Below the pieces are notes generated by a model that was given only the letters and a program-made list of their open reading frames with translations, searched no databases and was not told the origin of the DNA. Made by a program: the position numbers and the translations under genes. A DNA stretch of 64,000 nt from Podaxis mareebaensis (lineage: Eukaryota; Basidiomycota; Agaricomycetes; Agaricales; Agaricaceae): positions 1 to 64,000 of the forward strand of contig JAEUWP010000224.1 in assembly GCA_018524725.1 (NCBI GenBank), given 5' to 3'. Below, piece after piece: positions 1 through 64,000 of this stretch (positions within the stretch are counted from its first letter, which is position 1; every line of letters starts with the position of its first letter).

Positions 1-594
1 CTTCTTGTGTACTAATGGATAGATTACCTTTAAGCACTGACAGAGTCAATGTGTCAAGATAACTATTACTTATAGTCACACAATACATCTACTTCCTCAA
101 TAGAATCCTTAAGCAACTTAGAGAGCGATAGAGATATATAAGAGAACTTAAATCATATCACTTATTGTTGATAAAGACTTTCTATTCAAGTCTCCACCTA
201 ACCAAGTAGAAACGATACTTTCTACTTGTTAGTGTCGATGACTTATATACTTTACAGTGTATCTAAATATATATCTATGTTAGAACTTTCCAGAAGTTCT
301 TAAGGTACCGAGGCTCAACTCAGAGATTGACTCAGAACAAAGGAAGCATGATTTAACTAATAATAGTTCAATACAAAAGGTTCTTTATCAAAGAAGTCTT
401 CTTTTCTAATAATAACATGAAAGCTTATCAATCTGTAAAAGTCATATGACTTTTGATATTACATAAGCATAGTCAATGACAGAAGGATATAGAACAAACA
501 AACTAAAGACTAAAGCTTTCAAATAAAACAAGAGACAAATAAAATGAAAACATAATTAGTAAATGTATAGTGAACATTTACTAAGTTCATAACA
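1..594 (-). repeat. 3' LTR of element 1 (truncated by window start)
   Basis: Direct repeat of 7183-7777, offset about 7183. In element sense it starts TGTTATGAAC at 594. Comparison with the right copy shows that about 64 bases of its far end lie before the window. Four of the roughly nine differences between the two copies are CpG to TpG or CpA changes. Confidence 0.93.
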
Positions 595-612
595 CAATCC
601 CTTTCCTATAGA
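595..612 (-). promoter_or_regulatory. Polypurine tract of element 1
   Basis: Next to the 3' LTR, in element sense, lies a purine-rich run (AGGAAAGGGATTG) that fits the plus-strand primer site of LTR elements. The call rests on position and composition. Confidence 0.55.
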
Positions 613-639
613 AAATGTCCACATTTTCAAATACTATTC

Positions 640-1695
640 TACTGTTGATTACGAGGGAATACAGTCCTGATGTCTAATTTTTGTTGTTCTTCATTATAGT
701 AATATGCAGTAGTCAGATTTTGTATAGCGTTTGTGTTTCTTTCTACTGGAGGAGGTAATTGAACATTTGATTGTCCAATTAATGGATTTTGTCATTGTCG
801 TTGTCCTAAAACTCCACCATTCTTTGTATAATGACAATGCTTCTGAATCGTAGTCGCAGGCATTCATTGCATAGGTGTAAGATGTGGTGAGGGAGCGATG
901 GGCAAATGAGGGCAATATTTGCATTTCCAACTGTAATGCCTGTTCCCATTGCAGAATCTACAGGAGTATTTCGGACATTGGTAACCCAGATGTCCTACTG
1001 ACCTGCATTTCCAACATCCATTTTCATATGCTCGTTGGAGTGATGTAGGGAGTAAGGCAACTTTGTTGAGGGGAAGGGTTCAATTGATAACTTTCTGCTC
1101 CCAGTCGGGTACATTGGCTATTGGGTTTTCTGACCTTCAAAGTTTGTCAATAATGTGGTAGAGAGAAGGGAAGAGGGAGATGTCGGGTTGTTGTTGAAGA
1201 GGCAATTTCTCTTCAGTAATGAGTCCTTCATTAAGGAAGGGGTCAGTTCAATATGTAAAGTCGAATGGTCTTCCTTGAGGCAGTTCTGGAAGCAGGGTCA
1301 GTTCGATATGTAAAGTCGAACGGTCTTCCTTGAGGCGGTTCTGGAAGCGGGGTTGGTTCTCAACTAAGTGGTTTGGGAGTGGATGTCGGATCCACGATTC
1401 TGGGGATCGACTGAGGTGATACCTCATGTAGGTAGGATAGGGTGAGTGTCGCCATTTGTTTTGTGAAACAAATGCGATATTCATCACGATGCTCGGATGG
1501 GATATTGTATTCAGGGTTCTGAATATGGGTAGCAGCATTATGGAGGTTGGTCCATTGTTCATGACCCTTAGAGGGTGGTTCAATCTCGGGAGAAGTGATT
1601 GGAATGATCCATGGAGCTAGCAGGCAATTCGGAGAAAGTGAATCAGGAGAGAGAAGAGTAGCCAGATCAATTTTGATGTGGAGGTTGCTGCTCAT
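640..1695 (-). CDS. Element 1 accessory ORF4: double zinc-knuckle protein (decayed)
   Basis: Second extra ORF between pol and the 3' LTR, in element sense. It opens with MSSNLHIKIDLATLLSP at 1695 and stays open to 1360, then continues in shifted frames. Near 915-1005 the minus strand encodes two adjacent CCHC knuckles, CWKCRSVGHLGYQC and CRFCNGNRHYSWKC, both C-x2-C-x4-H-x4-C. Such knuckles usually bind nucleic acid. The frame is broken by TGA codons and small shifts, so this copy is not functional. The pair resembles the one in ORF3 just upstream, which suggests the two accessory ORFs arose by duplication. I do not recognise the N-terminal part. The 3' end is approximate. Confidence 0.55.
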
Positions 1696-1869
1696 AATGT
1701 CAAGTATGATAGATGGATAAATTTTTAGCTAGCCTCATGTTGGATCAAACACAATTGATTGTGTATATTTGTTATCTTACTAATCTACTACTCTGCTATA
1801 GTTAGACTAGTAACTGTTCTTTCTTATCTAATCAACTACTTGGCTTGTAGCTAATTAGTAATACTTTTA

Positions 1870-3156
1870 GTAGTGTCCTTTGCCATCTATGTTGTAGATA
1901 GCCTCATCATCGAAGTCAAATTCAAAATCAGCATCATAATCATCTGATAAGTAGGTGTATCTGGTTGAAGACAAGAAAGGATATTGTTTGTTACTGGAAG
2001 TTCTGGCAAATGTTGCATGAGGGTTTCCTTGAGCGTGATGATAGGCGGTAGCTCTGGAAAATTGTTGGAGTCGACTGACTCGTGGGTTGATGGTGGGAGT
2101 GGTGTGCTTCTTAGAAGCTCACTTTGTGGGATGGTAAGTGGGGCTGAGGGTAAAGGTAACCCAATTAAGTCCATTGGTGTGGGAAGTCAGCTCAGTTCCT
2201 GAGTGGTTGTCTGGCTTGGTGGCGATGTTGGTAGGGGAGTTTGGAGGTGTGGGTATTCCAATATCCAATTTGGTACCATTGTGTAAGTTGTTGGTGGTGA
2301 TGGTAGGTTGTCCTCGAATGATTGAGGTGATCCTGTCATCTTCAAGTTGCTCCAATTCTTCCAAGGCAGTTGCAGGTAGGTTCCTTCGATCAATGCCTGA
2401 ATAAGGATTTCTGGAGCAAAACTTGGAAAAGTGTCCAGGGGCAGAACACTTGCAGTGGACACAGTAGTACATTTCACACTGTGTCTGGAAATGGCCCACT
2501 CGACTACATAAGTGGCAGGGTCAGTTTTGGGGTCATATATTTGGAAGACATATGGTGGAAGTTTCTCAAGGGTGTCGACCATTTTCTGAAGTTGGCTTAG
2601 TCAGATGATTGTTACCATCTTTAGCCAATTCATCAGATTTGGGAGATTCCGGCAAAGGAGTGGTAGACGGTCGAGTTGCGAGTTCTCAGGGGCAGCTAGG
2701 ACACGGTGTAAATCCATCTGGAGCTGGTTTGCTGATTGCCACAGGCTGTAGATAGAAGTCAGGCTCAATGGTCCTGATCTTCCAGATGATGTTCCCAATA
2801 TAGGGACCTGCAGGGAGACTGCATGCCAATTGATGAATAGAGGTGTCCAATTTCTTGGATTGTGTGATATAATGGCTTCATGCAGTAGCAAACTCATCAA
2901 GTGCAAGCCTGATGGAGTTGCAAAGGTTAAGGAATTTATGATTCCTGCTGTAACCAGACATAAAGTCACAGGCTGTTCCCTCATGTAGAAAGATGCATTG
3001 TAAGGTGGCAACTTCACTACTGGGTACTTCAGCTTGACCTGGTTGAGGTCATGGCAAAGCTTGGCAGCTTGGGAGAGTCTTTCCCTTTGCCTCAGGCTTC
3101 AGAGAGGGAGGATTCGAGGTTGTAGAGAGGATGTTTTCATTGGTAGCAGAGGACAT
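1870..3156 (-). CDS. Element 1 accessory ORF3: double zinc-knuckle protein (decayed)
   Basis: First extra ORF after pol. Its ATG (3156) lies 14 nt after the pol stop (TAA, 3173-3171). The N-terminal and middle parts are open at 3017-2601 and 2582-2187. In another frame, about 2415-2535, the minus strand encodes CHLCSRVGHFQTQC followed by CVHCKCSAPGHFSKFC, that is C-x2-C-x4-H-x4-C then C-x2-C-x6-H-x4-C. The end is an Asp/Glu-rich tail stopping near 1870. At least two TGA codons sit just before the knuckles. The layout (unknown N-domain, double knuckle, acidic tail) is gag-like, but I see no capsid homology. The function is unknown; binding element RNA is an inference from the knuckles. Confidence 0.6.
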
Positions 3157-3170
3157 TGGTCTGAGGAATG

Positions 3171-4880
3171 TTAGGCAAGTTTCTTCTGTCTTTTATACTC
3201 CTGAAGTATTTGTTTTGCATTTTCTAGGTTTTCTTCAGGTTCCCATGAGTCCTCAGTTGGTCCATATCCTTTCCAACATATCAGATATTCCAAGCATCTT
3301 CTTCAAATCCTGTGTTTCAAGATTGCTTCAACTTCATATTCTTCTTCTCCTGAGATGAGAATTGGTGGTGGATTAGTGTGGTGTTTCCCATAGATGTTAT
3401 TCTCGATTACTGGTGTGAGAAGTGAAGCATGAAATTTGTTGTGAATCTTCCATTTTGCAGGAAGTTTTAGTTCATAAGTGCATGTAGAGGCTGTGCAATT
3501 TGGGCATAGTTTTTGATAAACTTTCTGTAGAAGTTACAAAAACCAATGAACTGTCAAACATTCTTTGCTGTTTGAGGAATAGGCCAATCTTCTATTCCTT
3601 TGAGTTTTATTGGATCCATTTCAATGGAATCTGGTTTGATTATGAATCCGAGGTATTCTAGATGTTGTTTCTTGAATTCACATTTCTCTGTTTTTAGATA
3701 GAGATCATTTTTGTCTAGAAATTCTAGAACTTTAATAGTATAGTGATTGAGTTCTTTGATAGTTTTAGCTGGGATGAGAATGTCATCCATGTAGATGATA
3801 GTTTCTTCTTTAGACAGTGGTTCTTGGAAGAGATGATCCATCATAGATTGGAATGTAGCGGGTGAATTTGTCATGCCAAAGAACATGACTGTGGGTTCGT
3901 ATAAACCATTTGGGGTTCGAAAAGCTGCTTTCCATTTGTCCCCTTCTCAAATTCTAACATTGTTATAGCCTAGACAAATGTCTAGTTTAGTGAAATATTT
4001 GGCTCCTTTAAGTTTATCCATTATTCTTGAGATGTTAGGAATTGGATGAGCATTCTTAATGGTGTGATCATTAAGATAGCGATAGTCTTGACAAGGGTGT
4101 AAATCTCCTCCTTTCTTTCCTACAAAGAAAAAGGATGAGGCCATTGGTGATTGTGATTTATGAATGTATCCCTTTTGTAAATTTTCTTCTATGAATTTAT
4201 CTAGTTCTTTGCATTCCTGAGGTGTAAGGTGGTAGATAGGCATTTGTTTTGGAACAAAGGTTTCATCAACTTCAATTTTATGATCCCAAGGACGTCTTGG
4301 TGGCATTCTTTCTGATTTCTCTTTACTGAATACCTTAAGAAATTTATGGAATTTCTTTGGTACCACTTTCAAAGGATCAGATTCTTTCTTCTTGGTTTCT
4401 TCTGTTTTGTTGTAAAGATCTTGAGAGGTGTTGTGTTTAACATTTATCTCTAGATTTTCTTCGTCATCTTCTGAGTCTATATATTGACTAAGGTCAATAC
4501 TGTTAATCATCTGTTTAGATTTGTATTCAGTTAGTTGTATGGTTTGCAATTCTTCATCACGCCATTTCAATGTTTTTCTTTCCCAATCTATATCTGGGTT
4601 GTACTTTCGTAACCATGATATACCTATAAATAGTTCTTTATAGCCTAGATTGATTATTTTTGGTTTTATATTCATGATCTTGTCATTGATCTTGATTTTA
4701 ATTTCGGCATAGTGTGTTGTTTTTGTTCCTGAATTTCTTGATCTGTCAGTGTTATAAATGTATTGTACCTTCTTAAGTGGCTTCTTGGTTAATTTTAGAT
4801 TCTTGACCAAGTTTGGAGATATAAATTGGCCACTGGCTCCTGAATCTAATAATGCTTTGATTTTATGTGTTCCTTTGGGT
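3171..4880 (-). pseudogene. Element 1 pol: protease, RT and chromodomain; RNase H and integrase core deleted
   Basis: In sense order: an aspartic protease with ALLDSGASGQFIS near 4850-4800; reverse transcriptase at 4810-3550, including KGYIHKSQSPMASSFFFVGKK, the active-site motif YMDDIL, and the thumb motif GFCNFYRKFIKNY; then, from about 3478, LKLPAKWKIHNKFHASLLTP, which belongs to the integrase C-terminus, and a chromodomain with EAILKH and CWKGYGPTEDSWEPEENL, ending at 3171. Everything between the RT thumb and the integrase C-terminus is gone, and the join changes frame. In-frame TGA codons occur near 3950 and 3550 and inside the chromodomain. The RT active site itself is intact. The chromodomain marks a chromovirus, a clade that targets methylated-histone chromatin. 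Confidence 0.9.
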
Positions 4881-4969
4881 GTTAGTATTTCTGTTGGGAT
4901 TAGTAGACATTTTCCTTTAGATGCATGAAGATCAATGATGTTAAGCTGATCTTCTGAGCTACTTAAAAA

Positions 4970-6686
4970 TTTTTGTCTTGAGAAAATTCTTCCACTTGTT
5001 CATCTTCTATTCCATTTTCGATGGCATAGACCATAGCATTTGGATCGACTTGTCTTTTCTTTCTGGTAAAAGGTTTCTTTGGCTTTCCTTTGGATACAAA
5101 ATTATTTCGCTTGTTCTTTGTGGTGTAACTTCTTCTAGATGGGCATTGTCTGTAGAAATGTCCCTTCTTCTTACAAAAGAAACATTCTCTGTTCTTGATT
5201 GCTGTTCACTGTTTGTCAGTAAGTACATTGTTAATGAGGTGTGATATGGCATCACTTGGTGTTCTTTCACTGTTATGAACTCCTGGTTTGGAAGGTTGTA
5301 TATCTTGTATGTCTTCTGATTCATTTTCTTCTTCTTCTTCATCAGAATCCTGCTCATATTCTCCATCAGAGAATCTGAGCTCATCGAAGTAGTCAGCAAG
5401 ATGATCGATGCCCATATCCCACTCGCTTCTCCTGTGTTGAGGTAAGATTGGTTGGGAGGTGATATTTTGATAATGGGGTTGGATTCTGTAGCCTTTTGTT
5501 TTCCTTTGTCCTTTCTTCGTGTAGGAAATTCTTCCGTTGATTGCTGCTCTATACTTGCATTGTTCTTGAACAATTCTGTGGGCATTTCTTGCTGCATTCT
5601 TCCACTGTGTAATTGTGTCTGTGGTACTTCTAAGTGCTTCCTGTCTGACAGCGGGGTCAAGTCCATTCACAAAGTATGCCCAAAGGGCCACACTGTCTGT
5701 GAGTCCTGCTTGGGAAGTGAGGACTGAGAATTCTGAGATATATTCCTTGATATATCTGCCATGCTGCTGGAGGTTTCGTAATGCCTGTTCAGCCTCGAAT
5801 GTCTGTTGTACTGGGGCAAAAGACTGGTCGAGGTCATTTGTGAACTCATCCCATGTTCATTGAGTTGCATCTCTCGCATGCATTGAAAGATAATCCTGTC
5901 ACCATGCTGATGCTGCTCCATCAAGTAAAGCAAGGGCATAGTTGACTTTTGTGGCATGATCAGTGATGCCATAGGATTTGAAATATAGTTCAACGAGGGA
6001 TTTCCAACTTCTGTACTGTGCAGGGTCTCCATAGAACCTCATAGGCTTTGGGTACTCAAAGTTGGTGTTCTGGTTCGTAGACATGGTGGCTCCTGGAGAT
6101 TGTGGAGGTGAAGGGCTTCTTCTGTGACTCCCTGAACTTCCTGAAGTTGTTCTTCTTCTAGCTGGAGTTCTTGGATTTGTTCCCCAAGATCTGCTAATTG
6201 ACTGATAAGTTGTTGCTTGTGGTACTGCTGTTCCGGCCAAGGAAGAGAACTGATATCCAGTCCCTGGTATTGATTGAGCAGTCATTGTTGGATTGCTAAA
6301 ATATCTTTGCTCTTGAATAGACGATGAAGATTGGGGTTGCTCTCCTTTCGTTTGAGAGGAGAGATTGAATCTGGCAAGATCCTCGGTGACTTCTTTGACA
6401 CTTGGTTGTCTTGAGACCTGTTGCAGTGTGTTAAGTGTTGCTGCGAGTCCTGCAAATCAGTTTTCTGTTTCAAGGTTTCTTTGAGTTTCGTCAATTTGTT
6501 GCCGATCTTGTCTTGAAAGGTTTTCGGATTGGACTTCTGCTGAATATTCTTCGTTGAGTCTTCTTTGGATTGAAGCTTCAAAGAAGTGGGGTTTATTTCT
6601 TGTGTCTTTATAATACCACTCTCCTGTTGTGTGGTCTTTGAAGACTTTTCCTCTTGTTGGGCTGTCAAATGTGATTGTTTTCGCAA
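4970..6686 (-). pseudogene. Element 1 gag (capsid and CCHC nucleocapsid), decayed
   Basis: The capsid-like region in sense order includes YPKPMRFYGDPAQYRSWKSL (about 6055-5995) and ALWAYFVNGLDPAVRQEALR (about 5690-5630), typical of Ty3/gypsy gag. A nucleocapsid knuckle, CFFCKKKGHFYRQC, lies near 5140-5190. Two TGA codons fall between the capsid segments (after GAASAW and after HARDATQ). An upstream open frame, 6686-6282, is Gln/Lys-rich and may be the start of gag or leader. The likely start is 6285 (MTAQSIPGTG); 6686 is the alternative. The knuckle is followed by a short linker into the protease, so gag and pol are close-spaced. Confidence 0.8.
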
Positions 6687-7118
6687 TTTTGAATTATCCA
6701 GTTTGGCAACTTTAAATTTTCACTTTTAATAAATTTCCTTTCCCTTTCAACAACTGAGCATCCACAGCAAAGCCTCTTCTCAGTGGTACTTTCAATGGAA
6801 ATTCATATCCCAATAGATTATAGCTCTATCTAAGCATAATCACTTCTTTATTATGAGTGTGATTCCCTTCACTCATCGAAATATCCTCCAGAGTCAAAGC
6901 TCCATCAAGGAATTTCTTTAGATTATGGGACAACAATCCTCAACTAATCTACACTAGTTGGCAATGCATGCCTACTCTCTTTCTAATGTTAACTTCAGAA
7001 ACTAGGACCCAAAGTTAAAACACTAGCTGCTCAAGTAGGGCTTCTTTCAGCAATCAATGCTGAGCAGCCAAGACAAGGTAACGACTCTGTGCTACAGAGA
7101 AGGATCATTTCTACTTAA
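6687..7118 (-). other. Element 1 5' leader
   Basis: Non-coding stretch between the 5' LTR and gag. The bases next to the LTR (in sense TTAAGTAGAAATGATCC) do not match a TGG-initial tRNA primer site, so the priming mode is unclear. I see no gene here. Confidence 0.6.
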
Positions 7119-7777
7119 TGTTATAGTGAGGCCACTTCGGTCCGTAAAGAGGCCCAATATGTATCTGAAGATCGTATCAAAGGAGACTTGTGTACTAATG
7201 GATAGATTACCTTTAAGCACTGACAGAGTCAATGTGTCAAGATAACTATTACTTATAGTCACACAATACGTCTACTTCCTCAATAGAATCCTTAAGCAAC
7301 TTAGAGAGTGATAGAGATATATAAGAGAACTTAAATCATATCACTTATTGTTGATAAAGACTTTCTATTCAAGTCTCCACCTAACCAAGTAGAAACGATA
7401 CTTTCTACTTGTTAGTGTCGATGACTTATATACTTTACAGTGTATCTAAATATATATCTACGTTAGAACTTTCCAGAAGTTCTTAAGGTACTGAGGCTCA
7501 ACTCAGAGATTGACTCAGAACAAAGGAAGCATGATTTAACTAATAATAGTTCAATACAAAAAGTTCTTTATCAAAGAAGTCTTCTTTTCTAATAATAACA
7601 TGAAAGCTTATCAATCTATAAAAGTCATATGACTTTTGATATTACATAAGCATAGTCAATGACAGAAGGATATAGAACAAACAAACTAAAGACTAAAGCT
7701 TTCAAATAAAACAAGAGACAAATAAAATGAAAACATAATTAGTAAATATATAGCAAACATTTACTAAGTTCATAACA
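7119..7777 (-). repeat. 5' LTR of element 1
   Basis: A 659-bp LTR, on the + strand TGTTATAGTG...TTCATAACA, with TG...CA ends. The left boundary is supported by a related LTR at 31128-31442 whose end is the reverse complement of the same GGCCTCACTATAACA. The right boundary matches the end of the left copy at 594. Confidence 0.9.
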
Positions 7778-7997
7778 TTGTGCCACTCTATTATCCCTTT
7801 CATTTCTGAATCAGAGTCCCCCACAAACTTGCTAGGGTGTGGCTTTTGGTAACACTATTTTATATTTCACTTCACATTAGCTCTTTTATTTGTTATATTC
7901 TATAGTAATCCATTTGCTGCCCCATCAACAACATTGCAATACTACATTCCAAGAAAACAAATGAACTCTGCACAAGGGCACAAGGAGGTGAGGGGAC

Positions 7998-9279
7998 TCA
8001 TGGGCCCTTCCAGACCCACCTTGATGAACCTCCTCCACGTCCCTCCAGATCCTCCTGTCGACACACCAGCTCAAGATCCCACATCATCTCCATGTTCCTC
8101 TCCATCATCACCTGCATTGCTTCCATTGCCTCTGTGTTCTGATCCATCACCTCCACTGTCCTATCCATTGAGTGCATGATGGTCTGCTGCAGCAACTGGT
8201 TTGACTTGATACCTTGCTCCAGAGTGGTCTGCAGATGGTCAATCACCTGCTGATTTTGGTTGTGCAACTCCTGCATCATTGCCAGCTTGTCAGAGAACCA
8301 CTCAATCATGGACCTGAGATATTTCATCTCCTGTGCATGTTGGTGGGATTGTGGAGACAAAGGGGACTATTGGATTTCATCAGCTTTCATTATTCTCTGC
8401 ATTGGATGCACTCACCAGGGATAGTTCCTGCCTGGCTTCTGCCTCCTCACACTGAGGACTCTTAATCGATATTGGAGCTGGCTGAGAAAATGACAATGGG
8501 GTCCAAGTGACTGCCAAAGAGCTTGACAGAGTCTGTGCCATAGAAGATGCAGGTGGTGAAAAGGCCGGAGACATCAACCCAACTGGATTTCCGAAGGCAC
8601 TCCTTCTGGAGCCCAACGCTGCTCCTGATGCTACAGACGACCCCCCAGTCTTCTTCCAAGGTGCAGGTGCTGCTGATGACCTTGTATCCCCAGCCAGATC
8701 ACACCCAACATGTCCTCTCTTGCACTCATTGCAAGCCATGCCCAGATACCTGTGACAGACCAATCCCTTCTCTGAGCACCTCTTACATGGCACTGGCAGG
8801 ATACCTCCCTCACCCACTCCTGAGCTCGAACCACCCAATCGTGAAGGCATGGATGGAACCACAACATGCAACATTGTAGGACCTGATGGAACTACTCATT
8901 GCAAACTCCATAACACCTGCTGACCAATTTGCATGCTCAGAGCTGGAGTACCTGGCCCCTCATTGTTGTCTTCTTCATCCAGACTCTCCACCCACTTACT
9001 CTTCGACTTCTTCTTAGTTGCCTCCCTCACAGCCACCTGACTACCTTCTGACTCTCAACAATGCTTGTTCACATCTCCGCTTTCACTCATATCGACTTCC
9101 ATAGCTGCCAGAGACTCGTCTGGGAACCTGAGCATCACATGTTGCTCTGGGGTGAGCTTGCTGAGGTCAACAGTGACTTGGCTGGGCTGGGAAGGCATGA
9201 GGGTATGAGGGGAAGGCTGGAACAAAAAATTTTTCAATGAGTTCCAACCCAGATACACATTCTGATGACTCCTGATCAC
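7998..9279 (-). CDS. Element 4 antisense gene: six-cysteine cluster and coiled-coil protein (decayed)
   Basis: Reads against the retroelement. The open frames are 9279-9055, 8874-8416 and 8366-7998. A cluster with spacing C-x2-C-x6-C-x7-C-x2-C-x6-C (CKRCSEKGLVC, then CNECKRGHVGC) lies at about 8787-8701, the spacing of fungal Zn2Cys6 domains but with fewer basic residues. A 49-nt intron, 8367-8415 (GTGAGT...ATAG), joins RQELSL to SPLSPQSHQH in frame. The C-terminus is a Gln/Met/Glu-rich coiled coil. Two TGA codons interrupt the N-terminal part, which otherwise reads through in one frame. The start is uncertain: 9279 or the internal Met at 9198. It is the counterpart of the intact gene in element 3. 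Function unknown. Confidence 0.6.
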
Positions 9280-9330
9280 TTAGGCTTCATTTCCGAGTCA
9301 GCTGCCTCAAGGCCTTGAGGGCTCAGCCTT

Positions 9331-9343
9331 AAGGGGGGAATAC
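9331..9343 (+). promoter_or_regulatory. Polypurine tract of element 4
   Basis: AAGGGGGGAATAC directly before the TGTCACAACTGC start of the 3' LTR; identical to the tract of element 3 at 26371-26383. Confidence 0.75.
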
Positions 9344-9471
9344 TGTCACAACTGCTCGCATGTGTCCACACTTACTTTCCCACACTTATCCAATGTCCAA
9401 AAATCTGATATCCGATGTTCTGATTTCGCATGACTCTGATCCACTCATTCCATTGATGGATTTCCATCCAC
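9344..9471 (+). repeat. Start of element 4 3' LTR, truncated
   Basis: Begins TGTCACAACTGCTC after the polypurine tract and ends where the LTR of element 2A begins. I see no second copy in the window, so the LTR call rests on the tract and the TG start. Confidence 0.55.
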
Positions 9472-10018
9472 TGTTAGGTTGGTCCTTATCACCAGTCACC
9501 TAAGCTTTGCTAGGGGGCGGCTATCTCACTAGATGGTTCACAGAGGCGCTAGGATCTAGCAAGAAGGATCACGATAAGAAGGTGGCAAGGCAAGTGTCCA
9601 GTTAAGTACACTCAGGAGGTCGAACTTCTATTAGTCGAGAGTGTGACCAATAGAGAGTTTACTACCACACTGATCATGAGTTAATGTCAATCCAGAGATA
9701 AAGTGAGAGCAATATTCTGAATTTAAGGATATAGGAAGCTTGCACTTCCAGTACATGAGCAGCTATTTAAGCTTTACTTCTAAGGTCCTAATCAGGTAAC
9801 TATGATGAAGTAATGCTACGAGTCCGAGAGTCAATAGAAGCATAACTATGGAGCAGAGCGAGATGAGAATAGAACTAAACAGGAATAGAAACTAGACAAG
9901 AAAAGGAAATTAGCTAGATAAGGAAACTGTTCAATACAGAGTTCAGGCGGGATACAGGAATACAAGGTGAAGCATCTGTAGTAAGACAGAAAGGAAACTA
10001 TTTATGAGTTATATTACA
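9472..10018 (-). repeat. 3' LTR of element 2A
   Basis: 547 bp, on the + strand TGTTAGGTTGGTCC...TATATTACA. Matches 18343-18888; many of the few differences are at CpG sites. The stop codon of the accessory ORF (TAA, after MDL) lies inside the first bases of this LTR. Confidence 0.92.
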
Positions 10019-12348
10019 AGTCCATATCAGGGTGAAGGCGTCCGTTAGAAGAGTCAGAAGAGTAAGAGTCAGGAGACGAGGCGGAACTAGGAATAGGGAA
10101 GTTGCCTGTCGAGGGCAGTGAGTCAGGGGAATCTTCATGGAGGAAGATGAGGCTGTGGTGCAGGGACGATGACAATGATGACGATACATCACTGGTGATG
10201 TATGGCAGTGGATATGGAGGAGGATTATTGATGGGTTCTTCTGGATTCAATTCGTCGATACCTGGAACGTTGGAGTCAACGCTGCAGAGGGGCAGAAGCT
10301 GAGTACAATGGGGAGGAATGGCTGGAGGCTTGTCGGAGTTAGGATCAACATGGTAGACTTCTACTTCTCAAAAGTAGAATCTGTGGGCAACTTCATACTT
10401 GATGATGTGCGGAACCACTTCAGGTGGATACATCATGTAGGGGTGAAGGAATACAATGGGTTCTCCGGTGTAGGGGATCATCTTCCAACCATGGGCCCAG
10501 GTGGAGTCGAAGTTGTTATGGATCATTTGGACATATAACCTGTCAGGATCAAAGATGTGGGTGAAGGGAGCATTCTCCCAAGCGATGCGTAGTATTTCTG
10601 TCATCATACAGTCAGTCTCATAGAAGAGTGGTCCAGGCGTTGGCCAGTCTTCAGAGAATAGAGATGCGTGGCCAGGAAGGTGGTGATTGGCAAAAGCTTC
10701 ATTGCGGTAGCGAGTTGAGTCTTCAGCTGGTATACCTGTATCTTGAGTGGTGGAGCGAGAGGTGTTTGGAAGTCCAAGCTCGTGGACTAATGCGTGATAA
10801 ATGATGTTGCGGCAAGAGGTATCAGGCTGGCTCATAACATTATCCCCTTTGTTATTAGTGAGTTCCATCTTGCTACTACTATCTGACACTGGCGTCAGGT
10901 GGGGTGTAGGTGGTCTAGGATCTTCTGCTTCCGACATTGGAGAAGGGAGATTCGTGATGTCCATCAACTGTGTGGAGGCATTCTGGTCTCGATGGATGAG
11001 GGAGCGAATGCATGTGGTGGCTCTGCCGAGAAGACTGTGTCGTTCTCTGATGGATGTGGGGGAGGCCAAAGGTATAGGTGTTGGAACGCGTGGTCTGCCT
11101 GTTTTGGGTGCTGATGATGTTGTCGGCGAGGGTGGAGATGGCGGCATCGATGGATTGGTGCAATTGCACACTTGATGGACTTGGACTTCGGGCATGGCAG
11201 GGAAGGTAGGGGGTTCCATTATAGTCCCTAGCTCGTAAAGATGATCTGGTGACATTACTTCCTCGGTATCGATCAGTACACAGATACCACTGGTGTTGAT
11301 TGGCCCTTTGTGGAAAAGTGCATGAAGGGCAAAGTAGTGGAGGAGGTCGGGATGGGAGCAGGTGCCAAGGAGGAGTGATAGGTCAGCTAGGAGTGCGGCG
11401 GTCACCCAGATCGGGAATGTCTGCCAGGGAGTCAGGACATTGTTGTATTCTTTGATGCAGAGCCACATAGCGGCTTGCATCGGTAGATCGTGACAGTAGA
11501 GCCTCGGTTCGCAATGGAAGGCTAGCATCTTGATAAGATCTAATGCTTCCCTGAATTGGAGGCATGAGATGTGGACTTGAAGCTGGGGAAGTCCTGCTAT
11601 GTAAGGCACGAGTCTCGTGTAAAGTTGTATTAGGTTGTGGTTGTCGATCTGCTCGTTGGGGAGATTGGGATAGTGGAGGATTCGAAAGAGAGCTAGTTCA
11701 GCTAAGTGCATTGAGTCATAGACTGATTTTATCAATGAGAAGTTTGGCGGTAGAGCTTGAGCTCTCGATGTCACTACGTAGTCGAGGGGAGATGTTGTGG
11801 CCAATACAAGCAAGTCGGGCTGTCTCCATTGAGTTCAAAAGTTGAATGAGCATTCTAGCAGAATGCACGATAGTAGCAATAGTTTCCCTGTAGACGTTGC
11901 AGTTTTGAACCAAAAGTGGATTCCTTCGAAGAGTGGGGTCCTGGGTGATGGAGTTAACCCAGTCCAGAGATTCTTGGAGTCGAACGAGTTTGGAGTCAAG
12001 GTCGGATACTTCACTAGGGAGGGAAGGTAATTCGATTGGGGATCTGGCGTTGATTGGCCAGATGAATTCTCAGGTTCCGATGCAGGTTGAGTAGGCTGGG
12101 AGTGGACGGAGTGGGTGCAAGATGATGAATGGCGTGGCATCCTGTGCAATAGTGGTCGTCGTGATGTGTTGTATGGCGAGGTGTTCTGTGAGGGCATTCA
12201 GGCATTCTTGGAAGGTGGTGGGTGGTTCTGTGAGGGATTGGATGCAGTCAATGTTGTGGCCAGTGCTTGTAGAAGAGTTGGGAGGTAGTTGAGTATCTTG
12301 CTGAGCTTCAGTTTGAGCGGTTTGTTGTTGGGTATTGGTGGTTGACAT
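10012..12348 (-). CDS. Element 2A accessory ORF after pol (ORF3), conserved but unrecognised
   Basis: Sense-strand ORF starting MSTTNTQQQTAQTE at 12348, 9 nt after the pol stop. It runs through several frames in this copy: 12348-12070, then about 12197-11835, then a long open part 11813-10368 (481 codons), then 10250-10012, ending LHPDMDL with the stop in the LTR. The C-terminal third (from MSQPDTS, about 10833) includes SLFSEDWP, RIAWENAPFTHIF and VFLHPYMMYPPEVV and ends in a Pro/Ser/Asp-rich tail. That third also occurs in copies 2B and 2C with conserved protein sequence. No zinc knuckle, signal peptide or clear membrane anchor is visible, so I do not call it env. Function unknown. Confidence 0.7.
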
Positions 12349-12357
12349 CTCTGGTGG

Positions 12358-15300
12358 TCAGCGAAGTTTGTTCTTCCTTTTATAAGCATTGAGGATTTGC
12401 TGTGCATCGGAGAATGCAGACTGCAGTTCCCATGTATTTTTGGAGTGTGGGTAGCCAGTCCACTTGACTAGGAATTTGAGGCGGTTGCGCAGTTGTCAAT
12501 GATTTAGGATTGCTTCGACTTCATAGTGTTCTTTGTCATTGCACAGTTCTGGGGCAGGTTGCGGGTAGTGTTTGCTGTATAGGCTATTCTCAGTTACAGG
12601 AGTCAGTAAGGTGGCGTGGAATACAGGGTGAATTCGCCATGTTTTGGGTAATTTCAGTTCAAAGTTGACTGCGGATATCTTCTTGATGATTTCGAAGGGT
12701 CCTTCATGTTTTGGGGCGAGTTTTCTTGATTTGACTTGTAATGGAAGATTGTGAGTGTCTAACCATACTAGGTCTCCTGTGGAGTAGGTGGGGAGTCGGT
12801 AGTTGGCTGTGCGTCTTGCCATGATTTGGCAGGTGTGGTTGTGGGCTTGAATAGCATGGTGGCAGGCTTCCATTAGTTGATCTATTCGGTTCTCTGCTGA
12901 TGGGTTATTGGTGGGTTCCATTTCAGTTGGAAACACTTTTGGGGTGTAGCTGTAGAGTAGTTGGAATGGGGTTTTGGAGCATCCAGCATGGGGGCAGTTG
13001 TTGTGGCAGAATTCGTAGATTGGAAGGTACTTGCTCCATTCATTCGGGTCACTTGAAGTAGCAATAGCGAGATAGGTTTCGATTTCTTGATTAAAACATT
13101 CAGTGGATCCATCGGTTTGTGGATGGTAAGCTGTAGAATAGGCGGGCTTGATATCGAGGAGTTTGTACAGTTCTTGCATTGCTTTGGATGCAAATCAGGG
13201 GTCTCGATCTGAGATGACCTTATCAGGAAGGCTGTATTGCGAAAATAGGCAGTTGACCAAAATAGATGCTATGACTTGACTATCAGCAGTCTTTGTAGTA
13301 GGGGCTAAAATTATCCCCTTCGTTAGGCCATGGTCCACTATGGCCAAAATAGAGTCATATCTGTGGGATGGTGGTAGATCTGTGATAAGATCCATAGAGA
13401 TTTGCAAAAAGGGTCGTGTTGATTGAGGTGCTGGGATCAGTTGGTAAGGCAGCTTGTCTGGTTGTCTAATGATTTTGTGCCATTGGCAAGTTGGGCAGCC
13501 TTTGACATATTCAGTGACATAGTCCTTCATGGCTGGCCAGTAAACATATTCGGCGAGTTTGTGTAGTGTTTCGGCTATTCCAGGGTGTCCTGCAGTTTGA
13601 TGATTGTGTACTCATTGGAGTAATCTTTGGTGCAGTGATGGTTCATTTGGGATTAAAATTCTATTTCCGTGTGTGGGTAGTTCTTGATCTGGTGTGTCGT
13701 CATCATTGGGGTCTATCATTTCTCAGTGCTTCTTGATGACTCATTTATCATCTTCTGTAATGATGGTGATCATCAATTGATCGAATACGGTAATGTCTCA
13801 GTTTTCTGGTTCTTGTGGTGCATAGTCAGGTCATCTTGACAGTGTGTCTGCTGGTCCGTTCTTTTGACCAGGGATGTGTTTGACCTTGAGGTTCGGCTGA
13901 AATCATTGCATAAATTGTACCCAGCGAACTTGTCACTTATTGAGGGTCTGTGGTTCCTTGTAGTGAGATAAGTTCTTGTGGTTGCTCCAGACAATGATTT
14001 CGTGGGGTGATCCTTTGAGGTAATGGCACCATGTGCACAGTGCAATAATTATAGCTAACCATTCGAGTTCTGAACAATGGTAGTTGCATTCTGTTGGAGT
14101 GAAGGCTTTGGAATGGAAGGCTATTGGGCGACGAATGCCATTTTCATCTTTCTGGTAAAGCACAGCTCCTGCTGCGTATTGCAATGCATTGGTTTCAATT
14201 TCGAAGGGTTTCAATGGGTCTGGTGCAATAAGAATAGGTCGATCTTCAAATTTTCTTTTGAGTTCATCAAAGGCTTGTTGGTGCTCAGGTTTCCATTTGA
14301 ATTTGACGTTCTTAGACATTAAGGCATTGAGGGGTGCTGCGTGTTTGGAGTAGTTCCGGATGAAGCGTCAGTAGAAGTTGCAAAATCCGATAAATTTTCG
14401 GACATCTCAGGTTGTTTTTGGTGTAGGCCAATTCTTGATTCCTTCAAGTTTGGCGGCATCCATTTCGATTGATGTAGGAGTGACTACTGCTCCTAGATAT
14501 TCGACGCATTGCTTTTCGAATTCGCATTTCTCGGGTTTGAGGTATAAGTCGTGTTTTCATAGGATGTCAAGCACTTCTCGAGTGATTTGTCATAGTTCTT
14601 CTCGGGTTTTGGCATGAATAAGGATGTTGTCCATGTAGACAAGTACTTGTCCTCTTCGAATGAGATGGGTGAATATATGGTCCATCATAGATTGAAATGT
14701 CGCAGGGCTGTTGCACATTCCGAAGAACATGACAGTGGGTTCGAATAATCCTCTTGGGGTTTTGAAGGCTCCTTTCCATTGGTCTCCTTCTCAAATGTGG
14801 ATGTTGTTGTATCCAGCTCGTACGTCAAATTTCGTGAACCATTTCGATCCTTTGAGTTTGTTGAGTAGTGAGGATATGAGTGGTATTGGGTAGGCATTCT
14901 TGATGGCATGGGTGTTGAGGTAGCAGTAGTCTTGACATGGTCGTAGTTTGCCGTCTTTCTTTCCTACAAAGAAAAAGGGTGATGCCATAGGTGATTTGGA
15001 AGGATGAATGTATCCTTTTGCAAGGTTTTCATTGATGAATTTGTTGAGTTCTTGCATTTTGATGGGTGATAGTCAATAAGGTTTGAAGGATTTGGGTTCA
15101 AATGAGTCTTTGAGCTCGATTTTGTGATCCCAGGGTCTGCTTGGCAGAAATTGTGCTGCTTTCTTCTCAGAAAATATGTCAAGGTAGTCATGAAATTCCT
15201 TTGGAACGACTTTTTGCAGGTCGGACTCCTTCTTCTGATCTCCGTATTGTTGTGCGATAGCTTGGGAGGCATTTGCCTTGAAATTGATTTCTAGGAACAA

Positions 15301-15760
15301 CTCGGGTTCCAATGTAATGTGGTTGAGTTCATTGGTTTCTTCCTCTTCCATGGTGTGAAGAAGTTCTTGATAAATATGTCCTGGGTCATCGTTTCTCCAT
15401 GTAAGCATTTGATTTCTCCAATCAATTTTGGGATTGTGTTCCATGAGCCATGGGGCTCCAAGGATGATTTTGGGTTTACTGAGTTTCGTAACTTGTGTCA
15501 TAACTGATGTGATTCGGTTGTCGATCTCGATGTTGAGTATACATTCTTTGGTAGTTGTTCCGGCTTTATTAATTGATCCATCGGCATTGCAGACTTCGAT
15601 TGGTTTTGGTAAGGGGCATGTTTTGAGGTTCCATTGATTGATAAGGCTGTCGTCGATGAAGTTTCCTCCTGCTCCTGAATCTAGCAGGGTAAGTGTGTCA
15701 ATGGGCTGTTGCTGGTTGAGGTGTATCCATGCTGGAAGGTAGAGGATCTTGTTGTGTTGC
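12358..15760 (-). pseudogene. Element 2A pol polyprotein (PR-RT-RH-IN-chromodomain) with TGA stops
   Basis: Sense order: protease (TLLDSGAGGNFI, about 15700-15660; ILGAPWLMEHNPKIDW), RT (15057-14570, [21 protein letters not shown]; active site reads YMDN), RNase H (14319-13930, AFHSKAFTPTECNYHCSELE), integrase with its zinc-binding region (about 13640-13480, GHPG then CPTCQWH) and core (MDLITDLPPS, VISDRDP, AYHPQTDGSTECFNQ), and a chromodomain (about 12495-12380, RLKFLVKWTGYPHSKNTW). About 15 internal stops, all TGA, mostly where the family has Arg, for example DRDP*FASK, LSR*PDY and ILNH*QLRN. The second catalytic Asp of YxDD is Asn. Confidence 0.9.
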
Positions 15761-15880
15761 TGAGCAGTGACTTGGTTAATAGCTTGAGTCAGTTTTCGAT
15801 AGTTGGGTGGGTTTCGTGGTTGAGGGTATCCATCAAATGAATATTCAGAATCACTGCTCGTGATTTGTGAGTTATTGGAA

Positions 15881-17009
15881 CTAGATGCGATGCTGGCTAG
15901 TCCCTTTGGGTAAAATCCTTTCCTTTCCCTTTTGAGTCTTCTTTGTCACTTGATTCTTCTTCGATGTTATTGAGTCTTGACTTTCGGTGCTTTCTGAATT
16001 GTTTTCTGTGTCTGTTTCAGGAATAGGAGGCTCGATTCTTGGATTTTCACTTGTTGAGCAGGCATGATCGTGCATAGTGCTTGCTGGTTTTACAGATGAA
16101 GCATAAGCCTTTGCTTCTGAGTTCACAGAGTTCTTGGGGTAGGAGGTTGTTGAGTTCTGCTTCAATTCTTGCTTCAACGATTTGATTAACTTGTTCACTT
16201 GGGTAGTAGTCATCATCAGATGATACTTCTAAAGAGTCTTCTTCCGATGACTGTTCAGATTCGCTATCTGTTCTGTCAATATTATTGAGCTCATTTGTGA
16301 GGATGTTGTCAACGTCCATGGGACCATATCCTGGGGGGTTACGAGTTGTTTGAGACAGTGTATACGCTCGGAAGTTGTAGCTTTTGTTTGAAATACGAGG
16401 TTTCGAATGTTTCTTGCAATGGGAGTTTGAGTAGTGTCAGTACAAATTTCTCGGGCAATCAGCAAATGATTGAAAGTGCGCCAGTCCTCCTGTGTGGTGG
16501 GCTGCTGTGTAGACAGCTTCAGGGTCGTCTTCAGCTGGGCTTTGGTTAATGACGCCTTTGCAGTAATACAGGTCCAGTCCTTTAAGGAATAATGTGACTT
16601 TGGTCTCTTTGTGACTAATGCCTGCTGAGGTGCATAGGCTCTTGAACTGGTTGATGTATTCTTCAATTGGTCTTCCATTTTGCTTGAGGTGTGTGAGGTG
16701 GTCGATGCTGACAATGGTGGTAGAGGCTTGTTTAAATGAGTTGTCCAACTCAGTGAAGAATTGTGCCAGGGTCTGTGTTGTGTTGAAGGTGGTTCCGGTA
16801 GTATGGGAAGTGACATAGGCTTCCTTCCATGTGGTGGCCAGTCCTCGCATGTTGAGGAGGGCGAACATGATCTTAGTGGAGTCGGAGGAGAGATTGGTCA
16901 GTTGGCATGCATAGTAAATTTGTAAGTCTCTCTTCCATCGTGGGTAGTCAGAGGGGTCTCTGTAGAATGGTTTGGGCTTCTCGACCTTTGGGTCTCGTGT
17001 GTTCAACAT
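15881..17009 (-). pseudogene. Element 2A gag (capsid and CCHC knuckle), frame-broken
   Basis: The capsid part runs 17009-16437 starting MLNTRDPKVEKPKPFYRDPS, with PRWKRDLQIYYACQ and RPIEEYINQFKSLC. The nucleocapsid knuckle CFICKTSKHYARSC (C-x2-C-x4-H-x4-C) is at about 16095-16050 in a later frame, after an acidic stretch. The region between capsid and knuckle shifts frame, so gag is broken. The segment 16050-15760 links gag to the protease and is Ser/Glu/Lys-rich. Confidence 0.82.
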
Positions 17010-18342
17010 GGTGGAATGTACTGGCTGAGGTGATTGGGCTCTGGAGGTTGTATTGGGATACGGGGTAGTTGGATTGTAGGGGTCTGGTCCGTATGTGTCA
17101 ATGAGGTTGTTAAGGATGCTTTCTCAGTCGGTGGGTGAGGTAGTTCAGATGTAGAGCTGTTGTTCCAGTGGGAATGAGTCATACCAATTCTGTTGCACTG
17201 GGGTGAGGATGAGTGGATGGAGTGTCAGTTCCTCAGGGGATTCTGACTGCTGGCTTCCTGAGTGGTATGAGTGTTCAGACTTGGTGTCGATGTGCTTGGG
17301 ATCTCCTCTGTGTTGAAGGAGGGGGTTTGGCTGGGTAGATTGTTCCAGTGTTGTAGCTGCTTGGCTAATTCGCTCAGAGCGCTCTCTGAGAGAAGCTTGT
17401 CTGATAATTCCTGCTGTGGTGCTGGTTGAGGGTTTGATGGGGGGAGGAGTGTTGTGAAAGGATTCGGTGTGTTGGATGGGCGGGGGTGGTGAATACGGGG
17501 TTTGCTCCAGTGAGTGGGTATGAATCCAAAGTGCAGGATCTGAGGGTGGGGGTGGTTGATGTAGTCAGGGTTGTTTGGATTTTTGGGATTGTGAGGAGGT
17601 AGATTGGTTGGGATTGGGCTTGGTCTGAGCTCGTTGTTTTCCTTTTCCTGAGAACAGGGTGGCGTTGGGGAATCCGTGATGGGGAAGGTGTCACAGTGTA
17701 GTTGCTGATTAGCTTGGATGAAATCCTATCTTGATTTCGAGTGTCTCTGGGACTTCTTGCAGTACGGCTTTAATCTTTCTCGAATCCAGTTGTGCTTCTG
17801 GATGGTGGACGATTTCTGTAGTGCGCAAAATCCACACTTGCGCTAGGGGTCTATCTTTCCTTTCTGGTTACCCTTCAATTGGATACTCCTTCTTTGTACG
17901 TGGCTTAGAGTTATTCCACGGCATGGCTATTGTCTCCCACAGCCAGTCTAGTGCTTGATGTGGGTGCTTTTCTCCTTTACTTGTTGTCCAAGATAATGGC
18001 CAGTTATCTAGGTGTTCAAGGATTGGCTCTGCCCTTTGTTATCAGTCCAGAGTAGGTCGCAGTTGTTTTCTGGGTTCGCCAAGGTTCCTACAATCTGTCT
18101 AAATTGCCTTAGACAGAGTGGTTTCCTCTCTCCAATCTGTGGGCCTTTAAGATCTAGGTTGCTATCCTGATCACTGTGTTCAGGTGTATCTCCTGATGTA
18201 GATTTGTGGTCTACTTGCAGATCCAGTCTAGTGTTGGCTAGGTCTGTGATGGGATTAGGGCCCGTATCACCCTAGAGATATCATGCGTCTTCTAGTCGCT
18301 TACAATGGACATGAGGGTTGCCGAGGGAAGCTTCCTATATAA
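17010..18342 (-). other. Element 2A leader between 5' LTR and gag
   Basis: About 1.3 kb with no recognisable gene. A Pro/Ser/Thr-rich open frame at 17694-17374 may be an upstream part of gag but matches nothing I know. The bases next to the LTR (in sense TTATATAGGAAGCTTCC) show no TGG-type primer site. Confidence 0.5.
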
Positions 18343-18888
18343 TGTTAGGTTGGTCCTTATCACCAGTCACCTAAGCTTTGCTAGGGGGTGGCTATCTCAC
18401 TAGATGGTTCACAGAGGCGCTAGGATCTAGCAAGAAGGATCACGATAAGAAGGTGGCAAGGCAAGTGTCCAGTTAAGTACACTCAGGAGGTCGAACTTCT
18501 ATTAGTCGAGAGTGTGACCAATAGAGAGTTTACTACCACACTGATCATGAGTTAACGTCAATCCAGAGATAAAGCGAGAGCAATATTCTGAATTTAAGAA
18601 TATAGGAAGCTTGCACTTCCAGTACATGAGCAGCTATTTAAGCTTTACTTCTAAGGTCCTAATCAGGTAACTATGATGAAGTAATGCTACGAGTCCGAGA
18701 GTCAATAGAAGCATAACTACAGAGTGGAGCGAGACGAGAATAGAACTAAACAGGAATAGAAACTAGACAAGAAAAGGAAATTAGCTAGATAAGGAAACTG
18801 TTCAATACAGAGTTCAGGTGGGATACAGGAATACAAGGTGAAGCATCTGTAGTAAAACAGAAAGGAAACTATTTATGAGTTATATTAC
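18343..18888 (-). repeat. LTR shared by elements 2A (5') and 2B (3')
   Basis: 546 bp, starts TGTTAGGTTGG, ends ...TATATTAC where element 3 begins. The sequence following element 3 (aagtccatattgggg, from 27109) is the internal sequence expected next to a 3' LTR, compare aagtccatatcaggg at 10019. So this LTR served both copies. Confidence 0.85.
18884..18888. repeat. Target-site duplication of element 3, left copy
   Basis: ATTAC here and ATTAC at 27104-27108 flank the outer ends of the element 3 LTRs; joining them restores the element 2 LTR/internal junction. Confidence 0.85.
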
Positions 18889-19598
18889 TGTTACAGACTT
18901 CACTTCGTGTCCATTAAACTCTCAGAGCCTTGGTTACAACCTGGATTCTGTGGATCATATTCAGTTTAACCTTTCTTCCTTTTCCATCAGACCTTTCCCT
19001 TGCAAATACTTTTATCCATCCTTGTTCTTTCCGTCGTTTCCCTTATCAGATCTCCTTATCCGATCATCTCGTGTTTTTCTGTTTATCTGTGGCTTTTCCC
19101 TTTACCCTTGATTATCTCCCACTTATCTTGGTTTTTCCGTTATCTGATGTTTCACTTCCGCCCCCATCCTTTCGGACATCTGGACGCTTTGCAGACGGAC
19201 TCCTTATTCTGGTATCTTCACCGCGGTTATCAGTTCACATGTTTCTGGTATTCTCCTTTGAGTAGTTACTATTGTTTCTTGCTTAACTACTACTCTCGGG
19301 ACTTTATCCTGACTGCTAGTATATAAGTAGGATCACTACTGTTTGTAGTCCTCAGTCAGAATATCAACTTAGATCTTTCTCCTCTCTCCTGCTTGTCCAC
19401 TACAGGTCCACCCCTCGGTCCGGGCTTGTCCTGTCTTCGTCCATTCTCTGTCCGCTCGTCCACTCGAGTCCATAGTTGGTCAAGTGAGGCCATCATGGTA
19501 TCAGAGGGGTGCAACACATAAGTTGAAGCCAAGGCCTCAACCCCATGTCCGCCCTTGGCCACCCATGGTCCACCCCCGTCCAGAGTCAGTTCTTAACA
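18889..19598 (+). repeat. 5' LTR of element 3
   Basis: TGTTACAGAC...TCTTAACA. A TATA box, TATATAAG, at 19320-19327 is kept in the right LTR (26815-26822) and in the relic at 31725-31732, so it is the likely promoter core. In the first 330 bases I see 15 variable sites against the right LTR; 14 look like CpG decay. Confidence 0.93.
19320..19327 (+). promoter_or_regulatory. TATA box in element 3 LTR
   Basis: TATATAAG, conserved in three LTR copies in the window although neighbouring CpG sites have drifted. Probable site of initiation for the genomic RNA a few tens of bases downstream. Confidence 0.6.
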
Positions 19599-19639
19599 GT
19601 ATATTCTGACTCAGACCTCTGGTATCGTTCCAAATTTTT

Positions 19640-20986
19640 ATGCCATCTACGACACGTAGTGCTGCACAAGCTCAAGGAATCACCATTCCAGAACCTGTTC
19701 TCCCCCGCACAAATCATGAATTCTCTATGACTCCCACTCCATATCAATTTTCTTCCACCATGTCTTCTACAGTTACTGCCAAGTCCAGAACTCAAACCCA
19801 AACCTCTGCTGGGTATTCACAAGGAAATTCCAGTGGCCCTCCGGACCCCGGAGATGAGGGTGGTGGTGGTGGCAATGACCCTGGTGAGGATGATGATGAA
19901 AATCAAGACCCCCAGGAAATGTTAGCCAATGCTCCCGGCTGCCTCTCCTGTACCCTCCGTTCCTTGGAGTGTAGCAACTCCGTTGGCCCAGCAAATCCCT
20001 CTCGCGTGAAGGTCCAAGAACCCGACACTTTCGATGGTTCGGACCCTCTCAAAATTCGCCAATGGGTCTTCCAGTGCTGCCTCTATTTCACTTCAAATGC
20101 ACATCAGTTTGCAGAAGATTCTTCCAAAATCTGCTTTGCTATCACGTATCTGTCTGGCACTGCTCTTGACTGGTTCCAAACCATTCTCGGGTCCGAAGAT
20201 CTTGATTGGTCCAACCATGAGCTTCTCAACAACTGGGAAGTCTTCGTCAGAGAAATAGAAACCTGTTTTGGACTTGCAGACCCCACTGGAGAAGCTGCTG
20301 AAGAGCTGGACTCTCTCCGGATGGCTAGTAACCAACCTATCCTCAAGTATGACCTCGAGTTCAACCGCCTGGCTAGTTTGGTCGGGTGGCTGGACTCGGA
20401 CCTTTGCCATCGTTATTACAGGGGTCTTCCAGATCATATTCAGGACTTGATTGCCACTCAGGCAGAGGGTAAGCCCAACTCCTTGGACGAAATGAAAAGG
20501 GTCGCTAGTCTTATTGACCAATGTCACTGGGAGTGGCAGCGCGAGTGTAAGCATCATAGCAACTGCTCTGTGCAGCCCCCAAAGAATGACCCTAATCAGA
20601 AGAAACCCAGTAATTCGTCCAACAATAACAATAATCAGAAGCCTAACTCGTCCTCTGCCAAATCCCCTCCTAATTCCTCTCAGTCCGGCAATCGTCCGAA
20701 CTCATCCAGGAATGCTCCGAAGTCATCTCTGGGCAATAAACTTGGCCCGAATGGCAAGCTCACCCCCCAAGAACACCAACGTCGCTTTGACAACAACCTC
20801 TGTATGTTCTGCAGTGATGCTAACCATAGGGTAAACAACTGCCCACGCAAGGCGTCCAGATCTGGTTCTCCTCTGGGTTCATCTGCCTCTAATCAGAAGG
20901 CCAAAGGTCAGCAGGCTCAAGCCCAAGCTGAGGTTCCAGCAAAGAGCCCCTCTCCTTTGAACCCCCCGTTGGGTTCGAAAAAATAG
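19640..20986 (+). CDS. Element 3 Gag polyprotein
   Basis: An intact 448-residue frame, starting 42 nt after the LTR. It has an N-terminal low-complexity region with a Gly/Asp/Glu run, a retrotransposon capsid domain (about residues 115-300; KVQEPDTFDGSDPLKIRQWV, YLSGTALDWFQ, RYYRGLPDHIQDLI), an Asn/Ser/Pro-rich linker and a nucleocapsid knuckle CMFCSDANHRVNNC near residue 395. It assembles the virus-like particle and binds genomic RNA in known gypsy elements. The frame ends in TAG at 20984-20986 right after a run of six A, where pol continues in the -1 frame. No internal stop, in contrast to pol. Confidence 0.93.
   Translation: MPSTTRSAAQAQGITIPEPVLPRTNHEFSMTPTPYQFSSTMSSTVTAKSRTQTQTSAGYSQGNSSGPPDPGDEGGGGGNDPGEDDDENQDPQEMLANAPGCLSCTLRSLECSNSVGPANPSRVKVQEPDTFDGSDPLKIRQWVFQCCLYFTSNAHQFAEDSSKICFAITYLSGTALDWFQTILGSEDLDWSNHELLNNWEVFVREIETCFGLADPTGEAAEELDSLRMASNQPILKYDLEFNRLASLVGWLDSDLCHRYYRGLPDHIQDLIATQAEGKPNSLDEMKRVASLIDQCHWEWQRECKHHSNCSVQPPKNDPNQKKPSNSSNNNNNQKPNSSSAKSPPNSSQSGNRPNSSRNAPKSSLGNKLGPNGKLTPQEHQRRFDNNLCMFCSDANHRVNNCPRKASRSGSPLGSSASNQKAKGQQAQAQAEVPAKSPSPLNPPLGSKK
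20975..20986 (+). promoter_or_regulatory. Probable -1 frameshift site between gag and pol (element 3)
   Basis: In the gag frame the codons are TCG AAA AAA TAG. The pol frame, one base back, is open across this point (EKIEGSPQDSAQTGD) and leads to the protease. A slip of one base on the A run just before the stop would give Gag-Pol. It is not a perfect X-XXY-YYZ heptamer, and I did not find a clear downstream stem. Confidence 0.5.
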
Positions 20987-23900
20987 AGGGCAGTCCTCAG
21001 GACTCTGCACAGACTGGGGACTGCATTGAACTCGTCTGTGCTACAGAGAGTTTCCGACTCAATGCATCCACTCTTTCCAACCCTCATGCTCTTCACGTTT
21101 CCCTTTCTTCTCCATCTTTTGCTCCTTCGTCCGCCTCCAATCCGCCTTCGTCCGACGGTACTGTGACTGCCTTGGTGGATAGTGGTTCCACACATTGCTC
21201 CATTGATTCTTCCCTTGTTCGTGACTGCTCAATTCCTACGTTCCGTGTTGCTCCTGTAGAACTTCGACTTTTTGACAGCTCTTCAAACTCGTATATAACT
21301 GAACTAGCAAAAATCCCTGTTACATTCCCTACTGGTGAATCAATGACTTTAGACTTCTATGTCACTCGATTGGACTCGTCTTGCTCTGTGGTTCTTGGTC
21401 ACAACTGGCTCACCCACTACAATCCATTGATTGACTGGGTCTCAAACAGTATCTCTTTCCAGCCACAGCAACAAGTCTTTTCAACCCCTGCTCTGACTCT
21501 CCACACTGCGCTTTCTTCTGCATTTCCAGTTCATCCGGATCTGCCTTCCTCCACCTCTGATCTGGTCCCTCTGTCCTCTGCATCTGATTCCTCCGCTCCG
21601 TCCAATTCACCTCCGCTTTGTCCTCATATAAGCCTGATTGGCACTGCAGCCTTCCTGTGTGCGTCTTGCCTTCCTGGTTCAGTTTCCTTTACCTTCAACA
21701 TCCATTCTCCGTCTGTCTCCACTGGGTCCGCTCAGCCCTCTGAGCCCATCGATTTGTCAAACGTTCCCTCAGAGTATCACAAATTTGCTGATGTCTTCAG
21801 CAAGGTCCACACAGATACGTTGCCTCCACATCATCCATATGACCTTAAAATCAATCTGGAAGAGGGTGCTAGTCCTCCTATTGGGACCATTTACTCTCTA
21901 TCTCAGGTTGAGCTGGAAGTGTTAAGGGAATTTATTGATGAACACTTGTCCATTGGCTTCATTCGTCCGTCAACCTCTCCACATGGTGCTCCAGTCCTCT
22001 TCGTCTGCAAGAAAGACAGCTCTCTCTGCCTTTGTGTCGACTTCTGTGGACTCAACAAGATCACCAAGAAAGACCATTATCCCCTTCCCCTGATTTCCAA
22101 CCTCCTTGATTCTCCTCGCAAGGCTTGCATCTACACCAAGATAGACCTCCATCACGCCTATCACCTCGTCCAGATAGCCAAGGGAGACGAGTGGAAAACC
22201 ACCTTCCAGACCTGCTATGGGTCCTTTGAATGGATGGTTATGCCATTTGGACTCACCAACGCTCTGGCAGCCTTCCAGCGTTTCATGAACGACATCTTTG
22301 GTGATCTATTAGATGTATGTGTCACTATCTATCTTGATGATATACTGATCTACTCAGATGACATCTCCCAACATAAACAACATGTCCGGGAAGTCCTCTG
22401 TCGGCTCTGCAAGTACAGCTTGTGCACGTGAGTGGACAAGTGTGAGTTCCACTCAGAAGTGGTCAAATACCTTGGTTACATCTTGTCCCCGGACAGCCTC
22501 AAGATGTCCGAAGACAAAGTCAAGATCATTCAAGATTGGCCCGAGCCAAAGAAAGTCAAGGACATTCAGTCCTTCCTAGGTTTTGCTAACTTCTACCACC
22601 ATTTCATTCATGGTTATTCTGACATTGTAGTTCCCCTGACCCGTCTCACCCACAAGGGTGCTCCCTGGAACTTCACGGCAGAGTGTCGCGAAGCATTCAA
22701 GATGCTCAAGAAGGCTTTCACCATGGCTCCAGTCTTGACTCACTGGATTCCGGACTCTCAGATTATCGTTGAGACTGATGCATCAGACTATGCCCTGGCT
22801 GCCATTCTTTCCATCATTGCTCCTGACAGTGACATTCATCCCATTGCTTTCCATTCCTGCACTTTCAATACATCTGAATCTAACTACGATACTCACGACA
22901 AGGAACTTCTAGCCATCTTCGAGGCTTTCCACATCTGGCAACACTATCTTGAAGGCTCCGCCTTACCCATTGATGTGGTCACTGATCACAAGAACCTTGA
23001 GTATTTCTCTACTACTAAAGTTCTGACTCGTCACCAGGCTCATTGGTCAGAGTACTTGTCACAGTTCAATCTCATCATCCACTTCTGTCCTGGACACCTC
23101 GGGACAATACCGGACGCTTTGACTAGATGATGGGACATCTATCCTAAAGGGGGGAATAATGGCTACGCCACGGTAAATCCTCACAACTTTAGACCTGTCT
23201 TCACTCAAGAGCAACTTGTGGCCTCTGTCCAGGCCACCTCCCTCTTTTCCCCTTCCCTCCAAGCAGCCATGGTCCTTGACTATGAGCAGCTCCATTCTGA
23301 CATCCTTTCCACTCTCCCTTCCGATCCCCTTGCCGCTGAGCATATCTCTAACCCCCAAGGTTGCTGGTCCGTGGATTCGGACGGTTTCCTCTGCCTTGAC
23401 AACTGCATTTACATCCCTGACTCTAATGACCTCTGCTTGTGAGTCCTCCAGTATAAGCATGATCACATGCTTTCTGGACACTTCGGTCAGAACAAGACTC
23501 TAGAGTTGGTCCGCCATGACTACACCTGGCCGAACATCCGCTCCTTCATCAAGGACTTCTGCAAAAGCTGCATAACCTGTATGTGGAGCAAGTCACAATG
23601 TCATCGGCTGTACAGAAACCTCAAGCACCTCCCTATCCCAGATCACCCTTGGCATTCCATCTCTATGGACTTCATTGAGAAGCTCCCCAAGTCCTCCGGC
23701 TTTGATACCATCCTTGTAATCATCAACCGTCTCACCAAGCAAAGTATCTTCATTCTGACTCACAACACCATTACCTCCACTGAACTCACCTGCCTATTCG
23801 TCCTCCATGTATTCTCGAAGCATGGTGTCCCCTCTCATGTCACGTCTGATCACGGCTCCGAATTCGTCTTGCACTTCTTCCGGTCCTTGGGCAAGGCTCT

Positions 23901-24708
23901 GGATATGAAGCTGCACTTCACATCTGGATATCATCTGGAAGGTGATGGACAGACTGAGTGGACGAACCAGACACTCGAACAATACCTCTGAGTATATTGC
24001 AATTATCAGCAGGACAATTGGGCTGACTTACTTCCCATTGCAGAGTTTGCCTACAACAATGCTCCTAATGCTACCACCGGTGTCTCTCCATTCTTTGCTA
24101 ACAAGGGTTATCACCCTGCCATCTCTGTCCATCCTGAATGCGATCTCGCATCCGCCCAGGCCCGAGACTTCGCAGTTGACCTCAATGACTTACATTCTGC
24201 TCTCAAGACTGAAATCACCCAAGCCCAGGAGTGCTACCAGGTGTCCACAGATGCCCATCGTCTGTCCACTCCAGACTTCAAGGTTGGTGATAAAGTCTTT
24301 GTCAAAGCCCAGTTCTTCTGGACTACTAGACCTTCAAAGAAATTATCTGAGAAGTTCTTAGGTCCATACGAGATCATCGCTCAAGCTGGTTCTCATTCCT
24401 TTACCCTCCAACTTCCCGACTCTATGTGTGCCATTCATCCTGTCTTCCATGTTTCCATGCTCAAGCCTTCTACTCCCAACACCATTCCTAACCGTGCTGA
24501 ATATGAGATCGAGTGGATTGTGGATTCCAAGATTGACCGGCACCGCCAGACATGTCCGCTCCTGTACAAAGTCATTTGGGCCAGTTATGAAGGTACGGAT
24601 GAAGAGTTTAGTTGGCTGACAGCTAAGGAACTTGAAAATGTGCAAGAGTTGGTAGCTGACTTCCATGCCAGCTATCCTGACAAGCCTGGCCCTCTGTCTT
24701 CTCTCTGA
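20986..24708 (+). pseudogene. Element 3 Pol polyprotein (PR-RT-RH-IN-chromodomain-like), four TGA stops
   Basis: Frames: 21163-22431, 22432-23130, 23467-23991 and 24241-24708 are one continuous frame apart from TGA codons at about 22429, 23128, 23440 and 23989, each where relatives have Arg (LCT*VDKCEF, ALTR*WD, LCL*VLQYKH, EQYL*VYCNY). Domains: protease (TALVDSGSTHCSID), RT with YLDDILIY, RNase H (IVETDASDYALAAIL), integrase zinc domain (HFGQNKT, CKSCITC), core (SMDFIEKLP, HVTSDHGSEF, GDGQTEWTNQ) and a C-terminal chromodomain-like segment (about 24505-24680). SDHGSEF and TEWTNQ, usually SDRGSEF and TERTNQ, are further CpG-type changes. Confidence 0.92.
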
Positions 24709-24861
24709 CTTCTCTCATCTTGTTCTTACGTTCTCTAATTCTCTGATCTTGTTTTCTCATCTTATTCACTTTCTTGTTCACACTGATAGCAGCGCACTCA
24801 AGAAAACATCCATTCTACTAGGTCCAAAAAATTTTATATACATTCATAGGAGGCGGACCCA
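24709..24861. other. Spacer between pol and the antisense gene of element 3
   Basis: Pyrimidine-rich on the + strand with no gene. It would hold the 3' end signals of both the sense pol and the antisense gene, which meet tail to tail. Confidence 0.4.
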
Positions 24862-26256
24862 CTACTCCTCCTCTTCTCCACCTTTGGATCCGCCCTCCTC
24901 ACTTTCCTCACCTTCCTCCTCCTGTTCCCCACTTTCTTCCCCTTCTTGTTCTCCTTCTCCTGCTTCCTCTTCCAACCCACTTTCCTCTGCTTCTGCAGTT
25001 TCCTCTGCTCCACCCTGTCCCTCACCCGCCTCCATGTCCAATACCTCCATTTCCTCTCCACTCTCCATGGTGGCATCCACCCTCTCTGTTGCCTCCTCCC
25101 AGTCCGCTGACAGGTCTCGAGCCCGTGGCACATCCGTCTCTGAGATTTGGTATGCCCTTCTCATAAGGGCGTTCATCTCCTCTTGAACCCTTTGGAGGGT
25201 GGATATCTCCGTGGTCAGGGCACAGACGGCCTCTATGGGGGTCTGTGTTAGGTCTGTAAAGAGGGCCACCCGTTTTTTGCTCCAGGGGCCATAACAAGGT
25301 ACCTACCATACTCTAGGGTCAGCTTTCCACCAACCCCATCCTCCACATTGGCACTTACCATGCCGTGGAGAGCCCCCAGTATTCCAACCTTGGATTCTGT
25401 AATATCCTTACCCACCCGAGTAAATGGGTTAAGGATATGAGGTATGGGGCATTGTGGCCCCTGTGGATGCTCACGGTCCACCATTTCCTCTTGGAGGAAA
25501 GGCTCACACCATGACTTTTTTTGATAACACCCCGTGCAGGAGTGAATCTGATCCTCTGTAGAGACGTTTTCAGCAGCAATCAGCAAGTAGGCAAAATCAC
25601 TTACTTTCATGACGAACACATTTTATCCCCAGCTGGTGGCAGCGGAGACACAACTTGTCGCCCCCCATTTTGTAAGGGAGCTGTGCCCTTGAGCCCACCA
25701 GTCGGTCCATGATTTGGACCTCCAGGTCCTCACTCGGGTCCACCTCAACCTCGACAGCCTTTCCTTTACCCTTCTTTCTCCGCTGTGCCTCCGCCTCCAC
25801 CTCTGCCTTCTTCGCCTCCTCTGTCTGCCACTGCTCTTGTCTCCTCTGCTCCTCTTCCTCCTGTTCCAACCGGATCCGCTCTGTCTCCTCCACTTCCCTC
25901 TTGGCCCTTTCCTCCTCTTCCCTCTGTCTCCACTCGGCCTCTGCCCTCTCCGCTGCCCGCTTCTCCTCCTCCTCCAACTGTCTCCACTCTGCCTCCTCTG
26001 CCTCCCACCTTTTCCGTTCCTCCTCAGCTTTCTTCATTTTCCTCTTCTTCTTCCTTTCTGCCTTCCCCGCCGATGTCTCCACCTCTGCCTCTTCCGTCCG
26101 TCCTCGTTTCTTGCTCGGGCCTGCTTCCATGGCAGTGCCCTCATCAGTCACGGAGGTCTTCTTTGTCTTCTGCCAATTCTGATAGAAGGCAGTGAATGCT
26201 GCCATCATATCAGGATCAGCAGGGGGTTGGGACTGTGTGTTCTCGCATTGGGACAT
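24862..26256 (-). CDS. Antisense spliced gene in element 3: coiled coil and Zn2Cys6-like cluster, 430 aa
   Basis: Reads opposite to gag-pol. Exons 26256-25605, 25555-25307 and 25253-24862 total 1293 nt = 431 codons with no internal stop. Introns are 49 nt (GTAAGT...CTACAG) and 53 nt (GTAGGT...TTACAG). Residues about 60-175 form a long Glu/Arg/Ala coiled coil. Cys 203, 206, 213, 224, 227 and 234 give C-x2-C-x6-C-x10-C-x2-C-x6-C, and the first intron separates the third and fourth Cys, so only the spliced form has the whole cluster. The C-terminus is very acidic (Glu/Gly runs). The spacing is that of fungal Zn2Cys6 domains, but the basic residues expected between Cys 2 and 3 of GAL4-type domains are scarce, so DNA binding is not assured. 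The role is unknown; control of the element or of host chromatin is speculation. Confidence 0.8.
25254..25306 (-). other. Intron 2 of the element 3 antisense gene
   Basis: 53 nt, GTAGGT...TTACAG; phase fits, joining LEY to DLTQTPIEA. Confidence 0.7.
25556..25604 (-). other. Intron 1 of the element 3 antisense gene
   Basis: 49 nt, GTAAGT...CTACAG, with a CTGAAA-type branch region; joins CVRHE to KDQIHSC. An in-frame stop just inside the intron ends the unspliced frame. Confidence 0.75.
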
Positions 26257-26383
26257 TTTTTGTTTGAGTTGAGGGATGAAGCACGTTTCCTGAAGGTGCC
26301 CTTTTGTATCTGGCAGAGAGAGTTGAGGGCAGGTGTCCAGTCCAGACTTGGGCCTCAGAGGCTCGGCCCTAAGGGGGGAATAC
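26257..26383 (+). promoter_or_regulatory. Promoter side of the antisense gene and polypurine tract of element 3
   Basis: Only about 127 nt separate the antisense ATG from the 3' LTR, so its promoter must lie here or inside the LTR. The last 13 bases, AAGGGGGGAATAC (26371-26383), are the polypurine tract of the sense element. Confidence 0.6.
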
Positions 26384-27103
26384 TGTTACGGACTTCACTT
26401 CGTGTCCATTAAACTCTCGGAGCCTTGGTTACAACCTGGATTCTGTGGATTGTATTCAGTTTAACCTTTCTTCCTTTTCCATCGGACCTTTCCCTTGCAA
26501 ATACTTTTATCCGTCCTTGTTCTTTCCATCATTTCCCTTATCAGATCTCCTTATCCGATTATCTCGTGTTTTTCCATTTATCTGTGGCTTTTCCCTTTAC
26601 CCTTGATTATCTCCCGCTTATCTTGGTTTTTCTGTTATCTGATGTTTCACTTCCGCCCCCATCCTTTCGGATGTCTGGACACTTTGCAGACAGACTCCTT
26701 ATTCTGGTATCTTCACTGCAGTTATCAGTTCACATGTTTCTGGTATTCTCCTTTGAGTAGTTACTATTGTTTCTTGCTTAACTACTACTCTCTGGACTTT
26801 ATCCTGACTGCTAGTATATAAGTAGGATCACTACCGTTTGTAGTCCTCAGTCAGAATATCAACTTAGATCTTTCTCCTCTCTCCTGCTTGTCTGCTACAA
26901 GTCTGCCCCTCGGTCCGGGCTTGTCCTGTCTTTGTCCATTCTCTGTCCGCTCGTCTGCTCGAGTCCGTAGTTGGTCAAGTGAGGCCATCACGGTATCAGA
27001 GGGGTGCAACACATAAGTTGAAGCCAAGGCCTCAACCCCGTGTCTGCACACATCCACCCTTGGCTGCCCATGGTCTGCCCCCATCCGGAGTCAGTTCTTA
27101 ACA
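26384..27103 (+). repeat. 3' LTR of element 3
   Basis: 720 bp, TGTTACGGAC...TCTTAACA, preceded by the polypurine tract and followed by the target duplication ATTAC (27104-27108). Confidence 0.93.
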
Positions 27104-27930
27104 ATTACAAGTCCATATTGGGGTGAAGGTGTCCATTAGAAGAGTCAGAAGAGTAAGAGTTGGGAGACAAGGCAGAACTAGGAATAGGGAAGTTGCCTGT
27201 CGAGGGCAGTGAGTCAGGGGAATCTTCATGGAGGAAGATGAGGCTGCGGTGCAGGGATGATGACAATGATGATGATACATCGCCGGTGACATATGGTGGT
27301 GGATATGGAGGAGGATCGCCAATGGGTTCTTCTGGATTTGATTTGTCGATACCTGGAACATTGGAGTCAATGCTGTGGAGGGGCGGAAGCTGAGTACAAT
27401 GGGGAGGAATGGCTGGAGGCTCATCAGAGTTAGGATCGACATGGTAGACTTCTACTTCTCGAAAGTAGAATCCATGGGTGACTTTGTACTTGATGATGTG
27501 CAGAACCACTTCGGGTGGATACATCATGTAGGGGTGAAGGAATACAATGGGTTCTCCAGTGTAGGGGATCATCTTCCAACTGTGGGCCCAGGCGGAGTCG
27601 AAGTTGTTATGGATCGTTTGGACATATAACCCATCGGGATTGAAGACGTGGGTGAAGGGAGCATTCTCCCAAGCGATGCGTAGTATTTCTGTCATCATAT
27701 GGTCGGTCTCATAGAAGAGTGGTCCAGGCATTGGCCAGTCTTCAGAGAATAGAGATGCATGGCCAGGAAGGTGGCGATTGGCAAAAGCTTCATTGCAGTA
27801 GTGAGTTGAGTCTTCAGCTGGTATACCTGTATCTTGAGTGGTGGAGCGAGAGGCGTTTGGAAGTCCAAGCTTGTGGACTAACGCGTGATAAATGATGTTG
27901 CAGCAAGAGGTATCAGGCTGGCTCATAACA
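27104..27930 (-). mobile_element. Element 2B: fragment of a second copy of element 2 (accessory ORF C-terminus)
   Basis: Continues the element 2 internal sequence interrupted by element 3. The minus strand is open from 27965 to 27105; the part homologous to 2A starts at MSQPDTS (about 27922) and ends LHPNMDL with the stop in the shared LTR. It contains SLFSEDWP and ENAPFTHVF as in 2A. Homology to 2A stops at tcataac (about 27929), just before LTR_D. The rest of this copy (gag, pol, 5' LTR) is absent. The frame is still open, so it could have been lost recently or be under constraint. Confidence 0.85.
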
Positions 27931-27937
27931 TCCACCC

Positions 27938-28498
27938 TGTTACCCAAACAGGCAGGTGCACGCACTCAGTCGCTCACGACCACTGCAACAAGTGTTGTTC
28001 ATTTGCTTTTCCTTTATCATCTCAGATCCTTTACCCTTGCCTTGGTCCATTTGTTCCTTGCTTCTGTTCTACATTTTATTACATTCTGAACAGCCTCCTT
28101 TCCATTCTGCCTCCATACCTGTACCTTCCACACACTTCTAGTTCCTGCTTTACCTCTGAAATGTTTTACCCATTTGTACTCGCTTTTGTTCTCCAGTTAT
28201 TTTCCTGTTCCCCATTTCCAGTTCTCAATGCATATTTAAGCATAGTAGTTTCCTGTATCCATTTCCTCAGTCTGAATATCAACTTTGTTATCCTCCTCCT
28301 CCTCTGCTCTGCTCGTCAGTCCTCTGGGTCATCTTCTGACCACTCCTGCTGCTCATCTGCACTCTATCTCTTGTTCCTCCCACCTCTGGGTTCCACCTCT
28401 GTCCAAATCAGACCAACATGATACCAGAAGGGCACAGCACATAAGCTGAGGCTGAGGTCTGCTCCCTGATGCCCTAGGCACCCATCTGGAATGTAACA
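27938..28498 (+). repeat. LTR_D: solo or orphan LTR
   Basis: 561 bp, TGTTACCCAAAC...GGAATGTAACA. The 3' part (cagtctgaatatcaact, then cagaagggcacagcacataagct) resembles the same region of the element 3 LTR, so it is a related, different LTR family. No matching 5-bp flank is seen (caccc against ggagt), which argues for rearrangement rather than a clean solo LTR. I assign the plus strand from that similarity. Confidence 0.6.
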
Positions 28499-28581
28499 GG
28501 AGTAAGGTGTAGGCATTGGAGGTCTTTGGGAATTAGGCATGTGATAGACAGGATAGGGGAGGAAATATTATCTGATGAAGA
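28499..28581. other. Short unassigned segment between LTR_D and element 2C
   Basis: No gene or repeat recognised. Confidence 0.4.
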
Positions 28582-29981
28582 AGTGTTATGAACTCACCCC
28601 AGCCATCCCATACCAATATCATCTATCATACCTTCATTCATGAGCTTAGCCTTCCCAATGCCTCTGGAGGCACTACTACTGATACCAACAATTCCATCAA
28701 TGACTCCACATACTACTGCAATGAAGCTTTCACCAACAGGTGCCTTTCCAGACACATGTCCTTATTCTCTGAAGACTGGCCAATGTCCAGCCCCCTGTTC
28801 TATTCAACTGATAGGATGATGACAGAGATTCTATACATTGCTTGGGAAAATGCTCCCTTTACACACATCTTTGACTCCAATGGATTGTACATGCAAACTA
28901 TCATCAATAACTTTGACTCATCATGAGCTCACAGCTGGAAGATGATTCCTTATGCTGGAGAGCCAATTGTATTCCTCCATCCCTATATGATGTACCCACC
29001 AGAAGTTGTTCCTCATATCATTCAATATGAAGTCACCTATGGACTCTACTTTCAAGAAGTAGAAGTCTATTGTGTTGATCCTAACTCTGAGGATCCTCCA
29101 TCCATTCCTCTACAGTGTACTTAACTGCCTCCACTCTACAGTGTTGACTCCAATGTCCCAGGCATTGACAAATCACCTCCCAGTGAACCACCCAGCACTC
29201 TACCTCTGCCTCCTCCTTACCCATCTCCCTATGTCACTGCAGATGTCCTATCATTATCATCATTGTTGCAGTCACTGCACTACAGCCCAATGGTCAAGTC
29301 AGACTCTTCTGACTCCCCCCTGATAGGAAACTTTACTGTTCTCCACTCCAGCCCATCTCCTAACTCTTATACCTCCAATTCTTCTGATGGACAACTTCAC
29401 CTGGATTTGGATTTGTAGATAGTTCTCTTGTTTACTTCCTATTTCTCTCATAGACAATTAGTGCTACTTAGTTATGTCTCATCCTTCTGTCTCTTGAACT
29501 TATCCTGTTCTCACTCTGTACTATTCCAGACTTGTTCTATTTCTGTCTTAGTCTTGATCTATTCTTGGACTCAGTACTATTTCTATCTTGACTTCTATTC
29601 TGTAGTTATGATAGCTTCTCTTGACCCCTCTGAACCCTTAGTACTGCATTGTCATAGCTTCTAAATTTGGACCTTAGATGTAGCACTTAAATAGCTACCT
29701 GTATACTAGAAGCACAAGCTTCCAATATTCTCAAATCATAGCCTTGCTCTCTGCATCTCTGTAGTTGATGTTAGTTAATGATCAATGTGGTAGCAAACTC
29801 TCTATTGGTTATACTCTCAACTGATAGAAGTTTGACCTCTCAGTGGACTTAACTTGACACTTGCCTCACCACCTTCCTATCATTATCTTTCTTGGTAGAT
29901 CCTAGCACTTGCAAATCATCTACTGAGATAGCCACTCCCTAGCTTAAGCATAGGTGACTGGTAATAAGGACCACCTTAACA
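28582..29981 (+). mobile_element. Element 2C: inverted old copy of element 2 (accessory ORF end and 3' LTR)
   Basis: Plus orientation, opposite to 2A and 2B. 28588-28926 and 28942-29124 encode the same accessory protein: LFSEDWPMSSPLFY, AWENAPFTHIFDSNG, VFLHPYMMYPPEVVPHI. One TGA lies between the two frames, where 2A has TGG or CGG-like codons around WAHGWK. The DNA has almost no CpG, so this copy is much older, yet the protein sequence is still well aligned. The LTR follows at 29414. Confidence 0.85.
29414..29981 (+). repeat. 3' LTR of element 2C
   Basis: 568 bp, TGTAGATAGTTC...GGACCACCTTAACA; the reverse complement of the element 2 LTR in diverged form (for example AGGTGACTGGTAATAAGGAC). 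The ORF stop codon is again TAG inside the LTR start. Confidence 0.82.
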
Positions 29982-31127
29982 AGAAGTCCAAGAAGACAAT
30001 GATACTGAATAAATAGACTGCTGGTCATATGGCAAAGAGCTGTCAACTTTGTTTAATCAAGAACCACTGGATTTCATTTCTAACAACCAAGAATGCCTTG
30101 TTACAATTTCTGAGGATTGGGAACCTTCCACCTTGACAAATGGTGATGTGATTTACAGTCAAAGGTCTTCCTTGACAGACTACCAAAGAACAAGTGGGCA
30201 TATTATAGTCAAAGGGCAAGGGGGGTTTGGTGCTGTTAAGGTGCAGTGCAAAGCAATGAGAACCCCAGGGTGACTATAGGTACAGCATAAGCAATGAGAA
30301 CAAATAGTTGGGGTAGGGATACAATGTGGGATAGGGTACATGAGGGAAGTCTAATCTTGATGTTACAAGGTTTCTTCTTTGCCCAAGTGGTGCCTAAGCC
30401 AGAGGCTATCCTTGTAGTAAAGGTGAGTAGGTGAACCTTGTCCCATACAGGTCTGAAGGGCCTACTTCACTGACTCCATTCTCAGCAGTTTAGCCTTGAG
30501 TAGCAATTCATGTTGCCTCTAGGCAGTGAACTTGTGTATATCACACATTCTATAGGACAGATGCTAGAAAGATACTAGAGAGGGAGATCTTACTAACAAG
30601 GGTGAAGAGAGAAGTCTTAATGAAGTTAAGCATGTAACACAACTCACTAAGATTAGACTTGGCTTATCTATATGTCCAGACACTGTACATATACAAGTCT
30701 GACTGTCTAATAAAGAAAGTAGGTCAAATCATGCATACAAATAGAAATCTGGCATAAGGCATAAGTATGTTGCATAAGGCATAATCATGCATGGAGTATT
30801 ACAGAAAGAGAAAGTCCATGAAGGCAAACATAAAACAGGCAAGCAGGAATATGACAGACAAGACAAAAATTATACCAAGTCAAATGTAGTACAAATGTCT
30901 AAGAATAGAAGAAGTTCAAATCACAAATTGTCATCACATGGAAAGCAAACCCTATGAAGCCTGTATGCATTGCCAATCCTCTCACATGCCTCCTAACTGA
31001 TCAATTGGTGCAACTCTGTTGTCTCCTGCTATAGATTAGTCATCATGTGCTTTATCAATCTCCACTCCTCAAATTCTTCCACTTTAGTCTCCTCAGGCTC
31101 CTTGGTCATCTCAGAGTTCAGAATATT
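29982..31127. other. CpG-poor unassigned repeat-like DNA
   Basis: No recognisable protein or LTR. A short open frame at 30049-30273 matches nothing I know. Lack of CpG and position suggest old transposon sequence. Confidence 0.4.
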
Positions 31128-31442
31128 TGTAACAACACCACTCAAGTAGAAACCATTGCTTCTACTTGGTTAGGTGGAGACTTGAATAGAAGTCAACTAT
31201 AGTGGTTAAAATATAAGTCTTATATACCAAGCTCTCTTATCACTCTCTTTGTCTAAGTCTTCTATTGAGGTTGTAGACAAACTCATCATCTATAAGTTAG
31301 TTATTAGTGAAGTATTGTCCTTGTTGTATAAGGTCAATACTTTGAAGGTAATTAATCTGTTAGTACATGAGAAGTCTCCTTTGGTACAGTCTGCAGATAT
31401 GTACCAGGCCTCCTTACAGACTGAGGTGGCCTCACTATAACA
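31128..31442 (+). repeat. Short LTR related to element 1, opposite orientation
   Basis: 315 bp, TGTAACAACACC...GGCCTCACTATAACA. Shares CTACTTGGTTAGGTGGAGAC and the terminal segment with the element 1 LTR in reverse complement. Either an internally shortened solo LTR or a sister family. The flanks (atatt and gatcc) do not match. Confidence 0.7.
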
Positions 31443-31695
31443 GATCCCTTATATCTAATATACACTTGACATTAACTTGAGAATCCACAAAGGATTTGAA
31501 CCAACTTGGAAAGTATATTAGACTTAGGGTCAATATGCCATTAGAATCTCAAGTCTCAACTCATTGCTGTTAAAACACACAGCACCACTCAAGATGGTAA
31601 CCTGACTTGATACTTTCAACTTAAACATGACTTGATCCCTTGGTCAGGTGGGTCAAGGAGGTTCAACCTTTTCCTGATGACTGTTCTTATCTGTT
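31443..31695. other. Unassigned spacer
   Basis: Nothing recognised. Confidence 0.3.
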
Positions 31696-31985
31696 TACTT
31701 TCTGGACTTTATCCTGACTAGTAGTATATAAGTAGTACTACAGCTGCTTGTACTCCTCAGTCAGAATATCAACTTAGATCTTTCTCCTAACTGTCCTGTC
31801 TATCTGCTACAAGTGTGCTTCTCAGTCTAGACTTGTCCTGTCTTTGTTCATCACCTGTCTGCTTGTCCACTTGAGTCTATAGTTGGTCAAGTGAGGCCAT
31901 TACAGTATCAGAGAGGCACAACGCCTAAGTTGAAGGCAAGGCCTTAACCCTGTGTCTGCCCCCATCTGGACTCACTCTACCTGAA
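31696..31985 (+). repeat. Fragment of an element 3-type LTR
   Basis: From GGACTTTATCCTGACTAG through TATATAAG (31725-31732) to CATCTGGACTCACTC it follows the second half of the element 3 LTR; CpG sites are mostly lost. It marks the edge of the transposon block, about 200 bases from the first host gene. Confidence 0.75.
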
Positions 31986-32189
31986 CTTGCTGACACACAA
32001 TACAACACTCAGCCAGAAACAGGAGAGTGGAATTACCAATCACTAATGTGTACTTCACTATGCAGATCAAATATTCTGACACATATAGACACAAGCAGGC
32101 CCACATTATGGGCTAGTACTGAATATTAAATAAATAACAGATCAGACATAAATATAGAAAAAATACATATCCCACAATTAGGGTCCAAA

Positions 32190-34181
32190 TCAAAAAGCAA
32201 GCACACCTCTCTTAGTCTCAATACTCAAACACAACCCATCCCTCAACATCTCCCTGAACGCTAAACTCGTCTCCTCATCAATCGGTTCTCTAAAGTCAGA
32301 CTCAGGCGCATATATCTCAAAAGCAGAAATCACGGCGGTCGGGAACCAATCCTCTTCCTCCCCAATCACAACCTCACGCTCGCTCCTAGCCCATTGAGCA
32401 TCCCCAATTCCTTCCGATCCCTCCTCCACCCAATCGGGACCCCCTGGGGACACAAACCTAGTCACGTTCCTCTTCCGACTCTTTCTTCTCCACCTCGCAA
32501 GCAACGTCTCCTTCAGCGTCTTCGGGCTGAACGACAACGTCCCTCTATACGACATCACCACAAGACTAGGCAATAGGATCTCCTGCGGCTCAACCCACTC
32601 CCCCTCAGGCACTTCTACCACCTGCTCTACGACATCTCGCACCTCATCCGTCGGTACATCAACCCATCCCGGTCCTAGAATCACACTATCCAACACAGGC
32701 GAATCCAAATCATACGAATATGTTTTCACTGTGCGTATTCTCCGCTCTGGATTCATTCTTTCCAGAAACACATTCGAGAGGCCCTCGACGTCGACTTGCC
32801 AGCTCTCCAAAGCTAGTTCTTCTAGTCCTCGTAATTCCTCTCCCATCAGACAGTTTATAATCTGTTCTTCGGAGCGCCCGACACTGGGGATGCATACACC
32901 CAGTTTTCTCAAGTGACATCCGCTCCGTTGGACAAGTTGGGTCAACTGTGTTGTGACGAGGGACAGTGTTCCCGTCGTGCTCTTGAAGTCTATGCAGTAG
33001 AGATTGGGTACTGTGAGGGAGTCGAGGAAGTGGGACAGGTTTGCTGGGTCGGAGAATACACTGAATTTCTGCAGCTCCTGCAAGTGTAGATGGGGTGTGG
33101 GGAGGAATGTGAGAGGGCCAGAATATATTCCGTAAAAATCGAATGAGCGGATTTGTGGCGTTAATTGGAGAACACGTAGACAGTCATCGATGGGTATGGT
33201 GCGGACCTCGAGGTGAGTGAGATTGGCCCAGGGGAGTGAAATATCGGACGGGTTGAGTCCTTCGGGTAGGACGACTGTGCGTAACGAAGGGGCTACGGAA
33301 AGCATATACCATGGATTCCTCCTCCTCCTCGGGTTTTCATCATCAAAAGTGATCCCCGTCAATGGAATGTTCGGTCCGCCGGCAATACCAATGCCCGCGG
33401 CCCCAAGGGCGGGAGCATTGACAGTAAAATGTATTGGTGGCGCGACAAAGGCACCAGCCTGAATACCTCCAAGGTTATTTATACCCCCATGGAAGCCGTT
33501 TAAAAAAGGCTCATACGGTAAGCGACCCGATCGGTTCAAAATTAACGTGTGCAGCCTCGACAATTTCTCATGCACACTCGCAAAGAGATCGAAGCATAAG
33601 TTTGGGAGCGTCGAGTAGAACGTGTGCCACTGCTCGGAGCGTTTATACAATCGGGTGAGGACCTCTTTGGGTGGATAATCTCTCCAGTATTGTAATTCCG
33701 TGTTGTCATGGCAGAGGGTGAGAACGATATAGAGTTCCTGGTGATCTCCCGCCCTCGCGAGCCACTCGTCAAGTAGTCCGATTTGCTTTTCGTAGCGAGA
33801 CTTCGCAATAGCTAGGGGAATGGTCGACCAGAGTCCGGGTAGTTTCCATGCCAAAGTCCGCCATGCCGCACAGACTTGGCCAAGGACGAGCGGGACAGGA
33901 AGTGCCGTAGGGTACACCTCCGATTCGTTATTCTCCTTGATAGACATCTGGGTTGTAACAAGCATGATGTCGCTGAGAACCTCCATAGGTAAACGCCATG
34001 TTGGAGAGAGTGAGTTGCGATGGTTTTTGAGGGCTGCGATACGCTGGGCAAGGCTTTGTAAAAGTGCCTCGTGGGAGGTGATCTCGGAGTCTATGACTTC
34101 TCTGTCCTGTATGTTCAAAAAGGAGTCCTCTGGGAGAGATAGAGCTTGAGCAATAGTCTGTTTGAGGGTCTGCGGGTGCAT
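32190..34181 (-). CDS. F-box-like domain protein, 663 aa
   Basis: A single intronless frame of 663 residues. The N-terminus has a short coiled coil (about residues 25-55, EALLQSLAQRIAALKNHR) followed by an F-box-like motif (WRLPMEVLSDIMLVT, then VCAAWRTLAWKLPGLWSTI, about 60-120). The rest resembles the leucine-rich-repeat-like body of the large mushroom F-box family (NLTHLEVRTIPIDDCL). In that family the F-box is thought to bind Skp1 in ubiquitin ligases; the substrate is unknown. It is the first host gene beyond the transposon block and shows no damage. These proteins are highly expanded in Agaricomycetes and often lie in variable regions. Confidence 0.85.
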   Translation of the reverse strand: MHPQTLKQTIAQALSLPEDSFLNIQDREVIDSEITSHEALLQSLAQRIAALKNHRNSLSPTWRLPMEVLSDIMLVTTQMSIKENNESEVYPTALPVPLVLGQVCAAWRTLAWKLPGLWSTIPLAIAKSRYEKQIGLLDEWLARAGDHQELYIVLTLCHDNTELQYWRDYPPKEVLTRLYKRSEQWHTFYSTLPNLCFDLFASVHEKLSRLHTLILNRSGRLPYEPFLNGFHGGINNLGGIQAGAFVAPPIHFTVNAPALGAAGIGIAGGPNIPLTGITFDDENPRRRRNPWYMLSVAPSLRTVVLPEGLNPSDISLPWANLTHLEVRTIPIDDCLRVLQLTPQIRSFDFYGIYSGPLTFLPTPHLHLQELQKFSVFSDPANLSHFLDSLTVPNLYCIDFKSTTGTLSLVTTQLTQLVQRSGCHLRKLGVCIPSVGRSEEQIINCLMGEELRGLEELALESWQVDVEGLSNVFLERMNPERRIRTVKTYSYDLDSPVLDSVILGPGWVDVPTDEVRDVVEQVVEVPEGEWVEPQEILLPSLVVMSYRGTLSFSPKTLKETLLARWRRKSRKRNVTRFVSPGGPDWVEEGSEGIGDAQWARSEREVVIGEEEDWFPTAVISAFEIYAPESDFREPIDEETSLAFREMLRDGLCLSIETKRGVLAF

Positions 34182-34315
34182 GAGCTCATGGAGGGAGACT
34201 GAGATGTGGGCGTCTCAGGGCAAAGATCCGAACTGGCTGTGCAATGGCGCAATGGCAAACTTGTTTGATTGACCACGTTACAGTGATCACCTGACACACT
34301 CAACACTTTCTGACT

Positions 34316-35899
34316 CTAGATAAAGCCCCGAGCTGCTCCCCGTCCCCCACCGTGTCCCCGTTCCTTCTCAATCACAAACATTGCATCTCGCATCGTCACC
34401 GTCGCACGCGTATCCTCCTCCGCCGCGGACTGAACCGGCGTCGCAGATGATGACTTTTTTGTCGGTACGTAAGGTCTTGCCCATGAACTCGTAGCAGGTG
34501 CCGTGGTGGCAGCACTGCCTGTCGTTGCTGTTGCTGTAGTACTCGTTGTAGCACTAGTAGCAGCACCACTAGTTGCTGTCGTAATTGCCGGTGCAGCGCT
34601 TGGCGTACTTGTTGCCGCGGGGGCGGGTTTAGGTTTCGGCGCCGGTGAACTGGCGTTGGCAGCTGTCATCCAAGCATATTTTCCACCCAAGCCAGCTGCC
34701 TGAGTAGCGACAGCATTCGACATCTTCTTCCTCACATCCTCTGACATATTCCTTGCCGTTACACCTGGTCCATCCTTCTTCCTCTTCTTTTTTGCGCCAC
34801 CCTCCTCCTCCGTTCCACCAGCCCCACCCGTATCAGCACTAGCTCCACTCGCAGCAGCGGCTCCGTTGGCCTGCGCAGCCAAAGCAGCCGCATGCGCAGC
34901 AGTCATCTCCGCTCTTTCTTTCCTCTCCCTCCTCACTTTCATTTCCTCGTCTCTCTCAATTTTCTCCAACACCGCAAGCTGCTTCGCAACATCTGACCTT
35001 ACAACAATTCTCCACATTGGCGTTCCGTCGCTGTAAAGTGACGCAGGCCGGTCGAATTGTGTATCGGTACGGTGGTGTGACGCTGCGATCATATTTGTAA
35101 TGAGATCTTGTAGACGTGCGCGAAGGGCGAGTGCGAGGTAGTTGATAGTGTCTTCCGGGATTCGTGTCACTTTATGGGAGGTGCCTATTGTTCGCATCTT
35201 TGTGCCCAGGTGGATGGTGTCGAAGGCGGGCTTGGGAGGCTGTTTGCGGGTGCGATCTTCGTACGGCCTGTAGGGCTGGTGTTGATCATGCGAGCGTTGT
35301 AGGGATTCTTCTTCAGCCTAATGAAAGAATAGACTGTCTAGATGAGAAATAGTGAAGTAGCGAAATGAGACGCACCCTCAGGTCAACGCCCGCGCTTCCC
35401 AGAGCATCATTCAGTGTCGCGATATCCGCAGTGTCCACATTTGAGGCATTAGTTGTTGGCGCAGTGGTTGTTGTCGCTGTCGTAGCCACTGGCGTTGTTG
35501 CTGTTGTAGGACGTGACAGCTGTGCCTGCATAGTCTGGGTGGTCAAGGGGGTGGCATACTGATAGTGACCGTACGCTGCCTGGGGATAATGGGAAGAGTA
35601 CGGTTGGTAATGCTGGTATGAAATTGCTCTGAGGCAATATTAGAAGGACTTAGTATTCATCGTAAGAGATAATTACGTTGCATGCGTCGCAGCTACAGTT
35701 GCGTCAGTCGTCATCGCCGTGCAGGAGCAGAAAGGAGAGGCTTACCTGTAGCAGGCCAGGGTGAAGTCGCATACGTCGGTGCGGGTGTCGTTGATGTCGC
35801 AGCAGGTGTCACCGGGGTCGTCTGGGTCGTAGCCGTCGTTGACCCTGCTGGTTGTGCAGCCGGGGTGGCAGGTTTTGTTTCCTCAGTCTTCATTGACAT
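34316..35899 (-). CDS. TAF4: TFIID subunit TAF4
   Basis: Exons 35899-35746, 35692-35677 (a 16-nt microexon), 35628-35376 and 35317-34316 total 1425 nt, giving 474 aa. The TAF4 C-terminal region is clear: TLNDALGSAGVDLRAEEES, the histone-fold helix NYLALALRARLQDLITNMI with ASHHRTD, a charged linker (KKKRKKDGPG), VRKKMSNAVATQAAG and the final VTMRDAMFVIEKER. The N-terminus is Thr/Ala/Pro-rich low complexity, as usual for activator-contact regions. TAF4 pairs with TAF12 inside TFIID in the nucleus. It diverges from NUP42 with only 60 bp between start codons. ATG at 35899 is chosen; a second in-frame ATG follows two codons later. Confidence 0.9.
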
Positions 35900-35959
35900 T
35901 CGAGTAGAGAGCAAGAGAGCAGTGACCACGTGACGCTCTCCTCCTCTCATCTCTACCCC
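35900..35959. promoter_or_regulatory. Bidirectional promoter TAF4/NUP42 with CACGTG
   Basis: 60 bp between the two ATGs. Contains a palindromic E-box CACGTG at 35927-35932 within GACCACGTGACG, a site type bound by Cbf1/USF-like bHLH factors. No TATA box. Confidence 0.55.
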
Positions 35960-37939
35960 ATGGTCAGTTGTTTCCAATTCCTGTCTCGAGCTCGTTCTGA
36001 CAGTTTCCTCCTAGGTTGTATGTCAGTACTTTCTGCGTGGCCAATGTCGCTTCGGCGACAATTGCAGGAATGAACATCCCGCAAATCAACGGGGTAGCTT
36101 TGGCAGTGAGTCAAACGACCCAACATTAACATCGCGTTCAAGCACCCCTTGACACTCGGTCCTTTCCAGATCAAAGCTGGACCAACACAAGTGCATCGGC
36201 CCACAAGCCGATATTATTATTTACGTGCGTTTGTTCTATTACTCTCAACTCAAGCTGATTTTCTGACTTCGACATGGGTTCCATAGCCAGGACACTATGA
36301 AGTCGGACTTGACGTCGGATAAACCGCTCTGGCCGTTGTCGACATACGGGCCTGCGAAACACGAACCGAACCTACTTCCTGGGCTCGATGAGTCTATGGA
36401 AGAGCTCCGCGTGCGTGCAGTTCGTGCGTTAGGGGCAGGAAATGTGCAGGAATATGTGAGTTAATGTTCTGCCATTGCAGCCACGCGCCTCAACACATAT
36501 ATGCTTTTAGATCACTTATGAAACCAACAAGATCCAAGCCGCGGACCAAGCCTACACCGTATGCAATACAACCTTCATCCACATGACTCACTCACCTTAC
36601 CTTCCCACCCCAGAATGCACGAAACAACCTCACGCAAGCCTTCCAAACTGCCGCGAATCAAAGTCCACTCACCACAAAATCCATCCCGACATCTATCTCC
36701 ACCTCCGCATTTGCCTCCACCTCTTCCACGACCCCCTCCGCCTTTGGCAAGCCCGCTTTTGGCCAAACCACATTCGGCCAAAGCGCATTCGGCGCACCCA
36801 CCAACATCACACAACCATCAGCATTTGGCCAACTATCCCAAGCCCCCCAATCCGCCTTTTCTTCTCTCCAGACTCAACACAAAGCCACAACAGGCGGAGC
36901 AACGTTTGGCCAGGGTTCATTTGGCCAACCACAACAACAACCGCAGTCTGTGTTTGGTCAACCATCGTCGTTGATTAAACCTGCGTCTGGCGCGTTTAGT
37001 GCGTTCTCGAATGCAAGTTCGAGTCCGTTCGCGGCTGCCGCTGCCGCTGCGAACCAGAGTTCTGGTGGCGCAGGTACTGGTGGCGGTGGTGGCTTCTCTG
37101 CATTTGCTGGACAGCCGAGCGCTTTTGGTCTTGGTGCCGGGAATACGGGTGGTACTGGCGGTGGTTCGGTATTTGGTGGTCAACAGAGTGGTGGTACGAA
37201 TGCCGCTGGTGGATTTGGTGCACCTGCACCCGTGTTCGGCCAAACCCAAGGACAGCAACCCTCAGCATTTGGAACGGCACAGGGTCAAACGACACCTGCC
37301 TTTGGTCAACAATCACAACCGCCGCAACAAGGAGGCGGAGGCGCGTTTAGCGCTTTCGGGAACGCGCAAAATCAACCTCAATCCGCGTTCGGGAGTCTAC
37401 GAAGTCAACCACAATCTGCATTTGGGAGCGCGCAGAGTCAACCACAATCAGCCTTCGGCGCAGCTTCAAGTCAGCCACAATCCGCCTTTGGAGGCGGTGG
37501 GACACTTGGCGGCGGTGGGACGAACCCCCTCAATCCGCTCAATGCCGGACCTACGTCTTCAGCCTTCACACCGCTGTCAGCTGCCCAAAATCCACTCAAT
37601 GCTGGCGCAAATCAAAACCAAAGTCCATTCGTAAATACGAGCCCCTTCAATCCACTCAACCCACCGCCGTCACAAAACGCTTTCCCTACCCCCTTCACCA
37701 ACACCACGAACACTGTCGCAAGTACAAGCACAAACCCATTAACGAACCCAAGTACTAAGCCAGACTTTGCCGCTGCCTTCGCGGCAATCAAAGGGAGATA
37801 TAAAGCGACGCCGTATGATTCGATGCTGCCTCAGGGGTATTCGGGGCTGCTTCCGGAAGGTGTTGTGGAGGCTTTCAAGAGCCAGAAGTTTGAATTCGGG
37901 AATGTTCCGGAGTGGGTGCCGCCTGTTGAGTTTCGGTAG
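35960..37939 (+). CDS. NUP42: Nucleoporin NUP42 (CCCH zinc finger, FG repeats)
   Basis: Exons 35960-35962 (just ATG), 36015-36105, 36170-36224, 36287-36455, 36511-36558 and 36614-37939 total 1692 nt, 563 aa. The protein starts [18 protein letters not shown], a C-x7-C-x5-C-x3-H zinc finger as at the start of other NUP42 proteins. Next comes the family block [19 protein letters not shown] with [17 protein letters not shown], then a long FG-repeat region (SAFG, VFGQ) and a C-terminal segment ending [14 protein letters not shown] that fits the Gle1-binding tail. It acts on the cytoplasmic face of the pore in mRNA export, helping Gle1 activate Dbp5. Shares its promoter with TAF4. Confidence 0.92.
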
Positions 37940-40900
37940 TGGAGATATGGAAGTTGGGGCGGAAGGGTAATTCTGAGAGGGAATGGATGAGAGCTTCGGA
38001 GTGGAGGAAGTAGTATTCGTTCTGCAGGGCATGGAGAGATGCTTGTATTTGTATGTGATATTGGAGGACCGATTTCGGGAGCTTTTGTTGAGTGCTTTGA
38101 GGAATTGATACTTCTGTTGAGTTCAAATGCCGCGTCAGATTGTAGATTTGGCCCCAGACCTTAAACGTGGCCAAATTGCTCAAGAATGCTTATTTTTTTC
38201 GGAGCTGTAACTGGTCCAGGTCGACGACCCCATTTCTTCGATGACCCCACCCAAAATCGCATAGAACGGTCGCGATAGCGTTGCTCAGCAATGCGCAAAT
38301 GGAGCATAACTTACTTTTCCTTGATACCGATGCCACAACCTCAATACGTACCTCTTTTATGTTCTCATCGGGAGTGTTCGATAGGTGTAATCATCGTCGC
38401 CTTTCCCAGCATCAAATATTGTCCAGCGCATGCTTCTCGGTTCCAACCCCTTCATCGGAGACCGAGGAACAACCATGCTGAACCACTAGACAAAATTTTC
38501 ACCTGGCGCATGGATTGACCTTTATCACGTAGCCCGTCTCCCACATGATCCTGCGCAAGGCCACGCTTTGAAACGGTTTTCTGTCATGAAGTTGATGTCT
38601 TATGGCTTCTCTGTCACTTCGGTTCGGCGATGGAGAACCGATCCACCACCTACATGCCTTCCTGCCGGTCTAGAAACAGCGGCAGAAGCGAAGACCTGGG
38701 TATTAGGAATGGCGGTTCCTTACGTATATGCAAACTTACAAAACCTTCGGAGACACCCAACTTTTGTTGCTCGAAATCTATTTTTTTGCAGTTTTACTTT
38801 GAATCCACACGTAGTCCCCAACCAGTCCCGATGGGTGGCTTTGAAGGTCGAGGGTAATTCATGTCTCATCAAGAAAACTGTAACAGATCTCGACTCCGCT
38901 CTCTCATGTTTCGTTAGTGGCGTGGGCACAAGCAGACTGTTGCATAAGATCCGAACGTGAACCCCCTCGTGGGAAACATGTGCCTTATTGACAGCCGGCA
39001 TCAAGTAGCGTTCAAACGTTCGACGTTCATCGGAGAGGCGACCCGTTTTGAATGTTGAAACGTTGACCTTTGATGTCAAGGTCCTATTCTAAGGTCAAGC
39101 ATTCTTACTTGAACATATACTCTGCACATATTCTTCGTCTCCTCCAGAAGCAACAGTTATCCACTTAGTCAATGTGATGATCACACCATCTGGACAACAG
39201 GCGGCCGTTAACATAGCTACACACAACACCCTACGCTGCACAATAAATTTCGTTGGCGAGTAGCGCTTTTCTAGGCAAATGTTTCAACTCCTTAACGACT
39301 TCATTCGGTACGTAGGAATACATTCCGCTTTCTTGGTCTTATCTTGGCCTCCCTCATAGCTCGACTGCGGTGTAATATATAGTTCTTGCATGCCAGAGCC
39401 GTAGCCCAATTTCTCCCCAATTTCTCCGCCAGGCCTTAGGACAAAGCGCTATTCCGTCAGAAACTAAACCGGCCGTCATCTTCCGTAAAGCCATTCAAAA
39501 CCCAAACATCGGCACAGCGGGCCCCGATGCACGGTTATCCTGCGGGCAGATAGATTTTGGGTGTCATCTCTCCGCTCAGTGATGATAAGTATAACCATAA
39601 ATCTTAATATCTTCTGGTGGAAAAGACTCCCTGGGCTTCATCAATACTTTGAAGGCTGAAATAGTGTCTCATTAATCGTTATCACGGGAGGCGCACTGAG
39701 AATGACCATCAAGATGATCTGGGGCACTCAGCGGGGTTGTTCGAGCTAGTTGTCACTATAGTGCCTAAGATCCATTAATGGCTTCCCAATCCCCACCATT
39801 TTTTACATCATTTTATTGCCCACCCCCACCATTATTCATCATCATCGACGGTGAGGGCCCAGTTGTTGCACACGGTGTTCCTAGTTGGACCGTGGCACCA
39901 AATGGTGTAGCCTAGGACTTTGGTCCTACATATATGCTGTATCCGTACATTGCGGAACACTCGGGTGGCGAAACAATCCTGCCTGGAATCAAGGGTTCCC
40001 GCCTGCCCCATTGTACGAGTCTTAGTAATTAAGCCTATGATACGGTCGCAACCCAGGCATCATCTCACCGGACAGTACCCACACACATTACATCAAAACA
40101 CCATGGACGGGATTGTCTCGTTCGAATTCATCGGTTCGCCCGATCTCTGGCGAGAGCTCACGACTTCTGTAGATTATGTCACTCATATTCCTGAAGGAAC
40201 GTCTTTCCAAGTATGGGACACAGACATTGTGAAGGATGAGAAATCAAATCTAGGTCCTAATTTCGGGTGCTTCGTCGACGAGCTGAGCATCGGCAGAATC
40301 TCTGCATGGTGTGATACAATTAGCAATTGGAGGTTGTGACAAAAGGATGAGCTTTCGGATGGCCCTCGCAATGTGCCAACTGGTGTCAAAGGTTCAGTCT
40401 GAGGGTCAGGCGCCTTACCTTGATTACATACGTCATGCTCCGTCTGCAAGCGTACCACTGCAGAACAAAGTCGATTATCCTTACTCATAATCCAGACCCT
40501 CAGGCTGGCATGTAATGTGACGAGCATTGGCCTGGCATTGACAACGTGGAAAACATACTAAGGGTGACCAATTCCAGTGCCAAGATGGATTTTGTTACTG
40601 AGACTTCAATTTCCGTTTCTGAAAGAATTTCCAATGCCACATTCTTATTGGAGCTCGGGGCCGTGATTTTCTTGGGTGGCCTTCATTGCAGCAGAGATCC
40701 CACACAACAGCAAAGCTTCACGCATCTGGCAGAGAGAAGAAAGCCTTGAGGTTTGGGGGGAAGGAGAAGAGTGTCTCGTGGTTTTCCAGGGACCAACGTT
40801 GAAACTGCGCCACATGGGATCATAGGTGCCTACTCACAACAGGACCTGGTAGGGACTTGCCGCCTACTTATGCCTGCCACTGAATGACTTTTCTTTGGTG

Positions 40901-43853
40901 CTTAAAATTCGCTATAATGCTTCATTTATTTTTAAATCACCATCAAAGCGTTTGTCGATTTTAGCAGTGAGGTTTGGATGCACGCACAAAATTCCTGGGT
41001 CGAAGCCTTAACTAGGTCTCGAGGTGCGACAAAGACGGATCCTGGCATTCAGCTTGTAACCTTCCAGCGAGATCAGAAGACTCCTGCGCTGGTGACGGGG
41101 CTTATGTTTAGCTGCCGCAGAAGCCAGGAGGTATGTCTGCTCCAAACCTTATCCAAGCACAGCCTGTGACATAGTTCGGAAATGGACTCGGGCACCTTGG
41201 TCAGGCGACTCCAGCACGATATGGTCACCAGGACTGGGACTTGAATTGTTCAAGGTTCCTTGAATTCAACATCAAAACACCTGAGATGCACTCCATCAGA
41301 AGCTCTGGGTTTTGGTGAGAACACCCCACCTAAACAAGTACCGGTCCAGTGTTGAAGGGCAAGAAAACGAGAGCAAACATCGGGTCTCAGGCCTCAGGTC
41401 TGAATTGCGGGACCGCCTGGCAAAGAAAGACGAGAGGAGAGCCTGCAACGGGTATCCAAATCGCTTGAAGAGCCGTTGGTTCAGATCCTCGCTCGAAACA
41501 TTTGATCCTTCAATATAGAACATCAGCGGTCATTATGAAACCCCATCCCGAACCGTGCGTCGAACATTTAAAGTGTGGGATAAAATCACAAAGCACACGC
41601 ATCCTTTTCCCGACCTCTGAAACTGGAAATCAGACGAGAGGTTCCACGGTAGTTCAGTTAGCGCACCCACCGGCTCTGTTCCTCGGATCTCTAACAATGT
41701 ACGAGGTACATACCTATTATAACATCGATCCATACAACACTCACACGAGCGTCGAGCATCCATTTTACTGGGTGAATAAGTTACATCTATTTTGGAACTT
41801 TCGTTCACCTTCTTTATTTTTTTGTTAGTGTTGCCGAAACCAAGCAGATAGGAAATAGTATTTAGGCGGAGCGGGTGTACCTGAATGCTAGAAGGGTTGG
41901 TACATTGCACACAACTTGTGCTCAGTGATAATCGACGACCGCTAAGGATGTAGGCGTCTATGTATATCCAAGCATTGTCGGCGAAATTCACGAGGGTATC
42001 CGGGGTAAGGATAGAATTTGATGCTAGCGATACGACCTCAGTCTGTACCGCAATACAGAAGGCAGGGAAGTACGAGATCGTCTGTAAAGGGTTAACAGAA
42101 CTGCTGTAATCATAAACAGAGGTCGCTTCTTATGAAACGCCCCCCGACGATATGGCCGGTCGGTGTTCAGTTACACGTATGAACGTAAGCATGTTGAGAT
42201 ATCGCAGATGCGGCGCATGAATAACCATGCCCACAGGTCGTAACAGCGATGAGACAGCGCCATCGACCAGTAAGCAGACAACTATGGCGTCCCATTGATT
42301 TGTTTACGGCGGATAAGCATCATTGTCCACGGTGAGCTGGGGATGCAGCCGCCAAGCAGGTGGATGATCGATCTTGCCGCGACTTGCACCAGTACCGAGC
42401 GCTGTGGTCCCTCAATGGACGCGTTTGCGTCGGCCAAGTACCCTGGACCACAGAAGTCCCACATGAGGTCCGTTTCGTCAGAACGGATAGCATTTAAATG
42501 GGGGAAAGGCTTTCGCGATCCAGTAACTTGGATCGGAAGCAGGAGTGAAATAGGCTTCAAGAAGGAAATAAGCAAGGGTAGCCAAGCTTCCAAGAGGTCG
42601 AAATAATCTGGGTTTCTCGAATCGGACTAAACCATGAAGGTTTCTGAGCTCCAACCAACGTGTCGCAGTAGGGATATATTGAGGTGGTTTCAGCCCAGCA
42701 AGGATGTTAACTCCGGCAGTCCTGTTCCAGGCCAATGGAGAAAGAGAACGCTGAACAATGTGGTGGCTTCCATCAAGTAGAACCACACACGACACATTCT
42801 CGTTGCGGGGTGTTAGACACCCTATCTTGAGCCTTATTTCCGACTCACATCCAGGGAGAGAAGGGAATTGGGTAGCATTCCCATCCACACACAAAGGCAC
42901 CCTGGAGGTCCGGTAACCTAACAAGTTGCCAGCCAGTGGACCAGGACAGGCGAATGTCCTCGGGAAAGAGTCCAGAGGGAACGCCACGAAGTCACAAACC
43001 TACATCAATCTCTGGGAAGCCTGTCATCCATGCTGCAAATGCAACATCCACTTTTGTCTCGGAAGAGATAAGCGCTGCGGCGTTTATGGCATCACCTACA
43101 GGCTTTTCTATACTAGAGTCAGGGGGGAAAGCTTCACCGCGTGCACATGACAAGACCCGGCGCAGAAAGGAAGGTCCATAGTATGACAGTTTCAGAGCTG
43201 AGCTCCCCAGACTGAAAAAATGACCCCAAGCCCAGGTTTGACGATGATACATGCTGATGGTATGACGCAGACTCGCATGATGAGATGACGGCGGTTCGAC
43301 AATCCACGTTCATGAACTGTGGAAGGCCTGAGTTCCAAAGGTGTGGACCCAGCGAGCTGCCGTTAGGTATGATACATAGGTAAGCGTTTTCGTGGTTCTC
43401 CCATTGAGTTGGTTATTGTTTCGTGAGAGAGCATGTTAAGATTCCGATTTCGAGTTCATAGAAGAATCAGGAGTTCTATGATGTTCATTGATCATCGGCG
43501 GCCTAGAGACGATGACCAACACGAGAGTTTAAAAGATGCGTGTCACCAATAGAAGACGTCTATCCGTGTCTCTAACTGAGGCGACCTTTCAGTGCGAACG
43601 TGATACCCATCGATGATCCAGGGTGCCATCACTAAAGTCTCTGAGAGAAAAGTAACGGACGTGTGATATGCCCTGTTTCATGTAAGGAGATGAAAACGTT
43701 CCAGTACATATTCAATGGGCGGAGGAGGTTATTCGGGAGTTAGAGTTTGTTGCGGGCAATGATGCTGTCGGAGGATCGGATTGTCCGTGGGAAATTGATG
43801 GCGGGCTACGAAAATGTTCATGAATCCGTTGGTCACCGCCAGTGACCCCACAA
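37940..43853. other. Gene-poor 5.9-kb region
   Basis: No gene recognised with confidence. Short open frames are scattered on both strands (for example 40103-40339 + and 38568-38960 +), without domain signals. The best coding candidate is the minus-strand set at 42282-43252, listed separately. CpG content is normal, unlike the transposon block. Confidence 0.5.
42282..43252 (-). CDS. Possible spliced or decayed hypothetical gene
   Basis: Three overlapping or adjacent minus-strand frames (43252-42992, 42987-42478, 42593-42282) read like ordinary protein, for example SALKLSYYGPSFLRRVLSCA, then VSCVVLLDGSHHIVQRSLSP and GPQRSVLVQVAARSIIHLLG. A possible intron starts GTAGGT after TGFPEID and could end at CCTCCAG near 42900. 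The later frame change has no good intron, so it may be a pseudogene. I do not recognise the protein. The region could also be chance open frames. Confidence 0.3.
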
Positions 43854-44556
43854 ATGTCCCAAGCCGTTGGTAATGTGAGTGTATAAACGATGTTCTGGTG
43901 CGAAATAATACTGAAGTATCGCGCAGACCGCTCTCGCATATGCCCGAGTTTGGCATCACGTCGATGCATCCGAACGTGTCCTTGGCAAACTCGCGGAGCG
44001 TATTGCGCTCGTGCTAATGGGCAAGCATAAACCAATCTATGATCCAAGTGGTGAGTCGCGTTGAAATCTTTTGCGTGGAATCCTTCTTAATACCTACACA
44101 ACAGTGGACTGCGGAGACTATATCATTGTCACCAACTCCAAGAAGGTCAAAGTCAGCGGACGGAAGGACGAACAGCTACTATTCCGGAAGCATACCATGT
44201 ACCCCGGTGGTCTAAAGGAGACACCGTACAGAAATATGATGGAGAGGAATCCTGACCATGCGCGTCTCCAGTTTTTGTTCCTCACGTTCTCTGCTTACCT
44301 ACCAACATAGATCATTCGCCAGGCCGTTTCTGGCATGTTGCCGAAGAACAAGCTACGAGACCGCCGTCTGGAACGACTCAAGATTTTCCCTGGGCCACAC
44401 ATGGGCAAGGTTGGAGCCAACGTTCTTAAGAGTTGGGATGATGGAACCTTGCCACCTGACTATGACCCTCACAAAATCTCAACCTCCGAGACGCTGAAGG
44501 AAAACTGGAGAGAGAAGTACCGTGCAGCAGCAGCTGGTTCGTCGTCAAGCACTTAA
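43854..44556 (+). CDS. MRPL23: Mitochondrial large-subunit ribosomal protein uL13m
   Basis: Exons 43854-43874, 43927-44050, 44105-44259 and 44311-44556 total 546 nt, 181 aa. It begins [20 protein letters not shown] and has the family motifs [30 protein letters not shown] and [20 protein letters not shown], matching yeast MRPL23 in length and start. It sits in the mitochondrial large ribosomal subunit. The third intron fits the frame only if it starts with GC (CAT|GCGCGT) and ends CATAG; no GT donor nearby gives the right phase. The stop is 79 bp from the stop of the convergent gene downstream. Confidence 0.92.
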
Positions 44557-44635
44557 TTATCTATCTGCTCTTTTGTTACCGTTCGTCCTAATATAATCCA
44601 TCTACACAAAGCTGCAAATCTTCATCAAGGTTCCC

Positions 44636-45748
44636 TCACCCTTTACTGTCACTCCCATCCTCCTTCTCATTCTCACAACATGCCCCTTGGATCCCATCAT
44701 AATCCTCGCCTTCTACATCGCTGTCTTCCTCTGACGTCCTGGAACATGTCTGCTGCGTTAATCCGCCCTCATCTTGTGAATCCTCGATCGGACTGTCACC
44801 AGTCTCTTCCATTGAGCCCGCCTCATCGTCGGAGGTTGATAAAGGCTTCGCACGTTTGCCCCGGCTTTCTGAACCAACTAATTTTCTCACAAATTCTTGT
44901 GTGAGTACACCTAGAAAGAAGACATCGGTGGTTGAAATAAGCAAAATCGAAGGAGAACCTACCTATGGCAACAAGAGCGCTACCATCCAATACTCTATAC
45001 ATGTCCCGATTGACCTCTTTTCGCCGTTCGTCCGTGTTGTTGTCTACAACCTGATCAGTGTCACTTGCATCCGCGCCTTGACTGCTGTGGGTGTCCTCAA
45101 GCGTGCTCTCGGACGAGCGTCCAAGTTTGCGGAACTTTCGTAGTTTTTTTGCCTCGCGGTATCGCTTTGCTGCGTTCACCAGCAGGCCACGCTCATCATA
45201 ATACTTTGCTGCAAGATAATGTATATTTTTAAGCAAATCCTGACAAGGTAATAAATAAAACGTGGAAAATTCGTGGTGGCAAAACGTACTTGAGACGGCA
45301 TTTCCAAGCCTTTACTCGACCCCTCGCTGGTTCGTGAGAGTGCTGAAATATAGCTATCGTCCTGCATAAACTTTCTCTTCTTGGCAGGACCCATATTACT
45401 TTGTTTCTTTTTCCTCTTTCCTTTCCCTAACACCTCCTCTTCGTCCTCCTGCTCATCCTCTGGCCTGTCTTCCTGTTCCGCTTCAATGTATTCGGCATCA
45501 AATGATGGCGCTTTCTTCTCACTCCTGTATTTTGGTACGGAGATAAAGCCCCCAGCATCATCTGCAACCCATCCTCGCGAATCCTGAATATTACATGGAT
45601 ACTTTCCGAGCTCCTGATTCACTCGCGTTTGATGAACCCTATAGCCGTTGGGATGGACGCGAAGACCTGTAAGGTCATATACTGTTATCCTGCGAGAATC
45701 CGCGTCCATTGGAATATGATAGACAGGCGACTGCAGCAGGCTGACCAC
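44636..45748 (-). CDS. Conserved-looking hypothetical acidic protein, 5' end unresolved
   Basis: At least three exons: up to 45748 or further upstream through 45290, then 45239-44963, then 44910-44636; the introns (50 and 52 nt) have GTACGT/GTAGGT donors and TCAG/CTAG acceptors, and phase holds. The N-terminal part includes RITVYDLTGLRVHPNGYRVH and a Lys/Arg-rich stretch (GKGKRKKKQ) that looks like a nuclear signal. The middle has LLKNIHYLAAKYYDERGLL with NAAKRYREAKKLRKF, then MYRVLDGSALVAIGVLTQEF, and the C-terminus is Asp/Glu-rich. The frame stays open upstream to about 45890 without an ATG, so the first exon is missing from my model. A nuclear role is likely from composition; I cannot name the family. 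Confidence 0.6.
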
Positions 45749-46805
45749 TGAACATGTGCACGAAGGTTGTGGCGAGGGCTGTTGAGGGATGGAGAACTGG
45801 GGGCTGGGTTTGATCGGCTGCTGACGTAATGTACCATTATTAAGTTCAGTCCGGCCTGGATTCGTGGACGCATTGTGAGCTCTCCAGCTAAGTCTGTACG
45901 CACAGGAATCGCCTCATCACTGATTCACTGGGAGCATTTGTTGAAAACTCTCAGACCCCCGCTCAGTTTATTCTATCTTGAGAGCCTTTCTACTCATTCA
46001 CCCATCGTTCTCGAGTTATATTATCAGCGCGACTTTCAGCGAACGACTATAGAAAAGCATGCAGGGGGCAAGTAAAGCCTCTGAGATCTGAGACATCCGA
46101 CCCCTTGGCTACAGAGCAACGTCGCGTCATCTGAAAGTCGCTGTTCTACGACACCGGTAACCGAGCAAACCGTGCCCTGAATGCGGCATCCAAGAGCTGA
46201 AATACTCGTGGCCCAGTGCCTTGGAAAATCAAGGGGATTGCGGCTAAAGCTCGTATGAACATCTATCCCCGGTGACATGCATTTTACATGACTAGGTACC
46301 AAATGTTAGCACCAAATGGAGCTGAGAGTGATGTTGAGCCTGACGGACTGAAATAAGTATGTACGTTGGAGCCACCTTACATGATGTTCGAGGAAAGTCC
46401 CTGTACGTGTTGCTTCTAATCCGCCTGATTGGTCCAGTGAAAGTATTCTATCCAAATCTATCCCTGTATTTTTCCGGGCTGTTTGCATTGTATGTGATAC
46501 GATCTCAGCGGAGCTTTTCCCATCCGTCACCATTGAGAGATGTGCCGCTGCCTCATGAAAAGTCCCTGGATGGTACTAGACCCAGTATCTTTAGGGATAC
46601 CGATGATACCAGCAATTTTACACGATTCAGCGGCGGTGGAAACTGCAGGGCTGTGAGCATAGCTCAGATCTTATTCCCCCGTTCTCTCAGTCCTGCGCAC
46701 TCGTTGTCACGATTTACTACACATAGCATAGGGCTGGACGAGGTCGAACGTGGAATAGGCTTTACGGACAATCGCTTGCTAGCCCAAGGATTGGCGTATC
46801 TATAA
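45749..46805. other. Divergent intergenic region
   Basis: Holds the promoters of the hypothetical gene (-), and possibly its first exon, and of TTC27 (+). An open frame 46359-46805 lies just upstream of TTC27 and ends in a stop directly before its ATG; I see no domain in it. Confidence 0.4.
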
Positions 46806-49722
46806 ATGGCATTAGATAAGATTGATGATCGATTGGTTTGTAAGTCATTTTTGCAAGATCAGTTGCACAGTGGTCCCTGCGATGCATCATTTCTTCCCAG
46901 ACTCACCATGGACGGGGCTTCGTTGCTGCTGATAGAAAAGTCCTTTCTCCGAGGCACCTGGGGCGGCGATATAACCATTTCCGACTCTCCTGTTGTTCAG
47001 ATCGCGAAGAAAGTCATTGCTGGAGAACTCCGCGATGCCCTTACTTCACCGGAGGCACGCAAGCTAATCTGTGCTCACAGTGACAACTTTGATCGTCCCT
47101 TTGATGAAATATTCAACTTCTCCGTGTCTTCCGACGGTGACCTCGCAGAACAGGAACTACTGCGGCTCTCACTCGCGATCGCATTCCTCCACGCCTTTAT
47201 CCAGGCCAACTGGACTGGGCCGGACCTGGACTTCAAAGCCCTTGAAGTCATAGTCGCTGACAAATCAGAATCGTGTGCTTCTTTGTCAGAGGATTTCATC
47301 AGGAACAAGGCCGTTGCAGAATTGGCTTACGGAGGCGAACCTGCTTACCATCTTGCTGCCGTGCCTGTCTTCTTGAGACTGTCACAACTCCTTTTAACCC
47401 TTCCGTATCAGCACCTACAGACCGCTCAATGGTGGCGATTACGGACTGCCCTCGTGCACCAACAAGTCCTGGATGAGCCTGCCGCAGACCCAGATCTGCT
47501 TTCGGCTTCTTTGGAACCCTTGGAGTCCATTGTCTCTTCCGAGCCTGATTTGTTAGGTCGACTCTATCTGGAACGTGGGCGGCTATACCATATACATTCT
47601 CAGGACAAGTCAGCGGCGGAATACTTCGTCAAAGCTGCACGCGCCACAGGCTTGGCATATGAATTGACTGGAGCGCTGGGAAAGCGGACCAAATTCCAGC
47701 AGACGGAACTCAGTCAGCTTGTGTTACTCGCCGAGAGTCAGCTGAACGACGACGCGGCCGCCACACCCCACTCCACCGATTCTCCAACCCCAAATCCCAG
47801 ACCCTCCAGCGCAACCGAGGATCCACAACGGACCACTTCATCCACTCTTCCAGAATCCCTTCCTCTAAATGATGACACCCTCCTCGAACAGACGGAATTC
47901 ACCTCCTCTCATCCAGCTTCGGCCGGTTCCCGCCTCACTCACATCAATCCCCAAAACCAACCGCCGCTTCACCCCATTGACCAATGCATCTTCCTTTCCT
48001 TGTGCCTCAACGTTAAAAATACCTCACCGTCCCACGGGCTCACGAGTGAACAAATGTCCCCTTACGTAGCCCGTGTCATCTCTCATCCACGTAATTGGTC
48101 GGTTCATACGATGGCCCTGCTCCTCAGATCTCGTCTGGAGTCCTCACGTACACGCACGGTTGAGCGCTCGACGCTCCAGCTGCAAGCATTAATCGATCAA
48201 ATGCCAACTTCAGATTCCACATTATCAGAACGACTCCGTTATTTCCATTCAATCCCACTGCCGAGCAAATGGGAGCTGGAGAAGGAGCTTGCCACTAGGT
48301 TTATGAGCTTGGGGGTCGTCAAATCGGCTCTTGAGATCTTTGAGCGCCTCGAGATGTGGGAAGAGGTCGTCAAATGCTGGGGATCAATGGAACGTCCGGA
48401 TAAAGGCATTGCCATCATCCGTGATCTATTGGAGGGGCGAAAGTCAGAGGCTGATGTCGTACTCTCGCGTGGGAAGGCCACTTTCGAGGCAAGGAGACAC
48501 ATTCAGGATACTTCCCGGGAGGCAAAGTTATGGTGCCTTCTCGGCGATCTTGAGACAGAGAAGGCCGTCGAGCATTACGAGCGTGCGTGGGCAGTTTCTA
48601 ATGAATCATCGGGCCGAGCCATGCGTTCGCTGGGAGGCTATTACTTCGCGCGGGGCAAGTATTCCGAAGCTATCACATGCCTGAGACGAGCCGTTAGGAT
48701 TAATCCACTGTTGGCGCGTTCGTGGTTCGTTTTGGGATGTGCATGTATGCGGACAGAGGATTGGGAAGGTGCCAGAGACGCATTCAGCCGCTGTGTAGCG
48801 ATCGACGATGACGATGGAGAGAGTTGGAGCAACCTTGCAAGCATGTACCTTCGCTTGGGTACAAGCCCTAAGCGAGATGGCGAACAAAACGATAAGGTGA
48901 GGCTTCCCGTATTTCTGGTTCCATCAGCGGCGAACTCAGTCAATTGACTATTCTCTCATTTCCTCTCCACCTCCATCAATGATTTAGGATGATGGATCAT
49001 TAACATACAGTGGCGAATCAACCAAGTCAATATCATTCACCAATAAGATGCTGGCGTTCCGTGCATTGAAACAAGGGTTACGATACAGCTACGAAAACTG
49101 GCGCATGTGGTACAACTACATGATCGTGTCAATGGATGTGGGCGAGCTAAACGAGGCTTGCCGTGCACTCGGTCGGGTGGTGGAAGAGACTTCAGGACAA
49201 GTGGGCGCCAAGAGCGTCGATGAAGACGTTTTGGATAGGCTTGTGAATGCCGTTACGAAGGCCCCTAGAGAGGAAGAGAATGATGCGGATTCCGACATTC
49301 CCCCAAATCCCAATGAAGGCCGTTGGTTATTCAAGAACGTCAACAACCTGTTCGAGCGTATAGTCTTACCTCGCGTATCGTCCCCCCGGGTCTTTCGCGC
49401 CTACGCTCGCCTCTTGACGTGGCAAAATAAGTGGGAAGAAGCCATCAAGGCGTATCTGGATGCCTATCGGAATGGCGTCGCAGGGACAATGGAAAAGGGT
49501 GAAACTGATGTCGAGCGGTGGCGGGAAGCGGTGAAAGAGGTGCAGGAAATTGTGGACCTGTTGAGAAACTTTGGACCGCGTGTGGAGGGCTACAGCTGGA
49601 GGTTACAAGCTCGTAGTATCGTGCGGATATTTGTCGGTCGCACTAAGGATTTTGAAGACGAGCCTGAATGGGAACGTTTGAGGGAGCTGCAGGACGAGTT
49701 GCGTAAAGAGGAATATGAGTAG
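46806..49722 (+). CDS. TTC27: Tetratricopeptide repeat protein 27 homologue
   Basis: Exons 46806-48896 and 48988-49722 (intron 91 nt, GTGAGG...TTTAG) give 942 codons, 941 aa. TPR units are clearest at about residues 600-690 (LGGYYFARGKYSEAITCLRR, WFVLGCACMRTEDWEGARDA, WSNLASMYLRLGTS). The segment after the intron, MLAFRALKQGLRYSYENWRM with WYNYMIVSMDVGELNEA, is typical of TTC27/Emw1. The yeast relative Emw1 is essential and needed for cell-wall integrity; the exact biochemical role is not settled. The Met at 46908 (MDGASLLLIEKSFLRG) may be the true start, because family proteins begin with a similar phrase. The intron retained would stop the frame after VNS*-like codons. Confidence 0.88.
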
Positions 49723-50148
49723 GGAAAAGAATCGATATCTGATGACCTTGATGAATGTAGGCTTTTCGAGAGACACGGAGGCACTACGTAAAGTACTCAT
49801 GATACATGTGTCGTGTCGGCAGATCAGACCTCTGAGAACCCGTGATGGCAATTCGTCCGGCTGCCGCGGTGATAATGTCGAGACGCTCTAAATATGTATG
49901 TAACTTCGAAAATAGACGACGCGATTGGATTTGAGATTATAACAATCATAAGGCGGCAATTGTAAGCGATCTCGAAGCATGGATTCAGAATACATTCAGA
50001 CAGTGTTATACATGTGGGATATGAATCGTCAAGAAATACAATCCTGAAACAGCAGGGGGACAACATGCATAGAATGACCGAAGAACGGGGAGCAAGTAGG
50101 TCCAAAAGCAGATACAGACGTGACAATCGACAACAGCGGCAGGTATCT
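49723..50148. other. Convergent intergenic region
   Basis: 3' ends of TTC27 (+) and the DUF6593-type gene (-). No gene seen. Confidence 0.5.
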
Positions 50149-50931
50149 TCACTCCCAGCCCAAGTCAAGCGCCATCTTGTTCAAGACTAAGCTGGTCATA
50201 ATCTCGGTTGCAAGGGGGAGAGCAGCCGACTTCAATGTAATTTTACCATGATATTCCGCATCATGGTGACTGATTTCATAAATAGCGATCGTGGCCCAAC
50301 CATCCACACACTGGTGGCGTTTTCATTCAACTTGTCACATAACAAGCGGTAGGGATGACGCACCTCCATTTTGGTTGGCGATATCTTCCATTTATACTCC
50401 TTGCCCGACTGAGTAGTGAAATAGCGAGAGCTGTTAAGGAGTGCACGAGTAAGCCAATGAGGGTCGCGACCGCAGTACGGTTTCGTATGCGAAGTTAGCA
50501 CTTACGAGCTGCCCTCCCGCTTTTGCTTACGAAACTTCTCTACCATGCCATGGTTTGTCTGGTTATTTCCATAGCACACATACCCGGGATTATTCGCAGG
50601 ACCTAGGAAGAACCAAGATTTCTCTGGTCCAAGGATAGATGGATGGAGTTGAGCCCACTTGGGCTCGCGGTGCAGTTTGATGACGAGGTTGGGGGAATTA
50701 TTAGCCTGTGAGTCAGCAACATCGCCTTGAGAACCGTAACTGAATGTGGCAAGCTGTTTTCACACATACCTCGGTTCTGTGCGGTGGCGACGGGTGTTGA
50801 GTAAGGCAGGACCTGGTCATGACAGACGAGTATACTCACACAGAGAACGCGAGGTTGTTGGCCTCATCCATCCAGCGATGATGGAACATGTTGTCACCGT
50901 ACTGGTAAAGGACGATGGGGGCAGGGGCCAT
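50149..50931 (-). CDS. DUF6593-type protein with a 7-nt microexon
   Basis: Exons 50931-50840, 50776-50770 (7 nt), 50705-50506, 50430-50364 and 50310-50149 total 528 nt, 175 aa. The protein reads MAPAPIVLYQYGDNMFHHRW, then SVTEANNSPNLVIKLHREPK, SILGPEKSWFFLGPANNPG, SGKEYKWKISPTKMECVDG and TIAIYEISHHDAEYHGKITL, ending MALDLGWE. This matches the DUF6593 family of small mushroom proteins, whose function is unknown. All four introns have GT-AG ends and phases agree. The 7-base exon AACCGAG is needed to keep the frame between SV and TEAN. Confidence 0.82.
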
Positions 50932-53900
50932 TCTTGCGATGATACGGCTGAAGATAGAAGCGAGTGAAGATGGGGGTTTCGTTGAGCGAGCAACCGCTAA
51001 GTGGGGTCGGAAGAGAAAGTATATCGACAGCAGGTTCTTTTAAGCCAACGCGCTACGGCCTGGAGCGAGATCGACCCTCTCAAGGATTGAATGCAACTTG
51101 TAAGGTCAAGGTCAAAAAAGAAAACGCCAAGGAAGGCAAAACACGATTATGTATGTATGTGATCTAAGCGAGATCCCGGATCCATCAAAAATCTCCAACA
51201 GCATCAACATACCCATCTGGAATCTGTAAACAACATCACACACGAGAAACTTTCACCTCTGTCCGTCCAGGGCCCACACGGCCCACGGACCTGTCAAACC
51301 AGTTTATGGAAGCCCGGGAACAGGATGGTTCACAGCCACCTTGCCACGTGTGGTGTCAAAACTAGCAGCATGGCGATCGCGTGCTCGCTCCACGTGGCTT
51401 GACAGCCGGTGATCTCAAGAATCCAATCTCAAATCTCTCGCACGCATGTGGGGTTAGGGGTTCCAAGGGTCGGCCGCTCTTTCCTCTATCGTTTCACATC
51501 TTTCGTATTCCCCAGCGTGCCCAAAAGCGACCTGGAGCTTGTCCTTGGGGGCGTGCGATGACGTTGCCAGACTTATAGACTACATAGTGGATCCGCCTCC
51601 TAGTGAGCCGCCACTTGGAAACGAAACTTAGAACGTTCTAACGCATGTGCTCCGATAAAATGAATTCAAGACTCAACAATGAACGCCAATATGCCACAAA
51701 TATTCCATACGTTGCATGGTATTACTCCATTGTTTACGGAGCACCCGCTAGGTTAATGAGAATAAAGGAAGCCCCCTGCGCCATGCGTCCAGTTTTATCT
51801 TGCCACTCTTTATCCTCATCGAGGAGATAACCATTATCGAACTTGGCTGCATCTGACGTCCAATCAACGAGACGTCCATCAACGGCACTCTCTTGGAATC
51901 TCCGCTTCCTCTGCCAGTTTGTGTCCGTACCCCAGTCAGGTGCTGATAGCCAAACGGCAATAAGCATATTATGGCAGGACTGGGTCCGAAGATATCGACT
52001 CCATGCGCCGGAATAGGAAATCAATCGGGTCCGTTCTCCGAAGTCGGGGCGTGAGGCTCTTTCAGAAGGAAGAATGGAGTGAACACCAGTCTAAGTCTGT
52101 TGAGATCCACGCCAGAACTTCAGGGTGGGTGGTCACCAGCGCCTCAGAAGGAAAAACCCTACTTCGCTTTTCGCTGCTGGGCCCACTGCTAAAAATTGAG
52201 TTCACACTAAGGAACGTACATTCCAATCGATAGATTCCGATCGATTCTGATACTTCGTCCAGGAATCCGGATTAAATAGTGGAGAAATGATCATCCCACT
52301 AGTTTACTTACGTCGCAAAACATAAAAATTGATGCCGTATGCCTCGAGAGTTCGATGTCAAAGTCTAATTGCCGATACAATTTATATATCTCGCTCAACT
52401 AAATGGAGACCTTCACAGCCTTATTGTCAATCTCAGCTTCTCAATTGAGCGACGGCGCTTGGTGCTTATTGATAGTCGTGGGCTTACGCTACATGATCCT
52501 GATGATGGGTAACAGTTAGATACACACGACAAGCTCCAGTCTCGTACTCCCACCACCAGCGGTCTAATTTAGCTCATTTCCTCATCCTGAGTCAGTCGAA
52601 AACCTGGAGGGTCGATCGTCGAGAACCGAACGCTGCAATTCGCGTTTCGGTTCAGAACTGGTCATATAAACTTTGATCCCAGCCCTTGTTAGGCCCTTTC
52701 CTCGAAGGTTTTTTGCGATTTAGTTGAAGCCTACGAAATAATATTTCGAGCCTTTCGAACGTGCCTCATGAGCATGGGTTACAATCACTCCGAAGCCACA
52801 CGGGAACCGCATTAGAGAAAATACCACAATTAGATTTGGGCTCCATGATGGACCCCGCCCGGGAAGTTCATAAACCTAAACGAACGGCTTGCTTTATACG
52901 CTGCAAAGGGCAGAACAGATATCATCGCCGTCTTTCGAGACAACTGAATAATACACTCAGTAAACTCACCCTCGACAACAAGAACTTATACAAATCGTGG
53001 TCCACGGCCAACAGCTTGGACGCAAGGAGGGTCTCTGGTAGATAATGGCAGCAGTATGTTTGATTTTACCGGTACAGGACCAAGGCAACAGTCTACGGCT
53101 TTATGCACTATATCAGCAAGTACAATATCTCAGAAGCAGAGAACAGGAAGGTGTCGATAGAGCACACCTCCTCGTTGGAGAGAATGTGAAGTGAAACAAC
53201 ATAATCAATGTACATGTCACAGGTGCAGGGATATGTGAATGCCGACCTCGGAGTCCGATGACTCTGCACCATCATCGTCAGCATGAAAGAGTCCCTGCGC
53301 CATTGTCTACACTCGTGTCCTAGACCTTCATGCGAAGACGTGCAAAAGCGTGGAAGCAGGATGTCACCGCTAGGTCCTGTTCTGGGTTAGACTTGATCCT
53401 AGATGCGATTTATGTAGACAAAGACATGGATATGTATCTGTACTGACCGGGCCCCAAGGCCTCATGTTCCGGCCCTTTACTTTCCTAATGCTCTCTACGC
53501 AAATTGCGAGATCACGAAAGGACATGGCTGAAAAGGTCAAAACAGGACAAGCTTCAGCCGTGCAAACACCGCCCCTGCGGGGTGGTGGCCAGCAGAAAAC
53601 ATTTCCGCTCGTCATAGATGACATAAGGACCTTGCTAAACCAGTGTTCCGATATTCAGCTGAGTTTCGGACGACTCAAGCGCGTATAATAAAGGAGAGCT
53701 CGACCAGACCATAGTAGGCACATACAATAAAGATGGTTTCGGAATGTGACTGATGGTTTGAATACTCTCGTTAATGACATTGACCTGTCTATCAAATAGA
53801 TACTTGCGATCTGAATACGTCAAACATCAAATCACCCCAATCATGAGGTCATACACATCCGGATCCTGGTGGGCGCTGCGAAGCCGAAAACGCTTAAAAC

Positions 53901-55255
53901 ACGCGCGATCGATGGATTGTTCAGGGAACAGGCGAGAACATCGACGTATCAAAAGTACACACCGAGTGCATATGTTTAGATCCCTGACAACAACCATGGT
54001 GCCTTTGTCAACTGCTCGTTCTCCATAACCAATCCACAAAGCATGATGTGCACCGAGTAGCAAGCACTACACGCTCACCGGCAAGCCCACTGAATACCCA
54101 ACGCGAAGGCATCTCCGTGCCGTACCCAAACAACGTCCCCTCCAACCCGAGCGAGGTGAGAAAAATAGAACAAAGCCTTAGAAGCAAAGGGCCCTCTCCA
54201 AAGAGACTCCCACACCTACACCGGTACCATGGCTCGCCGCCCCCGGCGATAAATTATCTAGGTTAATCAGTTGCCGAAAACATCTTCATACCACCGTTGG
54301 ACATGATGAGAACCCCCCAACCCCCAACCCACCCATTCACTGGTATCCTTCATGTAACCACCCGGCCGTTTCCCTGTCCCCAACATTCTTACTTTCAGTT
54401 AACTTCTATCCGACCTCGCGTCTCGCCTTTTCATCCCCGCAATGCCAAGCTCATCTTCGCCCAATGTTATTGGCCTTGGGTTTTGAATATGATCATGAGC
54501 CCGAGCCCCTTCTTTCTGCTTCCCTTTTTACGCGGGTCGATGGGTAGTTTCCACGGGGCGGTCATCGCCAAGCCTTCATTGAGAGCTTTATGGACGGACG
54601 GCGCCGTGATTCGGTTCGGCCTTCTCTTTTCTTTTTTGTTCTCCGATCACTCTATGTGCGCTCGGTCATGACCAAGCCATTTGACTCGAGTTTCACCCAT
54701 CCTGCTCGTTTCCGTGCACGTACACAGACGCGGTTCTTCAAATATCTTGCATACACAGAACTAGGTTTCCGGTCACAAAGGCGACCCTTTGGATTGGTTC
54801 CCTTACACCCTGGCAACCGTCTTTTTGCACCCAGAGCGGGTCCCCGCATCTTGGCTTCGCTAACTCTTAACTAGGTCTTCTTTACCGCTTATGAACGGAC
54901 CCAGTATACCATTTGGTTTCCAATTGATTTATTTTTAGTTCTTCCCGACCACTGTAATAGCATCCCAGTCGTTTCCAGTAGTAGGCACTAGTAAGCCCTT
55001 TTCGCCGACTGGTTCGTCCGTGGAGATGCCCAGAGGACCGGCGGCTTCAAACTATACTCGAGAAAAAAGATCCATCCCCTCCTTCTTTCATACTCCCATT
55101 CCACGTCCGCCACCGCCAACCTGCCTCTCGTCTCACACCTCCGCTCCAATCTTTTCACTCACGCGTTCATGGACTCTACCATATCCGCCGCGAAAAGGCT
55201 CATCCGCTACTCCTTCCGGGATCTCTGTGAACTCCTGGGATCTTAAAGAACCTTT
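50932..55255. other. Gene-poor 4.3-kb region
   Basis: No recognised gene. A minus-strand frame 52024-51734 (AVWLSAPDWGTDTNW, FDNGYLLDEDKEWQDK) reads like protein but has no partner exons that I can join. Open frames at 54297-54874 are pyrimidine-rich and low complexity. Composition is like the 37.9-43.8 kb region. Confidence 0.45.
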
Positions 55256-56676
55256 TTATGACTGCCGACCATTCCCGACTTCAACAGCTTCTCTCACGAC
55301 CCTCGCCAACTCTCCCCGTCTCTTCTTCCCTGCTTTAATACACGCGTTCAGGACGTTATCCGCCGAGTTCTGTCCATTGACGACGCCGAGTCCTTGTTGG
55401 ACAATACTAAGCAATTCGGGTTCCGAAACAGCGTTTTCGCCTGTGATGATAGAGATCGTACTGTCCAGCAGAGGTTCTTCGAATGCTGTTGGATCCGCTA
55501 GTACGTGTGTTCTATTGCGCCCATAGAGCAATAATTAAAGGTTACGAGCTCTTCGTATGAGAAGAAATGGTTTCACGTACGAGTCGAAGATCCCGAAAGA
55601 AGTAGATAGCGGTAACCCGTTAATTGTGAGAGGTGATTTGGGGTGGCGGTGGCATATCGTCTGGTTCGTATCTTCGTCGTACACCGCTTTTGGTAAGTTC
55701 GCTGTTAGGGAGTGATATTAATTGAGGTAAGAAATGTGAAAGTGTTTTGTCGGGTGATGCTTACTGTTCATTAGGGCGGCGACCATTGCAATTAGCGCAG
55801 CATCGAACACGTTTCCGTCGTAGTTGATGCACGTTGCGTCTACGTATAGCGTCCATACCGCCTTTCCAGGATGTATCACAAGAGACTGTGGCTTGACGAA
55901 AGTTGACCTGTGAGAAGGAGACGCATAGGATGAAGGCACAGAATAGAGGTTAGTTATGAGAGAGTTGGAGAAGAGAAGTGGAGGCAAGAGGTAAAGACTT
56001 ACGAAGTCAGTGTCTCGAACAGTCGTTCTGACAAAACCTGTGCCTCATCTGAAGGTGGACCGGGCTTGAATTTGGGGTGACACACCGCTGGAAGGTCGAT
56101 ATTCGGTACTATACGGGAAGGAACCTTAGGAAATGAACGGATGGATTGAGTGGACAATGATGGACTTACCGAGAAACCCTTCGTCAGGTCTCTCCAAGTC
56201 TGGCTCAGCGATTTCGGCTTTAACGCCGCATACAATCGTTGTTCCTCCCATCCGAACGAGGGCAGAACCGTCGGCAGTATTTATCGAGCCTGGGTTTTAG
56301 GGAAAAGGGGCTGGTTAGTCCAAGGTCGAATCAGATGCGGCGGACTTTTGGGTATAGCGTTCCGCGCGAGGACGCGAAGGTGAGAGACCGACCATATTTA
56401 CCTCTGCGGTAACACGAATGTCAAAGAAGACGACATACCAACATTAATTGAAATATCTCTCCAAATTTCGTTTTCTTCTTTACCAACAGTCCCGAGCGCA
56501 CGTCCATCAGGTCGCACATCCTCCGCGAGAAATCGTTCGAGATACACGCGTGGGTGTAGACGTTGAAAGATTGCTGCCTTGAGCGAGTCCGGCGAACTGT
56601 CCTGGGAAGGATTCTGTATTTGTGCTTGTGTTTGTGCCGTGGGTGCTACAGACGTGGATGCGGTCGACGTAGCCAT
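55256..56676 (-). CDS. RRP43: Exosome core subunit RRP43 (RNase PH-like)
   Basis: Exons 56676-56439, 56289-56170, 56108-56003, 55907-55765, 55701-55581 and 55511-55256 total 984 nt, 327 aa. Motifs in order: FQRLHPRVYLERFLAEDVRP with DGR, NTADGSALVRMGGTTIVCGV, VPNIDLPAVCHPKFKPG, a segment VWTLYVDATCINYDGNVFDA with ALIAMVAALMN, and DSTISIITGENAVSEPELL. This is the Rrp43/EXOSC8 branch of the RNase PH fold. It forms part of the six-subunit ring of the exosome in nucleus and cytoplasm; eukaryotic ring subunits are catalytically inactive. An in-frame upstream Met would add about 26 residues, but 56676 (MATSTAST) fits better. Confidence 0.92.
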
Positions 56677-57882
56677 CCGGGATGGATTACGAGTTGTGAA
56701 TGAATAATAAGTTTTCTGTTTTGGCTTTGGTGCGAGTTGTGATGAATAATGCAATGTGCAGTTCCAAATTCTGAAGTGTGTTCGCGTGACCCCAAGGTGC
56801 TTTCGCGGGACCGTATTCTCGGATAATCCAGATGCAAACGTGGGCGTAGGGATGGGGTAAGAGAAAGCATACCAAGAACGAGATCAGCGCACAAGTAATC
56901 GGTCCATAACCGGATAAGGGGCCGAAGTGATAAGCGCCGAAATGGCCGCCTTGCTCAACCGTTTATCAGACCTGATGCTGAACCAATCTTGTAGAAAGCT
57001 CATAACCTTCTAATCAAGTATCACATTGTAGTACACATCAATTCACTCTACGGTATCCCGCCACCGGATTCCAGATTCCATAGCTTCTTTTCTTGTCTTG
57101 TGAAATCCTACCATCACACTGGATATCGTCCGGTCGCACCGCTCTCGCACAAATCTATTTCCCTATGGTAAATTTCCCCTTGAGTTGATATCTACCACGC
57201 CGCGCGACCAACTGGGAATAGTTGGTATTGGTATCGCACAAAGGTTTTTACTAGATTAGGACCGATAACCTGTGCCGGAGTGGATTATTGGTACCGCCGG
57301 TTCTAGACTGCACGGGTGCAGTCTTGCGCGGTGTGGACTTTTGTGGAGAATGGAATAGGGAAGTCTGCGATGGGTTTGATTGAATAGTTTCGGGTATGGA
57401 GGTGTTAAGGGTGTAAGGGACGTAGGACGGAGTGGGCCCTGTAGTCAAGTCTACATGACGAAATGCTCCCAGCCCGGTTAATGGCTAATAGCCAATAGAT
57501 AACGGACCACAGCTAATGCGTGAATGAGGAATCGTCCAGTCATAAAGCAACCAATAGTGTCCCATTGATGCCTGGAGACTGTGAGGTTTGTTCCCAGACC
57601 TGAGAAGCGTAAAGGGTACATAGAGACGGATAGCGGTGTTTGTCAGGTATTGGGCAACCGGTTTGATGATCGCCGGCGAGCGGATGAGGACATGAGAGTA
57701 CGTGTGTATGGGTTGTGTACATAGGGTAGGTCGCGCGCGGGGGCAGAGAATATACGGAAGAATTAGGGTATATCTGGCATGTGCTACGAAGGGAGGTATA
57801 CCGTGTAACTAATGTAATTTCTCCGTTTAGCCATGAAAACCAAGGCATCCGATAGCGGGGTCACTCACAAAAGTTATTTACT
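56677..57882. other. Intergenic region between RRP43 and EMC6
   Basis: Promoter side of RRP43 and 3' side of EMC6. A minus-strand frame 57448-57251 (SLFHSPQKSTPRKTAPVQS, ending NPLRHRLSVLI) could be the last exon of a small gene, but I cannot find its start. Otherwise nothing. Confidence 0.4.
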
Positions 57883-58382
57883 CTAGTCATAAACTGCAAA
57901 CTTGATCAGAACTAACGTACGCGGAGCGTAATCCGGATATCGCTTACCATGTACAATGCCTACACCCACGTAAGTCAGTTCAAGAATTTATGAACCAAGA
58001 CAACTTGACGACTCACCATAGAACAGTGTCCAAAGAAGTATAAACCCGAACAGGGTATCCTGGGTAGGTTTGACGAGCTCCCACCACCCGTCAGAAAGGT
58101 ACTTTCCGGGATGACCGCCGCACCTACAATAGAGGAAAGAAAAGGAATCCAGTTAGGCCATTAACAAGGATGGTAAGCATACCGGAAGGTGGAGATGCAT
58201 AAGGCGGAGAATAGGAGTGACACGGCAAAGAGCAAAAACCCGGAAAAATTCGTTAGACCCAGTATTCCTGCCGCAGCTCCCGAGAAACACGCGGAGAGAA
58301 AGTGTACAGAGCTTAGCACGCCGACATTATGGGCAATAGCGGCTGGGTTAATAGCATTGTTGGTATTGGTGTTGGTCGCCAT
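57883..58382 (-). CDS. EMC6: ER membrane protein complex subunit 6
   Basis: Exons 58382-58183, 58123-58017 and 57959-57883 total 384 nt, 127 aa. It has the family pattern INPAAIAHNVGVLSSVHFLS, a glycine-rich first membrane helix (ACFSGAAAGILGLTNFSGFL), a second helix (LLFAVSLLFSALCIST) and the third around DTLFGFILLWTLFYGIVH after GWWELVKP. EMC6 is a core membrane subunit of the EMC insertase in the endoplasmic reticulum. The last exon contains an optional 36-nt GT-AG stretch (GTAAGC...TTAG); removing it keeps the frame and gives 115 aa, close to the usual length. Divergent from HOM2. Confidence 0.88.
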
Positions 58383-58563
58383 TGGGAAAGGGAACGTAAG
58401 CGCACGTAGTCAGGTGACACACAGGATAATCATTGATCACGTGTAAAGATAAGAGGGACTGTAATGGAGTGGATAATCAGATTTTCTAATAATTTATTCC
58501 CTTGCAATGAGCAGTGGAAACAGGATCTCGCCGTCGCCCTCAAAACTCCATTACCCTCGCTCA
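58383..58563. promoter_or_regulatory. Divergent promoter EMC6/HOM2 with CACGTG
   Basis: 181 bp between start codons. Contains CACGTG at 58438-58443, the Cbf1-type site that controls sulfur amino acid genes in yeasts. Two upstream ATGs (58507 in frame, 58514 out of frame) precede the chosen HOM2 start. Confidence 0.5.
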
Positions 58564-59785
58564 ATGGCGACAGATTCTACACAGTCCCAGTCCTCCGCCG
58601 AAGCCATCCCAAACGACGACAAAAAGATCAATGTCGCCGTCTTGGGTGCAACCGGTACCGTCGGCCAACGCTTCATCGTCCTCCTGTCAGCCCATCCATG
58701 GTTCAAAATCCACGCCCTAGGCGCATCTCCCCGTTCAGCCGGAAAACCCTACCACCGCGCCGTCACTTGGAAACAAACAACCCCTATCCCGTCCTCAATC
58801 AAGGAACTCGTCGTCCGTGAATGTAAACCCTCCGAACCAGGCTTCGCAGAATGCAAGATCGTCTTCTCAGGACTTGACGCAGACGCCGCCGGGGACATCG
58901 GTACGCCTCCCCCACCCCCATCCCACATCCATCTCCTAATCCCATCCCCATTCCATTCCAGAGGCCGCATTTCGCGCAGCAGAAATCGCCGTCTTCTCCA
59001 ACGCAAAGAACTACCGCAGAGACCCCCACGTCCCACTCATAGTACCCCTCGTCAACCCCTCCCACCTCTCCATCATCCCCCAACAACAATCCCTCCACTC
59101 CCCACCCCTCAAAAAAGGTTTCATCGTCACCAACGCCAACTGCTCAACAACAGGCTACGTCATCCCCCTCGCCGCACTTGAAAAAGCCTTTGGCCCCATC
59201 GAAGCTCTCATCGTCACCACCATGCAAGCCATCTCCGGTGCCGGATACCCCGGCATCCCATCCCTCGATATCCTCGACAACGTCGTCCCTTACATCTCAG
59301 GCGAAGAAGAAAAAATGGAATGGGAAACTCTCAAAATCCTAGGTGGGATTTCCGAAAATGACGAGGGGTTCAAGAGCTTTGATATGCATGCCCGACATCC
59401 ACTTCGTGTTTCCGCTTCGTGTAATCGTGTCCCGGTTATTGATGGACATACTGAATGTGTTTCGGTGAGGTTTGCGAGGAGACCTCCACCGAGTCCTCAA
59501 CAGGTTCGGGAGGCTCTTGCGGCGTATACCCCCGACGCGCAGACACTTGGATGTCCTAGTGCGCCGAGACATACGATTACGGTTCATGAGGAGCCTGATC
59601 GGCCACAACCGAGATTGGATCGGTATTATCAGGATGGTGCTGGTGTTTCTGTGGGCCGAGTTCGCCAGTGCCAGGTCCTTGATATCAAGTTTGTCGTTCT
59701 CGCCAACAATGTTTCCATCGGCGCTGCTACGAGCAGTATTATCAATGCCGAATTGGCAGTTATCAAGGGTGCTATCCAAACATGA
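58564..59785 (+). CDS. HOM2: Aspartate-semialdehyde dehydrogenase
   Basis: Exons 58564-58900 and 58962-59785 (61-nt intron GTACGC...TTCCAG) total 1161 nt, 386 aa. Converts aspartyl phosphate to aspartate semialdehyde with NADPH, the branch point towards homoserine, threonine and methionine. Signatures: NADP-binding AVLGATGTVGQRFI (residues about 24-37), the active-site cysteine in NANCSTTGYV, QAISGAGYPG and the substrate-binding HPLRVSASCNRVPVIDGH. Length fits fungal Hom2. An in-frame ATG at 58507 would add 19 residues (MSSGNRISPSPSK...); 58564 is preferred because MATDS starts just before the conserved part. Confidence 0.95.
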
Positions 59786-60043
59786 CTATGATGGCGATGG
59801 TACTCACGATTTCCCCTCTTGTTCCTTGATACGATACATACACACTCCACTTGCTCCGGGCGTATTTCCCACCTATTTTGTTGATTCTACTATATATCAC
59901 CGGTTTGTTAGATCTAAGTTCTCACCATAAATGAAATCATTTCCCAAATGCCAACATTTAATGACAGGAACTGTCATCCTAAATTACCGAGAACATACAC
60001 TATACTACAAATACAAGCCAAGTCGCTCAACTCTAACAAACCC
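59786..60043. other. Convergent intergenic spacer HOM2/SMC5
   Basis: 258 bp, AT-rich on the SMC5 side; no gene seen. Confidence 0.5.
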
Positions 60044-63000
60044 TCACGCCTGTGGCCGACCACGATGCGCGACAAAACCCCTCAACATCGCCTTCATACT
60101 CCCACTCACACCCTCAGGCAACCACTCTCCATTATTCACGCACAAAATCTTCATCCGCGGGTGGTACTTCAAATCCGGCAACAACTTGGGCGTAATCAAG
60201 AAATACTGCGAGCTTTCTTCCTTGCATGTTACATCCACCATCGAGTTATGAACCATCCGCTCTGCGCGTTTGTCCATTCCCTGGTTGATCTCGTCAACTA
60301 GGGAAAAGGGTGTATGTGCAAGGGTTGTAAGAGACATGAGATAGAGAATCGTTGTGAGTGAACGTTCCTGATGTGGGTCCTGTTATGATTTTCCATGTGA
60401 GGAAGAAAGAGGGAGACATACACCGCCCGATTGTCTTTGTCCAGTCAATAGTTGCAACTTTTCATTATCCCTGAACTTGACCTTGATGTCTACTCTCCAT
60501 TGCGCAAAGTCAGGATCGGGCATGAGCTCGACGTCGCCTGCGCATCCGATTCTGTCAAACGCGTTAGAGAACTTGGTTCGGATCTCATTTATCAGTGCGC
60601 GTAAAGCGGGTTCCCATTGGTTCTACAACAGCATCAAACACATAAGGATATAACGAGCCAAGGGAGGTACATACCCTCGTGCGTTGAATCTTGTTCTCCG
60701 TTTCTTCAATCTTCTGTTGCCTCTGCTCCATCGCCGCCGTCAACGACTCAACCTACACCGCCAACCTTAAATCAGCCAACCACACCAAAAAAAAAAAACA
60801 CCCATGCAACTCACCAAATTCTTCTTCTCCTCATAACTCCTCACAACGCCCTCATCCCTATTATTATTATATTCCAACTGCTCCTGCACCGTCCGATGCG
60901 CAACTTCAAGTTCTTCCAAACTCCTCAAATCACCCTCACGCACATCTTCATCCGGAAGAGGTTTCTCGATCCCTTGCCTCCGCAACTCTTCCACGTCCCC
61001 GCCAACCTCTTCAAGCGCATCTTCATACGCTGCCAGTTGATTAAAATATTCACGGCGGACACTGATGATCCGATCTGATTCTTCTCGGGCTTCCTCCGGA
61101 CGTTCCTCAAGCGCGGCTTCAACTTGTTTGAGGAGTTCGGCGGATCTGGCTTTGACTTGTTTGTATTGGGCATCCACTAGATCGATAGTGAGAATGGGAG
61201 CGAAGCGGCTTGTCGGCAAGGGGAGACTTACCTGCAGAGTACTCCGCATATGCATTTTTGAACCTGAGATCCTTCTGTTTAACCAACTCGTCCAAAGCAT
61301 CAACATTCGCTACGGTCTGCAACAACTCTAGCTTGAGGAGCGTGAGTTCCTGCTGTTCCGTTACGAAACCTTTCCCCGCTATAGCACCTTTCATTACATC
61401 CTACCCATTTATTCATCAATTATTATCTAAAAATGTAAAGCCTTAAGAGAAGTGTGATAACGCACGGTGATCTCCTTGATCTTATCCACCCTCGCAAAAT
61501 TCTTCTGCACCAGCTCCCTTGTCAACTTTTTCTTTTGCTGTTCTTCGCTTGGCCGGTTCTTCAGCGTTGTGAGCTGGCCCCTCAGTCGTCCTGTACACCA
61601 AATCAGCTGCTATTTCCTATCCCTTGAAGAAAGAGAGGTCAGACGAACGTTGTTTAGCCTCAAGCTGCGTCCTATTCTTCTGCACAGCCCTATTCTGCTC
61701 CCTCTTCCTCTTAATCTCACTTATCCGCTCCTCAATCTTCGCATCCTCAGCCTTCATATCCGCCTGCCGTTTATCCAGCACCTTTCTCTCCTCATCAAAC
61801 AACGCTAATTGTTCTTGGCACGCGCGCACGGTTTCCTCCGCTTGCCTGCGTATATCGGGATCCACTGAATAAATTCATCATCAGCTTTACACAGCAAACG
61901 CGAGATAGAAGGATGACGCAGTGAGCATAAACGTACCAGTCTGAACGTTCAAGTTCCTCGCCTTTTGGATATCCCTTGTCACATTATTCAAAGCTCTCGA
62001 ACCATACTTCGAGCGCTGAACCATGTTCAACACGTTCCCGCAGACAAACGTTGCACCGCCTCCACTCTCTGGGCGTCCAACCGCTTCCATGGCACGTCCA
62101 ACGTCGACGGCCCTCGGATTCAGCGCGATAGCCTAGAACATCCCATCAGTCCCGTGACAAGGGATGGGATGGCAACAACGTACGTTACGATGAAAATTAC
62201 ACTCCTTCGTCAGGAACCACTTCATCCCCTCGGGACAATCGACATAATCCAAAGCGTATCCACCAAATCCAAGAGTGGCCAACTATTCTCAAAAAACATC
62301 AATCAGCCAGTAAGAGGGAGGTGAAGGAGGACAAAACGGACCTCTTCGCGCGACATTGGCGCAGGCGCCAGCTGCTGTTCATTGTACTCTCGGAACCACG
62401 TCACGATTCTCGCTCTCCTCCCCAAGCCAGTTGTATCGTTGATATGGTGATTCAGCGTGTTGACATCTTCTTTGCATTGCGCTACAAAAGTCTAATGATC
62501 CCAATGCCAAATTCAGTGATCCGAAAAAATGTAAGGGAGCCAGCGAGCGAGGGACGTACCCTCAGTTGTGCAGAGTTCATCAAAGCCTCCACAGCGTCCT
62601 GATACTTCTGATTCGGGACGGTCATACACATATACGGCGGCTCGATCACCTCCATTTTGAACAGGTGTTTGTGTTGCCTTAACCACAGAATCGCGTCATG
62701 TGTGTCCCGATGCCACCTTGACATATGCTGCAATTTGATTGTATCGATGTTATTGAAGCTCTCGATCCTATATCAGACCGAAGGAGAGGTAAGGGTGAGA
62801 TTTAGAAATATATGTACACATCGCGTACCTCTTCTCCGCGGCCTCCAACTCCACAGCTGCCTTAGCTCGTTTGTCAATATGAGTTTTAAACTCGTGTTTG
62901 AGATCATTGTGCCGTTGATCGAGGTTAAATTTATCGCTTTGCGCTTGGTCCTACAACGAATGACACCAAGTCAGCAATCCAGCCCGCTTCTCCGCGAAGC

Positions 63001-63968
63001 ACAGTGAAGCGCATTGCGAAGTTCATACTGCACCTCTAGCGCCTTCAGGACTGCAGGGTCTTCAGTCTTTGGTGGCGGTTTGTCCAGCTCTTTCTTGACG
63101 GCTTCGATCTCGGACTCGAGTTTTCTCATCTCTTTCACTTTGTTCGCTTCGTTACGTTTGAGTTCTTCGATTCGTTGGTAGGTCTTGTCGATCTCTTCTT
63201 CCTATGATGGCATAATCGAAACCAAGCCAAGAAAAAAGAACATGAGTGATGCAGCAATAAAGGATAAGGGGTAGAGTGCGACGTACGAGTTCTTCCAATT
63301 TACCATACACATCATTAAACTTCTTTATGCGTTTTCCTTGTGCATCATGACCCGCCTTGACCCGCGCTTCAAGTACCTTAGCGTGGTCTTGCATCTCCCT
63401 ATTGAAATTAACATATATAATTTCAACCATAAGTAGGGTCGTACACACTTTAGACGAGCGCGGACGGGTTGATTCTTCGCTTGCAACTTCTTGACCTTTG
63501 CGTTGAGAAGTCGATGCTGCTTTTTGAGACGCGAGTATTCTAGGTGGCTGACCCGATATCTTTCAACGTCAATAACGCATTTCAATACAGCTTCCTACGC
63601 GGATGAGAGCTCGTTCAATTCAATGTCAACACAGAGAAGACGGCGGGGAAACCTACCTGTTTCTCGAGCTCTTTCCGCTCATTGAACAGCCTGACTGTAT
63701 GCTCCATCATATCCACGCGCTGCTGAGCCTGAGCTCTACTAGCCTCGTCAGCGGATTGTTTCTGTAATGACGTTAGCTGAGTGCATCTTGGGGGGAAAAC
63801 AAGATGATTATCACCTGTTTAAGCTCACGAAGATCGTTGCCAGCTTTGATCAGCTGTGAATGCCACTGCGTCAAGCGGTTGTCACCCGCCGCACGTTGCG
63901 TTTCTGTAAGGAGCTCCTGAGGGGTCATAGCCGCAAAGGAAGAGACCTTGTCCTGGGGCAAGAACGTG
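60044..63968 (-). CDS. SMC5: SMC5, structural maintenance of chromosomes protein (5' end outside window)
   Basis: Seventeen exons are visible: 63968-63815, 63761-63657, 63594-63449, 63398-63287, 63201-63034, 62950-62829, 62767-62560, 62491-62342, 62282-62184, 62132-61937, 61864-61649, 61590-61466, 61400-61232, 61176-60815, 60752-60675, 60622-60422 and 60367-60044; all junctions keep phase. The first visible exon encodes FLPQDKVSSFAAMTPQELL with TETQRAAG, the end of the N-terminal head. Two coiled-coil arms surround the hinge (about 62750-61900), and the C-terminal head has the ABC signature GQRQSGGERSLTTILYLMSL and Walker B FSLVDEINQGMDKRAER. SMC5 pairs with SMC6 in DNA repair and replication-fork maintenance. 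The Walker A exon lies beyond 64000. The intron-dense structure is the richest in the window. Confidence 0.93.
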
Positions 63969-64000
63969 CTAAACCATCATACAACCTGCATTACTTCCTG

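Follow-up and report, generated by a model that had tools for sequence, protein, structure and literature searches.

Within the stretch of DNA analysed here (the window, 64,000 nt, positions 1–64,000, to which all coordinates refer) a chromodomain Ty3/gypsy element was found to span positions 18889–27103 (Table 1). Its two LTRs, compared over 710 aligned columns, differ by 38 transitions and a single transversion, and transitions likewise dominate the decay of the whole element. In computed comparisons the end of the 3' LTR was taken as 27104. The pol frame matches the Pfam families RVT_1, RVP_2, RT_RNaseH, Integrase_H2C2, SH3_Tf2-1 and Chromo, with rve just below its cut-off, and it is interrupted by internal TGA codons at 22429, 23128, 23440 and 23989, the four stops that an earlier, sequence-only reading of this DNA had reported for the sense pol of this copy. 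The first 300 bp of the LTR (26384–26690 and 18889–19190) carry 1.1–1.6% transversions against 0.2–0.5% in the rest, and the two main LTR haplotypes are carried in this part. A further LTR fragment, 83% like the element's own LTR, is present at 31696–31966.

Between pol and the 3' LTR, on the opposite strand, lies a spliced gene (26256–24862, minus strand), referred to below as the antisense gene.

Table 1 Features of the element and its antisense gene (window coordinates; strand relative to the window).
Feature	Position	Strand	Remarks
Target-site duplication ATTAC	18884–18888 and 27104–27108		flanks read by eye
5' LTR	18889..19598	+	aligned with 3' LTR
gag	19640..20986	+	Pfam Retrotrans_gag 2.3e-08, DUF4939 6.4e-10
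pol frame (protease, RT, RNase H, integrase, chromodomain)	20989..24708	+	first codon approximate
Hypervariable segment	24750..26330		whole antisense gene and about 75–110 nt on each side, intron 2 excepted; transversion profile among copies
Exon 3, revised	24862..25302	-	VPCYGPWSKKRVALFTDL..., acidic tail, stop
Intron 2, revised, 56 nt	25303..25358	-	GT-AG in 18/18; the gene's most conserved block
Exon 2, revised	25359..25555	-	cysteines 4–6
Six-cysteine cluster C-x2-C-x6-C-x10-C-x2-C-x6-C	25506..25650	-	split by intron 1
Intron 1, 49 nt	25556..25604	-	donor and acceptor in 20/20 sequences; transversions 0.163 per site
Exon 1	25605..26256	-	open frame; start codon, cysteines 1–3, basic and charged coiled-coil-like region (by eye)
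TATA-like GATACAAAAG, candidate antisense core promoter	26301..26310	-	about 45–55 nt upstream of the start codon; recurs in 5' alignment (by eye)
3' LTR	26384..27103	+	last base fixed by target-site duplication, read by eye

The sequence-only reading had described the antisense gene as a three-exon frame of 430 aa with two GT-AG introns. The exons it gave do splice to an open frame of that length, and intron 1 stands as proposed: its splice sites occur at one aligned place in all 20 sequences (the window and 19 copies), the donor being GT in 19 and GC in L023 and the acceptor AG in 20, and its sequence is otherwise unconserved. Removal of this intron is indeed needed to complete the cysteine cluster, as it parts cysteines 3 and 4. 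The second intron had been misplaced. At 25254–25306, its first position, the GT is kept in 18/18 sequences but the acceptor AG in only 5/17 (window, L013, L014, L018 and L020), and this candidate was replaced by the intron 2 of Table 1, which reads GTAAGT ... CTGAC (14 sequences) or CTAAC (4) ... TAG and is exactly 56 nt long in each of the 18 sequences that reach it. With this revision the frame is preserved and the protein, now of 429 aa, gains the segment VPCYGPWSKKRVALFTDL, for which counterparts exist in other copies. In the 18 sequences that contain exon 2 uncut, its length is 197 or 194 nt. At the 5' end, an ATG occupies the aligned start place of the window in 7/20 sequences and elsewhere the alignment shows the start slightly upstream; an in-frame ATG is found near the 5' end, at varying places, in every sequence but L026. 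A 5' leader motif search gave one match.

Copies of the gene, constraint and relatives

A DNA search of the genome with the window's antisense gene disclosed 23 places, the window included. Sequences were retrieved for 20 of the 22 others, the remaining two, short fragments on contig 375, being covered later within longer loci. Because the copies were found through their DNA similarity to the antisense gene of the window, all counts cover gene-bearing copies; recruiting copies in this way makes high divergence harder, not easier, to find. Row L028 was excluded because it is unrelated past about the first 200 nt; several counts omit L023, L025, L027 and L028, which are truncated or unrelated, and of these L023 and L027 break off before intron 2. 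The element alignment comprised 16 copies, and the hypervariability figures derive from the ten copies with gag-pol in place. In L009, L010, L011 and L019 foreign sequence replaces the 5' part; these were excluded from the ten-copy transversion comparison, kept in the pairwise distance matrices, and used in the four-gamete test for the 3' part of pol and the LTR only. Transversions were chosen as the measure because methylation-type decay should not produce them.

Among the 20 loci retrieved, the antisense gene lies between the chromodomain and the 3' LTR in 15/15 copies with both flanks matched (type A below), which agrees with the location antisense between pol and the 3' LTR given for the window copy. 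The introns, antisense to the genomic RNA, had been expected to survive retrotransposition and are present in the copies. Cysteines 1–4 of the cluster are kept in 20/20 sequences and cysteines 5–6 in 19/19, so that all six are invariant in the copies reaching them and the cluster can be counted as part of the gene, as was proposed; the four non-cluster cysteines of the window protein are kept in 1/20, 10/19, 8/17 and 9/17.

Codon models (17 sequences, stops masked) gave omega values of 0.33 for all exons, 0.32–0.34 for exons 2–3 and 0.25–0.26 for exon 1, and a fit with omega fixed at 1 was worse by about 90 lnL units for exons 2–3 and by 149 for exon 1 (best of three fixed kappas). These models lack a term for methylation-type decay, and the omega values are if anything inflated, as the copies are partly decayed. 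For pol, omega was 0.64 among ten copies, with kappa at its bound of 50. Neutral dN/dS with random stops across copies had been named as evidence against the gene. Omega is clearly below 1, but stops do occur on the window's codon grid, in 17 of the 19 other copies (66 in total, 45 of them TGA); L014 and the fragment L027 have none, and L014 has one in exon 1 of its own frame. The stops were read as post-insertion decay, because they are mostly TGA and the decay of the whole element is dominated by transitions. A chance open frame is ruled out by the six invariant cysteines, the omega values, the conserved splice sites and the frame-keeping lengths of exon 2. Judged by its copies, the antisense gene is a genuine, spliced, element-encoded gene with exons under purifying selection.

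The six-cysteine spacing satisfies the Zn(2)Cys(6) pattern, C-x2-C-x6-C-x5..12-C-x2-C-x6..8-C. The antisense protein resembles the fungal Zn(2)Cys(6) regulators (PF00172) in its six cysteines and in its coiled-coil-like and acidic regions (by eye), but it has glycine at the place where DNA-contacting clusters of this kind usually carry a basic residue, and the revised 171-aa core matched Zn_clus below the cut-off (E 0.37, 11.4 bits against 21), so that the protein was not filed as a member of the family. The 430-aa form matched no Pfam family at E <= 1, neither TRP28 (PF04195) nor bZIP, and used as a query, with the earlier intron 2, it had no relative at E <= 0.001 among 172 candidates. A control protease-RT query matched 6085 of 7967 scored candidates at E <= 1e-20, with Trametes and Armillaria among the 120 listed; fungi were thus covered, while a word-based search can still miss fast-evolving proteins. 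From these names and from the size of the introns the host was inferred to be a fungus. The viral contigs searched gave no match, and a search of the PDB by sequence gave best E-values of 1.6 and 0.083, nothing convincing. Basic stretches, a charged coiled-coil-like region, the cysteine cluster and an acidic tail (by eye) together form an architecture suggestive of a nuclear regulator.

Of 339 candidates in an RNase H search, 150 were scored as matches, 42 with 70–100% identity. In elements whose RNase H is about 74–83% alike, other antisense genes occupy the same place; these were designated type B (L031, L032, L039, L041, L042 and, as a remnant, part of the window) and type C (L040). In both, the cluster is C-x2-C-x6-C-x7-C-x2-C-x6-C and an intron follows it (by eye). 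Of 26 places matched by a type C query, 18 lie no more than about 6 kb from a place of the RNase H search, which is on the opposite strand in 18/18 (by eye). One of two B/C proteins matches Zn_clus at E 0.015; protein relatives of types B and C at E <= 0.001 were absent among 7992 scored candidates, and a structure model of the type C protein had a mean pLDDT of 44.6, too low for use. When type A was compared with types B and C by profiles, only the clusters aligned, weakly (P 0.013, probability 3.4%), and common descent stays unsupported. Among L039, L041 and L042, the three closest type B copies, the antisense gene differs by 0.0044–0.0048 transversions per site, the pol end by 0.0046 and the LTR by 0; with L031 and L032 added the values are 0.010–0.015, 0.022 and 0.0035, respectively. 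The type B copies compared are thus not hypervariable, and the diversification described below is not general to these genes but was seen for type A only.

Several remains of these elements were observed in and outside the window. The type B remnant occupies 7928–9469, 80–86% like L031, L032, L039, L041 and L042, and its antisense six-cysteine gene (8398–9174, minus strand) contains two TGA codons. Less than 1 kb past the element's 3' LTR, a stretch at 27931–28501 is 88–91% like the LTRs of the same five copies, and beside it are two look-alike ORFs in opposite orientation, 27105–27965 (minus) and 28588–28926 (plus; by eye). In L043 an A-type pol, 90% like window 23266–24263, stops short and gives way to LTR-like sequence of type B; as it reads, L043 is a deleted, nested or hybrid copy. 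The L031 type B gene contains, slightly past its intron, a short tandem repeat coding NQNQQVI-like units.

Hypervariability, recombination and intron 2

Among the ten copies, third positions of the antisense gene differ by 0.102 transversions per site (0.085–0.117) and intron 1 by 0.163 (0.103–0.220), against 0.0064 (0.0040–0.0091) for third positions of pol, 0.0053 for those of gag and 0.0080 (0.0044–0.0125) for the 3' LTR. By third-position transversions the antisense gene is thus about 16 times more diverged than pol (10% against 0.6%). The edges of the variable segment are sharp, at about 24750 and about 26330, and the stretch 26331–26383, just 5' of the 3' LTR, has zero transversions. Positive selection alone was rejected as the source of the divergence, because it would not raise the divergence of third positions or of intron 1. 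Since both are raised, the gene versions must be old or faster-mutating, and not merely shaped by selection on amino acids.

The antisense genes fall into two deep groups, A1 (window, L009–L012) and A2 (the rest), and these occur in mixed combinations with two pol sites and several LTR sites. All four gametes with A1/A2 were found at 7 of the 8 transversion sites tested, three being found at 24637, and pol site 23928 with LTR site 26487 likewise gives four. For instance, the LTRs of L009, L015 and L020 are 0.00% transversions apart and their antisense genes 4.5–10.7%; conversely, L022 and L026 carry antisense genes 0.5% apart on LTR types that are 1.34% apart. The copies therefore behave as a recombining population in which one gene is older in diversity than its surroundings. 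Such an excess of old diversity at one gene would be a mark of balancing selection, with introgression from elsewhere as the main rival. LTR haplotypes were not tied to gene group (Mantel r = -0.22, one-sided P = 0.975, in matrices that include 5'-truncated copies), which leaves a version-specific LTR operator unsupported; given this free assortment, version specificity, if there is any, should reside not in the LTR but in the pairing of proteins, the host or the segment itself.

Intron 2 departs from the rest of the segment. Only 15/56 of its columns vary, compared with 41/49 in intron 1 and 55/66 third positions in exon 2; its transversions amount to 0.0107 (0–0.0215) in the ten copies, and no other stretch of 56 nt in the gene is as conserved (difference 0.066; next non-overlapping stretch 0.175). 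A genome pattern search with its commonest form, allowing up to 3 mismatches, gave 13 matches, 13/13 within known gene copies, and the reversed pattern, used as a genome-wide control, gave 0. That intron 2 is merely at background was rejected: its level equals that of the backbone, yet intron 1 and the third positions of the same gene differ by 10–16%, and within such a gene it must be held back or homogenised.

This conservation is probably due to regulated splicing. Retention of intron 2 would yield a truncated product in which the cysteine cluster is kept, the C-terminal part is lost and a short coding tail is added. On the antisense strand the 56 nt can form a hairpin in which a GU-rich stretch pairs with the branch region (window, z -2.4; commonest form, z -1.0), and such a hairpin would fit a role in splicing. 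It is also possible, though we would not bet on it, that this intron is conserved as an element of the DNA or genomic RNA (export, packaging, a binding site) or because it is coding when retained. Variation climbs directly past its 3' edge, a two-tier G-quadruplex pattern is present in 18/18 sequences, and the 111 nt around it fold better than shuffles on the sense strand (z -2.40; antisense z -1.93), all of which speaks for a role outside splicing; the 56 nt of the sense strand, however, fold no better than shuffles (z +1.0 and +1.4). As for coding on retention, the variable columns read through from exon 2 fall 5/1/9 on codon positions 1/2/3, a codon-like pattern (P = 0.001 for the exon 2 frame, 0.009 for any frame), but 9/18 third positions never vary, which is more than coding alone needs.

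A proposed control factor and alternative explanations

An element-encoded regulator is the preferred reading of the antisense gene, and a plausible one. On balance we favour a spliced, self-encoded control factor whose versions are kept diverse by selection and shuffled by recombination, and in which splicing of intron 2 is regulated. Transcription would run leftward from a promoter beside the 3' LTR. The resulting protein would be nuclear, would combine a zinc cluster, a coiled coil and an acidic tail, and would regulate the RNA or the copy number of its own element. The specificity of such a factor would most likely make rare versions advantageous; selection would keep many old gene versions in circulation, and recombination, e.g. 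template switching in reverse transcription, would move them among young backbones. Diversification far beyond the gene's own element is a pattern expected of recognition or immunity genes. If this holds, the retrotransposons of one genome would act as a recombining population whose control gene has balanced alleles. The most specific form of the proposal, an immunity-type locus in which a spliced antisense zinc-cluster gene has many old versions kept by rare-version advantage, is shuffled among near-identical elements and has its output switched by regulated retention of intron 2, is regarded, taken as a whole, as rather unlikely.

Introgression alone could explain the diversity of a real and functional gene, the antisense genes having been picked up from diverged elements, perhaps of other species, without any selection for diversity. 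Recombination within the family is shown above, Ty1 has likewise gained gag from another species (PMC7055915), and the type B genes are not hypervariable. Against this, nearly every backbone carries a different version, only L022 and L026 in the 16-sequence matrix being near the backbone level and the next pair standing at 2.4%. A full-length A-type gene on an old, diverged backbone was not found in the genome; only the short A-type fragments L028 and L029 adjoin LTRs that are 82–85% like the window's. Introgression as the sole cause is considered a possible but doubtful account.

A targeted, error-prone process that diversifies the antisense gene in each cycle would agree with a variable segment with sharp edges. 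It would be expected to leave a star of differences, but these form two deep groups with substructure; moreover, one gene version (L022, L026) sits on two LTR haplotypes, omega values of about 0.25–0.34 denote long selective filtering, and intron 2 is spared where intron 1 is not. Hypermutation of this kind appears extremely improbable. Hardly better placed is a role for the antisense RNA instead of the protein, through double-stranded RNA formed with the genomic RNA and feeding silencing. Complementarity is inherent to the arrangement, and plant antisense ORFs have been discussed in such a role (PMC7264820), but the open frame, the splice sites, the six cysteines and an omega well below 1 are constraints at the protein level, and we hold this explanation to be very unlikely.

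Comparison with known systems

Retroviruses and plant retrotransposons repeatedly carry antisense genes close to the 3' LTR. HBZ, a bZIP protein of HTLV-1, also has a spliced form. It and related retroviral antisense genes are placed like the present gene, antisense at the 3' end of a retroelement and near the 3' LTR (PMC11963269, PMC7264820). The predicted antisense protein differs in having no bZIP domain by Pfam (430-aa form).

Among plant and fungal elements, antisense ORFs between pol and the 3' LTR (aORF-3R) are described for maize Grande (gene23), rice RIRE2, Silene Retand (ORF4) and Botrytis Boty (PMC7264820, PMC11963269). Nuclear localisation and antisense transcription are reported for Grande, antisense transcription of Retand is given as weak, and the function of the plant antisense ORFs is called unknown (PMC7264820, PMC11963269). 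The Retand aORF carries TRP28, and the word "intron" does not occur in the main text of the paper describing it (PMC11963269). A figure legend dealing with elements of fungi and spikemoss also indicates an additional ORF of unknown function (PMC2864245). The present gene shares with aORF-3R its position, its orientation and its presence in most copies, and among the gene-recruited copies it is conserved as coding sequence, as expected of an aORF-3R. In contrast to them it has no TRP28, two conserved introns, one of which is conserved in sequence, a six-cysteine cluster, and a divergence far above that of its backbone.

A truncated regulator made by intron retention has its counterpart in the repressor of the Drosophila P element, a DNA transposon. 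That repressor keeps a DNA-binding domain; for the antisense gene, retention is a proposal only.

Among titles and abstract openings, a source that covers little of the subscription literature, no report was found of a fungal element with an antisense gene that is both spliced and hypervariable. The type A family offers a handle on such genes, with a gene under selection, an exon-intron structure defined from many copies, and a diversification far beyond that of its own element.

Comparable to the proposed control factor is the case of Ty1, whose mobility is limited by p22, a factor derived from Gag, and whose gag has diverged between subfamilies and moved by horizontal transfer and recombination (PMC7055915). 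Ty1 is likewise a fungal LTR element with a diverged, recombined segment linked to self-control, namely gag; there the factor derives from gag itself, whereas here it would be the product of a separate antisense gene, for which a role in self-control is a proposal.
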